64,000 nt of DNA from Sphingomonadaceae bacterium (GTDB taxonomy: Bacteria; Pseudomonadota; Alphaproteobacteria; Sphingomonadales; Sphingomonadaceae). Shown piece by piece: positions 1 through 64,000 of the stretch. The translations under genes and the position numbers were made by a program. Location: NCBI GenBank assembly GCA_025056155.1, contig JANWWL010000004.1, positions 372,001 through 436,000 of the forward strand, given 5' to 3'. The notes under the pieces were generated by a model. The model was not told the origin of the DNA and ran no database searches. It saw nothing but the letters and a program-made list of their open reading frames with translations. Each line of letters starts with the position of its first letter. The stretch's first letter is position 1.

Positions 1-1
1 G

Positions 2-64
2 GGCCGAGGCGTCGAGACGGTGCGGTCGGGAGAAGTCGTGCTGGCCGCCGCGGGGTCGGGCTGA
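2..64 (+). CDS. birA: C-terminal end of probable biotin--[acetyl-CoA-carboxylase] ligase (partial)
   Basis: Only the last 20 codons of this gene lie in the window, ending in a TGA that overlaps the ATG of coaX. The visible tail (GVETVRSGEVVLAAAGSG) is the kind of short SH3-like C-terminal strand pair that closes BirA proteins. In alphaproteobacteria birA commonly precedes coaX, so the assignment rests mainly on context. Too little sequence is present to confirm the family; another gene ending here cannot be excluded. Confidence 0.45.
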   Translation, partial: GRGVETVRSGEVVLAAAGSG

Positions 65-840
65 TGCTGCTGGCCATCGACGTCGGCAACACGAACGTCG
101 TGGTGGCCCTGTGCGAGGGGTCGGACATCCGCCACCGCTGGCGCATTTCGACCGACGGGAAGCGCACGTCCGATGAATACGGGGTCTGGCTGCACCAGCT
201 GCTGCACCTCGAGGGGCTCAAGCCCGCTGATGTGACATCGATCATCATCGCCTCCGTCGTGCCACAGACGCTGTTCAACCTGCGGCAGCTGGCGCGCCAG
301 TATTTCGGCCTGGAACCTCTCGTGGCGGGCGATCCGGGCTTCGACTATGGCATCGAGGTGCGCCTGCCGAACCCGGCCGAGGTGGGCGCGGACCGGCTGG
401 TGAACGCCGTGGCGGCCCGGGCCCTGCATCCCGGCCCCTTGGTGGTGGTGGACTTCGGCACGGCCACCACCTTCGACGTCGTGTCGGCCGACGGCGCCTA
501 CGAAGGCGGCGTGATCGCTCCCGGCATCCACCTCTCGATGGACGCGCTCTATCGGGCGGCCGCGCGCCTGCCGCGCATCGCCGTCGAGCCGCCGGCGAAA
601 GGGCTCGGCGTGGTGGGCCGGAACACGGTCCACGCCATGCAGTCGGGCGTGTTCTGGGGCTATGTGGGGCTGGTCGAGGGGCTGGTTCAGCGCATCTCGG
701 CCGAGCTGGACAGAGCGCCTTTCGTGATTGCGACCGGCGGGCTTGCGGGGCTCTTCGCGCGGCACGCCCCGGCCATCACGCATGTCGATCCGGATCTCAC
801 CATCCGCGGCCTCATCCTGCTCGAGGCGGCCCATCGATGA
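64..840 (+). CDS. coaX: Type III pantothenate kinase
   Basis: CoaX phosphorylates pantothenate to 4'-phosphopantothenate, the first step of coenzyme A synthesis, in the cytoplasm. The 258-residue protein begins with the ASKHA phosphate-binding motif DVGNTN at residues 6-11. It also contains GADRLVNAVAA near residue 118 and DFGTATTFDVV near 130, both typical of type III enzymes, and its length is normal for the family. The ATG overlaps the upstream stop and its own stop overlaps the ATG of rnj (ATGA), so the three genes look translationally coupled. The type III enzyme is not inhibited by coenzyme A in characterised members. Confidence 0.95.
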   Translation: MLLAIDVGNTNVVVALCEGSDIRHRWRISTDGKRTSDEYGVWLHQLLHLEGLKPADVTSIIIASVVPQTLFNLRQLARQYFGLEPLVAGDPGFDYGIEVRLPNPAEVGADRLVNAVAARALHPGPLVVVDFGTATTFDVVSADGAYEGGVIAPGIHLSMDALYRAAARLPRIAVEPPAKGLGVVGRNTVHAMQSGVFWGYVGLVEGLVQRISAELDRAPFVIATGGLAGLFARHAPAITHVDPDLTIRGLILLEAAHR

Positions 841-2483
841 CGCCCAGCGAAGAGCTGTTGTTCCTGCCCCTGGGCGGGGCGGGCGAGATCGGCATGAACG
901 TCAACCTCTACGGTTGCCGCGGTCGCTGGCTGATGGTGGATCTGGGCATGACGTTCGCCACGCCGGAACTGCCCGGCATCGACCTCGTGTTGCCGGACCT
1001 CACGTTCGTCGAAGGTCAGCGCGACCGGCTCGAGGCCGTGGTGCTGACCCATGGGCACGAGGACCACATCGGCGCCGTCCCCTACCTGGCCGCCGATCTC
1101 GGGGTGCCGCTCTACGCCACGCCCTTCACCGCTGGGCTGGTTCGCCGGAAGCTCGATGAGGCGGGGCTTGCGGGGGAAGTCGACGTGCGGGTCGTGCCCT
1201 TGGGGGGAGCGCTGGAACTCGGGCCGTTCCGGCTGCGCTACGTGGCCCTCGCCCATTCGATTCCCGAGGGCAATGCGCTCGTCATCGACACGCCGTTCGG
1301 CCGGGTTTTCCACACCGGCGACTGGAAGCTCGACGACCGGCCGCTCATCGGCGATCCGGCGAGCGAAGCGGAACTGCGGGCCATCGGCGACGCGGGCGTG
1401 CTGGCGCTCGTGGGCGATTCCACGAACGTCTTCCAGCCCGAGGCGAGCGGCTCGGAGGCCGAGGTGCGCGACAGCCTGCTCAAGATCGTGGCGGCGCGCT
1501 CAACGGGCCGGGTGGTCGTCACCACCTTCGCGTCGAACGCAGTGCGCCTGCGCACCCTGGGCGAGATCGCCGAGGCCACGGGCCGGCGCCTCGTGCTGGC
1601 GGGCCGGTCGCTCGAGCGCGTGCTCGACGTGGCCCGCGAGGCGGGTTACCTGGCCGATCTGCCCCCCCTCCTGGGGCTCGAAGCGGCCGCCGCGTGGCCG
1701 CGCGAACGCCTGCTCGTGGCGGCGACCGGCGCCCAGGGCGAACCGCAGGCCGCGCTGGCGCGCATGGCGGACGGCGCCCATCCCTTCCTTCGCCTCGAGC
1801 CGGGGGACTGCGTCATCTTCTCCTCGCGCAGCATTCCGGGCAACGAACTGGCGATCGCGCGGGTGCAGAACGACCTGGCCGCCCGCGGCGTGGAAATCCT
1901 GAGCCACCCGCGGGCCTTCGTCCACGTGTCGGGACATCCCGGTCGGCCCGAGCTCGAAGCGATGTACGCCTGGATCCGCCCCCGCATCGCGGTGCCCGTC
2001 CATGGCGAACGCCGGCACATGGAAGAGCATGCCCGGCTCGCCCGCGACTGTGGCGTGCCCGAGGCTCTGGTGCCCGTGAACGGTGCGATCCTTCGGCTGG
2101 CGCCTGGGCCTCCGGCCCTGGTCGGCCATGTGCCCTCCGGGCGCCTGGTGGTGGACGGCCAGGTGATCCTGCCGGCCGACGGCCCGACGATCGCCCAGCG
2201 GCGCAAGCTGGCTTGGGGAGGGCTGATGGTCGTGACTCTGGTCCTCGATCGCCGCGGCCGCCTGCTGGCCGACCCGGCGGTGCTGGCGCAGGGCCTTCCC
2301 GTCGAGGCCGAGGCCGAGGCGTTCCTGGGCGAGTGCCGCGAGGCGGCGGCGACCGCCGCCCGCCAGGTGGGTGCCACCGACCGGCGCCGGCTCGAGGACG
2401 AGGTGAAGGTGGCCGTGCGCCGCGTGGCCCGGCGTTGGACGGGCAAGAAGCCGCCCACCGAAGTGCAGCTGGTATCGGTCTAG
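837..2483 (+). CDS. rnj: Ribonuclease J (metallo-beta-lactamase/beta-CASP)
   Basis: RNase J is a zinc-dependent 5'-exo/endoribonuclease that takes part in rRNA maturation and mRNA decay. The 548-residue protein has the metallo-beta-lactamase signature HGHEDH at residues 72-77, further metal-ligand regions around ALAHSIPEG and HTGDWKLD, the beta-CASP domain, and the late motif HVSGHPGRPE followed by VPVHGERRH. Length matches alphaproteobacterial RNase J. It overlaps coaX by four bases. A DUF1467 gene follows 8 bp later, a neighbourhood conserved in many alphaproteobacteria. Confidence 0.96.
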   Translation: MTPSEELLFLPLGGAGEIGMNVNLYGCRGRWLMVDLGMTFATPELPGIDLVLPDLTFVEGQRDRLEAVVLTHGHEDHIGAVPYLAADLGVPLYATPFTAGLVRRKLDEAGLAGEVDVRVVPLGGALELGPFRLRYVALAHSIPEGNALVIDTPFGRVFHTGDWKLDDRPLIGDPASEAELRAIGDAGVLALVGDSTNVFQPEASGSEAEVRDSLLKIVAARSTGRVVVTTFASNAVRLRTLGEIAEATGRRLVLAGRSLERVLDVAREAGYLADLPPLLGLEAAAAWPRERLLVAATGAQGEPQAALARMADGAHPFLRLEPGDCVIFSSRSIPGNELAIARVQNDLAARGVEILSHPRAFVHVSGHPGRPELEAMYAWIRPRIAVPVHGERRHMEEHARLARDCGVPEALVPVNGAILRLAPGPPALVGHVPSGRLVVDGQVILPADGPTIAQRRKLAWGGLMVVTLVLDRRGRLLADPAVLAQGLPVEAEAEAFLGECREAAATAARQVGATDRRRLEDEVKVAVRRVARRWTGKKPPTEVQLVSV

Positions 2484-2491
2484 GCCGACCG

Positions 2492-2791
2492 ATGGCCTGG
2501 TATTCGGCGCTCGCCCTCTACCTGTTGTTCTGGACCTTCACCCTGTTCCTGGTGCTGCCCTTCGGCATCCGCACGAGCGACGAGGTGGGGGCCGACCTGG
2601 TGCCCGGTCAGGCCGAAAGTGCGCCCCACGGCCTTTCGATGCCGCGCAAGCTCCTGTGGACGACGCTCATCTCGGCCGTGCTGTTTGGTCTGTTCTGGCT
2701 CAACTGGGAGCGCGAATGGATCACGCGCGAGGAATTCCTGGCCCTGTTCTGGGATCCGTCCGAACGGCTCAAGCCTCTACCGCCTCGGTGA
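2492..2791 (+). CDS. DUF1467 family membrane protein
   Basis: This 99-residue protein has two predicted transmembrane helices, roughly residues 4-24 and 55-75, separated by a short acidic loop. The arrangement, with the IRTSDEVG segment after helix 1, is that of DUF1467 proteins, which usually sit directly downstream of rnj in alphaproteobacteria. Its function is unknown to me. The start is the ATG 8 bp after the rnj stop. Its 3' end overlaps the tail of the convergent coiled-coil gene by 23 bp. Confidence 0.85.
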   Translation: MAWYSALALYLLFWTFTLFLVLPFGIRTSDEVGADLVPGQAESAPHGLSMPRKLLWTTLISAVLFGLFWLNWEREWITREEFLALFWDPSERLKPLPPR

Positions 2792-4805
2792 GCGCCGCCG
2801 CCAGGCGGCCCCACTCGCTGCCCCGCACCAGCAGTGCCAGATCGTCATGTCCGGCCCGCTCCAACCGGTTCACCAGCGCATCGACGCCCGCGACCAGTCG
2901 GCGGGCGGCCGAGCCGAACTCTGGGTCGGCTTCGACGAGCTCGCGAAGCGCCTGCTTCTCGGTCTCGTCCAACAGGGCGACGAGCCGCCGCCCGAACAGG
3001 CTGCGGTCGCCGCGGCGCCAGCGGGCCCAGTCCGCGTCCGTCATCGGCTGGCCCAGCGCCTTGGCCAGGGGGATGGCCGCACTGGCCAACCGTTCCGAGA
3101 CGAGTGCCGCCACCGAGGCGAGATCGCGGTCGGCCTCGCGCGCCAGGTCGCGCGTGCGCTGGTCGGCTCGGGCCTCGAGCCAGCGCAGCGCTTCCGCCAG
3201 CCGGACGAGGCTCGCGGCCGACCGTTCGGCGGCCTGCCGGGCGGCGTCCTCCGCCCGCGCCGCCTCGGCGGCGATCCGCTCGACGAATCCGGCCCGCGCG
3301 GCGGCGGCCGCCGTTTCCTCGAGGCTCCGTTGGACCTCGGCCAGCAGCCCGTCGATCATGCCCTTGAGGTGCGCGGTGGCCTGGCTTGCCACCTCGCGCG
3401 CTCGTTCCAGCGTTTCGACCAGTCCCGACGCCGTGGTGAGCCGGGTGGTCTCGGTCGTCTGCGCCACCTGCGCCAGGGCGGACGCCGCCTGGGCGAGGCT
3501 CGCCTCCAGCGACTGGACCATGGCCCGCGTGGCCTCCGCGCGCGCCCCAAGGTCGGTGACCGCTTGGGCGAGGTCGTCGCGAGCCGCTCGCAACGATGCC
3601 ATCAGGGTCTCTGCCGCCGTTCCCCCTTCCTGAAGCCTTGCGGCAAGCTCCGTCAGGGCATCCCCCATGGCCTCGACGCGATCGCCAAGGTCGGCTGCGG
3701 CCGGCGTGAGCTCCTCGCCCAGCGCGCGCTGGGCGTCCGCGGCCCGCGCGAGGAGGGCGCCCACCGCGCCTTCCGCCTCGGCAACGCCCGATCGCGCCGC
3801 CCGCAGAGGCGTCATCAGGCCATCGAGGCGGGCGTGGACCGCTTCGACGGCCGCCTGCACCTGCCCCAGGGCGGCCGCGGTGGTGCGCGCCACGTGCTCG
3901 GCCTTGCGGTCGACCAACAGGAAGCCTCGTTCGCCCGCCGCCGCGAGCTCTTCGGTGGCGCGGGCCTGCGCCTGCATCCGGGCCTCGAGCTCGCGGGCCT
4001 GGGTGAGGAGACCTTCGAGATGGCGGCCGATGGCACGGGCGGCCTCGGCCCCCATGGCCGAAAGGGCCGATCGCGCACTCGCGATGGCCGACGCGATCTC
4101 GGCCAGCTGCTCGGCCGCCGTCTGGCGGATCCGTTCGGCCGCGTCCTCGCTCTGGCGCGCGGCCGTCTGGGCTTCCTCGCCCAGCTGGCGCACGGCCGTG
4201 TGCAGGGCCTGGGCGGCCTCGCGGCTCTGCCCCTCGGCATGCGTAAGCGCCTGTCCAAGCCCCGCCACCTGCTGGCCCGCTTCGGCCAACAGCCGGCCCA
4301 CGGCGGTCAGGCGATCCTCGAGCGCGGCGCCGGCCTCGCGCAGCGCCGTCAGGCGCGTTTCGACTCCGGCAGCCTCGTCAAGCAGCCGCCGCACCCCCTC
4401 GGCCGCCTCCGTCGCTCGCCGGGCGGCCGCGGACGAGTGCGTTTCGATGCGCCCGGCCAATTCCTCCATGCGGCCCTCGGTGGCCACGGCCTGGCCCACG
4501 ACGGCGTCAAGACGCGCCACCAGCCCCGTCACCCGGGCTTCGAGCTCTTCGCCGGCGGCCGTGGCTTCCGTGATGAGCCCAGGGCCCGGGCGGGGCCGCG
4601 GGCGGAAGGCGGCGGCCAGGGCCAAGAGGAGCGCCGGGCCGCCCGCCAGCTCGCCAGCCAGTTGAGCCAGCTCGAGGGGCGAACGCTCGTCGAACTGGAT
4701 CCCGGACAGGAGGACGGCGCCGATCGCAAAGCCAGCCCACAGCAGCGCGCCGGCCACCAGCAGGTAGGTGGGCCAGGCGGGGTCGGGCCTTTCGCGGTCG
4801 GGCAT
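2769..4805 (-). CDS. Membrane-anchored coiled-coil protein of unknown function
   Basis: I do not recognise a named family. The 678-residue protein has two predicted membrane helices near the N-terminus (about residues 13-33 and 48-66) and then a very long Ala/Glu/Arg-rich segment (about 85-560). The heptad-like pattern of that segment implies an extended coiled coil, superficially like chemoreceptor signalling stalks or apolipoprotein-like repeats. I see no HAMP or receptor kinase-control hairpin motif. The C-terminal 110 residues look more globular. It is transcribed away from the Wzi-like gene across a 285-bp gap. A structural role at the inner membrane is possible but is inference only. 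Confidence 0.7.
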   Translation of the reverse strand: MPDRERPDPAWPTYLLVAGALLWAGFAIGAVLLSGIQFDERSPLELAQLAGELAGGPALLLALAAAFRPRPRPGPGLITEATAAGEELEARVTGLVARLDAVVGQAVATEGRMEELAGRIETHSSAAARRATEAAEGVRRLLDEAAGVETRLTALREAGAALEDRLTAVGRLLAEAGQQVAGLGQALTHAEGQSREAAQALHTAVRQLGEEAQTAARQSEDAAERIRQTAAEQLAEIASAIASARSALSAMGAEAARAIGRHLEGLLTQARELEARMQAQARATEELAAAGERGFLLVDRKAEHVARTTAAALGQVQAAVEAVHARLDGLMTPLRAARSGVAEAEGAVGALLARAADAQRALGEELTPAAADLGDRVEAMGDALTELAARLQEGGTAAETLMASLRAARDDLAQAVTDLGARAEATRAMVQSLEASLAQAASALAQVAQTTETTRLTTASGLVETLERAREVASQATAHLKGMIDGLLAEVQRSLEETAAAAARAGFVERIAAEAARAEDAARQAAERSAASLVRLAEALRWLEARADQRTRDLAREADRDLASVAALVSERLASAAIPLAKALGQPMTDADWARWRRGDRSLFGRRLVALLDETEKQALRELVEADPEFGSAARRLVAGVDALVNRLERAGHDDLALLVRGSEWGRLAAALTEAVEA

Positions 4806-4953
4806 CGCCCGTCAACCAACCGGGCAGGGTCGGCCCGCTCGGCGGCCGGAACGCCGGGGCGACCGACGGGTGGGCATCGAGCGACTGCGCCTCGATGTTC
4901 GACGGAAGAAGGCCATGCGCCGCATCACGGCCATGCCGGCCGCGCGTTGCGTT

Positions 4954-4979
4954 GGCAAGCGGCGGCCGCCCCGCTTGCC
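4954..4979. repeat. Perfect 9-bp inverted repeat (hairpin) in a divergent intergenic region
   Basis: GGCAAGCGG and its exact complement CCGCTTGCC are separated by 8 bases. The element lies in the 285-bp region between two divergently transcribed genes, 149 bp from the coiled-coil start and 112 bp from the Wzi-like start. No T-run follows on either strand, so an operator or 5'-leader structure is more likely than a terminator. Function is unknown. Confidence 0.55.
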
Positions 4980-5090
4980 GCGCCCCGCTGGGCACGCCAG
5001 CAGGGCCCGGTGCCGGGCGAATCGATCCTCGCGACCCTGGGGAGCCTCGATACACGACGGCGGCCGACGCCCCTGGCGTCGAGGCCGTGG

Positions 5091-6572
5091 ATGCCGGCGC
5101 TCCGGGCGGTCGTGGGGTTCGGGGCTCTTGCGGCCGGGCCGGCGGCCGCCGGCCCCTGGCTCGCCCCGGGTGATGCGCGGCTGCGCACCGACGTCGAACT
5201 GTTGCGCGCCCACGGCCTCGTCCAAGGGCCGGTCGGGTCGTGGCCGCTGCCCGTGGCGCAGCTCGATGCTGCGCTGGAACGGGCCGAGGGGCGACCGTTG
5301 GCGCCGGTGGTGGCCGCCGCGGTCCGGCGCGTCCGGGCGATTCTCGATTGGGAGCTGCGGCCCGACCGCTACCGGGTGGACGCGGCCGCGACCAACCAAC
5401 CGGCCTTGGTGCGGGGCTTCGCCGAGACGGCGCGCGGCAAGGCCGAAGGGGCGGTCGGAGTGCAGCACGATCGCGGCCGGTTCACCTTCGCCCTCGGTGG
5501 CAGCGCTACCGTCTTCCCCGACGCCCCGCCCTATTATGCGCGGGGCAATCGCCTGCGCCCCAACCGTTCGTTCCTGGCGATGCAGCTGGGCAACTGGGCG
5601 CTGTGGGGCGGGCATGTGGAGCGCTACTGGGGGCCCAGCCGGGAAGGAGGCTTGCTTTTGTCCACCAGTGCGCGGACCTATCCGCAGCTCGGGATCCGAA
5701 CGCTGGAGCCCAGGCGCATCGATCTTCCCGTGCTGCGCTGGGCCGGCCCGGTGGCGTTCGAGCTGGCGGGGGGCGTGTTGCCGGAGAAGAGGGGCGATTC
5801 CGACCGTCCGGCCCTGGTGGGCATGCGGATCGAGGCGGCACCGCTGCCCGGCCTGTCGGTGGCGGTGTCGCGCCAGTTCATGTTCTGTGGTGAGGGGCGA
5901 CCCTGCGGGTTGGGCACCGTGTTGCGTGCCTTGTTCGCCGTGGGCGAAAACACCGGGGGCCAGGCCGAGCCGGGCAACCAGCTGGCCGGCTGGGAAGTAG
6001 TGTACGATTTTCCGCTGGGCGCTCGCGGGTTCGCCGGCCGCCTCTTCATCGAGACCGCGGCCGAGGACGAGGACGATTTCCGCCTGCAGAAATATGCCCG
6101 GCGCGCCGGAGGGCACTTGGCGGGCCCGTTGGGGGGCCGCGGGGCGTCGTTCCGGTTGGGGGCCGAGCACGTCGATACGCTCGCCTCCTCGCTGTTCACG
6201 GGCCTCCGCTTTCCGGGAGTCATGTACAACCACTTTCTCTATACCGACGGCCTGACCTTCGAACGGCGCCCGGTGGGCTTCTCCCTGGATGGCGATGCCC
6301 GGATGACGACCGTGGCCGGCGAGGTGACCGACGCCCGCAACCGCCTGTGGTACGCCTCGGTCCGAGACATCGCCCTCAACGTCCGCGAAACCCCCACCTA
6401 CCGGATCTCGCGCACGCGCGAGGACCTGCGGATAGTGCAGGTCGGCGCCGAGCTGCCCACGATCTTGGGCGACTTGCGGTTCGAACTGCGGCACCTGAGC
6501 GACCGGCCCGACACGCCCGGCCAGCGCGAGGGGCAGTGGCAGCTGGAGGCGGGATGGCGGTCGCGCTTCTAG
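5091..6572 (+). CDS. Capsule assembly Wzi family outer-membrane protein
   Basis: Wzi-type proteins are outer-membrane beta-barrels that help attach capsular polysaccharide to the cell surface. The 493-residue product starts with a signal peptide (residues 1 to about 20, cut after AAAG). An N-terminal helical region follows (DARLRTDVELLRAHGL), then alternating amphipathic strands ending in Phe (GWRSRF), as expected of a barrel. The segment NWALWGGHVERYWGP matches the conserved core seen in Wzi-like proteins. I chose the ATG that opens the signal peptide; the reading frame stays open far upstream but that part is antisense to the coiled-coil gene. No capsule gene lies nearby, so the polymer partner is unknown. 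Confidence 0.8.
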   Translation: MPALRAVVGFGALAAGPAAAGPWLAPGDARLRTDVELLRAHGLVQGPVGSWPLPVAQLDAALERAEGRPLAPVVAAAVRRVRAILDWELRPDRYRVDAAATNQPALVRGFAETARGKAEGAVGVQHDRGRFTFALGGSATVFPDAPPYYARGNRLRPNRSFLAMQLGNWALWGGHVERYWGPSREGGLLLSTSARTYPQLGIRTLEPRRIDLPVLRWAGPVAFELAGGVLPEKRGDSDRPALVGMRIEAAPLPGLSVAVSRQFMFCGEGRPCGLGTVLRALFAVGENTGGQAEPGNQLAGWEVVYDFPLGARGFAGRLFIETAAEDEDDFRLQKYARRAGGHLAGPLGGRGASFRLGAEHVDTLASSLFTGLRFPGVMYNHFLYTDGLTFERRPVGFSLDGDARMTTVAGEVTDARNRLWYASVRDIALNVRETPTYRISRTREDLRIVQVGAELPTILGDLRFELRHLSDRPDTPGQREGQWQLEAGWRSRF

Positions 6573-7249
6573 ACCGGGTGGCGCGGATCCGGCTGGGGCC
6601 GGCCGAGTTCGAGCCGTTGATGGAAGGGGCCCTGTGGTGGCCGGGCGAGCGCACCCTGCTGGTGGCCGACCTGCACCTCGAGAAAGGCAGCGCCCTGGCG
6701 CGGGCGGGCTGGCCGGTGCCGCCGTACGACAGCCTCGAGACCCTGCGCGGCCTGGAAGCGCTCGTGAACCGCCACCGTCCGCGGCGGGTGGTGGCGCTGG
6801 GCGACAGCTTCCACGACACCCAGGGCCCGGCGCGCCTCGCGGCGCCGGCCCGCGCGCTCCTCGAAGCGATCGTCGCGCGCGTGGAGTGGTGGTGGATCGC
6901 CGGCAACCACGATCCGGTGGGCCGGGGGCTGCCCGGCGGGGCGGTGGCCGAGGAACGAATGCTGGGGGGCGTCGCCCTGCGCCACGTGGCCCGCCCGCAC
7001 GACCCCGGGCCCGACGTTTCGGGCCACTTCCACCCCGTGGTGGTGGTACCGGCGGCCGGGGGCCGACGCGTGGTGCGCCGCTGCTTCGTGCGCGCCGGCG
7101 ACCGCCTGATCCTGCCGGCCTTCGGGGCCTACGCCGGCGGGCTCGACGCGCACGACCCCGCCATCGCCGAGGCCCTGGGCGGGCCGCCGGAAGCCCTGGT
7201 GCCGACCGCCCGGGGCCTCGTCCGGATCCGGCGGGGCGCTGCGGCGTGA
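6554..7249 (+). CDS. pdeM: PdeM-like metallophosphoesterase (ligase-associated DNA damage response endonuclease)
   Basis: The 231-residue protein is a calcineurin-like phosphoesterase with all expected metal motifs in order: VADLHLEKG, ALGDSFHD, IAGNHDP and VSGHFHP. Proteins of this layout are named PdeM and often accompany an ATP-dependent DNA ligase, an exonuclease and a helicase in a DNA repair cassette. Those partners are absent here, so the repair role is inferred from family naming only. The ATG overlaps the end of the Wzi-like gene by 19 bp, and its own stop overlaps a GTG start (GTGA) of the next gene. Confidence 0.82.
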   Translation: MAVALLDRVARIRLGPAEFEPLMEGALWWPGERTLLVADLHLEKGSALARAGWPVPPYDSLETLRGLEALVNRHRPRRVVALGDSFHDTQGPARLAAPARALLEAIVARVEWWWIAGNHDPVGRGLPGGAVAEERMLGGVALRHVARPHDPGPDVSGHFHPVVVVPAAGGRRVVRRCFVRAGDRLILPAFGAYAGGLDAHDPAIAEALGGPPEALVPTARGLVRIRRGAAA

Positions 7250-7905
7250 GCTGGTTTCCCCCGCCCGAGGCCCGCATCTTCTGCGTGGCCGTGAACTATG
7301 CCGACCATCGCGACGAGATGGGCCGGGGCGAAAGCGGGCAATACCCCATGCTGTTCCTGCGCACGCCGCGATCGTTGGTGCCGGGTGGGGCGCCCGTCGT
7401 GAAGCCCAAGGTTTCCGACCGGTTCGACTACGAGGGCGAGCTGGCCGTGGTGATCGGAACGGCCGGCCGGCGCATCCCGCCTGCGCAGGCGCTGGATCAT
7501 GTGGCGGGGTTCACGGCATTCATGGACGGCTCGGTGCGCGACTGGCAGCGGCATACGGCCCAGTTCACTCCGGGCAAGAATTTCGACCGGTCGGGCAGCA
7601 TCGGCCCCGATCTGGTGGCGCCCCATGCGTTCGGGGACTGGCGCGGTCACGAGCTCATCACTCGGGTGAACGGCCAGGTCGTCCAGCAGACCCATACGTC
7701 GCTGATGTTGGTCGGCATCGAGGCGCTGATCGCCTACGTCAGCGCCTTCACCGAGCTTCGGCCGGGCGACGTGATCGCCACCGGCACCTGCGCTGGCGTG
7801 GGCGAGAAGCGCCAGCCGCCCTTGTTCCTGTTCCCGGGCGACGTGGTGGAAGTGGCGATCAGCGGCCTCCCCGTGCTGCGTTCGCCGGTCGTGGCGGAGG
7901 CATGA
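7246..7905 (+). CDS. Fumarylacetoacetate hydrolase family protein
   Basis: The 219-residue protein is a single-domain FAH-fold enzyme, a family that includes acylpyruvases, oxaloacetate decarboxylases and dienoate hydratases. It has the N-terminal CVAVNYADHRDE segment, metal-binding DYEGELAVVIG, GFTAFMDGSVRDWQ, GKNFDRSGSIGPDLV and the glycine-rich IATGTCAGVG near the C-terminus. The GTG start overlaps the pdeM stop (GTGA) and gives the usual N-terminus of the family. The substrate cannot be predicted from this sequence; acylpyruvate hydrolysis is the commonest activity for members of this size. Confidence 0.88.
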   Translation: MSWFPPPEARIFCVAVNYADHRDEMGRGESGQYPMLFLRTPRSLVPGGAPVVKPKVSDRFDYEGELAVVIGTAGRRIPPAQALDHVAGFTAFMDGSVRDWQRHTAQFTPGKNFDRSGSIGPDLVAPHAFGDWRGHELITRVNGQVVQQTHTSLMLVGIEALIAYVSAFTELRPGDVIATGTCAGVGEKRQPPLFLFPGDVVEVAISGLPVLRSPVVAEA

Positions 7906-7933
7906 TACAGGGCGGATTCACGGGAGCGTCGGC

Positions 7934-8527
7934 TTGAAGAACGGGATGCGCTTCGCGCTGTGGTGGCTGGCGGCCCTCCTCGCGCCGTTCCCGCCGGCCG
8001 TGGCCGGCGGCCAGCCCCAGGGGGCGGCCGAGCGGCCGGTCGATCGCACCTATACGGCCGACGAAATCCTGGAGGCGGCCGACCGGGCGTTCGGCGCCGG
8101 CGCCCAGGGCCTGGCCCAGGCGATCGAGCGGATCTTCCGCGAACAGGGCCGGCCGAACGCCTACATCGTGGGCCGCGAGGGTGCAGGAGCCCTCGGCCTC
8201 GGGATCCGCTACGGCAAGGGCACGCTCTATTCCAAGGTGGAGGGCAACCGGACCGTTCACTGGCAGGGGCCGTCGCTGGGGCTCGATGCGGGGGGCGACC
8301 TCTCCGCGGTGTTCATCCTGGTCTACGATCTTCACGACACCGAGGAGATCTTCCGCCGCTATCCGGCGATCGAAGGGCGCGCCTACCTGGTGGGGGGCCT
8401 GTCGGTGGGCTACCACCAGCTGGGCCAGGTGCGGCTGGTGCCCGTGCGGCTGGGGGCCGGCTGGCGCCTTGGCGCGAACGTGGGCTACCTCCATTTCACC
8501 CGCAAACGCCGCCTCTTGCCGCTCTGA
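7934..8527 (+). CDS. DUF1134 (EipA-like) envelope protein
   Basis: The 197-residue product carries a signal peptide (cut near residue 25) and then the DUF1134 domain: TYTADEILEAADR, GIRYGKGTLYSKVEG, HWQGPSLGLDAGGD and a closing RLGANVGYLHFT. EipA of Brucella, a member of this family, is a periplasmic beta-barrel-like protein needed for envelope integrity. The location directly before lptD supports an envelope role here. I used the TTG at 7934, which has a GGAG 8 bases upstream; an ATG at 7946 is possible and still leaves a signal peptide. Confidence 0.87.
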   Translation: MKNGMRFALWWLAALLAPFPPAVAGGQPQGAAERPVDRTYTADEILEAADRAFGAGAQGLAQAIERIFREQGRPNAYIVGREGAGALGLGIRYGKGTLYSKVEGNRTVHWQGPSLGLDAGGDLSAVFILVYDLHDTEEIFRRYPAIEGRAYLVGGLSVGYHQLGQVRLVPVRLGAGWRLGANVGYLHFTRKRRLLPL

Positions 8528-8576
8528 CCCTGACCGCCTTGCGTCGGGTCCGCTCTCCCGCAAGGCGGGTCGGGCG

Positions 8577-10772
8577 ATGTTCCGTCTGCCCTTGCTCGCC
8601 CTGCTGTGGCTGGGAGCCGAGGCCGCGGCACAGCCCGCACCACCCCCCACGACCCCCGACGCGCCCCAAGACATCGTGGAATTCGCTGCCCAAGAGCTCA
8701 CCTACGACGAACCTGCCGACGTGGTGACGGCGACCGGCGACGTCGTGCTGCGCCGAGCCGGCCAGGAGCTCACCGCCGACCGCGTCGTGTGGGATCGGCG
8801 GGTGGGCACCGTGGTGGCGGAGGGCGCGGTGCGCCTTGCGGATGATCGAGGGCGGGTGCTGGTGGCCGACCGGCTGGAACTTTCCGCGGACCTGAAGGAC
8901 GGGGCGATCGACAACCTGCTCCTCGTGCTGGCCGACGGGGGTCGCCTGGCCGCCCGTCGGGCCGTTCGCGAAGGCGGCGCGACGGCGCTCGATCGCGCGA
9001 TTTATTCGCCCTGCGCCGTGGTCGACGAAGCCGGCTGCCCGATACGACCCTTGTGGTCGGTGCGGGCTGTGCGCGTGCGCCACGATCCCCAGAGGCGCCG
9101 GGTTTCCTACCGGGGGGCCCGCCTCGAGTTCCAGGGCATCCCCGTGCTGCAGCTGCCGGCCTTCTCCCATCCCGAATCGGGCCTACGCAACCAGTCGGGA
9201 CTTCTGGGGCCCGACTTCCGGGTTTCGCGCCAATTGGGAGCGGAGCTGGCGCTACCCTACTATTGGGCGATCGCCCCGGACCGCGATCTGACCGCCACGT
9301 TGCACCTCTATTCCCAGGAGAATCCGTTGTTGGCGGTGGAATACCGGCACCTGACGGCCCTGGGCCCCGTGCAGGCCGTCGTTCGGGGCACCTATTCCGA
9401 GACGGTGCGGATCGGCCCCAGCTTCGAGGTGGTGGGCACCGGCCGCAGCGACCTGCGCGGCATGCTCGAGAGCAACGGGCGGCTGGGGCTGGGCGCCGAT
9501 TGGGCGGCAAACTTCGCCGTGCGTCTGACCACGGATGCGAGCTTTCCCGGCCGCTACCAGTTCACCTACGACACGCGCCTGCGCACCACCGCCCTCGTCG
9601 AGCGGACGCAGGACCACCTGTGGCTGGGGGTGCGCGGCTGGTATTTTCAGGACCTGACGCCGGCGCTCGACCCAGCGCGAATGCCCGTGGTGCTGCCGCT
9701 CGTCGACCTGCTGTGGCGGCCGGCGGCGCGCCCGCTCGGGGGGCGGGTGCAGGTGGCGACCAACGCCCTCAATCTGTTCCGCGCCGACGGGCAGGACATG
9801 ACCCGCCTGCTGGCCGAGGCCCGCTGGGAACGCTCGCTCTTCACCCCTCTGGGCCAGCGGGTCGGGCTTCTGGCCCTGCTGCGGTCGGACCTCTATCACG
9901 TCCGCGACAGCGCACGGGCCGACTTTCCCCTCTACGCCGGGCGCGACGGCTGGCGCGGCCGGCTCGTTCCGGCCGCGGCCATTGACGTGGAATGGCCGCT
10001 GGCCGGCCCCCTGGGGCGGGGCGTGCAGACGATCACGCCCCGCATTCGGCTGGTGGCCGCCACCGAAGGCGACCCTTCGGGCATTCCCAACGAGGACAGC
10101 CGGGCCGTCGAGCTCGACGACACCAACCTCTTCGCCTTCAGCCGCTTTCCGGGCTACGACCGGTTCGAGGGCGGGGTCCGCCTGGTGTGGGGCGTGCGCT
10201 GGGCCTGGACCCGCCCCGGACTGGCGCTGGGGGCCGAGCTGGGCCAGAGCTTCCGTCTGGCCGGCGACCCGGCCTTCGTCCCCTCGGGCACCGGGCTCGA
10301 CGACAACCGGTCCGACCTCGTGGGCCGCCTCACGCTACGGGCCGGCCGGCTGGCCACGCTCACCCAGCGGTTCCGCCTCGATCGCGACGGCCTGGCCGTG
10401 CGCCGCAGCGACCTCGACCTCGCACTGGGCACCGACCGTCATTTCGCGACCGTCGGCTACCTGCGCTACAACCGCGACGTCACCTTCGAGGACCTGCCGG
10501 ACAGCGAGGAGCTGCGCTTGGGGGCTCAGCTGGCGTTGCGCCGCTTCTGGTCGGTATTCGGCTCCACCTCGGTCGACCTGACCTCGGCCGCCGAAGATCC
10601 GTTCACCGGCCGCGACGGCTTCCAGCCGGTGCGCAGCCAGGCGGGCATCCTCTACCGCGACGAATGCCTGGAATTTCGCTTCACCTGGTGGCGCAACCAC
10701 CTGGACAGTCTGAACGCTCCCCGCGGCGACAGCGTGGGCTTCTCGCTCAAGCTGCGCAACCTGGGCCAGTGA
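8577..10772 (+). CDS. lptD: LPS-assembly protein LptD
   Basis: LptD is the outer-membrane beta-barrel that, with lipoprotein LptE, inserts lipopolysaccharide into the outer leaflet. The 731-residue protein has a signal peptide (MFRLPLLALLWLGAEAAA), an N-terminal LptA-like OstA domain (about residues 30-160, with VTATGDVVLRRAGQELTADR) and a long C-terminal barrel with the typical SGLLGPDFRVSRQLGAE stretch near residue 206. It starts at the ATG 49 bp after the DUF1134 gene. The downstream surA, lptF and lptG belong to the same outer-membrane assembly route. Confidence 0.95.
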   Translation: MFRLPLLALLWLGAEAAAQPAPPPTTPDAPQDIVEFAAQELTYDEPADVVTATGDVVLRRAGQELTADRVVWDRRVGTVVAEGAVRLADDRGRVLVADRLELSADLKDGAIDNLLLVLADGGRLAARRAVREGGATALDRAIYSPCAVVDEAGCPIRPLWSVRAVRVRHDPQRRRVSYRGARLEFQGIPVLQLPAFSHPESGLRNQSGLLGPDFRVSRQLGAELALPYYWAIAPDRDLTATLHLYSQENPLLAVEYRHLTALGPVQAVVRGTYSETVRIGPSFEVVGTGRSDLRGMLESNGRLGLGADWAANFAVRLTTDASFPGRYQFTYDTRLRTTALVERTQDHLWLGVRGWYFQDLTPALDPARMPVVLPLVDLLWRPAARPLGGRVQVATNALNLFRADGQDMTRLLAEARWERSLFTPLGQRVGLLALLRSDLYHVRDSARADFPLYAGRDGWRGRLVPAAAIDVEWPLAGPLGRGVQTITPRIRLVAATEGDPSGIPNEDSRAVELDDTNLFAFSRFPGYDRFEGGVRLVWGVRWAWTRPGLALGAELGQSFRLAGDPAFVPSGTGLDDNRSDLVGRLTLRAGRLATLTQRFRLDRDGLAVRRSDLDLALGTDRHFATVGYLRYNRDVTFEDLPDSEELRLGAQLALRRFWSVFGSTSVDLTSAAEDPFTGRDGFQPVRSQAGILYRDECLEFRFTWWRNHLDSLNAPRGDSVGFSLKLRNLGQ

Positions 10773-10882
10773 GCGCTCCCCAGCTGTCAGCCGAAGTTCA
10801 GCCGCCCGATGTATTCCGCCGAGGGTGGCAGGCCGGTAAGGTTGCCACGCCTGCCCTGACGGGTGGTGCTGCAGGGTCCGCC

Positions 10883-12211
10883 ATGGGGAAGGTGCCGTCG
10901 ATCGTTCGCGCCGCGATGGGCGCGGCCGTGCTGCTGGTTGGCGCGTGGGGACCGACGTGGGCCCAGCGTTCCGCGGGGCCGTTCGGGGATTTCGGCGAAC
11001 TTACGGTAATCGGCCGGGCGGAGCCCAACGTCCGCAAGGCGACCGCCATCGTGAACGGCGACATCATCACCGACACCGACGTCGACCAGCGCTTGGCCCT
11101 CGTGCTGGCGGCCAACCGGAACCGGGTGTCCGAGGAGGAGCGGGAGATCCTCCGCCTGCAGGTGCTGCGCAATCTGATCGACGAAAAGCTGCAGATCCAG
11201 GAAGCCGCCGCGCACGACATCCGCATCCCCGACGCCGAGGTGGACGAGGCCTACGCCCGGGTCGCGCGCAACTTCCGGCAGACGCCCGAACAGTTCTCCG
11301 AGTTCCTGCGCCAGGCCGGGTCGTCGCCCGCCTCGCTCAAACACCAGATCCGCAGCGAGCTCGCCTGGTCGCGCCTGTTGCGCAAGCGCGTGGAACCCTT
11401 CGTCGCCGTAGGCGACGACGAGGTCCGGGCGATCCTCGCCCGCCTGGAACAGGCGAAGGGCCGCGAAGAGGTGCGGGTGGGCGAGATCTTCCTGTCGGCC
11501 ACGCCCGAGACGATGGACCGGGTGATGGCCGACGCCCGGCGCATCGTCGAGGCGATCCGCGCCGGGGCGAGTTTCGTCGCCTACGCCCGGCAGTTCTCCG
11601 AGGCGTCGACCGCGGCCGTGGGCGGCGATCTGGGCTGGGTGCTGCCCGACCAGCTGAGCCCCGAGGTGGCCGCCGTCGTGCGCACCATGGCCCGCGGCAC
11701 CGTCTCGGATCCCATTCCCGTGCCCGGGGGCGTCGAGATCGTGGCGGTGATCGACCGGCGCCAGGTCTTGACGGCCAATCCGGCCGATGCGCTCGTGTCC
11801 CTGAAGCAGATCACGGTCCCCGTGCCACCCGGCATGACCGAGGCGGAAGCCCGGAAGCTGGCCCAACGCATGCAAGACGCCACGCGCGACATGGGGGGCT
11901 GCGGGCGCGCGGAGGAGGTGGCGGCGAGCTTGGGCGGTGAGGTCGTGGCGAACGACGGCATCCGCCTGGGCGACCTGCCGGCCCCCCTGCAGGAGATCGT
12001 GGCGCGGCTGCCTGTGGGCGGGGCGACCCCGGCCTTCGGCTCGCAGCGCGATGGTCTACGGCTCCTCATCCTCTGCGGCCGCGACGATCCGCCCGCCGGT
12101 GGTCCCTCGTTCGACGCGATCTACGCCCAGCTGGCCGACGAACGCGTCAACAGCGCGGCCCGCCGTTATCTTCGGGACCTGCGGCGTGATGCGGTCATCG
12201 ACTATCGTTGA
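10883..12211 (+). CDS. surA: SurA-like periplasmic peptidyl-prolyl isomerase/chaperone
   Basis: SurA escorts unfolded outer-membrane proteins such as LptD through the periplasm. The 442-residue product has a signal peptide (to about residue 30, ending in TWA), an N-terminal chaperone domain with the typical IVNGDIITDTDVDQR and QVLRNLIDEKLQIQEA stretches, and a parvulin domain around residues 190-290 (VRVGEIFLS and FSEASTAAVGGDLGWV). The second parvulin module appears reduced, as is common in alphaproteobacteria. The position directly behind lptD is the classic surA setting. Its 3' end overlaps pdxA by 23 bp. Confidence 0.92.
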   Translation: MGKVPSIVRAAMGAAVLLVGAWGPTWAQRSAGPFGDFGELTVIGRAEPNVRKATAIVNGDIITDTDVDQRLALVLAANRNRVSEEEREILRLQVLRNLIDEKLQIQEAAAHDIRIPDAEVDEAYARVARNFRQTPEQFSEFLRQAGSSPASLKHQIRSELAWSRLLRKRVEPFVAVGDDEVRAILARLEQAKGREEVRVGEIFLSATPETMDRVMADARRIVEAIRAGASFVAYARQFSEASTAAVGGDLGWVLPDQLSPEVAAVVRTMARGTVSDPIPVPGGVEIVAVIDRRQVLTANPADALVSLKQITVPVPPGMTEAEARKLAQRMQDATRDMGGCGRAEEVAASLGGEVVANDGIRLGDLPAPLQEIVARLPVGGATPAFGSQRDGLRLLILCGRDDPPAGGPSFDAIYAQLADERVNSAARRYLRDLRRDAVIDYR

Positions 12212-13232
12212 GGACCCCGGCGCGGCCGGGGGGCCCGGAATCGGCCCGGGGCCGTTGGCGGTTACCATGGGCGATCCGGCCGGCATCGGCCCCGAGGTGG
12301 TCGCAAAGGCCTGGGCGGTGCGGACGGCCCATGGCCTCGATCCCTTCTTCGCCATCGGCAGCCGGCGAGCGCTGGCCGCGGTCTTTTCCGGCCCCGTCGA
12401 GACCATCGCCCACCCAGAGGCGGCGGCCGAGGTCTTCCCCCGAGCCCTGCCGCTTCTGCCCGTCGAGGATCCCGAACCCTTCGCCCCCGGCGTACCCGGC
12501 GCCGATTGCGCCCGCACCGCCCTCGATTCGCTGGAGCTCGGCGTGGGCCTGGTGCGGGCCGGGGCCGCCGCCGGCCTGGTGACGGGGCCCGTCGCCAAGG
12601 GCGAGCTCCGGGCGATCGGCTTCGTCCACCCGGGGCAGACGGAGTTCGTGGCCGAGCGCTGCGGCGTGGCGGCCGGTGCGGTCGCCATGATGATGGTGGG
12701 TCCCGACCTGAAGACCGTGCCGGTCACCATCCATCTTCCCTTGAGCGAGGTGCCCCGCACCCTCACGGTGGAGCTGGTGCTGGCCCGCGCGCGCACCACC
12801 GTGAAGGGCCTGCAGCGCGACTTCGGCCTCCCCGCCCCTCGGCTTGCCGTCGCGGGGCTCAACCCCCACGCTGGGGAGGGCGGCATGATGGGCCGCGAGG
12901 AGGCGGAGGTCATCGTTCCCGCCATCGAGGCGCTGCGGGCGGAAGGAATCGAGGTCACGGGTCCCCACAGCGCCGACGCCCTGTTCCACGCCGCCGCCCG
13001 GGCCGGCTACGACGCGGCCCTGTGCATGTACCACGACCAGGCCCTCATCCCCGTGAAGACGCTCTACTTCGACGAAGGGGTGAACATGACCCTAGGGCTG
13101 CCCATCCTGCGCACTTCGCCCGATCATGGCACGGCCTTCGGCATCGCCGGGCGCGGCGTGGCGAGCCCGCGCTCGATGATCGCGGCCATCCGCCTGGCCG
13201 GCCAGTGCGCCCGGGCTCGCGCGGCCGGCTGA
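12189..13232 (+). CDS. pdxA: 4-hydroxythreonine-4-phosphate dehydrogenase
   Basis: PdxA oxidises 4-phosphohydroxy-L-threonine with NAD(P) in the DXP-dependent route to pyridoxal 5'-phosphate. The 347-residue protein has the family start AVTMGDPAGIGPE, the TGPVAKG motif, the metal-binding AGLNPHAGEGG and MYHDQALIPVK segments, and the closing SPDHGTAFGIAGRG. Metal ligands (His of HPGQTEF, His of AGLNPHAGE and His of YHDQ) are all present. The ATG lies inside the end of surA. The surA-pdxA-rsmA order is widespread in proteobacteria. Confidence 0.95.
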   Translation: MRSSTIVEDPGAAGGPGIGPGPLAVTMGDPAGIGPEVVAKAWAVRTAHGLDPFFAIGSRRALAAVFSGPVETIAHPEAAAEVFPRALPLLPVEDPEPFAPGVPGADCARTALDSLELGVGLVRAGAAAGLVTGPVAKGELRAIGFVHPGQTEFVAERCGVAAGAVAMMMVGPDLKTVPVTIHLPLSEVPRTLTVELVLARARTTVKGLQRDFGLPAPRLAVAGLNPHAGEGGMMGREEAEVIVPAIEALRAEGIEVTGPHSADALFHAAARAGYDAALCMYHDQALIPVKTLYFDEGVNMTLGLPILRTSPDHGTAFGIAGRGVASPRSMIAAIRLAGQCARARAAG

Positions 13233-13239
13233 CGCGACC

Positions 13240-14070
13240 GTGATCGCGGCCGACCTCGACTCGCTTCCCCCCTTGCGCGAGGTCATTCGGGCGGCCGGCC
13301 TGTCGGCCCGCCGCCACTTGGGGCAGAACTTCCTGCTCGACCTCAACCTTCTGGACCGGATCGCGCGCCTCGTGCCGCTGCGCCCGGGCGACACGGTCTA
13401 CGAGGTGGGACCTGGCCCCGGCGGCCTCACGCGGGCGCTCCTCAAGGCGGGGGCGAGGGTCGTGGCGGTCGAACGCGATCCCCGGGCGATCGCTGCGCTT
13501 TCGGGGCTTGCGGCGGCGGCCGGTCCGCGCCTCGAGCTCATCGAGGGCGATGCCCTGGCGCTCGACGCGGCTGCCCTGGCCGGCCCCGGCGCCCACATCG
13601 CCGCCAACCTGCCCTACCACATCGGCACCGCGCTGCTGATGGGCTGGCTGGCGGCCGAGCCCTGGCCCCCGTGGTGGCGTTCGGCCACGCTCATGTTCCA
13701 GCGCGAAGTGGCGGAACGCATCGTGGCGACGCCCGGAACGCCGGCCTACGGCCGTCTGTCGGTGCTGGCTCAGTTCCGCACCCGGGTCCGCATCCGGCTT
13801 CGCCTGCCGCCCCAGGCCTTCACGCCTGCCCCCCAGGTGGAAAGCGCGGTCGTCCAGCTGCTGCCCGTGGCGCCCGCCGCGCCCGTGCCGTTCGCCGCGC
13901 TGGCCGAAGCCACGCGCCTGGCCTTCGGCCGTCGGCGCAAGACGCTGCGCAACGCCTTGGGCCGCGCGGCCGGAGCGCTGGCGGTGGCGGGGATCGACCC
14001 CGCCCGCCGGGCCGAGACGCTGACGGTGGCGGAATTCGCCCGCCTGGCCCAGGCGCTGGCCACCGGCTGA
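13240..14070 (+). CDS. rsmA: 16S rRNA (adenine1518/1519-N6)-dimethyltransferase RsmA/KsgA
   Basis: RsmA dimethylates two adjacent adenines in the 3'-terminal hairpin of 16S rRNA late in small-subunit assembly. The 276-residue protein shows GQNFLLDLNLLDRI, the SAM-binding EVGPGPGGLTRALL, the acidic VERDPRAIAAL and the catalytic NLPYHIGTALL (N6-adenine NLPY motif). The family C-terminal FGRRRKTLRNAL is also present. It uses a GTG start 7 bp after the pdxA stop. Confidence 0.95.
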   Translation: MIAADLDSLPPLREVIRAAGLSARRHLGQNFLLDLNLLDRIARLVPLRPGDTVYEVGPGPGGLTRALLKAGARVVAVERDPRAIAALSGLAAAAGPRLELIEGDALALDAAALAGPGAHIAANLPYHIGTALLMGWLAAEPWPPWWRSATLMFQREVAERIVATPGTPAYGRLSVLAQFRTRVRIRLRLPPQAFTPAPQVESAVVQLLPVAPAAPVPFAALAEATRLAFGRRRKTLRNALGRAAGALAVAGIDPARRAETLTVAEFARLAQALATG

Positions 14071-14108
14071 AGCTTCCGGCCGGGTGCGGGCGCTGCTAGG
14101 CGCGGCCG

Positions 14109-15317
14109 GTGCGGCTACCCCTCCTCGACCGCTATCTCTTTCGCCTCACGATCGTGCCGCTGTTCGGCACGCTGGTCCTGGCGGCGATGCTGCTCCTCAT
14201 CGAGAAGATGCTGAGCTTGTTCGACTTCGTCATCAACGAGGGCGGGCCGGTCTCGGTCGTCTGGCGAATGCTGGGCAACCTGCTGCCGGAGTATCTGGGG
14301 CTCGGCATTCCCATCGGCGTGATGCTGGGCGTCCTGCTCGCGTTCCGGCGGCTCGCCCTGTCCTCCGAGCTCGATGCGATGCGCGCGGTGGGCCTGTCCT
14401 TCGGGCGGATGCTGCGCGTGCCGCTGCTGATCGCCACGGCTTTCGCCGTGGTGAACTTCGGGATCGTGGGCTTCCTCCAGCCCTTTTCGCGCTACAACTA
14501 CGAGGAGCTTCGGTACGAATTGCGCTCCGGCGCGCTGGGGGCCAGCATCCGGGTGGGCGAGTTCGCCCGCTTCGGCGATCGGATGACGCTAAGGGTGGAG
14601 GAGAGCCTCGACGGCGGCCGCGACCTGCGGGGCATCTTCCTCCGCACGGCCGACGACCGCGGGCGTTCGCTGGCCGTCTCGGCCGCCTCCGGCCGGTTCC
14701 TGCGCACCGACGATCCCGACACCATCATCCTCAGGGTCGCGCACGGCACGCTGGTCCACGACGGACCGGGCCTCGTCGCACCCCGTGTGCTGACCTTCGA
14801 GCAGCACGACATCCCCATTCCCCTGCCGCCGGTCGACCGCTTCCGGGCGCGGGGCGACGGCACGCTCGAGATGTCGATCCCGGAACTTCTGGAGGCCGCC
14901 TATGGCCCCGATGCCCAAGGGCCGCCCGCGGCCTCGGCGGCCGCCACGCTCCATCGCCGGCTCGTCCAATGCGTGGTCGTGTTCGTGGTGCCGTTCCTGG
15001 CGATGGCCCTGGGGGTGCCGCCCAAGCGCTCCACCTCGTCGCTCGGCGTGTTCCTCTCGGTCATCCTGCTCGTCACCTATCACAAGATCACCGAATATGG
15101 CGAACGGATGGGGGCCATCGGCCGGGTGGATCCGGTGCTCGCCCAATGGCTGCCCTTCGCCCTGTTCGTGGGGCTGTGCGGCTGGCTCTACCACGTGCTC
15201 GCCCACCGGCCAGGCGGGCAGCCTATCGGTGCGCTGGAACGCGCGCTCGCCCGGGCGGGGCGCGTCCTGGCCCGGCTGGCCCGGCGCCCGCTCCCGGCCC
15301 GCCTGGCCCGCGCCTGA
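14109..15317 (+). CDS. lptF: LPS export permease LptF
   Basis: LptF is one half of the inner-membrane LptB2FG transporter that extracts lipopolysaccharide and passes it to LptC. The 402-residue protein has three N-terminal membrane helices (about 10-35, 55-80 and 98-120), a periplasmic beta-jellyroll (about 130-280) and three C-terminal helices, which is the YjgP/YjgQ layout. The coupling-helix region SSELDAMRAVGLSF (about 85-100) is conserved for contact with LptB. It uses a GTG start and is followed 6 bp later by lptG, so the two are surely co-transcribed. Confidence 0.92.
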   Translation: MRLPLLDRYLFRLTIVPLFGTLVLAAMLLLIEKMLSLFDFVINEGGPVSVVWRMLGNLLPEYLGLGIPIGVMLGVLLAFRRLALSSELDAMRAVGLSFGRMLRVPLLIATAFAVVNFGIVGFLQPFSRYNYEELRYELRSGALGASIRVGEFARFGDRMTLRVEESLDGGRDLRGIFLRTADDRGRSLAVSAASGRFLRTDDPDTIILRVAHGTLVHDGPGLVAPRVLTFEQHDIPIPLPPVDRFRARGDGTLEMSIPELLEAAYGPDAQGPPAASAAATLHRRLVQCVVVFVVPFLAMALGVPPKRSTSSLGVFLSVILLVTYHKITEYGERMGAIGRVDPVLAQWLPFALFVGLCGWLYHVLAHRPGGQPIGALERALARAGRVLARLARRPLPARLARA

Positions 15318-15323
15318 CGGGCC

Positions 15324-16415
15324 GTGTCCCGCCGCTGGTTCCCGTCGGCCACTATCGCCCGCTACGTGGCGCGCTTGTTCCTGTGGCGCACGGCGGGCTT
15401 CCTCGTGGGGCTGGTGGGCATCCTCCTCACCCTCGACTTGCTGGGCGAATCGGGGCGGATCCTGGCGGTCCCCGGTAACGGCGAGGCCGAACTGTGGCGC
15501 TATGCACTGCTGCGCGCGCCCCAGCTGGTGGCCCTGTTCCTTCCCTTCTCGGTGCTGCTGGCCGCCCTCCTCACCTTCCTCACCCTGAACCAGCACGGCG
15601 AGACGGTCATCTTCCGGGCGACGGGTCTGTCGGCCCACCAGATCCTGGGGCCGATGGTGCTGGCCGGGCTCGTGGTGGCGGGCCTCAATTTCCTGTTCAA
15701 CGAGCTCGTGCTGGTGCGCGTGCGGGCCGAGTTCGACCGCTGGAAGGCGGCCGGCTACGCCCCCATCCCGCCCGATCGCCAGGCCCAGGCCGTTTGGGTG
15801 CGCAGCGGCACCGACCTCATCCTGGCCGGAAGCGTCGATGGCACCGGCTTGGCGACCCGTCTGTCCGACGTGACGGTGTTCGTGCGCGCGGAAGGCCGGT
15901 TGGCGCGCGTGATCCGGGCCGCCCAGGCCACGCCGGGGCCCGGCGGCTGGCGCCTGCACCAGGTGCGCCTGCTGGACGTCGCGACCGGGCGGGAGCGACG
16001 GCAGGAGGTGCTCGAGCTTCGGTCGAGGGCTGGCCCCGAGCAGTTCACCACGCGCGAGGTCCGGCCCGAGACGACCCCGTTCTGGCGCCTCTGGCCGGCC
16101 ATCCGCGCCCTCAAGGCGGCCGGGCGGCCCACCGACGAGCTCGAGGCCGGTCTGCACCACAAGATTTCGGGCCCCCTCTCGTCGGCCCTGATGCCGCTGC
16201 TGGCCGCCGTGGCGGGGTTTGGCCTCGCCCGCTCGGGCCGGTTGTTCCTGCGGGCGGTCGTGGGGCTCGCCATGGGCTTCGCCTTCTTCGTGGCCGACAA
16301 TTTCGCCATGGCGATGGCCGGGTTCGGCAACCTGCCGCCGGCGCTGGCGGCCTGGGCGCCGCTCCTCCTGTTCCTTCTCATCGGCGAGACGGTGCTGCTG
16401 CGCAGCGAGGAATGA
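15324..16415 (+). CDS. lptG: LPS export permease LptG
   Basis: LptG pairs with LptF in the LPS-extracting ABC transporter. The 363-residue protein has the same YjgP/YjgQ plan: helices near residues 15-35, 50-80 and 100-125, a periplasmic jellyroll and three terminal helices. The coupling segment NQHGETVIFRATGLSAHQI (about 90-108) differs from that of LptF and is typical of LptG. The GTG start at 15324 lies close behind lptF. In this genome lptFG follow rsmA at the end of the lptD-surA-pdxA-rsmA run. Confidence 0.92.
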   Translation: MSRRWFPSATIARYVARLFLWRTAGFLVGLVGILLTLDLLGESGRILAVPGNGEAELWRYALLRAPQLVALFLPFSVLLAALLTFLTLNQHGETVIFRATGLSAHQILGPMVLAGLVVAGLNFLFNELVLVRVRAEFDRWKAAGYAPIPPDRQAQAVWVRSGTDLILAGSVDGTGLATRLSDVTVFVRAEGRLARVIRAAQATPGPGGWRLHQVRLLDVATGRERRQEVLELRSRAGPEQFTTREVRPETTPFWRLWPAIRALKAAGRPTDELEAGLHHKISGPLSSALMPLLAAVAGFGLARSGRLFLRAVVGLAMGFAFFVADNFAMAMAGFGNLPPALAAWAPLLLFLLIGETVLLRSEE

Positions 16416-16515
16416 CCTTCCGTCCCCGAAAATGCCGCATTTGCCGGCAAGGCCGCCACCACCATATCACCGCCGCCGGCCGGCCGGCCGGATCGGGAAT
16501 GCGGGAGCTTGGCGC

Positions 16516-17292
16516 GTGAACCTCTTCCTGCGTCGCTCGGGGATCTGGAGCCGGGCCCACTACCTCGACCGGATGACGTTCGGGGAACTCGTGGCGGCCT
16601 TCTTCCAACATTATGCGATCCAGGCCTATCTCGTGCTGGCGGCGGCCGCGCTGCTGGCTGCCTGGCGGTGGCAACCGCCGAGCCTTGCGGGCGGACTCGC
16701 CTCGGCCGCGGCGGCCGTGCTCGTCTACCCGCTGGTGTGGTACCTGCTCCACCGGTTCGTGCTGCACGGCACCTGGATGTGGCGGGTTCCCTTCCTCGCG
16801 CGCACCTGGAAGCGCATCCACTACGACCACCACCAGGACCCCAACCATCTCGAGGTGCTGTTCGGCGCGCTGCACACCACGCTGCCGGCGATCGCGATCG
16901 CCACCCTGCCCGTGGGTTGGCTGATCGACGGGGCGGGGGGGGGGCTGGTCGCGCTGGCGGCGGGGCTGCTCACCACGTGCGTCTATGAATTCGTGCACTG
17001 CGTGCAGCACCTGGGCTACAAGCCGCGCAACCGCTTCCTGGCCGAGCTCAAGAAGCGCCACATGGCGCATCATTTCCACGATGAGACGGGCAATTTCGGG
17101 ATCGTGAGCTTTTGGCCCGATCGCCTGTTCGGGACCTTCTATGAACGGGAGGACCGGCCCCGGAAGTCGCCCACCGTGTTCAACCTCGGCTACACCGAAG
17201 AGGTCGCCCAACGCTATCCGTGGGTCGCGCGGCTGTCCGGCGGGGTGGTGAGCGGCCATCCACGGCGGCGGCCTGCGCGCGAGCGGGCTTGA
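16516..17292 (+). CDS. Fatty acid hydroxylase/sterol desaturase superfamily membrane protein
   Basis: The 258-residue protein is an integral-membrane di-iron oxygenase with helices around residues 35-50, 58-78 and 120-150. The histidine boxes are in place: HRFVLH (79-84), HYDHH (102-106), HCVQHLGY and HMAHH. These ligands coordinate the two irons that activate oxygen for C-H hydroxylation or desaturation of lipids. I used the GTG start at 16516. Its stop overlaps the TTG start of the GNAT-like gene (TTGA), so the two are coupled. Because the genome also encodes sphingolipid synthesis (59-61.5 kb), a ceramide or fatty-acid hydroxylase role is plausible but is inference. Confidence 0.82.
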   Translation: MNLFLRRSGIWSRAHYLDRMTFGELVAAFFQHYAIQAYLVLAAAALLAAWRWQPPSLAGGLASAAAAVLVYPLVWYLLHRFVLHGTWMWRVPFLARTWKRIHYDHHQDPNHLEVLFGALHTTLPAIAIATLPVGWLIDGAGGGLVALAAGLLTTCVYEFVHCVQHLGYKPRNRFLAELKKRHMAHHFHDETGNFGIVSFWPDRLFGTFYEREDRPRKSPTVFNLGYTEEVAQRYPWVARLSGGVVSGHPRRRPARERA

Positions 17293-18461
17293 GCCTCGAG
17301 GTCGCGCCCGTCCGGGGGGAGGGCGACCGCCGGGCCTTCGTGGAGCTGCTCTGGCGGGTCTATGCCCGGGATCCCCACTGGGTGCCCCCGCTGCGGCGCG
17401 ATGCCCTCGCCTTGATCGGCGGCCCCCGCCGCAACCCCTACTACGGCCATGCGGACGTCCAGCCCTTCCTGGCCTGGCGCGGGGGGCGCGTGGTGGGCCG
17501 CATCGCCGCCCATGTCGACCAACTGGTGCTGGAGCGCCGGCCCGGGCTCGGGCTGTGGGGCCTCTTCGAAGTGGAGGGCGAGGATGCCGAGGCCGCCGCC
17601 GCGCTGATCGCTGCGGCCGAGGCGTGGCTTCGAGAACGCGGCCTGACCCGCGCCCAGGGCCCCTTCAGCCTGTCGATCTGGGACGAGCCGGGCCTGTTGG
17701 TCGACGGGTTCGACCGGCCGCCCACCGTGATGATGGGCCATCATCGCCCGGCCTACGCCCGCTGGATCGAGGCGGCGGGCTACCGGGGGGTCAAGGACCT
17801 GCACGCCTGGGAGCTCGACATCGCGCGGCCTTTCCCCGAGCTCGTCCAGCGCATCGTGGCGGCCGGGGAGCGCAACCCCCGCATCCGCATTCGCGAGGCC
17901 GACCCCCGCCGCCTGGGCGAGGAAGCCCGGCTGGTGCTGGGCATCCTGAACGAGGCCTGGTCCAACAACTGGGGCTTCGTGCCCCTGACGGATGCCGAGA
18001 TCGCCCACGCCGCGGCCAAGCTGAAACCGGTGCTGTTCCCCGATCTCGTGCGCATCGCCCTCTACGACGGCGAGCCGGTGGCCTTCATGCTGACCCTGCC
18101 CGACGTCAACGAGCTCACCCGTGACCTCAACGGCCGGCTCTTTCCCGTCGGCTGGGCCAAGCTCTGGTGGCGCCTGCGCCGGCCTCGGGTCACGCGCATG
18201 CGGGTGCCCCTCATGGGGGTGCGCCGGCAGTTCCAGGGCACGCGTATGGCCTCGTTGCTGGCGTTCATGATGATCGAGTTCACCCGCCGGGCCGCCGTGG
18301 CCCACTATGGCGCCACCCGCGCCGAAATCGGCTGGATCCTGGAGGACAACGGGCCCATGCGCTCGATCGCCCGCGCCATCGAGGCGCGGATCACCCGCAC
18401 CTATCGCATCTTCGAGCGCGACCTTCAGGAATCCTCGAGCACGACCCAGACCGGGACATGA
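17289..18461 (+). CDS. GNAT-like acyltransferase (candidate bacterial ceramide synthase)
   Basis: The 390-residue protein belongs to a GNAT-fold family often labelled N-acetyltransferase or, misleadingly, dATP pyrophosphohydrolase. Typical segments are LLWRVYARDPHWVPPLRRD near the N-terminus, GRIAAHVDQ, GPFSLSIWDEPGLLVDGF and the second GNAT half with FQGTRMASLLAFMMIEF. From memory, the bacterial ceramide synthase of Caulobacter is a GNAT-type acyltransferase of similar size. With spt, acp and cerR in this window and a di-iron hydroxylase translationally coupled upstream, that role is an attractive inference, not a demonstrated one. The TTG start overlapping the upstream stop gives the usual N-terminus. 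The 3' end overlaps convergent xth by 37 bp. Confidence 0.75.
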   Translation: MSLEVAPVRGEGDRRAFVELLWRVYARDPHWVPPLRRDALALIGGPRRNPYYGHADVQPFLAWRGGRVVGRIAAHVDQLVLERRPGLGLWGLFEVEGEDAEAAAALIAAAEAWLRERGLTRAQGPFSLSIWDEPGLLVDGFDRPPTVMMGHHRPAYARWIEAAGYRGVKDLHAWELDIARPFPELVQRIVAAGERNPRIRIREADPRRLGEEARLVLGILNEAWSNNWGFVPLTDAEIAHAAAKLKPVLFPDLVRIALYDGEPVAFMLTLPDVNELTRDLNGRLFPVGWAKLWWRLRRPRVTRMRVPLMGVRRQFQGTRMASLLAFMMIEFTRRAAVAHYGATRAEIGWILEDNGPMRSIARAIEARITRTYRIFERDLQESSSTTQTGT

Positions 18462-19198
18462 TCCGACGGTCGTTCGCCACCGCGCACCGCCGCGTCGACC
18501 CCGGCGTCGGTCATGCGGTCGGCGGCGGCGGGAGAGAGCAACAGGTGGTCGATCCTGAGCCCCCAGTTCCGGGCCCATGCGCCATCCTGATAATCCCAGA
18601 AGGTGTAGACCTCGTCCTGAGGGAAGCGAGCGCGCAGGGCATCCGTCCACCCCTGCGCCAGCAGCCGGCGGAAGGCCGCCCGCGACTCGGGCCGGCACAG
18701 CGCGTCCTCGGCCATCGCCTCGGGCCGGGCGACGTCGCGATCGGTGGGGCACACGTTGAAGTCACCGGCCAGGATAACGGGCGCTTCGAGGTCGAGGAGC
18801 GCCCGGGCCCGGGCGAGACACCGTTCCATCCAGGCAATCTTGTAGTCGAACCGGGGGCCGGGGGCCGGATTGCCGTTGGGCGCATAGAGGCCGACGACCC
18901 GCAAGCCGCCCACCTGGGCCTCGATCCAGCGGGCCTGTCGGTCGTCGGACCCGCCCGGCAGGCCTCGCTCCACGCCCGCCAGCGGCATGCGCGACAGGAG
19001 CGCCACGCCGTTGCGGCCCGGCTCGCCGTGCGTTGCCACGTGATAGCCCTGGGCCTCGAGCTCCGCCCGGGGAAAGCGCGCGTCGGCGACCTTGATTTCC
19101 TGCAGCGCCACCAGGTCGGGCCGGGCCTCGGCCAGCCACGCGAGCAGGGCCGGCAGGCGCGCGCCGATCCCGTTCACGTTGAACGTGGCGACCTTCAC
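18425..19198 (-). CDS. xth: Exodeoxyribonuclease III
   Basis: ExoIII is an AP endonuclease and 3'-exonuclease in base excision repair. The 257-residue protein has the endonuclease/exonuclease/phosphatase motifs in order: ATFNVNGI, LQEIKV (catalytic Glu), LYAPNGNP, AGDFNVCPTDRDV (Asp/Asn), WDYQ, RIDHLLLS and SDHVPVW (catalytic His). Length is normal. It is the last gene of the minus-strand run gltX-gltA-erpA-xth, 10 bp behind erpA, and converges on the GNAT-like gene. Confidence 0.95.
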   Translation of the reverse strand: MKVATFNVNGIGARLPALLAWLAEARPDLVALQEIKVADARFPRAELEAQGYHVATHGEPGRNGVALLSRMPLAGVERGLPGGSDDRQARWIEAQVGGLRVVGLYAPNGNPAPGPRFDYKIAWMERCLARARALLDLEAPVILAGDFNVCPTDRDVARPEAMAEDALCRPESRAAFRRLLAQGWTDALRARFPQDEVYTFWDYQDGAWARNWGLRIDHLLLSPAAADRMTDAGVDAAVRGGERPSDHVPVWVVLEDS

Positions 19199-19208
19199 GG
19201 CCTGATGC

Positions 19209-19538
19209 TCAGACCGAGAAGGACGTGCCGCACCCGCAGGAGGACTGCGCGTTGGGATTGCGGACCTGGAACGAGGCGCCGCCCAGGTTCTCGACGAAAT
19301 CGACCACGCTGCCGTCCACGAGCGGCAGCGACACGGGATCCACCACCAGCATCACCCCATCGGTTTCGGCCACGAAATCCTCGGGGGCGGGTTCTCCAGC
19401 GAGCTCGAACCGGTACTGGAACCCCGCGCACCCCCCGCCTTCCACGGCCAGGCGCAGCCGGGGCGGGCGGCCCTGGCGGCGGGCGATCGCCTCGATCCGG
19501 GCGGCAGCGGCAGGCGACAAGGTGACCATGCCCTGCAC
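19209..19538 (-). CDS. erpA: Iron-sulfur cluster insertion protein ErpA (A-type carrier)
   Basis: A-type carriers receive Fe-S clusters from the scaffold and hand them to apoproteins. The 109-residue protein has the HesB/IscA fold with the three cluster-binding cysteines: one in GGGCAGFQY (near residue 36) and two in SSCGCGTSF at the C-terminus. The stretch MLVVDPVSLPLVDGSVVDF is typical of the family. The GTG at 19538 and the ATG three codons later (19529, giving MVTLSPAAA) are both possible starts. Targets in this window could include the Fe-S subunit SdhB. Confidence 0.92.
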   Translation of the reverse strand: MQGMVTLSPAAAARIEAIARRQGRPPRLRLAVEGGGCAGFQYRFELAGEPAPEDFVAETDGVMLVVDPVSLPLVDGSVVDFVENLGGASFQVRNPNAQSSCGCGTSFSV

Positions 19539-19596
19539 ATAGGCCGTCGGCCGCCGGCCGCAAGCCTGGCCGCCTGGTTCGGCGCCGGTCGATCGG

Positions 19597-20889
19597 TCAG
19601 CGCTGGTCGATGGGAACGTAGTCCCGGCGTTCGGGCCCGATGTAGAGCTGGCGCGGCCGGCCGATCTTGCGCTCGGGATCGCCGATCATCTCGTTCCACT
19701 GTGCCACCCAGCCCACCGTGCGGGCCAGGGCGAAGAGGGCCGTGAACATCGAGGTGGGGAAGCCAATCGCCGACAGAATGATGCCAGAATAAAAATCGAC
19801 ATTGGGATAGAGCTTCTTCTCGATGAAATATTCATCGGAGAGTGCGATGCGCTCCAACTCGCGCGCCACGTCGAACAGGGGGTCGTTCACGTTGAGTCGT
19901 TCAAGGACCTCCTGGGCCGTCTTCATCATGACCTTGGCCCTGGGATCGTAGTTCTTGTAGACGCGATGCCCGAACCCCATCAGCCGGAAGGGATCGTTCC
20001 GATCCTTCGCCCGGGCGATGTAATGGGGGATGCGCTCGGGCCGGCCGATCTCGCGCAGCATGTTGAGGACGGCCTCGTTGGCCCCACCGTGCGCCGGGCC
20101 CCACAGGCAGGCGATGCCGGCGGCGATGCAGGCAAAGGGATTGGCGCCCGAGCTCGAGGCGAGCCGCACGGTCGAGGTGGACGCGTTCTGCTCGTGATCG
20201 GCGTGCAGGATGAAGATCCGGTCGAGCGCCCGTTCGATGACCGGATCGACCACATAGGGCTCGGCCGGCACCGCGAACGTCATCCGCAGAAAATTCCCGG
20301 TGTATGACAGGGAGTTGTCCGGATAGATGAAGGGCTGGCCCACGGCATACTTGTAGGCCATCGCGGCGATCGTCGGCATCTTCGCGATCAGGCGGTGGCT
20401 CGCGATCATCCGCTGCTTGGGATCCTCGATGTCGGTCGAGTCGTGATAGAAGGCCGACAGCGCCCCCACCACGCCGCACATGATGGCCATCGGGTGCGCG
20501 TCTCGCCGGAAGCCCCGATAGAAGGTGAGCAGCTGTTCGTGCACCATCGTGTGGCGGGTGATGGTGTAGACGAACCGGTCGAGCTCCTCGCGCGTGGGCA
20601 GCTCGCCCTCGGTCAAGAGGTAGGCCACCTCCATGAAGCTCGAATGTTCGGCGAGTTGCTCGATGGGATAGCCGCGGTAGAGCAGCACGCCGGCGTCGCC
20701 GTCGATGTAGGTGATGCTGCTCGCGCACGCCGCCGTCGACGTGAAGCCGGGATCGTAGGTGAACACGCCCGCCTCGCCGTACAGGCGGCGGATGTCGACG
20801 ACGTCCGGGCCGATGGTGCCGGGCAGGAGCGGTAGCTCCACCGTGCGGTTGGGAAGCTCGAGCCGTGCCGTCGTCGGAATTCCTCTCAT
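19597..20889 (-). CDS. gltA: Citrate synthase (type II)
   Basis: Citrate synthase condenses acetyl-CoA and oxaloacetate at the entry of the TCA cycle. The 430-residue product has the length of the hexameric type II enzyme of Gram-negative bacteria. Catalytic histidines lie in HADHEQNAS and [10 protein letters not shown], and the catalytic Asp lies in NVDFYSG. The ATG overlaps the gltX stop (ATGA) and is preceded by a purine-rich GGGAAGAA sequence, so translation is probably coupled to gltX. The reading frame is open further upstream, but only inside gltX. Confidence 0.96.
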
Positions 20890-22352
20890 CCGTTCTTCCC
20901 CTGTCCCTCGGCCGGCGGGTGCGCCAGCGCGTCCTCGATCCGGGCCAGGCTCTCGTCGCGGCCCAGGACCTCGAGAAGCCCGAACACCGACGGTGCGGCG
21001 GCCCGCCCCGTGAGCGCGGCCCGCACCGGCCCCGCCACCTCGCCCAGCCCCAGGCCCTCGGCGTCTGCCACCTGGCGCACGGCCGCCTCGAGCGACGCGC
21101 GGCCCCAGTCCGGGACCGCGGCCAAGGCGTCGTGCACGCGGCGCAGCCTCGCCCGACCGGCCGCGTCTAGCAGTCTTGCTGCGGCTGCGTCCATCGCGAT
21201 CGGGCGCGTGGCGAAGAGGAAGCGGGAAGCCTCTGCCAACGCGTTGAGATCGCGCGCCCGCGGCTTGAGCTCGGGCATGCTGCGCAGCAGCAGGTCCGCC
21301 TCGTGGGGGTGCAGGCACCGGCCCAGGTGGCGCTCGATGCGCGGCCGCACCAACGCCACCAGCCGCGCATCGTCCGCCGCCTTGAGGTAGTGGGCGTTGA
21401 GGCTCTCCAGCCGGCGGAAGTCAAAGCGGGCCGGGGCGCGCCCCACGCGGTCGAGGTCGAAGAGCCGGACGGCCTCCTCGAGGCTCAGGATCTCCCGGTC
21501 CCCGCAGGCCCAGCCCAGCCGAAGCAGATGGTTGAGCAGCGCCTCGGGTAACACGCCGAGTTCGTCGCGGAACGCCTCGACCCCGATGGCGCCGTGGCGC
21601 TTCGACAGTTTCTGGCCGTCGGGCCCATGGATCATCGGGAGATGGGCGTAGACCGGTTCGCGCCAGCCCAGCGCCCGGATGAGGGCCAGCTGGCGGGGCG
21701 TGTTGCTCAGATGGTCGTCGCCCCGGATCACATGGGTGACCCCCATGTCGAAGTCGTCGACCACGACCGCCAGCATGTAGGTGGGCGTCCCGTCCGAGCG
21801 GAGCAGGATGAAGTCGTCGAGTTCCTCGGCCGGCACCGCGATCGGCCCCTGGACCTGGTCGTGGAACCGGATCTCGCCGTTAAGTGGCGCCTTGAGGCGG
21901 ATGGCGAACGGCTGGTCGGCCGGTCCATCGGCCCGGTCGCGCCAGCGCCGGTCGTAGTGGGGCGGTCGTCCCTCGGCGCGGGCCTGGGCGCGCATCGCCT
22001 CGAGCTCTTCGGGCGTCGCCCAGCAGCGATAGGCCCGCCCGGCTGCCACCAGCGCATGGGCCACTTCGGCGTGGCGGGCCGCCCGCTCGGACTGGAAGAC
22101 GACCGGCCGGTCGGGCTCGAGTCCCAGCCAGGCGAGCGAATCGAGAATGGCCCGGATCGCCGCGTCGGTCGAGCGGGCGCGATCCGTGTCTTCGATGCGC
22201 AGCAGGAAGGTTCCGCCGTGGTGGCGGGCATAGAGCCAGTTGAAGAGCGCCGTGCGTGCTCCGCCGACGTGCAGGAAGCCCGTGGGCGAGGGCGCGAACC
22301 GGACGACGGGGGGTTTGAGGTCGCTCCAGAGGGGTTTCCGGCTTGCCAGCAT
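20886..22352 (-). CDS. gltX: Glutamate--tRNA ligase
   Basis: GltX is a class I aminoacyl-tRNA synthetase that charges glutamate, possibly also on tRNA-Gln in lineages without GlnRS. The 488-residue protein has the HIGH-equivalent [11 protein letters not shown] near residue 24, the [10 protein letters not shown] segment, and the KMSKS-equivalent KLSKRHG, followed by the helical anticodon-binding domain. I chose the ATG giving [19 protein letters not shown]; in-frame starts further upstream would run into the comEC promoter region. It is the first gene of gltX-gltA-erpA-xth and is divergent from comEC, with 53 bp between them. Confidence 0.95.
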
Positions 22353-22405
22353 CGCGCGCCTGACCGAAGGGAAGGGCAGGGTCGGGCCAGACGGCGGGAC
22401 AAGCC

Positions 22406-26604
<4,199 letters not shown>

Positions 26605-26622
26605 CGGGTGCGACAAGTTTTT

Positions 26623-26641
26623 CCATGCAACCATCGCATGG
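26623..26641. repeat. Inverted repeat CCATGC-N7-GCATGG downstream of ligA
   Basis: A perfect 6-bp stem with a 7-base loop lies 19 bp after the ligA stop, in a locally AT-rich stretch preceded by a run of five T residues. No T-run follows the stem on the plus strand, so it is not a textbook intrinsic terminator. It may mark the end of the ligA transcript or serve as an operator for the small reading frame at 26730. Confidence 0.35.
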
Positions 26642-26729
26642 CTAATTCGCCCGGCCGTCCCCTCGTCGGGCGCGCGCGTCATCCCATGTCCGGCATGTCG
26701 TCATCAACCATCCGCCACAGGAGACCGAG

Positions 26730-26876
26730 ATGACCGCCATTCCCGATCGTCCGGCCCAGCCGGATCCCGTGCTCCGCGAGGCCGAGGGCCGCGCGCCCGC
26801 CCCCCGTCGCCGCCCCCGGGTCAAATTGACGTTGCGGTCCGGAGCGCTGCCCCCCTTCCACGCCTGGCGGCCCTGA
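26730..26876 (+). CDS. Small hypothetical protein (48 aa)
   Basis: A 48-codon ATG reading frame is preceded by a strong ribosome-binding sequence (AGGAGA, 5 bases before the ATG). The product is Pro/Arg-rich and basic in its second half (RAPAPRRRPRVKLTLRSG) with no recognised domain. It overlaps the 3' end of the convergent prmA by 56 bp, which argues against it, while the ribosome-binding site argues for it. No function can be given. Confidence 0.35.
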   Translation: MTAIPDRPAQPDPVLREAEGRAPAPRRRPRVKLTLRSGALPPFHAWRP

Positions 26877-27756
26877 GGGGGCGGCCGGCGGCAGGTCCCG
26901 GCCCTCGGCCGCGCCGGATCAGCAAGAGGACCGGCCACTCGCCGGCACGGCGGGCGCCCCGCCGGAAGCCGGCCTGCCGGTAGCGCGCCGCAACCTGTCG
27001 TTCCTGCGCTCCGGCCAGAAGCCCCGCCAGGATGACGGCGCCGCCGGGGCGCACGAGCCCGGCCAGGGCCGTCGCCAGATGAACCAACGGGCCCGCCAGG
27101 ATGTTGGCGAGCACGAGATCGAAGGGCGCCGCGCGGAGGATGGCTGGCGGCGCCACGCCTGGGCCGCGCGCGAACCGGAGGCTGGCCACCCCGTTCGCGC
27201 GGGCGTGAGCGCGCGCGACGGCGAGGGCCTGGGCGTCGAGGTCGCTCGCCAGCACTCGGGCGGCCGGGGCCAACCGCCGGGCGGCCAGCGCCAGGATTCC
27301 GGAGCCTGTCCCGAGGTCGAGCACCCGCCTGAGGCGGCGGCGGCGGGCCCACCACTCCATGAGCTGAAGGCAACCCCGCGTCGTGGCGTGATGGCCGGTG
27401 CCGAAGGCCCGCGTGTGGGGAAGCCGAAGCGTCCATCGGTGGGGGCTGGGCGGCTGTCGGGCGGCGGGGTCGGGCAGGATCCGGAACCGGCCCGCGCGAA
27501 GGGGGCTGAGCCCCTGGGCCGAGCGAGCGAGCCAATCCTCAGGCGGCAATCGCTCGGCCTGGGCGCACGCCCAGCGCGCCTGGAGGCCAGCGGGCAACGC
27601 CCGGGGCCAGGCCGATGGCGCGGTGGGGGCCAGCACCTCGATCCACCAACCCTCCGCCCCCTCGAAGGCGGTCAGCGCCCAGCCCTCGGGAAGGTCGGAC
27701 CGAAGGGCGGCTTCGGCCTCTGCCCGCGTGCACGGCAGGCGCACCACCCACGTCAT
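26821..27756 (-). CDS. prmA: Ribosomal protein L11 methyltransferase
   Basis: PrmA trimethylates ribosomal protein L11. The 311-residue protein has a diverged N-terminal substrate-recognition domain (1-100), then PHTRAFGTGHHATTRGCLQ and the SAM-binding LDLGTGSGILALAA, followed by PFDLVLANILAGPL, the family's substrate-site motif. The final 35 residues are Arg/Gly/Pro-rich and look like an unconserved extension; most PrmA proteins end near VLLLIRR. It converges on ligA and diverges from the phosphotransferase gene. Confidence 0.9.
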   Translation of the reverse strand: MTWVVRLPCTRAEAEAALRSDLPEGWALTAFEGAEGWWIEVLAPTAPSAWPRALPAGLQARWACAQAERLPPEDWLARSAQGLSPLRAGRFRILPDPAARQPPSPHRWTLRLPHTRAFGTGHHATTRGCLQLMEWWARRRRLRRVLDLGTGSGILALAARRLAPAARVLASDLDAQALAVARAHARANGVASLRFARGPGVAPPAILRAAPFDLVLANILAGPLVHLATALAGLVRPGGAVILAGLLAGAQERQVAARYRQAGFRRGARRAGEWPVLLLIRRGRGPGPAAGRPLRAARRGRGAALRTATSI

Positions 27757-27850
27757 CGAGGGTTCCTGGGCCGCAACCGCCGGGCCGGAACCTGCCGCCC
27801 CGGCATTCCACGGGGTTGGTGCGGGGGCGTGCCCCGCCTAGGAAGGCGCC

Positions 27851-28894
27851 ATGGCATCATCCCGCCCCGATGCGGAACGGAGGGCCGCACGGTCAAATCC
27901 GCTCGATCCGGCGGGCCCGGACGGTCGGGCCAGCCTCGAGCGACTGCTCGCCCAGGCCTTGGGGCAGGCCGTTCGGGTCCTGCGCGTGACGGCCCTGTCG
28001 GGCGGGGCGTCAAGCCTCACGTGGGCGGTCGACGCCGAAGCCTCTGGGGCGGCCCGCCGCTTCATCCTGCAGCGCGCCGCCACCGACGCCCACGGCCTGC
28101 CGCGCGGGCTTCAGGCCGAGGTGATGCGCCGGGCCGGGCGCCTGGGGGTGCCGGTGCCGCCCGTGATCGCCGTCACGTCGCCCGATCATCCGCTGGGCGA
28201 GGCGGTGGTGACGGGCTTCGTGGACGGAGAGGCCCTGGCGCCTCGCTGGCTGCGGCAGCCGGAATACGCTGCCGCGCGCGCGCGCCTGGTGGAGGACTGT
28301 GCCAACGCACTCGCCCGGCTGCATGCGGCACCGCTCCAATACTGGCAGGGCCTACCACTCTCGGGCGGGTCGGGAGAGGAACTTCTTCACCAACAGTTCG
28401 AGACCTACCGCCGGATTGGCGTGGACGTGCCGGCCTTTGACCTCGCCTTCGCCTGGCTCGAGCCACGGATGCCCCGGGATCCGCCGTCGGTCCTGGTCCA
28501 CGGCGACTTCCGCTCGGGCAACTTCCTCGTGTCCCACGCGGGGCTGGCGGCCGTCCTCGACTGGGAGATCCCGCACTTTTCCGTGCCGGCCGAGGACCTG
28601 GGCTGGCTGTGCGCCCAGGCCTGGCGGTTCGGCCAGTGGCGGCTGCCGGTGGGCGGCTTCGCCACGCGCGAGGCCCTTCTTCAGGCCTATCGCGCGGCCG
28701 GGGGCCGGATCGATCCGGAGGAACTGCACGTATGGGAAGTCTTCGCCAACCTGCGCTGGGGGATGTCGTGCCTGGTCCTGGCCGACGACCATGTTTCGGG
28801 CCGGGTGCCCTCGGTCGAGCGGGCGGCCATCGGCCGGCGGGTGAGCGAGGTAGCGGCCGACCTCGTCCACATCATCGCCTTCGGCGAGCTCTGA
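27851..28894 (+). CDS. Phosphotransferase family protein (APH/choline kinase fold)
   Basis: The 347-residue protein has the aminoglycoside-phosphotransferase-like kinase fold: an N-lobe with LSGGASSLTWAV, the catalytic loop VHGDFRSGNFLV (His-Gly-Asp, about 216-227) and the metal-binding VLDWE. This subfamily usually accompanies an acyl-CoA dehydrogenase and a DUF6285 protein and resembles the kinase part of human ACAD10/11, which phosphorylates 4-hydroxyacyl-CoA. The DUF6285 partner follows 7 bp downstream, but no acyl-CoA dehydrogenase is present in this window. Antibiotic resistance is unlikely given the context. Confidence 0.88.
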   Translation: MASSRPDAERRAARSNPLDPAGPDGRASLERLLAQALGQAVRVLRVTALSGGASSLTWAVDAEASGAARRFILQRAATDAHGLPRGLQAEVMRRAGRLGVPVPPVIAVTSPDHPLGEAVVTGFVDGEALAPRWLRQPEYAAARARLVEDCANALARLHAAPLQYWQGLPLSGGSGEELLHQQFETYRRIGVDVPAFDLAFAWLEPRMPRDPPSVLVHGDFRSGNFLVSHAGLAAVLDWEIPHFSVPAEDLGWLCAQAWRFGQWRLPVGGFATREALLQAYRAAGGRIDPEELHVWEVFANLRWGMSCLVLADDHVSGRVPSVERAAIGRRVSEVAADLVHIIAFGEL

Positions 28895-28901
28895 GGCGCC
28901 G

Positions 28902-29252
28902 ATGAGCCACCCCACCGCCCCGCAACTGTTGGAAGCCGTGGGCCTGTTCCTGAAGGAGGCCGAGGCCGCGCTGACCGGCCGGCTCGCCTTTCACGCCCGC
29001 GTGGCGGCCAACGTGGTGGCCATCGTCGTGCGCGAGCTCGCCCAGGATCCCGATGCGGCCGAGGCCCGAGCGCTGAGCCCCTGGGGCGGCGGGGCGGCGG
29101 TGTGCCGGGCGTTGCGCGAGGGTCGCCTCGACCCCCAGGATCCAGAGCTGTTGGCCGCGCTGCGCGAGGCCGTGCTGGCGCGGCTTGCGGTCGACAACCC
29201 TCGCTACGCCACCTTCGAGCGCCTCAAGGCCCGCCCGGTGATCGCCCGATGA
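28902..29252 (+). CDS. DUF6285 domain-containing protein
   Basis: The 116-residue, mostly helical protein begins with PTAPQLLEAVGLFLKEA and contains FHARVAANVVAIVVREL. Both match the small DUF6285 proteins that follow APH-like kinases in acyl-CoA catabolic clusters. It lies 7 bp after the phosphotransferase gene, so the two are surely co-transcribed. The biochemical role is unknown; a partner or regulator of the kinase is a reasonable guess. Confidence 0.82.
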   Translation: MSHPTAPQLLEAVGLFLKEAEAALTGRLAFHARVAANVVAIVVRELAQDPDAAEARALSPWGGGAAVCRALREGRLDPQDPELLAALREAVLARLAVDNPRYATFERLKARPVIAR

Positions 29253-29370
29253 GGGAACGGGCTCGGCATGGCTGCCGTGCCGCGACGGCAGCGCGCACCC
29301 CAAGCCACCTGCCTTGCACCCCGCAGGGCGGCTGCGCATAGCCCAGCCAACCCGTTCCGACGGCGAGGCC

Positions 29371-29751
29371 ATGGCATCCCGACCGCTTTCTCCGCACCTG
29401 TCGATCTGGCGCTGGCGGCCCAGCATGGCGGTGTCGATCATGCACCGTGTCTCGGGCCATGGCCTGGCCGTGGTGGGTCTCGCCCTCCTCGCCTGGTGGC
29501 TCATCGCGGCGGCCACGTCCGACGAGGCCTACGCCATCTTCCAGGAGTTCGCCACGTCGTGGATGGGTCGGATCGTCTGGGTCGGCCTGTCGTGGCTTGC
29601 CTTCCAGCACTTGCTCTCGGGCGTGCGCCACCTGTGGCTGGATGCCGGGTTCGGCTACGACTCGCGCGCTGCGCAACGGTCGGCTCTCGCCGTTTTCGTC
29701 GGGGCGGTGGTGATGGCAGGCCTCTTCTGGGCCGTTCGCTGGGGGCTTTAG
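29371..29751 (+). CDS. sdhC: Succinate dehydrogenase cytochrome b556 subunit
   Basis: SdhC is one of two membrane anchors of complex II and helps bind haem b and ubiquinone. The 126-residue protein starts with the conserved RPLSPHLSIWRW and the quinone-site segment MAVSIMHRVSGHGLAV. It has three predicted helices (about 27-50, 63-83 and 100-122), and the haem-ligand histidine lies in FQHLLSGVRHLWLD. The ATG at 29371 gives the canonical N-terminus. It is the first gene of sdhCDAB, after 118 bp of non-coding sequence. Confidence 0.94.
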   Translation: MASRPLSPHLSIWRWRPSMAVSIMHRVSGHGLAVVGLALLAWWLIAAATSDEAYAIFQEFATSWMGRIVWVGLSWLAFQHLLSGVRHLWLDAGFGYDSRAAQRSALAVFVGAVVMAGLFWAVRWGL

Positions 29752-29754
29752 GCG

Positions 29755-30156
29755 ATGGGACCTGCCGCCCGCTCGGGCACCGACCTGAAGCGCGTGCGCG
29801 GCCTGGGGGCGGCCCACGCCGGCGTGCACCACTGGTGGGCACAGCGCGTCACGGCCGCGGCCAACCTTCTGCTCGGCATCTGGCTCGTCGCGTCGCTTCT
29901 GTGGCTGCCCGACTTCTCGCGCGCGGCCGTGGTGGCGTGGGTCGGCCAGCCATGGGTGGCCGTTCCGCTCGCCCTGCTGGTGGGGTCGGCCACGTGGCAC
30001 ATGCGCCTGGGCGTGCAGGTGATGCTTGAAGACTATGTGCGGGACGAGGGGTTACGGCGGCTCCTCCTCATCCTCCTCGACTTCTATGCCGTGGGCGTGG
30101 CGGCCGTGGGCCTGTTCGCGGTTCTGAAGATCGCCTTCGGAGCTGCGGATGCCTGA
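29755..30156 (+). CDS. sdhD: Succinate dehydrogenase hydrophobic anchor subunit
   Basis: SdhD is the second membrane anchor of complex II. The 133-residue protein has the typical [22 protein letters not shown]-terminal stretch, three helices (about 34-53, 62-82 and 102-124) and the haem-side motif [14 protein letters not shown]. It starts 3 bp after sdhC and overlaps sdhA by 8 bp. Confidence 0.93.
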
Positions 30157-31936
30157 AGCCTACAAGCTCGTCGATCATGTCTACGACGCCGTCGTCGTGG
30201 GTGCCGGAGGGTCGGGCCTTCGGGCCACCATGGGCCTGGCCGAGGCCGGCCTGCGCACCGCCTGCATCACCAAGGTCTTTCCCACGCGCTCCCACACCGT
30301 GGCCGCCCAGGGCGGGATCGCGGCCGCCTTGGGCAACATGGGCCCCGACCATTGGACCTGGCACATGTACGACACGGTCAAGGGGTCGGACTGGCTGGGC
30401 GATCAGGACGCGATCGAATATTTGTGCCGAGAGGCACCCGCCGCGGTCTACGAGCTCGAGCACTTTGGCGTGCCCTTCAGCCGCACGCCCGACGGGCGGA
30501 TCTACCAGCGAGCCTTCGGCGGCATGACGCAGAACATGGGGGCGGGCCCGCCCGCACAGCGCACCTGCGCGGCGGCCGACCGCACGGGGCATGCGATGCT
30601 GCACGCGCTCTACCAGCAGAGCCTGAAGCACGACGCCGACTTCTTCATCGAATATTTCGCAATCGACCTCATCATGGTGGATGGCGCTTGCCGTGGGGTC
30701 GTGGCCCTGTGCATGGAGGACGGCTCGATCCACCGCTTCCGCGCCCACGCCGTGGTGCTGGCGACGGGCGGCTACGGGCGCTGCTACTTCTCGGCCACCT
30801 CGGCCCACACCTGCACGGGCGACGGCGGCGGCATGGTGCTGCGCGCGGGCCTGCCGCTCCAGGACATGGAGTTCGTCCAGTTCCACCCCACCGGCATCTA
30901 TGGGGCCGGCGTGCTCATCACCGAAGGCGCGCGCGGGGAGGGCGGCTACCTCACCAACGCGGCGGGCGAGCGGTTCATGGAACGCTACGCGCCCTCGGCC
31001 AAGGATCTCGCCAGCCGCGACGTGGTGAGCCGGGCCATGGCGCAAGAAATCCGCGAGGGCCGCGGCGTGGGCAAGGAACGCGACCACATCCACCTGCACC
31101 TCGACCACATCGATCCCCGGATCCTGGCGGAACGTCTGCCCGGGATTACCGAGACGGCTCGAATCTTCGCCGGCGTCGACATCACCCGCGCGCCCATCCC
31201 GGTGGTGCCAACGGTGCACTACAACATGGGCGGCATCCCCACGAACTACTGGGGCGAGGTGGTGACCGTGCGCGACGGCGACCCGGATGCCGTGGTGCCG
31301 GGCCTGTTCGCCGTGGGCGAGGCGGCCTGCGTGTCGGTGCACGGCGCCAACCGTCTGGGCTCGAACTCGCTCATCGACCTCGTCGTGTTCGGGCGTGCCT
31401 GCGCGAAGCGCATCGCCACGCTGGTCAAGCCCATGACCCCTCCGCCCCCGGTGCCCCGCGATTCGGCCGATTTCGCGATCGCCCGCGTCGATGCGTTGCG
31501 GCACGCCCGGGGCGGCTCGCCCACGGCGCGGATCCGGCTGGCGATGCAGAAGACGATGCAGGCCAATTGCGGAGTGTTCCGCAACGCCGAAGTGCTGGAC
31601 GAAGGCTGCGCGCGGATCGATGCGGTCTATCAGCAGATGGCCGACATCGGCCTCGCCGACCGAAGCCTGGTCTTCAACACCGACCTCATCGAGGCGCTGG
31701 AACTCGAGAACATGGTGGCGCAGGCGGTGGTGACGATGCATTCGGCGCGCGCGCGCACCGAAAGTCGTGGGGCGCACATGCGCGAGGATTATCCCGCCCG
31801 CGACGACGAGAACTGGATGAAGCACTCGCTTGCCTGGTTCCGCGACGGCCGGGTGGAGCTGGGCACGCGGCCCGTCCACACCTGGACCTTCTCGGACGAG
31901 GTCGAGTACATCAGGCCCAAGGCGCGGGTGTACTGA
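30149..31936 (+). CDS. sdhA: Succinate dehydrogenase flavoprotein subunit
   Basis: SdhA oxidises succinate to fumarate and passes electrons to SdhB. The 595-residue protein has the dinucleotide-binding [19 protein letters not shown], the FAD-linking His49 in [16 protein letters not shown], the active-site stretch [21 protein letters not shown] and the C-terminal [19 protein letters not shown]. Length and motifs are fully normal. It overlaps sdhD by 8 bp and is followed by a 57-codon reading frame and then sdhB. Confidence 0.97.
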
Positions 31937-32109
31937 TGGGCGGACGGACGCAACCACCCGCGGCCGGCGGCGGGTCCACCCCGGATGGTACCGCGCCTGC
32001 GGGCCATGCGGCGCCCGTCCGAGCGAGCGCACGGCTGCGGCGCGCAGGGGTGGGCGTTCCGCCCCGGGCCGGCTGGGGCGGCGGCACCACGATGAACGGG
32101 ATCGCGTGA
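31936..32109 (+). CDS. Possible small protein between sdhA and sdhB (57 aa)
   Basis: A 57-codon ATG frame overlaps the sdhA stop by one base and ends 1 bp before the sdhB ATG. It therefore fills the only gap in the sdh operon. The product is Gly/Ala/Pro-rich without a recognised domain or signal. It may be a real coupling reading frame that carries ribosomes to sdhB, or merely an open stretch in GC-rich DNA. I cannot decide between them from the sequence. Confidence 0.25.
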
Positions 32110-32110
32110 C

Positions 32111-32893
32111 ATGGCACGCTTCACCCTGCCCCCGAACAGTCGGATCGCCGCGAACGGCAAGACCCATCCCGCGCCGCCGGGTGCCAAGCGCACCAAGACC
32201 TTCCGAATCTACCGCTGGTCTCCCGAGTCGGGCGAAAATCCGCGGTTCGACACCTTTGAGATCGACCTCGACGACTGCGGCCCCATGGTCCTCGACGCTC
32301 TCATCAAGATCAAGGGCGAGGTCGACCCGACGCTCACCTTCCGCCGTTCGTGCCGCGAAGGCATCTGCGGCAGCTGCGCCATGAACATCGACGGCACGAA
32401 CACGCTGGCCTGCACCAAGGCGATCGAGGACATCCGCGGCACCGTCACCATCACGCCCTTGCCCCACCTGGAGGTCATCAAGGACCTCGTGCCCGACCTT
32501 CGGCACTTCTACGCCCAATACGCCTCGATCCGGCCATGGCTACAAACCGTGACGCCGGCCCCGCACATGAAGGAGCGGCTGCAGAGCCCCGAAGACCGGG
32601 CCAAGCTCGACGGCCTCTACGAATGCATCCTCTGCGCTTGCTGCTCGACATCCTGCCCCAGCTACTGGTGGAACTCCGACCGCTTCCTGGGGCCGGCCAT
32701 CCTGCTCCAGGCCTACCGGTGGCTGGCCGACAGCCGCGACGAGATGACGGGCGAACGGCTCGACCAGCTGGAGGACCCGTTCCGCCTGTACCGCTGCCAC
32801 ACGATCATGAATTGCGCCACCGTGTGCCCCAAGGGGCTGAACCCGGCCAAGGCGATCGCCGAAATCAAGAAGATGATGCTGGAACGGGCCTAG
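32111..32893 (+). CDS. sdhB: Succinate dehydrogenase iron-sulfur subunit
   Basis: SdhB carries the 2Fe-2S, 4Fe-4S and 3Fe-4S clusters that move electrons from SdhA to quinone. All cysteine groups are present: CREGICGSC with the later Cys of [16 protein letters not shown], and [17 protein letters not shown]. The 260-residue length is normal for alphaproteobacteria. Its 3' end overlaps the convergent lipoprotein gene by 29 bp. Confidence 0.97.
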
Positions 32894-33596
32894 CCGGGTC
32901 CCCCGTCCCCCGGGGCCGGCCACTCCCGCGGGTTGCGGGTGCCACGCGCTCGAACCGGTAGGCCCCCGCCCCCGGCACGCGGAAGGCCAGGCGTCCGTCA
33001 TCCAGGATGCCTTCCTCGCGATAGACGAGCACATCGCCCTTCAGCCGAACGACGGCCCGCAGCGTCATCGCCCGGCCCGAACGGGCCACGATCCGGCACC
33101 CGTCGGGGATGCGGGCCGAAAGGCCCCCCAGGCGGCGGCGCCAGGGCAGGCGGCAGGCCGAGGGATAGCGAGTCACGTCCTTGAGCCCGAGCGATCGGAA
33201 GGCCTCGTCCCCGCTTGTCGCCTCGGCCAGGGTCAATCCGTCCCGCAAGGCATGGAAGTCCATGGTCCAGCTGCCGGGCGCAGGGCCGGGCCGGAACACC
33301 CACAGCCGCTCGCGGCTCACGGGTCCCTGCGGTCCGCCCGCGCGCCACACGAGGTGGACGACCTTGCCGTCCGCCCCGGCCAGCGTCGGGGCGTCGACGA
33401 TCCGGAACCCGGCATGCTGCCGGTCGAGCCACGCGACCCCGACCGCCGGCGGGCGCCGGAGCCGAGCGGGCGCGGCGGCGTGTTGGCGCGCGTTGTCCCA
33501 GAAGCCTTCCAGCGCGCGGGCGGGATCGAGTGGACGTGCCGTCGGTGTGGCGCAGCCGCTGAGCGCGAGGACGGCCGATGCAAGGGCGCACCTCAG
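32865..33596 (-). CDS. CpcT/CpeT-like lipoprotein, apparent CTG start
   Basis: The frame reads as a 243-residue lipoprotein if translation begins at CTG 33596. Residues 1-15 then form a textbook lipoprotein signal ([15 protein letters not shown]) with lipidated Cys15. No ATG, GTG or TTG gives this signal; the first in-frame GTG (33350) would cut off 82 residues including the lipobox. The CTG overlaps the moxR stop as CTGA, matching the ATGA/GTGA/TTGA coupling used elsewhere in the window. The body has the spacing of CpcT/CpeT proteins: [28 protein letters not shown] and a closing GAYRFERV. In cyanobacteria that family attaches bilins; distant non-phycobilin homologues have no known role. Family assignment is by pattern only. 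Confidence 0.6.
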
Positions 33597-34444
33597 GCCC
33601 GTCCGCCCTCCCGCCGCGCCATGAAGGCCAGGCGCTCGAACAGCATCACGTCGGCCTCGTTCTTGAGGAGCGCGCCGTGCAGCGGCGGGATGAGCTTGCG
33701 CGGGTCGCGCTCGCGCAGCGTCTCGACCGGCAGGTCCTCGTGCATCAGGAGCTTGAGCCAGTCGAGGAGCTCCGACGTGGAAGGTTTCTTCTTAAGGCCC
33801 GGCACCTCGCGGATTTCGAAGAAGATGTTGAGCGCCTCGCGCACGAGCTCGCGGGCGATGTCCGGGAAGTGCACGCGCACGATGCGCTCCATCGTCTCGC
33901 GGTCGGGGAACTTGATGTAGTGGAAGAAGCACCGCCTCAGGAACGCGTCGGGCAGCTCCTTCTCGTTGTTTGAGGTGATGACGACGATCGGCCGCTGAGT
34001 GGCGCGGATCGTCTCGCCCGTCTCGTAGACGTGGAATTCCATCCGGTCGAGTTCCTGCAGCAGGTCGTTGGGGAACTCGATGTCGGCCTTGTCGATCTCG
34101 TCGATGAGGAGCACGGGGGTCTCGGGCGACGTGAAGGCCTGCCACAGCTTGCCGGGCCGGATGTAGTTGCGCACGTCGGCCACGCGCGGGTCGCCCAGCT
34201 GGCTGTCGCGCAGACGGCCCACTGCGTCGTATTCGTAGAGGCCCTGGGCCGCCTTGGTGGTCGACTTGATGTGCCATTCGATGAGCGGTGCGCCGAAGGC
34301 TTGGGCGATTTCGCGCGCCAGCACCGTCTTGCCGGTCCCAGGCTCGCCCTTTACGAGCAGCGGCCGCCGCAGGGTGGCGGCGGCGTTCACGGCCACCATC
34401 AAATCCTCGGTGGCGACGTAGGTCTCGGTTCCTTCGAAGCGCAT
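33593..34444 (-). CDS. MoxR family AAA+ ATPase
   Basis: MoxR ATPases act as chaperones that mature or activate partner complexes, usually with a von Willebrand factor A protein. The 283-residue protein has Walker A GEPGTGKT, Walker B LLIDEIDKAD, sensor 1 ITSNNEKELPDAFLRRC and a C-terminal lid (TSELLDWLKLLM). The ATG at 34444 is preceded by GGAGGG at a good distance. The usual downstream VWA/CoxE gene is missing; a CpcT/CpeT-like lipoprotein takes its place. It is divergent from the POT transporter gene. Confidence 0.9.
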   Translation of the reverse strand: MRFEGTETYVATEDLMVAVNAAATLRRPLLVKGEPGTGKTVLAREIAQAFGAPLIEWHIKSTTKAAQGLYEYDAVGRLRDSQLGDPRVADVRNYIRPGKLWQAFTSPETPVLLIDEIDKADIEFPNDLLQELDRMEFHVYETGETIRATQRPIVVITSNNEKELPDAFLRRCFFHYIKFPDRETMERIVRVHFPDIARELVREALNIFFEIREVPGLKKKPSTSELLDWLKLLMHEDLPVETLRERDPRKLIPPLHGALLKNEADVMLFERLAFMARREGGRA

Positions 34445-34526
34445 GGGCGGGCCCTCCGTGACGGCCCCGCTTGTCGCCACGTGGCGGCCGGCGCGCAAGC
34501 GCGCATTTCGCAGGGCGGGGCTTGCG

Positions 34527-36098
34527 ATGCGCGGAAAACCGCCGCATCACCGCCGCGTGACGGCGGACGCGGGCAGGGCGGCAGCCAGGGGCACGGTCCT
34601 CGGCCATCCGCGCGGGCTCTTCGTCCTGTTCTTCGCCGAGATGTGGGAGCGCTTTTCCTACTATGGGATGCGCGCACTCCTCATCTTCTACCTCACCAAG
34701 CACTGGCTCTTTTCGGACGGTGAGGCGACGGTCGTCTACGGCGCCTACACGAGCCTCGTCTACATCACGCCGGTGCTGGGCGGCTGGCTGGCCGACCGCT
34801 ACCTGGGCCAGCGCCGCGCCGTGCTGATGGGCGCCGTCCTGCTCGCCTGCGGGCATTTGCTGATGGCCGTCGAGGGCCGCGGCGGACAGGACGACCCGAC
34901 GATCGCCGTCTTCTGGGCAGCCCTTGCCTTCATCATCGTGGGCTCCGGCTTCCTCAAGGCCAACATCTCGGTCATCGTGGGTCAACTCTACTCGTTGACC
35001 GATCCGCGCCGGGACGGGGCCTACACGATCTTCTACGTAGGGATCAACTTGGGCGCCGCCCTCGGCACCATCGTCGCCGGCTGGCTGGGCGAGACCTACG
35101 GCTGGGCCTATGGCTTCGGCGCGGCGGGGCTCGGCATGCTCCTGGGGCTCCTCGTGTTCATCTGGGGCACCCCCCTGCTCGAAGGCCGGGGGGAAAGCCC
35201 CGATCCGGCCGTGCTGGCCCGCCGTGTGGCGGGTCTTCGCCTCGATGCCTGGATCTGGCTCGCCGCGCTGGGGGCGGTCGCCCCCGTGTGGTGGCTCCTC
35301 CAGGTCCGTGGGCTCTACGCCCCCCTGCTGCTGGGCGGGGGCGTGGCCTTGCTCGCCTACGTCCTGTGGCAGGCCGCGCGCTTGCCCAAGGAGCCGCGCG
35401 AGCGAATCTGGGCCATCCTGTTCCTGATCGCGCTCCAGCCCATCTTCTGGGGCCTCTTCGAGCAGGCGGGCGGCTCGATCAACCTGTTCACCGACCGCTA
35501 TGTGGATCGCCAGGGCGTGCCCGCCTCGGTCTTCCAGTCGATCAACCCCGTCTACATCATCATTCTGGGCCCGCTGTTCGCGGCCCTGTGGACGGCGCTC
35601 GGCCGCCGGGGCCTCGAGCCGTCGGCGCCGGCGAAGTTCGGCCTGGGGCTCATTCAGGTGGGCCTGTCGTTCATCGTTCTGGTGTGGGGGGCGACGCTTG
35701 TCGGGCCCCAGGCGATGGTGCCGGTGATCTTCATCTTCCTCCTCTACCTGCTGCAGACGACGGGCGAACTCTGCCTGTCGCCCGTCGGGCTATCGGCCAT
35801 GAACCGGCTGGCCCCGCCCACCATGGCGAGCCTGGTGATGGGGGCGTGGTTCTACGCGTCGGCGGGCGGGAACTATGTTGCGGGCCTGATCGGGCAGGCC
35901 ACGGGGGGCGAATCCGGCGAGATGACCCGCGAGGGGGCGCTGGCGGTCTACGCCGAGGTGGGCTGGCTCGCCGTGGCGGTGGGCGTAGCCGTTCTGGCGG
36001 TGGCCCCCTTCGTCAAGCGCCTCATGCACCTGGACACGCTGGCCGATGCGGCGCCGGTTCGGCCCGCCCCGGCGTCGGCGGAAGGAGCCCGGGCGTGA
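34527..36098 (+). CDS. POT/PTR family proton-dependent peptide transporter
   Basis: POT transporters import di- and tripeptides with protons through the inner membrane. The 523-residue protein has about 12-14 helices, the N-terminal proton-coupling motif EMWERFSYYGMR (ExxERFxYY) and the PTR2 signature IFYVGINLGAALG. The ATG at 34527 has an AGGGCGGGG sequence upstream; a GTG at 34557 is an alternative. Its stop overlaps the GTG of the amidohydrolase lipoprotein (GTGA). Coupling to two amidohydrolase-like proteins suggests a peptide or amide scavenging unit, which is inference. Confidence 0.92.
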   Translation: MRGKPPHHRRVTADAGRAAARGTVLGHPRGLFVLFFAEMWERFSYYGMRALLIFYLTKHWLFSDGEATVVYGAYTSLVYITPVLGGWLADRYLGQRRAVLMGAVLLACGHLLMAVEGRGGQDDPTIAVFWAALAFIIVGSGFLKANISVIVGQLYSLTDPRRDGAYTIFYVGINLGAALGTIVAGWLGETYGWAYGFGAAGLGMLLGLLVFIWGTPLLEGRGESPDPAVLARRVAGLRLDAWIWLAALGAVAPVWWLLQVRGLYAPLLLGGGVALLAYVLWQAARLPKEPRERIWAILFLIALQPIFWGLFEQAGGSINLFTDRYVDRQGVPASVFQSINPVYIIILGPLFAALWTALGRRGLEPSAPAKFGLGLIQVGLSFIVLVWGATLVGPQAMVPVIFIFLLYLLQTTGELCLSPVGLSAMNRLAPPTMASLVMGAWFYASAGGNYVAGLIGQATGGESGEMTREGALAVYAEVGWLAVAVGVAVLAVAPFVKRLMHLDTLADAAPVRPAPASAEGARA

Positions 36099-37477
36099 AG
36101 GCGGCGCTCGCCGCAGTGGGCGCCCTCGCGCTGCTCGCCGCCTGCAGCGGGCCACCGCGCCCGCGGCCGGCCCCGCCCTCGGCGATGGGTCAAGGCGCGG
36201 GCGAGGCGGCGTGGGTCTCCACCTACCGGCCCATTCCCGGCGTGCCCACCGTGATCCGCGGGGCCACCATCTTCGACGGCAAGGGTGGCCGGATCGAGGG
36301 CGGGGCCATCCGCTTCGAAAAGGGGCGGATCACGGCCGTGGGGCCGACGGTCGAGGAGGCCGATGCGGTCGTGATCGACGGCACGGGCCTCTGGGTCACC
36401 CCGGGCATCATCGACATTCACTCGCACTTGGGCAACTATCCCACGCCGGCCGTGCCGGCCCATGAGGACGGCAACGAGGTCACGGGCCCTGTCCGCCCCG
36501 AGGCCTGGGCCCTGCACGCCATCTGGCCCCAGGATCCGGGCCTGTCCCGGGCGCTCGCGGGCGGCGTCACGGTGCTGCACGTGTTGCCGGGCTCGGCCAA
36601 TCTCTTCGGAGGCCGGGGTGCGACCCTCAAGAACGTCTGGGCCCGCACGGCCCAGGACATGCTGATGCCCGGCGCCCCCTTCACCCTGAAGATGGCCTGC
36701 GGCGAGAATCCGAAGCGCGTGTACGGGGCCCGCAACCAGATGCCGGGCAGCCGGATGGGCAATTTGGCGCTGGCGCGCCAGACCTGGGCCAACGCCCTGC
36801 ATTACCGCGCCACGGGCGGCCGGCAGGGGCAGGGTCCACCGCGCCGCGACATCGCCATGGAGACGCTCCTGGGCGTGCTCGACGGCCGCATCCTGATCCA
36901 GAACCACTGCTACCGCGCCGACGAGATGATGCACATGATCCAGATGGCCCGCGAATTCGGCTATCGGATCGCGGCGTTCCATCACGCCGTAGAAGCCTAC
37001 AAGATCGCGGACATCCTGGCGAAGGAAGGCATTTGCGCTGCCCTGTGGGCCGACTGGTGGGGCTTTAAGATGGAAAGCTACGACGCGATCCAGGAGAACT
37101 TGCCCTTCGTGCACGCGGCAGGCGGCTGCGCCGTGACCCACTCCGACGATGCGCACGGCATCCAGCGCCTGAACCAGGAAACCGCCAAGGCCCTGGCCAA
37201 CGCCCGCCGCCTGGGGCTTGCCATCCGCGACGAGGAGGCCTGGACCTGGATTTCGCTGAACCCCGCCCGGGCGCTGGGCATCGCCGAGCGGACGGGCAGC
37301 CTCGAGCCCGGCAAGGACGCCGACGTCGTGCTGTGGAACGGCCCGCCCCTCTCGGTCTATTCCCGCCCCCTCAAGGTGTGGATCGACGGCGGGCTGGCCT
37401 TCGACGCCGAGGATCCTGCGCGCCGTCCGCTCTCCGACTTCGAGGTGGGCCAACCCGGTTCCGGCGAGCTGAAGTGA
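36095..37477 (+). CDS. Amidohydrolase family lipoprotein
   Basis: The 460-residue protein has a lipoprotein signal (LALLAAC, lipidated Cys17) and an imidazolonepropionase-like amidohydrolase TIM barrel. Metal ligands are visible: His109 and His111 in DIHSHLG, His296/297 in AFHHAVEAYK, and THSDDAHG with Asp351. It closes with GSLEPGKDADVVLWNG, the usual composite-domain strand. The substrate is unknown; extracytoplasmic amidohydrolases of this group are often guessed to be peptidases or to act on cyclic amides. The GTG start overlaps the transporter stop, and its own stop overlaps the next GTG. Confidence 0.88.
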   Translation: MKAALAAVGALALLAACSGPPRPRPAPPSAMGQGAGEAAWVSTYRPIPGVPTVIRGATIFDGKGGRIEGGAIRFEKGRITAVGPTVEEADAVVIDGTGLWVTPGIIDIHSHLGNYPTPAVPAHEDGNEVTGPVRPEAWALHAIWPQDPGLSRALAGGVTVLHVLPGSANLFGGRGATLKNVWARTAQDMLMPGAPFTLKMACGENPKRVYGARNQMPGSRMGNLALARQTWANALHYRATGGRQGQGPPRRDIAMETLLGVLDGRILIQNHCYRADEMMHMIQMAREFGYRIAAFHHAVEAYKIADILAKEGICAALWADWWGFKMESYDAIQENLPFVHAAGGCAVTHSDDAHGIQRLNQETAKALANARRLGLAIRDEEAWTWISLNPARALGIAERTGSLEPGKDADVVLWNGPPLSVYSRPLKVWIDGGLAFDAEDPARRPLSDFEVGQPGSGELK

Positions 37478-38823
37478 GGCGGCAAGCGATTGCCCTGTTG
37501 GCGCTCGTCGCCCTGACGGGCGGTCCGGCGGGCGCGCAGGAGCGGTTCGCGCTGGTGGGGGGGCGCGTCGTCACCAACGTGGGGCAACCCGTCGATGGGG
37601 GCACCGTGCTCGTGGTGGGGGGGCGGATCGAGCGCGTGCTCCCCCCCGGAAGCGCCGCGCCGCCCGGCTACGTCGTGGTCGACGCCACGGGCCGCTGGGT
37701 CACCCCGGGGATCGTCGCCGGCCTCACCCAGCTCGGCCTGTCGGAAGTGACCGGCGGGGCCGAGGCCAACGACACCCGGGCCCCTCGGGCGGCCGTCTCG
37801 GCCGCGCTCGATGCGGCGGCCGCCTTCAACCCCCACGAGACCTCAATCCCCATCACGCGCCGGGCCGGGGTGACGACGGCCGCGGTCACCCTGTTTTCGG
37901 GCGATTCGGTGTTCGCTGGCCGCGGGCTCGTGGCCTCGCTGGCCGACGGGGCTGCGACGCCGTTGCGCGCGCGCGCCTTCCAATACGTCGCCTTGGGCCA
38001 GGCCGGTGGCCGGATCGCGGGCGGGGCCCGCACCGCCGCCTGGGCGGAACTGCTCAACGGTCTCGAGGAAGCCCGCCGGCTGACGGGCGGGGTGGCCATG
38101 CCCTTCCGCGACCAGCACCGCGACCTGCGCATCACCCGCGAGGACGCCGAGGCCCTGGTGCCGGTCGTGAAGGGGGAACAGCCGCTCCTCGTGCGCGTGG
38201 ATCGCGCCTCCGACATTCGCCAGGTCTTGACCTTGCCTCGGATCTATCCGGGCCTGCGGGTCGTGCTGGTGTCGGCCAACGAGGGCTGGCTGGTGGCGCG
38301 CGAGATCGCGGAGGCCCGCGTCCCCGTGATCACCCTGGGAATGGAAAATCTGCCCGCCAGCTTCGACCAGGTGGCGGCCAGCCTCAACAACGTCGGCCGG
38401 CTCGTGGCGGCCGGTGTCACGGTGGCCCTGGGCACGCCCGATCTCGACGCCAGCTTCCAGCCGCGCCTGCTGCCCCAGTACGCCGGCAACCTGGTGGCGC
38501 AGGGGCGGATCCCCGGCGGGGTGGGCCTCTCGTGGGACCAGGCGTTCGCCACCATCACCCGTGCCCCGGCCGACATCCTGGGATTGCCGGACCGCGGCCG
38601 GATCGCCCCCGGCGCGGTGGCCGACCTGGTTCTGTGGACCGGGGATCCCCTGGAACTGTCGAGCTGGCCGGAACGCCTGTGGATCGCCGGGCGGGAACAG
38701 CCGCTCGAGACGCGCCAGTCGCTCTTGGCCCAGCGCTACCGCCCCGGATCGGCGGACGGCCTGCCACAGGGCTACCGCCGGCCAGGGGCGACGGCACCCG
38801 CCGCGACCGGGAGAAGCCCGTGA
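37474..38823 (+). CDS. Amidohydrolase-like secreted protein lacking the HxH metal motif
   Basis: The 449-residue product has a cleavable signal peptide (to AQ at residue 22) and the same amidohydrolase architecture as its neighbour, including VTPGI and the C-terminal GRIAPGAVADLVLWTGDP. Where the neighbour has DIHSHLG, this protein has AGLTQLG, with Leu84 and Gln86 replacing the two histidines. I also find no FHH or HSDD equivalents. It is therefore probably not a conventional metal-dependent hydrolase and may be a partner or regulatory subunit of the upstream enzyme. Tandem pairs of intact and divergent amidohydrolases suggest a heteromer; this is inference. Start is GTG in a GTGA overlap. 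Confidence 0.83.
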   Translation: MRRQAIALLALVALTGGPAGAQERFALVGGRVVTNVGQPVDGGTVLVVGGRIERVLPPGSAAPPGYVVVDATGRWVTPGIVAGLTQLGLSEVTGGAEANDTRAPRAAVSAALDAAAAFNPHETSIPITRRAGVTTAAVTLFSGDSVFAGRGLVASLADGAATPLRARAFQYVALGQAGGRIAGGARTAAWAELLNGLEEARRLTGGVAMPFRDQHRDLRITREDAEALVPVVKGEQPLLVRVDRASDIRQVLTLPRIYPGLRVVLVSANEGWLVAREIAEARVPVITLGMENLPASFDQVAASLNNVGRLVAAGVTVALGTPDLDASFQPRLLPQYAGNLVAQGRIPGGVGLSWDQAFATITRAPADILGLPDRGRIAPGAVADLVLWTGDPLELSSWPERLWIAGREQPLETRQSLLAQRYRPGSADGLPQGYRRPGATAPAATGRSP

Positions 38824-39512
38824 CCCCGTTCGTCCTGCTGCTTTCCGCCTTCGTGGTGAGCCACATCGCGCTGGCGAGCCCACCGTTGCGCGACGTCCTG
38901 GTTGCTCGGCTGGGTGAGAACGGCTTTCGCATCGGTTACTCGCTGCTGTCGCTGGTCCTGCTGGTGGGGGCCATCCAGCTCTACCAGGGAGCGCCTGACC
39001 GCCAGCTGTGGACGGCTGGGGTGGGGGCCTACCATGCGGCCAACCTCGTGATGCTCTTGGCTTCGATCCTGTTCGTCGGGGCGCTGACGCCCCGCAACAA
39101 GGCGCTGGCGGGCCTTCCGCCTGCGGCTGCGGCCGGGGCGCCCACGGGCGTCCTGCGCATCACGCGCCATCCGATGATGTGGGCGTTCGTGCTGTGGGCC
39201 GCCACTCACGTGTGGCTGTCGGGCAACCTGCCCACCGTCGTCATGGCGGGCGGCATCGGCGTGCTGGCGCTGGTGGGGCCCCTGTTCCAGGACGCCAAGA
39301 AACGTCGCCAGCTGGGGTCCGACTGGCTCGCCTACGAACGCGTCACGAGCTGGATTCCCCTGGGCGCCCAGGTGTCGGGGCGCCAGCCCTGGTCGGCGGT
39401 CTGGCCCGGCTGGTGGCCGGTGCTGGGCGGGACGGGCCTGTTCCTGGTGCTCACCTTCCTGCACCCCGCCTTGATGAAGGCGCCCGTCGTGGGGCCCTGG
39501 GCGTTCCTCTAG
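38820..39512 (+). CDS. NnrU family integral membrane protein
   Basis: The 230-residue protein has about five to six predicted helices and the NnrU segments LLSAFVVSHIALASPPLRD, RITRHPMMWAFVLWAATHVWL and LFQDAKKRRQLGSDWLAY. NnrU was named from denitrification clusters, but the family resembles isoprenylcysteine-type membrane methyltransferases around the RHPMMW motif and is common outside denitrifiers. No nitric oxide gene is nearby. The GTG start overlaps the upstream stop, so it belongs to the POT-amidohydrolase operon. Confidence 0.87.
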   Translation: MTPFVLLLSAFVVSHIALASPPLRDVLVARLGENGFRIGYSLLSLVLLVGAIQLYQGAPDRQLWTAGVGAYHAANLVMLLASILFVGALTPRNKALAGLPPAAAAGAPTGVLRITRHPMMWAFVLWAATHVWLSGNLPTVVMAGGIGVLALVGPLFQDAKKRRQLGSDWLAYERVTSWIPLGAQVSGRQPWSAVWPGWWPVLGGTGLFLVLTFLHPALMKAPVVGPWAFL

Positions 39513-39729
39513 GGACACCCTGCGCCCCGGGTGCACCCGGCGCGCGTCGGCCGGTGCGTTGGGGCCGTGGGCGCTCCGGCCGACATGGAGGCGGGCAGGC
39601 CTTCGAGCGGTCTCCGCCCCGCGCGCGCCGGTTGTCGGGCGACCTCGCCCTGGGCCGCAGGGCGCGTCCCCCGCGCGTCCGCAAAGGTGCACGATCGCAA
39701 GCCTTGGGCTTGCCGCCGTGCCTTGGGGT

Positions 39730-41181
39730 TCAACTGGGGCCCAACGGCACGCCGAGCCCTACGAACAGCAACAACAGGACCGTTGCCAGCGTCAGGAAGA
39801 CGAGGGCATAGGGCCACATCAGCGCAAGGAGCGAGCCCACCCCGAAGCCAGGGCTGAAGCGCTGGGCGGCGGCCACCAGCAGGGGCAGGTAGACCATCGT
39901 GGGGGCGATCACGTTCGTGCCCATGTCGCCCACGCGATAGGCGGCCTGGGTGGCGGCCGGCGGAATGCCGGCCGCCATCAGCATCGGCACCAACACGGGG
40001 GCGAGGAGCGCCCACTTGGCACTGGCCGAGGGCATGATCAGGTTGAGCGCGCCCGACAGCAGGACGACGCCGGCCAGCAAGGGCAGGGCGCCCACACCCA
40101 AGGCCTGCAGCCATCCCCCGCCGGCGATCGCCAGCAGCGCGCCCAGGTTGGACCAGGCGAACAGGGCGAGGAACTGGGCGGCGACGAAGGCCACCAGGAT
40201 GTAGGTGGCCATGCCGGCCAGCGTGCCTTCTGCCATCCGCACGGCGTCGGCGGCCGCGCGAATGGTGCCGGCCGCCACCCCATAGGCCAATCCCACGATG
40301 GCGAAGCCCAGCATCACGAGGGCAGGCAGGGCGGCCAGCAAGGGGGTGAGGCGCCCCGTGGCCGGGTCGCGCAGCACTCCCTCGGGCGGCATGGCAAGCC
40401 CAACCCCCAGGGCCAAGAGCCCGACCGCCGCCCATCCGGCGGCCACCAGGCCGCGGCGCACGGTGGCCGGTTCGGGGGCGAGCTCCGGGACGTCCGTCCC
40501 GGATGGCTGCCAGGCGCCCAACCGCGGCTCGACGAAGCGGGCGTTCACCCAGGCGCCAGCGGCCGTCAGCACGGGCACGAGGGCCGCCATCAGAGACCAG
40601 TTGGCCGTGGCGGGAACGGTGGCGGCGGGCTCGATGAGCCGCGCGGCGGCTTCCGTCAGGCCCGCCAGCAGGGGATCGAGCGCCGTGATGAACAGATTGG
40701 CGGAATAGCCGCCCGAAACCCCGGCATAGGCCGCCGCCACGCCGGCCACGGGGTGGCGGCCGGCCGCGGCGAACAGGGCGGCGGCCAAGGGCGGCAGCAC
40801 GACGAACCCGGCGTCCGACGCAAGGCTTGAGAGGATGCCGGCGAAGACGACCGCGGCCGGCAACAGCGCCGATGGCGCCCGCCGCACGACGGCCGACAAC
40901 GCCGCGCCGATCAGGCCCGAGCGCTCGGCGATCCCGATCCCGACGAGGACGGTGAGCACCGTCCCCAGCGGCGGGAACTCGGCGAAGGTGCGCGGCATCT
41001 CGACGAGCAGGCGGCGCATGAGGTCGGCCGACAGGAGGCTCCGGGCCTCCACGAGGGCTCCCGTGGCCGGATGACGAAGCGCCAGACCTTGGGCCGCGGC
41101 CAGTGCCGAGACCATCATCACGGCCAGCGACAAGAGCAGGAACAGGATGGCAGCGTCGGGAAGTCGTCTGAGGGCGGTCAT
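39730..41181 (-). CDS. AbgT family transporter (p-aminobenzoyl-glutamate type)
   Basis: AbgT-family proteins are inner-membrane transporters; E. coli AbgT imports p-aminobenzoyl-glutamate and some relatives export sulfonamides. The 483-residue protein has about 12 hydrophobic helices, two re-entrant hairpin regions (SSLASDAGFVVLPPLAA and LIMPSASAKWALLAPV) and the conserved QAAYRVGDMGTNVIAPTM near the C-terminus. I chose the ATG at 41181; an open frame upstream carries low-complexity residues. It converges on the NnrU gene across a 217-bp gap in which I see nothing clear. Confidence 0.88.
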   Translation of the reverse strand: MTALRRLPDAAILFLLLSLAVMMVSALAAAQGLALRHPATGALVEARSLLSADLMRRLLVEMPRTFAEFPPLGTVLTVLVGIGIAERSGLIGAALSAVVRRAPSALLPAAVVFAGILSSLASDAGFVVLPPLAAALFAAAGRHPVAGVAAAYAGVSGGYSANLFITALDPLLAGLTEAAARLIEPAATVPATANWSLMAALVPVLTAAGAWVNARFVEPRLGAWQPSGTDVPELAPEPATVRRGLVAAGWAAVGLLALGVGLAMPPEGVLRDPATGRLTPLLAALPALVMLGFAIVGLAYGVAAGTIRAAADAVRMAEGTLAGMATYILVAFVAAQFLALFAWSNLGALLAIAGGGWLQALGVGALPLLAGVVLLSGALNLIMPSASAKWALLAPVLVPMLMAAGIPPAATQAAYRVGDMGTNVIAPTMVYLPLLVAAAQRFSPGFGVGSLLALMWPYALVFLTLATVLLLLFVGLGVPLGPS

Positions 41182-41370
41182 CACGAGGGCCTTGCCGCAC
41201 GCGGCCGGCAAGGGCGAGCGGTGGTGCGCCAGGGGATCGGCCCGCCTGTTAGGGGGACGGCATGAGTTCCAGGCATCGTGCCGTCGTGCCGATCCTCGGG
41301 GGCTCGCCCGGACGATCGGGCGCCAGGGGTTTCCCGCCCGGGCCTTGAGCGGTCTCGCCGTTCTTCTGCG

Positions 41371-41392
41371 TGTCACATGAATTGCCTATTCT
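41371..41392 (+). promoter_or_regulatory. Possible Pho-type promoter upstream of phoR
   Basis: A locally AT-rich stretch just before phoR holds TGTCAC, which resembles one half of a Pho box, followed by a weak second half (TTGCC) one helical turn later. A -10-like TATTCT then follows at 41387-41392. There is no good -35, as expected for a PhoB-activated promoter. The match is partial, so the call is tentative. Confidence 0.3.
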
Positions 41393-41401
41393 TGAACTTC
41401 G

Positions 41402-42580
41402 ATGGCCGACGGCGCGGACGTGCGAAGGACGGAGGGGCAGGCGGATCGGTGGCCTCAACCGACACTCCCGCCGGACCTCATCTCGATTTCGGCGCTGGCC
41501 GATCCCGCCATCGTGGTGGGCCGCGACTGGCGCGTGGTGGCGGCCAACGCCTTCGCCTCTGACCTGTTCGCGCCCCGGCTGGTCGGTGCGGACGTGCGCC
41601 AGGCCATCCGCCACCCGCTGGTCGTGGAAGCGCTGCGCGAGGTGATGGACGGGCGAGAGGCCGCCGTGCGCGAGGCGACCGCGCTGGGCCACGCCGAGGG
41701 CGTGTTCCGAGTGCGGGTGGTGGCCCTGGGCGACGGGCGCTTCCTCGTCACCTTCATCGACATCACCCAGGCTCGGCTGACCGAACGGATGCGGGCCGAC
41801 TTCGTGGCCAACGCCAGCCACGAGCTGCGCACGCCGCTCGCCAACATCTCGGGCTTCATCGAGACCTTGCTGGGCCCGGCCGCCGACGACGAACCCGCCC
41901 GGCGGCGGTTCCTCGAGATCATGGCGCGCGAGGCGGCCCGCATGAGCCGGCTCATCGACGATCTGCTGTCGCTTTCGCGCATCGAACTCGACAAGTATGT
42001 CCGACCGCAGGCCCCGCTCGATCTCGCGCCGCTGCTGCACGACGTGGGCAAGACGCTGGCCATGCGGCTCGAGGCCGACGGCCGGCGCCTGATCGTGGAG
42101 ATCGCCGACGACTTGCCCCAAGTGATCGCCGACCGCGACCAGATCCTGCAGGTGATGCACAACCTGATCTCGAACTCCCTGAAGTACGGCCAATCGGGCA
42201 CGCCCATCCGCGTGCGCGCCGCCCTGGTGCCGGGGGGGCCGCGCCAGGACCCGATGGTGCGCGTGTCCGTGGAGGACGAGGGCGAGGGAATCGCGCCGGA
42301 ACACCTGCCGCGGCTGACCGAACGCTTCTACCGCATCGATACGGGCCGGTCGCGCTCGATGGGGGGCACGGGGCTGGGGTTGGCGATCGTCAAGCACATC
42401 GTCGACCGCCATCGCGGCCGGCTCGACATCACGAGTCAGCAGGGGGTGGGCACGACCGTGAGCTTCACCCTGCCCGTCGTGCCCGCCCGGGCCGAGCCGG
42501 CCCAGGAGCCCAGCGCGCCTGAAGCCTCCGCGCCGTCGGCGCCCAACGCTTATGGTCACAAAAGCGCAACCCTTCCGTAA
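41402..42580 (+). CDS. phoR: PhoR-like phosphate regulon sensor histidine kinase
   Basis: PhoR controls PhoB by phosphorylation in response to phosphate through the Pst-PhoU complex. The 392-residue protein has a PAS-like domain (about 28-122), a HisKA domain with phospho-acceptor His140 in ASHELRTPLANI, and an HATPase domain with N box HNLISNSLKYG, DEGEGI and GTGLGLAIVKHI. Unlike most PhoR proteins it has no N-terminal membrane helix, so it may be cytoplasmic. It precedes phoU and phoB by position. The C-terminal 40 residues are Ala/Pro-rich and probably disordered. Confidence 0.9.
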   Translation: MADGADVRRTEGQADRWPQPTLPPDLISISALADPAIVVGRDWRVVAANAFASDLFAPRLVGADVRQAIRHPLVVEALREVMDGREAAVREATALGHAEGVFRVRVVALGDGRFLVTFIDITQARLTERMRADFVANASHELRTPLANISGFIETLLGPAADDEPARRRFLEIMAREAARMSRLIDDLLSLSRIELDKYVRPQAPLDLAPLLHDVGKTLAMRLEADGRRLIVEIADDLPQVIADRDQILQVMHNLISNSLKYGQSGTPIRVRAALVPGGPRQDPMVRVSVEDEGEGIAPEHLPRLTERFYRIDTGRSRSMGGTGLGLAIVKHIVDRHRGRLDITSQQGVGTTVSFTLPVVPARAEPAQEPSAPEASAPSAPNAYGHKSATLP

Positions 42581-42712
42581 GAAAGGGGAGACGGGGCACG
42601 CGGCACCTGCCGCGGGCCGGGCCTGGCCGCGGCGGCCATCAGTGCGCCGGCCGGCGGATGTCGGGGCCGCGGTTCCGGCGCGACGCCGGGGCCGCGCCCG
42701 GAGGGAGCGACC

Positions 42713-43462
42713 ATGAGCGACGCCCAGGATCCCTCGCCGGCCCGCGCCGCACCCCCGCCCACCGTCCACGGCTACGACGAGGAGCTCGAGGGCCTGCGCA
42801 ACCTGGTGGGCGAGATGGGCGGGCTGGCCGAAGCCCAGGTGGTGGCGGCCGTGGACGCCCTGGTGCGGCGGGATGCCGAGGCGGGGCTGGCCGTGGCCGC
42901 GGGCGACGAGGCGCTCGACCGGCTGGAGGCCGAGGCCGAGCGGATGGCCATCGGCATCATCGCCCGCCGCGCGCCCGTGGCCCAGGACCTGCGCGAGCTC
43001 GTGGCCGCCCTCAAGATCTCGGCCATCCTCGAGCGGATCGGCGACTATGCCAAGAACATCGGCAAGCGGGCCTGTTCGATCGCGCATGCCTCTCCCGTCC
43101 AGCCGGTGGTGATCATCCCCGAGATGGCGCGGCTGGTGGCCGCGATGGTGCGCGACGCCCTCGATTCCTACGTGACCCGGGATGCGGACCTGGCGGCCGA
43201 GATCATGTCGCGCGACACCCGGATCGACGATTTCTACAATTCGCTGTTCCGCTCGCTGCTGACCTACATGATGGAAAATCCCCATCACATCACGCAGGCC
43301 GCGCACCTGTTGTTCATCGCCAAGAACCTCGAGCGGATCGGCGACCACGCCACCAACATCGCGGAGATGGTGCATTTCCAGGTGACGGGCGAGCGCGGGC
43401 CCGAGCGGCCCAAGGCGGACGCCACCCCCCTGTTCGCCGGTGACAAGCGAGGAGAGCCATGA
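42713..43462 (+). CDS. phoU: Phosphate signalling complex protein PhoU
   Basis: PhoU links phosphate transporter state to PhoR and represses the Pho regulon when phosphate is plentiful. The 249-residue protein is all-helical with two PhoU repeats: RIGDYAKNIGKRA (about 106-118) and RIGDHATNIAEMV (about 205-217), which hold the acidic metal-binding E/DxxxD clusters. The ATG is preceded by a GGAGGGAG ribosome-binding site. Its stop overlaps the phoB ATG (ATGA). The pst transporter genes that usually adjoin phoU are absent from this window. Confidence 0.95.
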   Translation: MSDAQDPSPARAAPPPTVHGYDEELEGLRNLVGEMGGLAEAQVVAAVDALVRRDAEAGLAVAAGDEALDRLEAEAERMAIGIIARRAPVAQDLRELVAALKISAILERIGDYAKNIGKRACSIAHASPVQPVVIIPEMARLVAAMVRDALDSYVTRDADLAAEIMSRDTRIDDFYNSLFRSLLTYMMENPHHITQAAHLLFIAKNLERIGDHATNIAEMVHFQVTGERGPERPKADATPLFAGDKRGEP

Positions 43463-44172
43463 GCCCCAAGGTGCTGCTGGTCGAGGATGACGCCAACCTC
43501 GTCGAGCTCATCCGCTACAACCTCGAGAAGGAGAACTTCCGGGTCGTCGTCACCGCCGACGGCGAAGAGGCCTTGGTGATGGCCGAGGAGGAACGGCCCG
43601 ACGTCGTGGTGCTCGACTGGATGATCGCCAGCCTCTCGGGCATCGAGGTGTGCCGGCGCTTGCGGCGGGCGCCCGAGACGGCGGGCCTTCCCATCATCAT
43701 GCTGACCGCCCGGGCGGAGGAGGGCGACCGGATCCGAGGGCTGGAGACGGGAGCCGACGACTATGTCACCAAGCCCTTCTCTCCGCGCGAGCTGGTGGCC
43801 CGGGTGCGGGCTGTCCTCCGGCGCCTGCGCCCGGCACTGTCGGGCGGGCTCCTGGAATACGGCGGCATCGTCATGGACACCACGGCCCACAAGGTGACGC
43901 GCGACGGCGTGCCGGTGCAGCTGGGCCCCACCGAGTTCCGTCTGCTCCGCCACTTCCTCGAGCATCCGGGGCGAGTCTTTTCGCGCGAACAGCTGCTCGA
44001 TGCCGTGTGGGGCCGCGACGTCTACGTCGAGCAGCGCACGGTCGACGTCCATATCCGGCGCCTGAGGAAGGCGCTCAATGGCGATCGGCTGCCCGACCTC
44101 ATCCGCACGGTGCGCTCGGCCGGCTACTCGCTGGACGCGGAGGGCGCGGCCACCGCCGTCGCCGCCGACTGA
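43459..44172 (+). CDS. phoB: Phosphate regulon response regulator PhoB
   Basis: PhoB is the DNA-binding regulator of phosphate starvation genes. The 237-residue protein has a receiver domain with VEDDANL, the phospho-acceptor Asp in VVLDWMIASL, the conserved Thr in MLTARAEEGD and Lys in VTKPFSPREL. A winged-helix OmpR/PhoB domain follows (LGPTEFRLLRHFLEHPGRVF and EQRTVDVHIRRLRKAL). It is translationally coupled to phoU. Confidence 0.95.
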   Translation: MSPKVLLVEDDANLVELIRYNLEKENFRVVVTADGEEALVMAEEERPDVVVLDWMIASLSGIEVCRRLRRAPETAGLPIIMLTARAEEGDRIRGLETGADDYVTKPFSPRELVARVRAVLRRLRPALSGGLLEYGGIVMDTTAHKVTRDGVPVQLGPTEFRLLRHFLEHPGRVFSREQLLDAVWGRDVYVEQRTVDVHIRRLRKALNGDRLPDLIRTVRSAGYSLDAEGAATAVAAD

Positions 44173-44189
44173 GCGCGGGGCCCTGCGCG

Positions 44190-44243
44190 GCCGCGACGTC
44201 CGCCGGCGGCCCCTTGCCCCATCCGGCCGCCGCGACGTCCGCC
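44190..44243. repeat. 15-bp perfect direct repeat, 39-bp period
   Basis: GCCGCGACGTCCGCC occurs at 44190-44204 and again at 44229-44243, within a wider imperfect repeat just downstream of phoB. The same stretch also has a 7-bp inverted repeat (GGCGGCC and GGCCGCC). It may contribute to transcript ending after phoB, but no T-run follows. Confidence 0.4.
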
Positions 44244-44439
44244 CGGCAGCCCCATGTCCCCGCACCGCCGCCCGACGCGCCCTGACGCCTGCCCCGGTGG
44301 GCCCGTGCGGCCGCCAACCCCGTGACGCGCGGACCTCCCCAAGACGCCATGGCCACCGGCCCGAGCCCTTGACCGCCGCTCGGGCGGCCGGGTGCTCGCG
44401 GCCTCGGCCGCCTACGGCCGTCCGCCGCGCGCCGGATCC

Positions 44440-44833
44440 TCAAGGCCGGATGTCGAGCCTGCGCGTGGACGACCCGATCGCACCCCTCGGGTATTACGTT
44501 CGCGCAACCGTTCGTCACCTGCCGGCGCTGGGCGGGGTCAGGCACGGCGAGCCGCTCCAGCCGGCGCTCGGAGGGTCGGCCGAGCCGCACCCGACGGATG
44601 GCCCACCCGTGCCGGGAGTCCTCGTGGAACTGCAGCACGTCGTCGCCGTAGCCCGGGGTCTGCCCGCAGCGGCGCACGAGTTCGAAGCGGCCGACCGGCG
44701 TGTCGGCCCCAACGAAAGTCGGCCAGCCCTTGACCGGCGAGCGCCCGGGCCGTTCCTCGAGAAAGCCTTGAGGGTTGAGCCTTCCGGTCTCATCGCCGTG
44801 GGGTGCCCGGCGTTGGGGGTCGCCCTGCTGCGC
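44440..44833 (-). pseudogene. Remnant of an L,D-transpeptidase (YkuD) gene
   Basis: Reading the minus strand from 44833, the frame gives a recognisable YkuD-type catalytic region: GWPTFVGADTPVGRFEL, then GRPSERRLERLAVP, then RRQVTNGCANV with the catalytic-type Cys near 44505, and GCDRVV. The frame is closed upstream by a TGA at 44834-44836 and has no usable start codon or signal peptide. The position that should hold the catalytic His (AIHRV in intact relatives) reads AIRRV, one base away from a His codon. Downstream it runs into arginine-rich nonsense antisense to phoB. Intact members cross-link peptidoglycan; this copy looks dead. Confidence 0.6.
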
Positions 44834-44836
44834 TCA

Positions 44837-45192
44837 GCGCCCTGCTCCCAGATGGAAGAACTGGCCTGGGACTGGCTTGCACATCGTCCAGGGCAGGGGC
44901 CTGCCGACCCCTGTGCGCTTCGCCAAGGTCGCCCAAGGTTCACCTTCGCCGGCCCGAGGGCGGTGTCGGCCGGCCCTCCGTGGTGTCGAGGGGTGCGCGC
45001 TGAGGGTCACCGCCGAGGGCTGGGTGCGGATGGCCGGCGCGGGTCCGGCGGGCCCTTCGGCCGGGTCCGGGGCCGGGGTCCCCGGGCCGGGCCGAGCTGA
45101 CGGCCGGGCGCCGGCCGCGATCGACGGTTACCGCCCGTGGGTCCGAGCCGGCCGGCGCCGCGTCGTCATCGAAGTTTCATCGATGGGACCCC
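44837..45192. other. Non-coding stretch before groESL
   Basis: Between the transpeptidase remnant and the groES promoter I find only open frames with low-complexity Arg/Gly/Pro content on both strands and no family similarity. It may contain more decayed sequence from the same lost gene, such as its N-terminal part in a shifted frame, but I cannot identify it. Confidence 0.5.
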
Positions 45193-45221
45193 TTGACCGC
45201 GTCGGTCGCCCTTCCTAGGTC
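45193..45221 (+). promoter_or_regulatory. Probable groESL promoter
   Basis: TTGACC at 45193-45198 is a good -35 element, and a weak TAGGTC -10 follows after 17 bases. The start point predicted from this spacing falls at or just before the CIRCE element, which is where HrcA-controlled promoters place it. A heat-shock sigma variant (CTTGAC with CCTAGGT) is equally possible. Confidence 0.5.
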
Positions 45222-45225
45222 CGTG

Positions 45226-45252
45226 TTGGCACTCGCAAAGGTTGAGTGCCAA
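45226..45252. promoter_or_regulatory. CIRCE operator (HrcA binding site)
   Basis: TTGGCACTC and GAGTGCCAA form a perfect 9-bp inverted repeat separated by exactly 9 bases, 61 bp upstream of the groES ATG. The common consensus is TTAGCACTC-N9-GAGTGCTAA; here one symmetrical A-to-G/T-to-C pair differs, which keeps the palindrome intact. HrcA represses groESL at this element under normal temperature. hrcA itself is not in the window. Confidence 0.95.
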
Positions 45253-45313
45253 CAGCACCATCGGGGCGGCACACCGGCACGTGGCCCGCCCCGCGAGCAC
45301 AGAGGGACGAGCC

Positions 45314-45628
45314 ATGCCATTCACTCCGCTGCACGATCGCGTGCTGGTGCGCCGCATCGAGGCCGAGGAGCGCACGGCCGGCGGCATCATCATCCCCGAC
45401 ACCGCCAAGGAAAAGCCCCAGGAAGGCGAAGTGATCGCCGTGGGCGCCGGAGCGCGCGACGAAGACGGCGACCGCATCCCGATGGATGTCAAGGTCGGCG
45501 ATCGCGTCCTGTTCGGCAAGTGGTCGGGCACCGAGGTCAAGATCGACGGCGAAGAATACGTGATCATGAAGGAAAGCGACATCCTCGGCATCCTGCACCC
45601 GGCCGCGGAAGCCCGCAAGGCGGCCTGA
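45314..45628 (+). CDS. groES: Co-chaperonin GroES
   Basis: GroES is the heptameric lid of the GroEL folding chamber. The 104-residue protein starts [18 protein letters not shown], contains the mobile-loop stretch [20 protein letters not shown] and ends with the usual [13 protein letters not shown]. The ATG follows an AGAGGGACGAG ribosome-binding region. It is the first gene behind the CIRCE element and is followed 36 bp later by groEL. Confidence 0.97.
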
Positions 45629-45661
45629 GGAGCTGGCCACATCATCCCACACGGAGGTTGA

Positions 45662-47296
<1,635 letters not shown>

Positions 47297-47318
47297 GCGC
47301 CCCGCCAAGGCGGTTTCA

Positions 47319-47346
47319 GGGGCCGGAGGCGATCGCCTCCGGCCCC
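47319..47346 (+). terminator. Intrinsic terminator after groEL
   Basis: A 28-bp perfect palindrome (GGGGCCGGAGGCGA and its complement) lies 22 bp after the groEL stop and is followed by TTCGTCTG. The stem is very stable, and its location at the end of groESL is what a terminator needs, although the T-run is poor, as is common in GC-rich genomes. Confidence 0.78.
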
Positions 47347-47429
47347 TTCGTCTGTCCAGGGTTCCGGCGCGTTGCTGCGGGCGGCGGGCCCGGCTAGCCT
47401 GGCAGGGACTCCGCTCTGGGAGTGAACCC

Positions 47430-49439
47430 TTGCGCCCACCGGCCGGCCTCATGGCCTTCTTCGTCACGATCGCGGCCTTGGCTCAACCTCTGGAGACCGC
47501 TTTGGCCCAGCCCCCGCTCATCCCGCGCGCCACGCTGTTCGGCAACCCGGTGCGGGCCCAGGGGCTCGTCTCGCCCGACGGTCGCTACCTCTCGTGGCTT
47601 GCCCCGCGCGACGGCGTCCTCAACGTCTGGGTGGCCCCGGCCGACCGGCCACAGGAAGCGCGACCCCTCACCGCCGAGAAGACGCGGCCCATCCGCCAGC
47701 ACTTCTGGGCTCCGGACTCCGCGACCGTCCTCTTCCTGAACGACACGGGCGGTGACGAGGACTTCCACCTGTTCGCCGTGCCGGCCGCAGGCGGTCCGGT
47801 TCGGGACTTGACTCCCTTTCCCCGCACGCGGGCGCGGCTGGTCGCCCTGTCGTCCAAGGTGTCGGGGCGGATCCTGGTGGGCCTCAACAACCGCGACTCG
47901 CGCTGGCATGATGTCCACGCCCTCGACCTTGCGACCGGGGCCCTCACGCTGCTCCAACGAGGCGACGGGTTCGCGGGCTTCCTGGCCGACGAGGAACTGA
48001 ACCTGCGGGTGGCCATCCGCCCCAATGCCGCCGGAGGCGCCGACTATTTCCGCATCGAGAAAGGGCAGGTGGCGGCGACCCCCTTCCTGTCCCACGGCAT
48101 CGACGACGCCGCCACCACCGAGCCCCTGGGCTTTTCGGCCGACGGGCGCACCCTGTACTGGATCGACGCCCGAGGGCGCGACACGGCGGGCCTGTTCGCG
48201 ATGGACTGGGCCACGGGGGCCTGGCGGTTGCTGCATGCCGACGCGCGGGCCGATGTCCAGGCAGTCATCCTCGACCCCGGCACGCGGGAACCTTTGGCCG
48301 CCGCTGTCGAGCGCCTGAGGCCCGAGTGGACCGACCTGTCGCCCGAGGTGCGGGACGACCTCGAGTTCCTGACGCGGGAACTCGGCAACTGGTCGCTCTT
48401 GTCCCAAACGCTTGCCAACGACCGCTGGACCGTGGCCACCGACAATCCCGACCGGCCCTCCGCGACCTTCCTGTTCGATCGAACGCGCCGAACGCTCGAG
48501 CGGCTGTTCGTCTCGCGGCCCGAACTCGATGGCATGCCGCTTGCCCGCATGGACCCGGTCGAAATCCGCGCGCGCGACGGCCTTTCGCTGCCCTCCTACC
48601 TCACCCTGCCGGCGGGCACGGGAGAACGGCCGCCAGCGCCGTTGCCGATGGTGCTGCTGGTCCATGGCGGGCCCTGGGCGCGCGACCGCTTCGGCTTCGA
48701 CCCCTACGCCCAGCTGTTCGCCAACCGCGGCTATGCCGTGCTGCAGGTGAACTTCCGGGGATCCACGGGCTTCGGCAAGGCCTTCGTGAACGCGGGCAAC
48801 GGCGAGTGGGCCGGGCGCATGCACGACGACCTGATCGATGCCGTCGCGTGGGCCGTGCGCGAGCGGATCGCCGACCCCAGCCGCGTGGCCATCATGGGCG
48901 GCTCCTACGGCGGCTACGCCACGCTCGTCGGCCTCAGCTTCACCCCCCAAACGTTCGCGTGCGGCGTCGACATCGTGGGCCCGTCCAACCTCGCAACGCT
49001 CCTGGCCACCATCCCGCCCTACTGGGAGGCAGGCCGGCGGCAACTGGCCGCCCGGATGGCCGACCCCGACACGCCGGACGGCCGGGCGTGGCTTGCCGAA
49101 CGCTCGCCCCTCAACCGAGCCGATCGCATCGTGCGCCCGCTCCTCATCGCCCAGGGGGCCAACGACCCGCGCGTGAAGCAGGCCGAATCCGATCAGATCG
49201 TGGCGGCGCTCAAGGCCCGCGGCATTCCCGTCACCTACGTGCTCTTTCCCGACGAAGGTCACGGCTTCGCCCGGCCCGAGAACAACATCGCCTTCCTGGC
49301 GATCGCCGAGAACTTCCTGGCCCGCTGTCTTGGCGGACGCGCCGAGCCCATCGGCCGCGCGCTGGAAGCCTCATCGCTTACCGTGTCCCACGGCGCCGAA
49401 TTCGCCCCCGGCCTGCTCGAGGCGCTGGGGCGAAGGTAG
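47430..49439 (+). CDS. S9 family (prolyl oligopeptidase-like) secreted peptidase
   Basis: The 669-residue protein has a signal peptide (about residues 1-26), an N-terminal beta-propeller made of WD/PQQ-like strands (for example LVSPDGRYLSWLAP and PLGFSADGRTLYWID) and a C-terminal alpha/beta hydrolase. The catalytic triad is visible: Ser492 in GGSYGG, Asp579 in QGANDPRV and His611 in DEGHGF. It resembles dipeptidyl or acylaminoacyl peptidases that act on short peptides in the periplasm. The TTG start at 47430 has GGGAG upstream; an ATG at 47451 would also leave a signal peptide. It stands alone behind the groEL terminator. Confidence 0.92.
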   Translation: MRPPAGLMAFFVTIAALAQPLETALAQPPLIPRATLFGNPVRAQGLVSPDGRYLSWLAPRDGVLNVWVAPADRPQEARPLTAEKTRPIRQHFWAPDSATVLFLNDTGGDEDFHLFAVPAAGGPVRDLTPFPRTRARLVALSSKVSGRILVGLNNRDSRWHDVHALDLATGALTLLQRGDGFAGFLADEELNLRVAIRPNAAGGADYFRIEKGQVAATPFLSHGIDDAATTEPLGFSADGRTLYWIDARGRDTAGLFAMDWATGAWRLLHADARADVQAVILDPGTREPLAAAVERLRPEWTDLSPEVRDDLEFLTRELGNWSLLSQTLANDRWTVATDNPDRPSATFLFDRTRRTLERLFVSRPELDGMPLARMDPVEIRARDGLSLPSYLTLPAGTGERPPAPLPMVLLVHGGPWARDRFGFDPYAQLFANRGYAVLQVNFRGSTGFGKAFVNAGNGEWAGRMHDDLIDAVAWAVRERIADPSRVAIMGGSYGGYATLVGLSFTPQTFACGVDIVGPSNLATLLATIPPYWEAGRRQLAARMADPDTPDGRAWLAERSPLNRADRIVRPLLIAQGANDPRVKQAESDQIVAALKARGIPVTYVLFPDEGHGFARPENNIAFLAIAENFLARCLGGRAEPIGRALEASSLTVSHGAEFAPGLLEALGRR

Positions 49440-50021
49440 GGCCTTGCCGAGACCCGGCCGCCCACGGCACGGCAGGCGCGCATGACCGGCCTCTGCACTC
49501 GGGCCGCCGTCCTGGCGAACCCCCAGGAGCCGGGGCGGTGCGGGGTGTCGCGAGATCCGGCCGGTCGTGCGCCACGGGGGCGGAACGCCGGGTCGGCCGC
49601 CGCCGGGATTGCCCCGGCCCGGCGCCGTTAAGTGCGCAGGGCAGCCCCGGCGGGTCGGCGGGCCGATGCGGGAGGTCGCCCGACGTTCCTGACCGGCCCG
49701 GAGGTCCCTGCGCCGGGTGCCGCGCCCTGGGCCGCCGGGGTCCGGCATCGGGGGGCCATGGCCCGCCCCGGGCATCACGAGGGTGGCACGACCGTCGGGC
49801 TGGGGTGCGTGCGCCGACCCCAAGGCCGCAGGGCGAAGGCGGTCGGGCGGGCGTTCGATGGCCGCTGGATTCTTCGCCCCGCCCCTCGATCGAAGGCCGT
49901 GTGGGACCGGCCCCCAGACGGCGCGGCGTGGGCTCGTCGCGTGGCGCGCGCCCTTGGACGACACCTGGTCGGGCATCCGCGCCGGGTGGCGCGACGGCGG
50001 GCCGATCCCATGTGGGGTGAC
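49440..50021. other. Intergenic region without a recognisable gene
   Basis: This 582-bp stretch lies between the S9 peptidase and the methyltransferase. The plus-strand frame is open upstream of the methyltransferase, but its translation is Arg/Gly/Pro-rich and resembles nothing. The minus-strand frames are equally low in complexity. I see no tRNA, repeat or hairpin of note. Confidence 0.6.
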
Positions 50022-50852
50022 ATGAGCGACAACGCCGACCAGATCGCCTTCTGGAACGGACAGGCGGGGGCGACCTGGGCCGCGCTCGCCGACCGGCTGG
50101 ACCGGCAGATCGAGGCGGTGGGCGAGGCGGCCCTGGCGGCCCTCGGCCCAACGCCGGGGGAACGGATCCTCGACGTCGGCTGCGGCTGCGGTGCCACCAG
50201 CATCGCGCTGGCCCGCCGAGTGGTGCCCGGCGGCGAGGTGGTGGGCGTGGACGTGTCGGAACCGATGCTGGCGGTGGCCAGGCGGCGGGGGGCGGGAGTG
50301 CCCGGCCTGTCGTTCCAGGAAGGCGACGCAAGCGCGATGGCCTTCGGCTCTCCGTTCGACGCCATCTTCTCGCGCTTCGGGGTTATGTTCTTCGCTCGGC
50401 CGGTCGAGGCCTTCGCCCACCTGCGCCAGGGCCTGAAGCCGGATGGCCGGATGGCGTTCGTGTGCTGGCAGGGCCTCGAGCGCAACGACTGGATGCGCCG
50501 GCCCCTCGAGGCCGCCTTGCCCCACCTGCCGCCGCCGGCCCCTCCGGACCCGCAGGCGCCCGGCCCCTTCGCCTTGGCCGATCCGGACCGGTTGGGCGCG
50601 ATCTTGAGGCAGGCGGGCTTCAGGTCGATTCGACTCGTCGCCTGGGAGGGCGAGCTGGGCGCGCAGCCGCTGGGTGAGGCCGTGGAACTGTCGCTTCGCT
50701 TGGGCCCCCTGGGCCGCGCGCTCCAGGAGAACCCCGACCGGCACGAGGCGGTGGCTCGGGCCGTGTCCGCAGCGCTGGCGGCCGAGGCCGATGCCATGGG
50801 TTGGGTGCGGCCACGGGCCGCGGCCTGGATCGTGACCGCGCGGGCGTCCTAG
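50022..50852 (+). CDS. Class I SAM-dependent methyltransferase
   Basis: The 276-residue protein has a Rossmann-fold methyltransferase domain: SAM-binding ILDVGCGCGATSIALA (about 46-61), acidic GVDVSEPML, and FDAIFSRFGVMFF as the post-motif. A GLKPDGRMAFVCW strand follows. It starts with SDNADQIAFWNGQAGATW, usual for the UbiE/COQ5-like group found in alphaproteobacteria. The substrate is unknown. I chose the ATG at 50022, preceded by GGGGTG; an ATG 12 bp upstream is also in frame. Confidence 0.88.
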   Translation: MSDNADQIAFWNGQAGATWAALADRLDRQIEAVGEAALAALGPTPGERILDVGCGCGATSIALARRVVPGGEVVGVDVSEPMLAVARRRGAGVPGLSFQEGDASAMAFGSPFDAIFSRFGVMFFARPVEAFAHLRQGLKPDGRMAFVCWQGLERNDWMRRPLEAALPHLPPPAPPDPQAPGPFALADPDRLGAILRQAGFRSIRLVAWEGELGAQPLGEAVELSLRLGPLGRALQENPDRHEAVARAVSAALAAEADAMGWVRPRAAAWIVTARAS

Positions 50853-50853
50853 C

Positions 50854-51903
50854 TCAGGGGCCGGCGCGCCGTACGTCGGGGCCCACCGGCCAGCCGTCCT
50901 CGAGGACGTCCAGATATTCCGACATGCCAAAGCCCAACCGCCCGTTGCAGCGGTATTCCGTGAAGCCTTCGGTGATCCGGGTGGTGCGCTCCACGCCGTC
51001 GGGGCCGGTGCGGCGATTGCGCAACGGGATGAGCGAGAGAACCCGGCCTTCGACCTCGTAGGCCGCGCCGCTCTCGGTCGCCACGCGGGCGCGAAGTCCC
51101 GTCTGGTAGCCGTGCGCGTCCCAGTCGCTGTCGATCCGGGCCTCGACGATCTCGTCGTATCGGCCTTCGTTCAGGACCATGCCGCCCACGCGCGGCGGGC
51201 CGTCGTCGCGGCCCACGATCGAGATCATCATGGCGAAGTCGCGCCCGAAGTTCATGGGGCACCAGCGGTACCAGGGGATCGCTTGCCAGGTGCGCGGGCC
51301 CCAGCTCTTGTCCCGCAGGCCGAAGCCGCGAAGCTCGAAGATGCGGTCGCCGATCGTGAGGCGCCCGTGGCCTTCCACATGCTGTTCATAGTGAGCGCGG
51401 GCAAAACTGCGCTCCGCGTCCAGGTCAAGCGGCTGGCCGTCGGCCCGCACCGTCTCCCCACCCCAGACGGGGGAGACACCATGGAAATCGAGGTCGATCC
51501 GAGCGTTGACCTGGGGATTGGCCGCGAAGGCCTGCCGGGGGTCGGCCATGGCCAGCGGATCGTCCAGGAGCAGCAGCCGGCCTTCGTAGGCAAGGCGCAG
51601 GTGGCGGAAGGGCTCCACCACCGCCACTTCGAGCCCGCCGGCCTTCATCCAACGGTTGTCGGCGATCGCCGGGCGGGCGAAGGTGAAGGCCACCTGGCCG
51701 CCCGGCAGGTAGACGCAGACCGAAATCTCCGCATGCCCCTCGTTCGGCCGGTTGCCGATGCGGAACCAGCCGCCGATCCGCCGGTCGGGGTCGAACAGGT
51801 TGAAGTACATGGATTCGTTGTAGGTCGTGGCCGCTTCGGGCGGGTGGGGGTATTCGTCCTGCGGGTCGAGGCGCAGGCGATAGCCTTCAGGCAGGCGGGG
51901 CAT
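50854..51903 (-). CDS. DUF7065/DUF7064-like (AttH/CrtC lipocalin-type) protein
   Basis: The 349-residue protein has no signal peptide and is rich in predicted beta strands arranged as two lipocalin-like halves. It contains YNESMYFNLFDPDRRIGGWFR near the start and ELRGFGLRDKSWGPRTW in the second half, the pattern of DUF7065 followed by DUF7064, related to AttH and hydroxyneurosporene synthase folds. These proteins are often found with lipid or steroid catabolic genes, but the reaction is unknown. It converges on the methyltransferase gene with 1 bp between stops. The frame is open upstream of the ATG but without protein-like sequence. Confidence 0.75.
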   Translation of the reverse strand: MPRLPEGYRLRLDPQDEYPHPPEAATTYNESMYFNLFDPDRRIGGWFRIGNRPNEGHAEISVCVYLPGGQVAFTFARPAIADNRWMKAGGLEVAVVEPFRHLRLAYEGRLLLLDDPLAMADPRQAFAANPQVNARIDLDFHGVSPVWGGETVRADGQPLDLDAERSFARAHYEQHVEGHGRLTIGDRIFELRGFGLRDKSWGPRTWQAIPWYRWCPMNFGRDFAMMISIVGRDDGPPRVGGMVLNEGRYDEIVEARIDSDWDAHGYQTGLRARVATESGAAYEVEGRVLSLIPLRNRRTGPDGVERTTRITEGFTEYRCNGRLGFGMSEYLDVLEDGWPVGPDVRRAGP

Positions 51904-52501
51904 GGTGCGGAAACCTCCGGATGACGTGGCGACAGCGTGCCCTCGCCCGGATTCCCCACCGAGGCGACCAGGCGCACATCGGCGCGGCCGGCGCGCATGG
52001 TGTGGCCGGCCGTCGGGAAGGGGCGCTTCCGCCTTCGCCTGGCGGGAACGGCAAGACGCGACGGCCGGGCAAGCACCCACGGGGTCTCGACCCGCGGGGC
52101 CTCGTCGATCCGACGCCCCGGCCCAGGCGCGCACCGGCGGCACCCGGCCCCATCCTGGAAGCCCAACAGGCCGACGGCCCCGGCCGAGAAGGGACGTGCT
52201 GCGCCACCACCTTCGATGATGCCGAAGGGTCGGCCGGGCCGCGCCTGTCAGTCCTGCAGGGTCAGGGCGGCCGACGGCCCGAGCGGGACGCAAAGGGGTG
52301 CGGCCGGTCTTGTCGATGGGGTCGGATGGCCCCGACGAGCCCGGCGCGACGGGCCCGTCGGCGGGGGCGCAGTGCCGGGGGCGGTCGCGTCGTGCGTCGG
52401 GCGCAGTGCCAGGGGCGGTCGCGTCGTGCGTCGGGCGCATGATGCCGGGGATCCGGCATACGTCTCCGGCCAGCTTTGGAAGGCCGCGGGCGTTCCGCGG
52501 C
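51904..52501. other. Intergenic region with a short tandem repeat, no gene found
   Basis: Nearly 600 bp separate the DUF7065/7064-like gene from the decayed PEP-CTERM gene. Open frames exist on both strands but give only Arg/Pro/Gly-rich sequence with no similarity. A 34-bp tandem repeat sits near 52.4 kb. I see no promoter that I could defend. Confidence 0.6.
52365..52440. repeat. 34-bp tandem repeat, two full copies plus a partial third
   Basis: The unit beginning GGGCGCAGTGCC and ending GTCGTGCGTC occurs at 52365-52398 and 52399-52432 with a single mismatch (G or A after GTGCC). The first seven bases of a third copy follow. It is non-coding as far as I can judge and lies upstream of nothing obvious. 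A recent slippage or replication duplication is the simplest reading. Confidence 0.75.
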
Positions 52502-53418
52502 TCAGGCCGCGATGCCGGGTCGACGGCGGCGGGCAGCGGCGCCGACAAGGCCGAAGCCCGGGATCAGCATGGCCCAGGTTTCGGGTTCGGGAATGTAGGC
52601 CACCGGCCAGACATTGCCGGAGGGGAAGCGGATGTCGAGCGTGTGGCCGATGTTGCGGCCCGCGGCGTTCAGGAAGGCGATTTCGAGCACGCGGAAGGTG
52701 GCATCGTATTCCGCGTCTGCGCCTGCGGCCGAGCCGCCGGACACGATGCTGTTGGTCGCGAAGCGCCACACGAAGTCGACGAGCTCAAGGCCCGGATCGA
52801 GCTCGACCGTGAGATCGAAGGTGAAGACCGTGCCGGTCGGCGCGTCGGGGATCGACGTGAACCCGCCCGACACGCCGCGGACCCGGGTCTCGGTTCCAAG
52901 CTGGTGGACTTCGACCCCGTCGGTCCACTGCAGCGTTCGCGTCATCGACCGTTCGTCCACGACTGCGGGGTCGGTCGAAAGCCCGCCGCGATAGACCCCC
53001 ATCTGCATGAAGGCCGCGGTCGAGGCGGTGGCCGGCGGCCGAATGGGGGCCTGGTAGTAGGCCCGCTAGGTGCCCGACATCTGGACCGTGAAACGCGCGA
53101 CAACCACCGGACCAGGAAGCGGCTCGAACAGGATCCTCTCCGTCCATGCGCCGGTGGCCGTCCCGATCGTCACAGCGGTCTGGGAGCCTGAGCCGGCCGC
53201 TGCGGAGCGACCCCGCATCACGCCCTTGGGCTCGGCGCGGGCTTCCGAGATGAAGGCGCTCGCGCTTCCGGCGTAATTGCAAGTGATCGTCACGCCGATG
53301 AGACTTGTCGACTGGCATGCGGGCAAGGCAAGTCCATCGAGCTGCCGCCGACTTGCCCGAAATAGCCGATCGCCGCGGCCGGCTGGGCCCACGCCATCAT
53401 CAGCCCCAGCGCCCCCAT
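52502..53418 (-). pseudogene. Decayed PEPxxWA-CTERM protein gene (frameshift plus in-frame stop)
   Basis: The start at 53418 gives a good signal peptide (MGALGLMMAWAQPAAAIGYF), but the frame closes soon after near 53300. The continuing body (SLIGVTITCNYAGSASAFIS) is in another frame, as if one base were lost around 53330-53345. That body is then cut by a TAG at 53066-53068 (after VQMSGT). The same frame continues beyond (YYQAPIRPPATASTAAFMQ) to a perfect sorting tail, PEPETWAMLIPGFGLVG followed by RRRR. Undamaged, it would be a secreted protein of about 305 residues processed by an exosortase. Two independent lesions favour a real pseudogene, though assembly errors are possible. Confidence 0.72.
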
Positions 53419-53494
53419 GCCCGCCTAGCCCATGGCCGACCCCCGAGTCCCATCGTTCACCATGATGCGTCGTGACGGCCATCCGAGCAAGCCC

Positions 53495-55870
<2,376 letters not shown>

Positions 55871-55876
55871 GGCCGC

Positions 55877-55905
55877 GATATGGGCTTGGGCTTCGGGCCT
55901 TGCAA
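55877..55905 (-). promoter_or_regulatory. Possible lon promoter
   Basis: On the minus strand, TTGCAA (55905-55900) and CATATC (55882-55877) are spaced by 17 bases immediately before lon. The predicted start point would fall at the first lon ATG, which would make the mRNA leaderless; this agrees with the missing ribosome-binding site. Matches to the consensus are only moderate. Confidence 0.35.
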
Positions 55906-55912
55906 TCCGCCG

Positions 55913-57016
55913 CTAGCGCTGCGGCCCATCGGGTGCGGGCCCGGGTCGGTCGACGGCTGGTGTGGCCGAGAAGCGAACGGGATGACGGGCGACGCGCACG
56001 CGGCCCACCTCGCCCTGGTCCACCTCGACGAGGCAGCCGTTGTGCCGCACCTGGGGATCGTCCAAGACCTCGGCACGGCTGTTGACGCGGCAGCCGACCG
56101 CGCCGGCCCGGATGAAACCGTCCATCAGCTCCGCGCACGTCCGCTCCGCGCACAGGCGGGCCATGGTCTTGAGCAGCTCGGCCAACCGCGGGAGCCGGCC
56201 CGCCGCCGTCTCGAGCGCGGGATCCATGAGTTCAGGCGGATTTCCCAACGCTTCGCGCAAGGCGCGGAACTCGGAATCCTGCAGCATCGAGCAGGATACC
56301 CAGCCGTCCTTGGTGCGCCACAGGCGGGCCAGGCTTGCGTATTCGGGCGCCGGATCCGCCCCCTCAACGAAGGCCAGATTGTACATGCCCTCCACCCAGT
56401 TGAAGGCGATCGCCGCGTCCAGCATGGCGATGTCGATGCGCTGCCCTTCGCCGGTGCGGGCGCGATGGAAGAGCGCCGCCGTGATGGCTTGGGCGGCCGT
56501 CAACGCCGTCACCTTGTCGCACACCAGCGTGCCAACCAGGCGCGGGGTGCCGTCGGGATCGGCCTGGATGGCGCACAGGCCCGACGCCGCCTGCACGACC
56601 GGATCATAGGCCCTGAGGTTGGCGTACGGGCCCGACGGCCCGAACCCCGTGATCGAACACCAGATGAGGCCGGGGTTCAGGGCGCGTGCGCGCTCCCAGG
56701 GCCAGCCGAGCCGCTCCATGGTACCGGGCCGGAAGTTCTCGACCAGAACGTCGGCCCAGCCTACCAGCTCGGCGAAGCGGGCGTGCTGGGCCGGATCCTT
56801 AAGATCCAGGATCTCGCCCCTCTTGCCGCGGTTGACCGCCACGTGGATGGCCGAGGTCGTGCCCTTGCGCGCGCCCACGAAGCGGACGGGGTCGCCGCTC
56901 GGGCTTTCCAGTTTCACGACCTCGGCCCCCTGGTCGGCCAGCCAGGCCGTGGCCATGGGGCCCGAGACGATCTGCGAAAGGTCCAGCACCTTCACGCCGG
57001 CCAGTGGTCCTGCCAT
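55913..57016 (-). CDS. CaiB/BaiF family CoA transferase
   Basis: Class III CoA transferases move CoA between carboxylic acids through an aspartyl-CoA intermediate. The 367-residue protein opens with LAGVKVLDLSQIVSGPMATAWLADQGAEVVKLE, here spanning two family blocks. It also has LVENFRPGTMERLG, SITGFGPSGPYANLRAYDPVVQAASG with the catalytic-type Asp, and the IDIAMLDAAIAF segment. The ATG at 57016 has a clear GGAGG seven bases upstream; a more distal ATG at 57049 exists. The acyl substrate cannot be read from the sequence. It sits upstream of lon on the same strand. Confidence 0.9.
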   Translation of the reverse strand: MAGPLAGVKVLDLSQIVSGPMATAWLADQGAEVVKLESPSGDPVRFVGARKGTTSAIHVAVNRGKRGEILDLKDPAQHARFAELVGWADVLVENFRPGTMERLGWPWERARALNPGLIWCSITGFGPSGPYANLRAYDPVVQAASGLCAIQADPDGTPRLVGTLVCDKVTALTAAQAITAALFHRARTGEGQRIDIAMLDAAIAFNWVEGMYNLAFVEGADPAPEYASLARLWRTKDGWVSCSMLQDSEFRALREALGNPPELMDPALETAAGRLPRLAELLKTMARLCAERTCAELMDGFIRAGAVGCRVNSRAEVLDDPQVRHNGCLVEVDQGEVGRVRVARHPVRFSATPAVDRPGPAPDGPQR

Positions 57017-57294
57017 GGGCTTGCCTCCGCCCTTGTCCTGCCGAGCCACTGGGGCGGCCGCCAGCTCGCGTTCCGGCGAGGCCTGGGATCACGCCTCCGC
57101 CCCGCCACGGGCAGCCGGCACGATGAGGTCGAGGCGCGAGACCATTCGGCGGGTTCCACTTGCGCACGCACGCCGCCGGGCCGATCGTCCGGTTCCGGAC
57201 GGGGGCGCCACCAGTGCCGCCCGCCTGCCCAAGCCTTCCCTCCGGCAGGCCCAGCGCGGGCGGCCCTCGCCGCCGCGGGGCGACCCGTGCGGGC

Positions 57295-58902
57295 CTAGGG
57301 GTGCTCGAGCGCCCGGTCCTTGGTCTCGGGTAGGAAGACGAGGCTTACCACGAACGCCATCGCCACCACGCCCACCGTGTACCAAAGGCCGGCGAAGGCA
57401 TCTCCCGTCTTTACCACGATGTATTGCGAGATGAAGGGCAGGAAGCCGCCGAAATAGCCCGTGCCGATGTGGTAGGGCACCGACATCGAGGTGTAGCGTA
57501 CGCGTGCCGGAAACAGTTCGACCAGGATGGCGGCTACCTGGCCGTACGTCATGGCCGACAGGGCCACGAGTACGGCGATGCCCAGGATGATCTTCCAGGG
57601 CGTCTTGCGGGCGGGATCGGCACGGTCGGGGTAGCCCGCGGCGGCCAGCGCTGCGGTCCAGCGGGCCGCATCGAGACCTTCGACCCGCGCGCCGCCCACC
57701 ACCAGCGCCACCCCTGGGGCGTCGCGCCGATCGTAGGAAATGCCGCGCTTGGCCAGGAACGCCAGGGCTTCCCCGCATTCGGCCTCCTGCCGGCGGGCGA
57801 AGACGTCGAAGCGGCAGTCGGCCGGAATTTCGAGGGTCACGGGGCGATCGCGCGTGGCCTCCATGAGCGCTGGATTTGCGCCGTCGGCCATCAGCCGGAA
57901 CAGCGGGAAGACAAGAAGCATCGCGAGCAGGTAGCCCAGCAGCAGGATCTTCTTGCGCCCCACGCGGTCGGAGAGCATGCCGAAGCCCACGTAGAGGGGC
58001 GCCGCCAGCAGCGCGCCGAAGGCAAGGTAAAGCAGCGCTTCCTCCTCCTCGAGACGGGCGGTGCCCGTGAGGAAGTAGAGCGTGCCGAACTGGCTGGTGT
58101 AGTAGATGACGGTGAGACCCGCCGCCACCCCGAACAGGGCGACGAGCACGTTGCCGATGTTGGCCCGGTCGCGGAAGGCTTCCAGGATGGGGTTGCGCAC
58201 CACGCCACCCGCCTCCTTGAGGGCCTGGAAGACAGGGCTTTCCTGCAGCCGCAACCGGATGAAGATCGACAGCACGAGCATGAGGAACGAGACGAGGAAG
58301 GGAACGCGCCAGCCCCACGCCTCGAACGCCTCGGACGACATCGACCAGCGGCAGGCCAGCACCACGACGAGGCACAGCAGGAAGCCGCCCACGACCGAGA
58401 TCTGGATCCAGCTCGTGTACTCCCCGCGCCGGCCGGGCGGTGCGTGCTCGCCGACGTAGATGGCCGCCCCGCCATATTCGCCGCCCAGGGCCAGGCCCTG
58501 CAGCAGTCGAAGCGCCAACAGGAGGGCGGGCGCCCACAGGCCTGCCTGCGCATAGGTGGGCAGAAGCCCGATCGCCACTGTCGCACCCCCCATCAGCGTG
58601 ATCGTGATGAGGAAGGTGTACTTCCGCCCGATCCGGTCACCGTAATAGCCGAACAGGACCGCCCCCAGCGGACGGACGGCGAAGCCCGCTCCGAAGGCCG
58701 CCAGGCTCGCCAACAGGGCGGCGGTGGGATTGTCGGCCGGGAAGAACAGCCGCCCGATGAGTGAGGCCAGGATCCCGTAGAGGAAGAAATCGTACCATTC
58801 GAACACGGTGCCCATGGCGCTGGCCGCGATGACGAGACGGTCCCGCCGGGGGTCGATCACCCGGGGCGCGAAGGCGGTTGCAGAGGACGTGGCCTCGTTC
58901 AT
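57295..58902 (-). CDS. MHS family MFS transporter
   Basis: The metabolite:H+ symporter subfamily imports small organic acids, betaines or shikimate. The 535-residue protein has 12 helices, the N-terminal ASAMGTVFEWYDFFLYG signature, FGYYGDRIGRKYTFLITI after helix 2 and LLQGLALGGEYGGAAIYVGEHAP. An extra soluble segment of about 100 residues (near 340-430, with two Cys) interrupts the second half, a known variant in this subfamily. The C-terminal half keeps VELFPARVRYTSMSVPYHIG. The substrate is unknown. A 278-bp region with no clear content separates it from the CoA transferase gene. Confidence 0.9.
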   Translation of the reverse strand: MNEATSSATAFAPRVIDPRRDRLVIAASAMGTVFEWYDFFLYGILASLIGRLFFPADNPTAALLASLAAFGAGFAVRPLGAVLFGYYGDRIGRKYTFLITITLMGGATVAIGLLPTYAQAGLWAPALLLALRLLQGLALGGEYGGAAIYVGEHAPPGRRGEYTSWIQISVVGGFLLCLVVVLACRWSMSSEAFEAWGWRVPFLVSFLMLVLSIFIRLRLQESPVFQALKEAGGVVRNPILEAFRDRANIGNVLVALFGVAAGLTVIYYTSQFGTLYFLTGTARLEEEEALLYLAFGALLAAPLYVGFGMLSDRVGRKKILLLGYLLAMLLVFPLFRLMADGANPALMEATRDRPVTLEIPADCRFDVFARRQEAECGEALAFLAKRGISYDRRDAPGVALVVGGARVEGLDAARWTAALAAAGYPDRADPARKTPWKIILGIAVLVALSAMTYGQVAAILVELFPARVRYTSMSVPYHIGTGYFGGFLPFISQYIVVKTGDAFAGLWYTVGVVAMAFVVSLVFLPETKDRALEHP

Positions 58903-59053
58903 GGGTGGGCGAACGAGCGGTTAGCGACCACCCCAGGGGCGGGCAAGCGCACCTCGGCGCCAGCAGTCCCCCGTGGGGAGAGCCGCCTGCCCTGCGCACC
59001 GGGGGCTGCGGATGCCGCGCGGCCGGCGGGCCGCGCCGTGGCGCGCGGCGCCC

Positions 59054-60259
59054 TCAGGCGGCCAAGGCCGCGCACGCCTCGCGCGCGGCGATGAACCGGC
59101 GGGCGATCTCGTCCGCATCATCCAGCGAATGTTCGGACGAAAGCGAGCATCTGAGAAGATAGACCCCCATGGGCGTGGCGGGCGGGCGGGCCAGATTGCA
59201 GTAGATCCCGTGGTCGAGCAGCGCCGACCACAGGACGACCGCGGCTTCCTGGCTCGGCATGAGCACGGCGATGATGGCGCTCTCCGCCCGATCGGTCGCC
59301 AGGCGGAACCCGGCGGCCTTCAGGTTGGCGTGCAGGCGGCGCGAGACGGCCCAAAGGCGCTGGCGCTTGTCGTGGGCGTGCATCAGCTTGCGGATGCTGG
59401 CCTCGGCGCAGGCCGCCACCGCCGGGGGGAGTGAGGCCGTGAACCGATAGGGATTGCAGACGAGGCGGAGGATCTCGAAGTGCGGATGGTTCGAGACGGC
59501 GAATCCTCCGACCGTCCCCACCGACTTCGAGAAGGTGCCGACTACGAAGTCGACCTTGTCTTCAAGACCCTGTTCTTCGTAGACGCCTCGTCCGCGGGGG
59601 CCGAAGAAGCCCATGGCGTGCGCTTCGTCCACCAGCACCATCGCCCCGTGCGCCTTGGCGACGGCCACGAGGTCGGCGAGCGGTGCCACGTCGCCCAGCA
59701 TCGAGTAGACGCCTTCCAGCACCACGAGCCGCCCCTGGCCGGGCGCCACGCGCTTCAGGCGCTTCTCGAGGTCGGCGGCGTCGTTGTGCCGGAAGCGCAC
59801 CACCTGGGCGTTGCCCAGCCGGCAGCCGTCCCAGATCGAGGCGTGGCTGTCGGCATCGAGGAGGATCACGTCGTCCTTGCCCGCCAGGGTCGAGACGAGC
59901 CCCAGGTTCGCTTGATAGCCCGTGGAGAAGACGATGGCCGAACGCGTGCCGTAGAAGTCCTTGAGCGCCTGCTCGACGGCCACGTGCGTCGCAAAAGTAC
60001 CGTTGAGCACGCGCGAACCGGTCGAGCCCGCGCCGAATTCCCGCAGGGCCCGCTCGCCGGCTGCAATCACGTCGGGATCGAACGTCATCCCCATGTAATT
60101 GTAGGTGCCCACCAGGATCGTCTCGCGCCCTCGGATGATGGCCCGCGTAGGCGAGAGCACGCGCTCCATCACCACGCCGAAGGGATCGGACAGGCCCGAC
60201 GACTGCAGGAATTCGTATTCCCGGCGGATGGGCTCGAACTTGGCCAGAAGGTCGATCAT
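59054..60259 (-). CDS. spt: Serine palmitoyltransferase (alpha-oxoamine synthase)
   Basis: Spt condenses serine with a long-chain acyl thioester to 3-oxo-sphinganine, the first step of sphingolipid synthesis. The 401-residue PLP enzyme has NYMGMTFDPDV, GAGSTGSRVLNGT, the cofactor-stacking His139 in DADSHAS, DEAHAMGFFG (211-220) and the PLP-binding Lys245 in GTFSKSVGTVGG. Related 5-aminolevulinate or KBL synthases are less likely because a dedicated acyl carrier protein and a CerR-like reductase are encoded alongside. The ATG overlaps the acp stop (ATGA). This is the last gene of cerR-acp-spt. Confidence 0.9.
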   Translation of the reverse strand: MIDLLAKFEPIRREYEFLQSSGLSDPFGVVMERVLSPTRAIIRGRETILVGTYNYMGMTFDPDVIAAGERALREFGAGSTGSRVLNGTFATHVAVEQALKDFYGTRSAIVFSTGYQANLGLVSTLAGKDDVILLDADSHASIWDGCRLGNAQVVRFRHNDAADLEKRLKRVAPGQGRLVVLEGVYSMLGDVAPLADLVAVAKAHGAMVLVDEAHAMGFFGPRGRGVYEEQGLEDKVDFVVGTFSKSVGTVGGFAVSNHPHFEILRLVCNPYRFTASLPPAVAACAEASIRKLMHAHDKRQRLWAVSRRLHANLKAAGFRLATDRAESAIIAVLMPSQEAAVVLWSALLDHGIYCNLARPPATPMGVYLLRCSLSSEHSLDDADEIARRFIAAREACAALAA

Positions 60260-60507
60260 GCCTCGGCCTTGAGCTTCAGGATGGCGTCCGCGACGTCTCC
60301 CACCGTTTCGAGTTCGGGGAGGATGTTCAAGGGAATGTTGATATCCCATTCGTCTTCCATGGCCGCCACAAGGTCCATGACGGTCAGGGAATCGAACTCG
60401 AGGTCGTCGGCGAACCGGGTCTCCTCCCCGAGGGCCACGCCCGTTCGGTTGAGGGGGGCGATGAGCTCCAGGAGCCGCTTCAGCACGAGGTCGCGGGAGA
60501 GGGCCAT
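60256..60507 (-). CDS. Acyl carrier protein for sphingolipid synthesis
   Basis: This 83-residue protein is a small four-helix acyl carrier with the phosphopantetheine-accepting Ser40 in LEFDSLTVMDL. It differs from the fatty-acid-synthesis AcpP (usually GADSLDTVEL) and resembles AcpR, the carrier that supplies the acyl chain to Spt in Caulobacter. Its overlap with spt and its place behind cerR support that role. The ATG gives MALSRDLVLKRL and is preceded by a GGGAGAG ribosome-binding site. Confidence 0.87.
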   Translation of the reverse strand: MALSRDLVLKRLLELIAPLNRTGVALGEETRFADDLEFDSLTVMDLVAAMEDEWDINIPLNILPELETVGDVADAILKLKAEA

Positions 60508-60538
60508 GGCCCGGCCCGTAGCAGGCGAGGGCGCCCGC

Positions 60539-61468
60539 TCATAGCCACCCCTGCCGCCGATACCAGGCGGCCGTGAGGGCAAGACCCTGGGCCAAGGGCG
60601 TGGCGGGACGCCAGAGGCCGAGCGCTCGCAGCGGGCCGCTGTCGGCCGTCCAGTCGCGGTGGGCGAGATACCGCGCCCGGTCGGACGAGAGGGGCGGAAG
60701 CCCGCCCGTCAGGCGGGCCCAGGCCGTCGCGACCCGCCCCCCGGCGCGGAGGAGCACCGGGGGCACGGTCAAGGCCCGCACCCGTCGGCCGAGCGCTTGC
60801 CCGAAGGCTTGGGCGAGCGCCCGGGCGTCGTAGCCTTCGGCCCCGTCGTCGATTTCGTAGGTGCCGCCCGCGCTTCGGCCGTCTCCCACCAGATCCTGGG
60901 CGAGGGCCACGAGCGCCTGGGCGAGATCTGGTGCATAGAGGAAGGCCGCCCGCTGCCCGGCGGGCAACGGGAGAAACCCGCGCCGGGCGGCTCGGAACAC
61001 GGGCACGAGCTGCGTGTCGGCCGGGCCGTAGACCGCCGGCGGCCGTACGATGACGAACGGCCCCGCATGGGCCCGCACGGCGTCTTCGCCGTGCGCCTTG
61101 CTGGCCCCATAGGCGGAAAGCCGCGGCGTGCGGGCGGCAAGCGACGAGACGTGGACGAACGGCCGCGTGCCGGCCGCGCGCACCATGGCCTGGCTTCCGG
61201 CCGCATTGCCGGCCATGAACGCCGCCGTGTCGAGGGCGTTGGTCACTCCGGCCACGTGCACCACGACGTCGGCGCCCGCCACCAGCCGCTCAAGGCTGGT
61301 CTGATCGGCCAGGTCGCCCGGCACCCAATCCACGCCCGCGCGCGGCGGTTGTGGCCGACGGGTGAGCGCGCGGATCCGGTGCCCCGCCGTCTGGGCGGCC
61401 GCCAGCACGTGGCCGCCCACGAAGCCCGTGGCACCCGTGAGGGCGAGGGTGAGACCCATGGGCAGCAT
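60539..61468 (-). CDS. NAD(P)-dependent epimerase/dehydratase, CerR-like
   Basis: The 309-residue extended short-chain dehydrogenase has the Rossmann motif TGATGFVGGHV, HVAGVTNA, the active-site YxxxK in SAYGASKAHGE and RPPAVYGPAD. CerR of Caulobacter, a protein of this type encoded next to spt, reduces oxidised ceramide in bacterial sphingolipid synthesis. The neighbouring acp and spt make the same function likely here. ATG codons at 61468 and 61459 are both possible starts. It is divergent from rsmE across 26 bp. Confidence 0.8.
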   Translation of the reverse strand: MLPMGLTLALTGATGFVGGHVLAAAQTAGHRIRALTRRPQPPRAGVDWVPGDLADQTSLERLVAGADVVVHVAGVTNALDTAAFMAGNAAGSQAMVRAAGTRPFVHVSSLAARTPRLSAYGASKAHGEDAVRAHAGPFVIVRPPAVYGPADTQLVPVFRAARRGFLPLPAGQRAAFLYAPDLAQALVALAQDLVGDGRSAGGTYEIDDGAEGYDARALAQAFGQALGRRVRALTVPPVLLRAGGRVATAWARLTGGLPPLSSDRARYLAHRDWTADSGPLRALGLWRPATPLAQGLALTAAWYRRQGWL

Positions 61469-61494
61469 GTAGCCCGAGTGCTAGCGCGCTCGCC

Positions 61495-62211
61495 ATGCGC
61501 CAGATCCCGCGCCTGTTCGTGGCCGAGGAGCTGACGGGAGGGCGGCGCCTGGCCCTGCCGCCGGCCGCCACCCACCAGCTGGCCACGGTGCTGCGCCTGG
61601 AGCCCGGGGGGGAGCTGCGCCTGTTCGACGACCGCACGGGCGAATGGGCCGCCCGCATCACGGCGGTCGGCCGGCGGGCCGTCGAGGTCGAGGTGGGGGC
61701 CTGGCTCCGGCCCCGCGAAGCCCCACCCGACCTGTGGCTGTGCGCTGCACCGCTCAGGCCCGAACGGTTCGCATGGCTGGCCGAGAAGGCGACCGAACTG
61801 GGCGTGGCCCGGATCGTGCCGGTGCTGACGGCGCGGACCCAGTTCCATCGGCAGAACCTGGAGCGCCTGCGCGCGCGGATGGTGGAAGCCGCCGAGCAGT
61901 GCGGGCGCACGGCCTTGCCTGAGCTGGCCGCGCCGGTCCCCCTGGCCGAGCTTCTGGCGGGCTGGCCCGAGCGCCGCGCCCTGCTGTTCGCCGATGAGGA
62001 GGGCGGAGCGCCCCTGCGTTCGGTGTTGGCACCCCCGCCGGCCGCGCTGCTCGTGGGCCCCGAGGGCGGTTTCGCCGCTGCCGAGCGAGCCCTCCTGCTG
62101 GCGCATCCCGCCGTGCGGCGCGTGTCGCTGGGGCCCCGGTTGCTGCGGGCCGAAACGGCGGCCGTGGCGGGCGTGGCGCTCTGGCAGGCGACTTCAGGCG
62201 ATGGCAGTTGA
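61495..62211 (+). CDS. rsmE: 16S rRNA (uracil1498-N3)-methyltransferase RsmE
   Basis: RsmE methylates U1498 in the decoding region of 16S rRNA. The 238-residue protein has an N-terminal PUA-like RNA-binding domain (1-70, with HQLATVLRL) and a SPOUT knot domain. The knot contains EKATELGVARIVPVLTAR, the SAM-site VGPEGGFAAAERALL and SLGPRLLRAETA. It precedes gshA by position, a common alphaproteobacterial order, though a PEP-CTERM gene on the other strand lies between them here. Confidence 0.93.
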   Translation: MRQIPRLFVAEELTGGRRLALPPAATHQLATVLRLEPGGELRLFDDRTGEWAARITAVGRRAVEVEVGAWLRPREAPPDLWLCAAPLRPERFAWLAEKATELGVARIVPVLTARTQFHRQNLERLRARMVEAAEQCGRTALPELAAPVPLAELLAGWPERRALLFADEEGGAPLRSVLAPPPAALLVGPEGGFAAAERALLLAHPAVRRVSLGPRLLRAETAAVAGVALWQATSGDGS

Positions 62212-63255
62212 GCCTCGCCGACGACGGGCCGTGACGCCGACGACGCCGAAACCTGCGATCAGCATGGCCCAGGTCGCGGGCTCGGGAATGGGTGCTGGCG
62301 TCCGCGGACCTCGAAGCCCATAACGAAGCCCGCTGGCGGCCGTGAACCGCTCGACGCCCAAGGCGCTGCCGTCAAGCCCGGTGATGCGGAAATCGGTGAG
62401 ACGAACGGAGCTTGCCGCGTCGCACAGCGAGCGGGCCGAACGAGGTTCGGATTCGTGCCACACCCGGCTGACCGACGCCCAGCAGCTCGCCGAAATCGAC
62501 CAGCCGAACGGCTGGCCCGACTTGAACGGCGCGACAACCGTCCAAGCGTAGCCTTCGAGGGCGAAGGCGTTGGCCACGCCCGTGCGCTGGAAGAACTGGC
62601 TCAAGATCACGTTCGTCCACCCGGGGCCCCGCTGGTAGCTACGAAAGTCGTACAAGAGGTTTTCCTGCCCGTCATCGCCCGAGGTCGACGTCTCGAGCTT
62701 TAGATTGCCGGTGCCGTACCAAAGGAAGTTCGGAATGAACGTTCGGAACGCGAGGTCGAAGTTCGACGCTGCGAACACGCCCTCAACACCACTCGGCTGG
62801 ACCGTGACGGGCGCATCGACGCCGAACGTGAAGACGGCGAGCCCTTCGTCGATGCCCGCCGGAAGCTGGATTTCCAGCCGGTCACGGAACGAGGCATCCG
62901 GGTTGGCCCACGCCTCGCCGAACCGCGCGTTGGCTCGCCGGACGTCGGAGCGCACGTGCAGCGAAACCCGACCGGCCGTCTGCCGCACGGCAGCATCCAA
63001 CCGCCATGCTTCGCCTTGGTCCAAGTTTGACGGCGGCCAGAAGAAGTTGCGCTCCCGCGCGCCTTCGAGGGGCAGGGCGAACTCGGCCCCGTCGCGGATG
63101 ACGAAGTCCTGAAACGGACGGTCGAACATAGCCAGCGCCGCGCTCGGATAGACCAGCGCTTCGGCCGGAGCCGCCGCGCCCAGCACGCCCCCCATGAACG
63201 TGACCGCCACGAAACTGCGGCCGCCATGTGGACTGCCGCCATCGAATGCCCCCAT
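62194..63255 (-). CDS. PEPxxWA-CTERM sorting domain-containing protein
   Basis: The 353-residue protein has a signal peptide (about residues 1-33, ending in PAEA), a beta-rich middle of unknown fold and a C-terminal sorting signal: PEPATWAMLIAGFGVVG, a single short helix, then RRRR. Such tails are cut by an exosortase, which releases or anchors the protein at the cell surface, usually together with exopolysaccharide production. No exosortase gene is in the window. The middle region is recognisable only by its secreted character. The 3' end overlaps rsmE by 18 bp. Confidence 0.85.
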   Translation of the reverse strand: MGAFDGGSPHGGRSFVAVTFMGGVLGAAAPAEALVYPSAALAMFDRPFQDFVIRDGAEFALPLEGARERNFFWPPSNLDQGEAWRLDAAVRQTAGRVSLHVRSDVRRANARFGEAWANPDASFRDRLEIQLPAGIDEGLAVFTFGVDAPVTVQPSGVEGVFAASNFDLAFRTFIPNFLWYGTGNLKLETSTSGDDGQENLLYDFRSYQRGPGWTNVILSQFFQRTGVANAFALEGYAWTVVAPFKSGQPFGWSISASCWASVSRVWHESEPRSARSLCDAASSVRLTDFRITGLDGSALGVERFTAASGLRYGLRGPRTPAPIPEPATWAMLIAGFGVVGVTARRRRGSTAIA

Positions 63256-63404
63256 CGAACGCGATCGCGCCGAACGCGGGTGACCGGCTCCCTCTAGAAA
63301 CTACGAGGGTGGGTGTAGACAGACAGGCAAGGTGACCCTTTCGTGAACGCCCGGTCGGGAGCGCCCGCTGGCCAGCGCGCCAGGCGGCCGCTAGGGCCGG
63401 CCCC

Positions 63405-64000
63405 ATGACGACCAGGACCGAAGCGGAGGGGGATTCGGTCCCCGTCGAGGGCTTCGCCGACCTGGTGGCCTATCTCGAATCGGGAGGAAAGCCCCCCACT
63501 GCCTGGCGAATCGGCACCGAGCACGAGAAGTTCGTCTTCCGGCTGGCCGATCGGCGCGCCCCCACCTGGGAGGAGCCGGGCGGCATTCGCGACCTGCTCT
63601 TGGGCTTCACCCGCTACGGCTGGGAGCCCGTCGAAGAGCGGGGTCGGGTCATCGCCCTGCGCGGTGCGGACGGCGGGATCAGCCTCGAACCCGCGGGCCA
63701 GCTGGAGCTGTCGGGCGCGCTGCGGCGCACGATCCACGAGACCTGTGCGGAGGTCTCCCGCCACTTGGCGCAGTGCCGGGCGCTGGGCGGGGAGCTGGGG
63801 CTGGGGTTCTTGGGGCTGGGTTTTCACCCCACCGCCCGGCGGGACGAGCTGCCGCTGATGCCCAAGGGCCGCTACGCCATCATGCAGCGCTATATGCCGA
63901 AGGTGGGTGCGCTCGGGCTCGACATGATGTTCCGCACCTGCACGACACAGGTGAACCTTGACTTCGCCGACGAAGCCGACATGGTGCGGAAGTTCCGCGT
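63405..64000 (+). CDS. gshA: Glutamate--cysteine ligase, plant-type (partial)
   Basis: The first 198 codons of the glutathione synthesis enzyme run off the end of the window. The ATG opens a frame with WRIGTEHEKFVFRL, the glutamate-binding strand of the class II/plant-type ligases. SLEPAGQLELSGA follows, then MPKGRYAIMQRYMPKVGALGLDMMFRTC and TQVNLDF, all typical. The enzyme joins glutamate and cysteine with ATP in the cytoplasm. The position behind rsmE agrees with other alphaproteobacteria. Confidence 0.95.
   Translation, partial: MTTRTEAEGDSVPVEGFADLVAYLESGGKPPTAWRIGTEHEKFVFRLADRRAPTWEEPGGIRDLLLGFTRYGWEPVEERGRVIALRGADGGISLEPAGQLELSGALRRTIHETCAEVSRHLAQCRALGGELGLGFLGLGFHPTARRDELPLMPKGRYAIMQRYMPKVGALGLDMMFRTCTTQVNLDFADEADMVRKFR

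Follow-up and report, generated by a model that had tools for sequence, protein, structure and literature searches.

A probable CTG start for a CpcT-like lipoprotein gene overlapping the moxR stop in a Sphingomonadaceae genome

The 64,000 nt stretch of DNA analysed here (the window) carries on its minus strand an AAA-ATPase gene (33593–34444, likely ATG start at 34444), which was named moxR in the preliminary description and whose product matches Pfam AAA_5 above the cut-off and bpMoxR below it. The gene ends in GCC TGA and is followed, on the same strand, by a frame for a CpeT/CpcT-like lipoprotein (32865–33596), for which a CTG start is proposed from the frame, homology and fold. The CTG (33594–33596) and the upstream TGA stop (33593–33595) have the bases TG in common, giving the overlap CTGA, just as the preliminary description had it. 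An sdhB-like gene converges from the plus strand (32111–32893), and the 3′ ends of the two frames overlap over 29 nt (32865–32893). The name sdhB, like IMPase, MFS, crtC, DegP, infC and HAD below, was assigned by eye, without a family search.

From the CTG, the lipoprotein frame runs for 243 codons without an internal stop or frameshift. Translation of 33596–32865 gives a signal peptide (33552–33596) in which n-region, h-region and lipobox with its cysteine (LALSGC, Cys15) are all present as judged by eye, confirming the signal read earlier. The n-region holds a single Arg, and this weighs against the CTG reading. No ATG, GTG or TTG occurs in the 65 open codons upstream of the CTG, back to a TAA at 33794, so the earlier statement that no standard start is available there stands; the only upstream codons one base away from ATG are ACG 33602 and CTG 33761. 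The first standard start downstream is a GTG (33348–33350), 82 codons into the frame and within the conserved domain. The conserved N-terminus is unexplainable by any standard start in frame. The C of the CTG is the third base of a moxR alanine codon (GCC), where a change is silent, so a GTG would be easily reachable; GTG or ATG is one silent change off, yet neither is present, a point against the CTG reading. To our knowledge, common gene finders accept only ATG, GTG and TTG, and the gene is therefore likely to be misannotated: it would probably be given a start at GTG 33350, without the signal and the first 82 residues, or be missed.

A Shine-Dalgarno-like GGAGG (33607–33611, minus strand) precedes the CTG by 10 nt. 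The duplex that it forms with the assumed anti-SD has a calculated energy of −10.8 kcal/mol, a value reached by 1.5% of 1000 random 17-mers from the same strand, and is the strongest among the 23 CTGA overlaps found within 464 kb of this genome, window included. For each of the other 22, a standard start is available either in frame upstream or no more than 30 codons downstream; the lipoprotein site has neither. Candidates set aside because standard starts were at hand include the CTGA sites at 145492, 266492, 29210, 12386, 100406 and 461642 (equivalent to part B 89642) of contig C3. Within the window, ten other 4-base NTGA overlaps join script-called genes with standard triplets (six GTGA, three ATGA and one TTGA), a count of geometry and not of starts in use; as geometry it bears out the earlier figure of at least nine. 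Both a stop-start overlap and a Shine-Dalgarno match are thus present, as in a coupled pair. The earlier claim that the lipoprotein gene is coupled to moxR is upheld for the overlap geometry; translational coupling itself is putative. Systems of stop-start re-initiation (PMC2268962, as far as its available text extends) are similar in having an overlapping stop and start and a Shine-Dalgarno match inside the upstream gene; they differ in that the start here is a CTG and the coupling is putative. In E. coli, re-initiation is IF2-dependent and is lowered by an excess of IF3, an effect that a Shine-Dalgarno sequence lessens, and the word CUG is absent from the available portion of that paper (PMC2268962).

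The sole Pfam match of the lipoprotein is PF06206 (CpeT/CpcT), at 14.5 bits and so under the gathering score of 21, and a search of NCBIfam with the same protein gave no match. All six aligned sequences, window included, match PF06206, with E-values up to 0.1 (best 5.4e-13). An AlphaFold2 model built from six sequences has a mean pLDDT of 82.8. By Foldseek, the model matches CpcT (4o4o) with an E-value of 4.4e-8 and TM-scores of 0.61/0.73, and E-values to the CpcT/CpeT structures 4o4o and 4o4s and to Arabidopsis CRL (6lix) range from 4.4e-8 to 1.5e-5. The likeness to the CpcT/CpeT phycobiliprotein lyase family lies in the fold and in weak sequence similarity; the difference is that the window protein is a lipoprotein of an alphaproteobacterium, with 13–14% identity to 4o4o, 4o4s and 6lix. 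It is a distant protein of the CpcT fold and is probably lipid-anchored, and the predicted fold does not imply bilin binding. The last 26 codons, with the stop, form a C-terminal extension (32865–32945) that is missing in the three congeneric orthologues, while a more distant homologue (L009) ends in a different, shorter tail. The normal stop has been lost, and the 26-residue tail reaches into the sdhB-like gene; residues 224–243 of the model have a pLDDT below 50.

The genome containing the window (G000) consists of 2.2 Mb in 9 contigs. An orthologue of the lipoprotein is present in four of the five genomes of the genus, and in 4 of 199 genomes sampled across the family, this genome being counted in both cases. 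In the three other carriers the gene also follows moxR on the same strand, making the arrangement common to 4/4, while in the remaining congener (G002) moxR and the neighbouring transporter were found and the lipoprotein gene was not. The start codons of these orthologues vary. In Thermaurantiacus tibetensis (record G004, locus L004), an ATG lies 26 nt past the TAG stop of moxR and places the cysteine at position 17, and at L003 a GTG lies 7 nt past the moxR TAG, giving Cys23. In the congener G001 (L002), the choice is between GTG 1414, immediately ahead of the stop of moxR, and GTG 1483. No convincing start is seen at L002:1414–1521, as GTG 1414 would give a 35-residue signal and GTG 1483 a signal that lacks a basic residue.

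Among homologues further away, that at L009 (44% identical) has an ATG from which the protein begins MRYPLPLTLALLGAC, with Cys15 and the same length as from the CTG, plus an additional ATG one codon earlier. The more distant homologue L005/L010 also has an ATG in the alignment column of the window CTG, and does not keep the cysteine; overall, the lipobox cysteine is retained in four of the five homologues. An alignment of homologous starts, proposed earlier as the check on the CTG, therefore points both ways: an ATG stands at the CTG position in two of five (L009 and L005/L010), while the three congeners start at least two codons away. Orthologues starting elsewhere had been put forward as the evidence that would count against the CTG, and this is partly what was found, with ATG (Cys17), GTG (Cys23) and an ambiguous GTG in the congeners. 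The start zone is common to the homologues and the exact codon is not; within the genus the start codon is not conserved. The short spacer between moxR and the lipoprotein gene of the congeners is missing in the window, and therefore a deletion that removed the old start along with the spacer is likely.

Loss of both the start and the normal stop would also be expected if the gene were in early decay and had ceased to give useful amounts of the lipoprotein. This is the main rival to CTG initiation and we regard it as unlikely. The absence of the gene from congener G002 would fit with decay, as would the dN/dS values, which are 0.34, 0.38 and 0.47 for the window against the three congeners and 0.23, 0.39 and 0.26 among those three (moxR, window against four congeners: 0.11–0.14). 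Against decay, the 243 codons are uninterrupted, and a coding signal spans 33530–32943 in the segmentation. From the cysteine onwards, 57 columns are invariant across the other five sequences, and the window departs from them at 4 (53/57 kept). Moreover, the ratio of dN in the lipoprotein gene to dN in moxR is hardly raised, at 4.0–5.6 for pairs with the window versus 3.2–5.1 among the congeners. The gene looks real and working, although the start of its coding signal at 33530, inside the frame and not at the CTG, counts against the CTG reading.

Translation of the lipoprotein from CTG 33596 is the best reading, and we consider it probable. It draws on sequence, geometry, homology, predicted fold and the absence of standard starts, and the start proposed in the preliminary description is supported by a conserved gene, the lack of any standard alternative, the strong Shine-Dalgarno match at a usable spacing and the ATG codons of L009 and L005/L010. 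In the mechanism we envisage, the CUG would be reached either by ribosomes that have just terminated moxR at CTGA or by 30S subunits bound to the GGAGG within the final codons of moxR. Placement of fMet-tRNA on this codon would yield a 243-residue prelipoprotein of CpcT fold; after export, lipidation at Cys15 would anchor it. Initiation at the CTG would occur as re-initiation with a low yield, and the lipoprotein may have a ligand of hydrophobic or tetrapyrrole-like character. The CTG was probably recruited once the congener-type spacer and the old start were lost.

CTG initiation had been described as rare in bacteria, and the available text of PMC11497404 agrees, giving CUG as 0.024% of bacterial starts and its yield as 0.86% of that of AUG; a low yield of the lipoprotein is probable for this reason. 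According to the portion of PMC4633059 available, a selection in mycobacteria did not enrich CUG with a consensus Shine-Dalgarno sequence. In Ruegeria pomeroyi, another alphaproteobacterium, the starts given by N-terminal peptides were ATG (94%), GTG (5%) and TTG (1%), and 'CTG' does not occur in the part of that proteogenomic text that was accessible (PMC3305630). The rare bacterial CTG starts covered in the available parts of PMC11497404 and PMC5622118 involve the same codon and are likewise inferred from sequence and relatives. The present case differs in that no standard start in the frame could yield the conserved protein, the CTG and a stop codon overlap, and there is a second likely case in the same genome. 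Such a start is rare but known, and the protein that it serves is divergent within a known family.

This second likely CTG start is at position 355889 of contig C3 (plus strand), in an IMPase-like gene, where the codon is preceded by GAGG (−5.9 kcal/mol). A CTGA overlap at C3:355874 lies 15 nt before this CTG and is distinct from it. The gene has a match in all ten genomes searched, with the start readable at nine loci and one cut by a contig end; by ungapped extension, all nine readable homologues have a standard start within 3 codons of the CTG position. Four have it in the same column (L037 ATG, L038 TTG, L039 GTG and L045 ATG), four one codon earlier and one (L043) three codons earlier; congeners carry ATG, TTG and GTG in place of the CTG. 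Alternative starts are a GTG eight codons downstream, without a Shine-Dalgarno match (+1.0 kcal/mol), and a standard start 61 codons upstream, within the preceding gene.

A third CTG start is possible in an MFS-like gene, at position 22802 of C3 (minus strand), in the sequence CTGA. All three readable congeners have TTG or ATG two to four codons earlier (a fourth is cut), the CTG has a weak Shine-Dalgarno match (−3.1), and there are upstream standard starts at distances of 34 and 40 codons.

The IMPase-like gene also bears on whether a base-call error masks an ATG or GTG at 33596. A single substitution, silent in moxR, would yield GTGA or ATGA, but the moxR and lipoprotein frames are otherwise intact and a second likely CTG start exists in the same genome, so that we hold such an error to be improbable. 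Still less probable is a start at the near-cognate ACG 33602, two codons upstream of the CTG. The GGAGG precedes the ACG too (−9.7 kcal/mol), and a 16-residue signal peptide would stand ahead of the cysteine; however, the spacer would be just 4 nt, no homologue except L004 (Cys17, from an ATG) has a matching cysteine distance, and ACG is not known to be a start codon of table 11. A ribosomal frameshift in moxR producing a MoxR-lipoprotein fusion has very little to recommend it: the lipoprotein frame is open 65 codons into moxR, but the signal peptide would be buried and moxR of the three congeners ends in TAG.

In 36 genome triplets, CUG replaced 2 of 61,358 ancestral AUG, 1 of 5,080 GUG and 1 of 2,468 UUG starts, as given in the available part of PMC5622118, and compared with this, two CTG starts within roughly 30% of a small genome would be a high number. 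No rate can be derived from so small and selected a sample, the IMPase-like and MFS-like cases having been drawn from the CTGA list. That this genome, of the genus of T. tibetensis, uses CTG starts repeatedly within the 669 kb examined (in the lipoprotein gene, the IMPase-like gene and perhaps the MFS-like transporter gene) is doubtful; if true, it would imply that discrimination against CUG is weaker in this lineage than in E. coli. Neither the segment screens nor the orthologue comparison supported a general use of CTG starts. The two likely starts provide a concrete, cheap case for testing bacterial tolerance of CUG initiation, and bear on whether a strong Shine-Dalgarno match together with a stop-start overlap aids it.

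A screen of 399 coding segments (464 kb) listed 39, and among those of the 39 whose coding signal begins inside the open frame, only the lipoprotein gene (60 codons) and C3:14975 (89 codons) exceeded 26 codons without a standard start; the other long rows were adjacent genes joined by the script. Sequence context was read for 14 rows, including C3:14975. The second of these is a PEP-CTERM-like fragment (C3:14975–15385, plus strand, L017), with 89 codons lacking an in-frame standard start, and is possibly a frameshifted or decayed gene. Another PEP-CTERM-like protein, in the window at 52502–53062 (minus strand), has a coding signal that opens directly behind a stop codon, with the first ATG 18 codons later, and shows no evident signal peptide. 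A standard start near the boundary was lacking in 34 of 384 segments, and in 49 of 640 in a second segmentation that included contig C1. In most of these a standard start is present downstream of a boundary that was placed too early, leaving the lipoprotein gene, the IMPase-like gene and, in the second segmentation, a crtC-like gene. The comparison genome gave 78 of 739 in the second segmentation, and is no fair control because the model was trained on the genome of the window.

Orthologue-by-orthologue comparison with T. tibetensis gave no further CTG starts, at a sensitivity that is low because the pair screens listed neither the lipoprotein gene nor the MFS-like gene and the T. tibetensis IMPase-like gene is cut by the end of the stretch compared. 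Of 74 pairs with at least 55% identity, 46 had a shared standard start and 28 did not, and these 28 settle nothing (five are blank and several alignments stop short of the start). Among 250 reciprocal best pairs, 219 had at least 50% identity; for the genome of the window 170 agreed, 28 had no reference start and 21 were flagged, and the reverse control gave 158, 27 and 34, respectively. A column comparison of the 250 pairs flagged 8 columns for this genome versus 26 in reverse. The flagged rows were attributed to internal codons or to a wrong choice of reference start, with the exceptions of an HAD-like gene and an ATT in T. tibetensis. The HAD-like gene (C3, stop at 94043) is ambiguous, as its CTG aligns with a GTG but a GTG is also present.

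The initiator tRNA was considered as a possible cause of CTG initiation. Its anticodon stem, in the expected form, is present in G002 and G003 and was not found in G000, G001 or G004; a whole tRNA used as query likewise gave no match, a result to which, by the tool's own warning, no weight attaches. ARAGORN, applied to 31 stretches of G000, gave one tRNA with a CAT anticodon, without an initiator-type stem, and the initiator tRNA of this genome may lie in unassembled rRNA operons.

Three other genes have unusual 5′ ends. In the crtC-like gene (G000:C1, about 140300–140350, plus strand, in L080), the conserved N-terminal motif (PVPPGGY-WWY-DA) is preceded by 40 codons that include no ATG, GTG, TTG or CTG, and the gene overlaps, in another frame, the end of an upstream desaturase-like gene. 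The T. tibetensis gene (G004:C10, about 529500, L090) shows the same startless arrangement, which disfavours a base-call error, and the protein could conceivably be made as a frameshift fusion. In T. tibetensis, a DegP-like protease (G004:C10, about 361.3 kb, plus strand, L101) has a seeming ATT start (IRTLVVSGLVFIAGLAAPALGQA), where the genome of the window has ATG. The infC gene of E. coli is known for its AUU start, and the infC-like gene at G000:C3:29141 (minus strand, L018) may start at an ATC after GGAGAG, with a GTG a few codons on.
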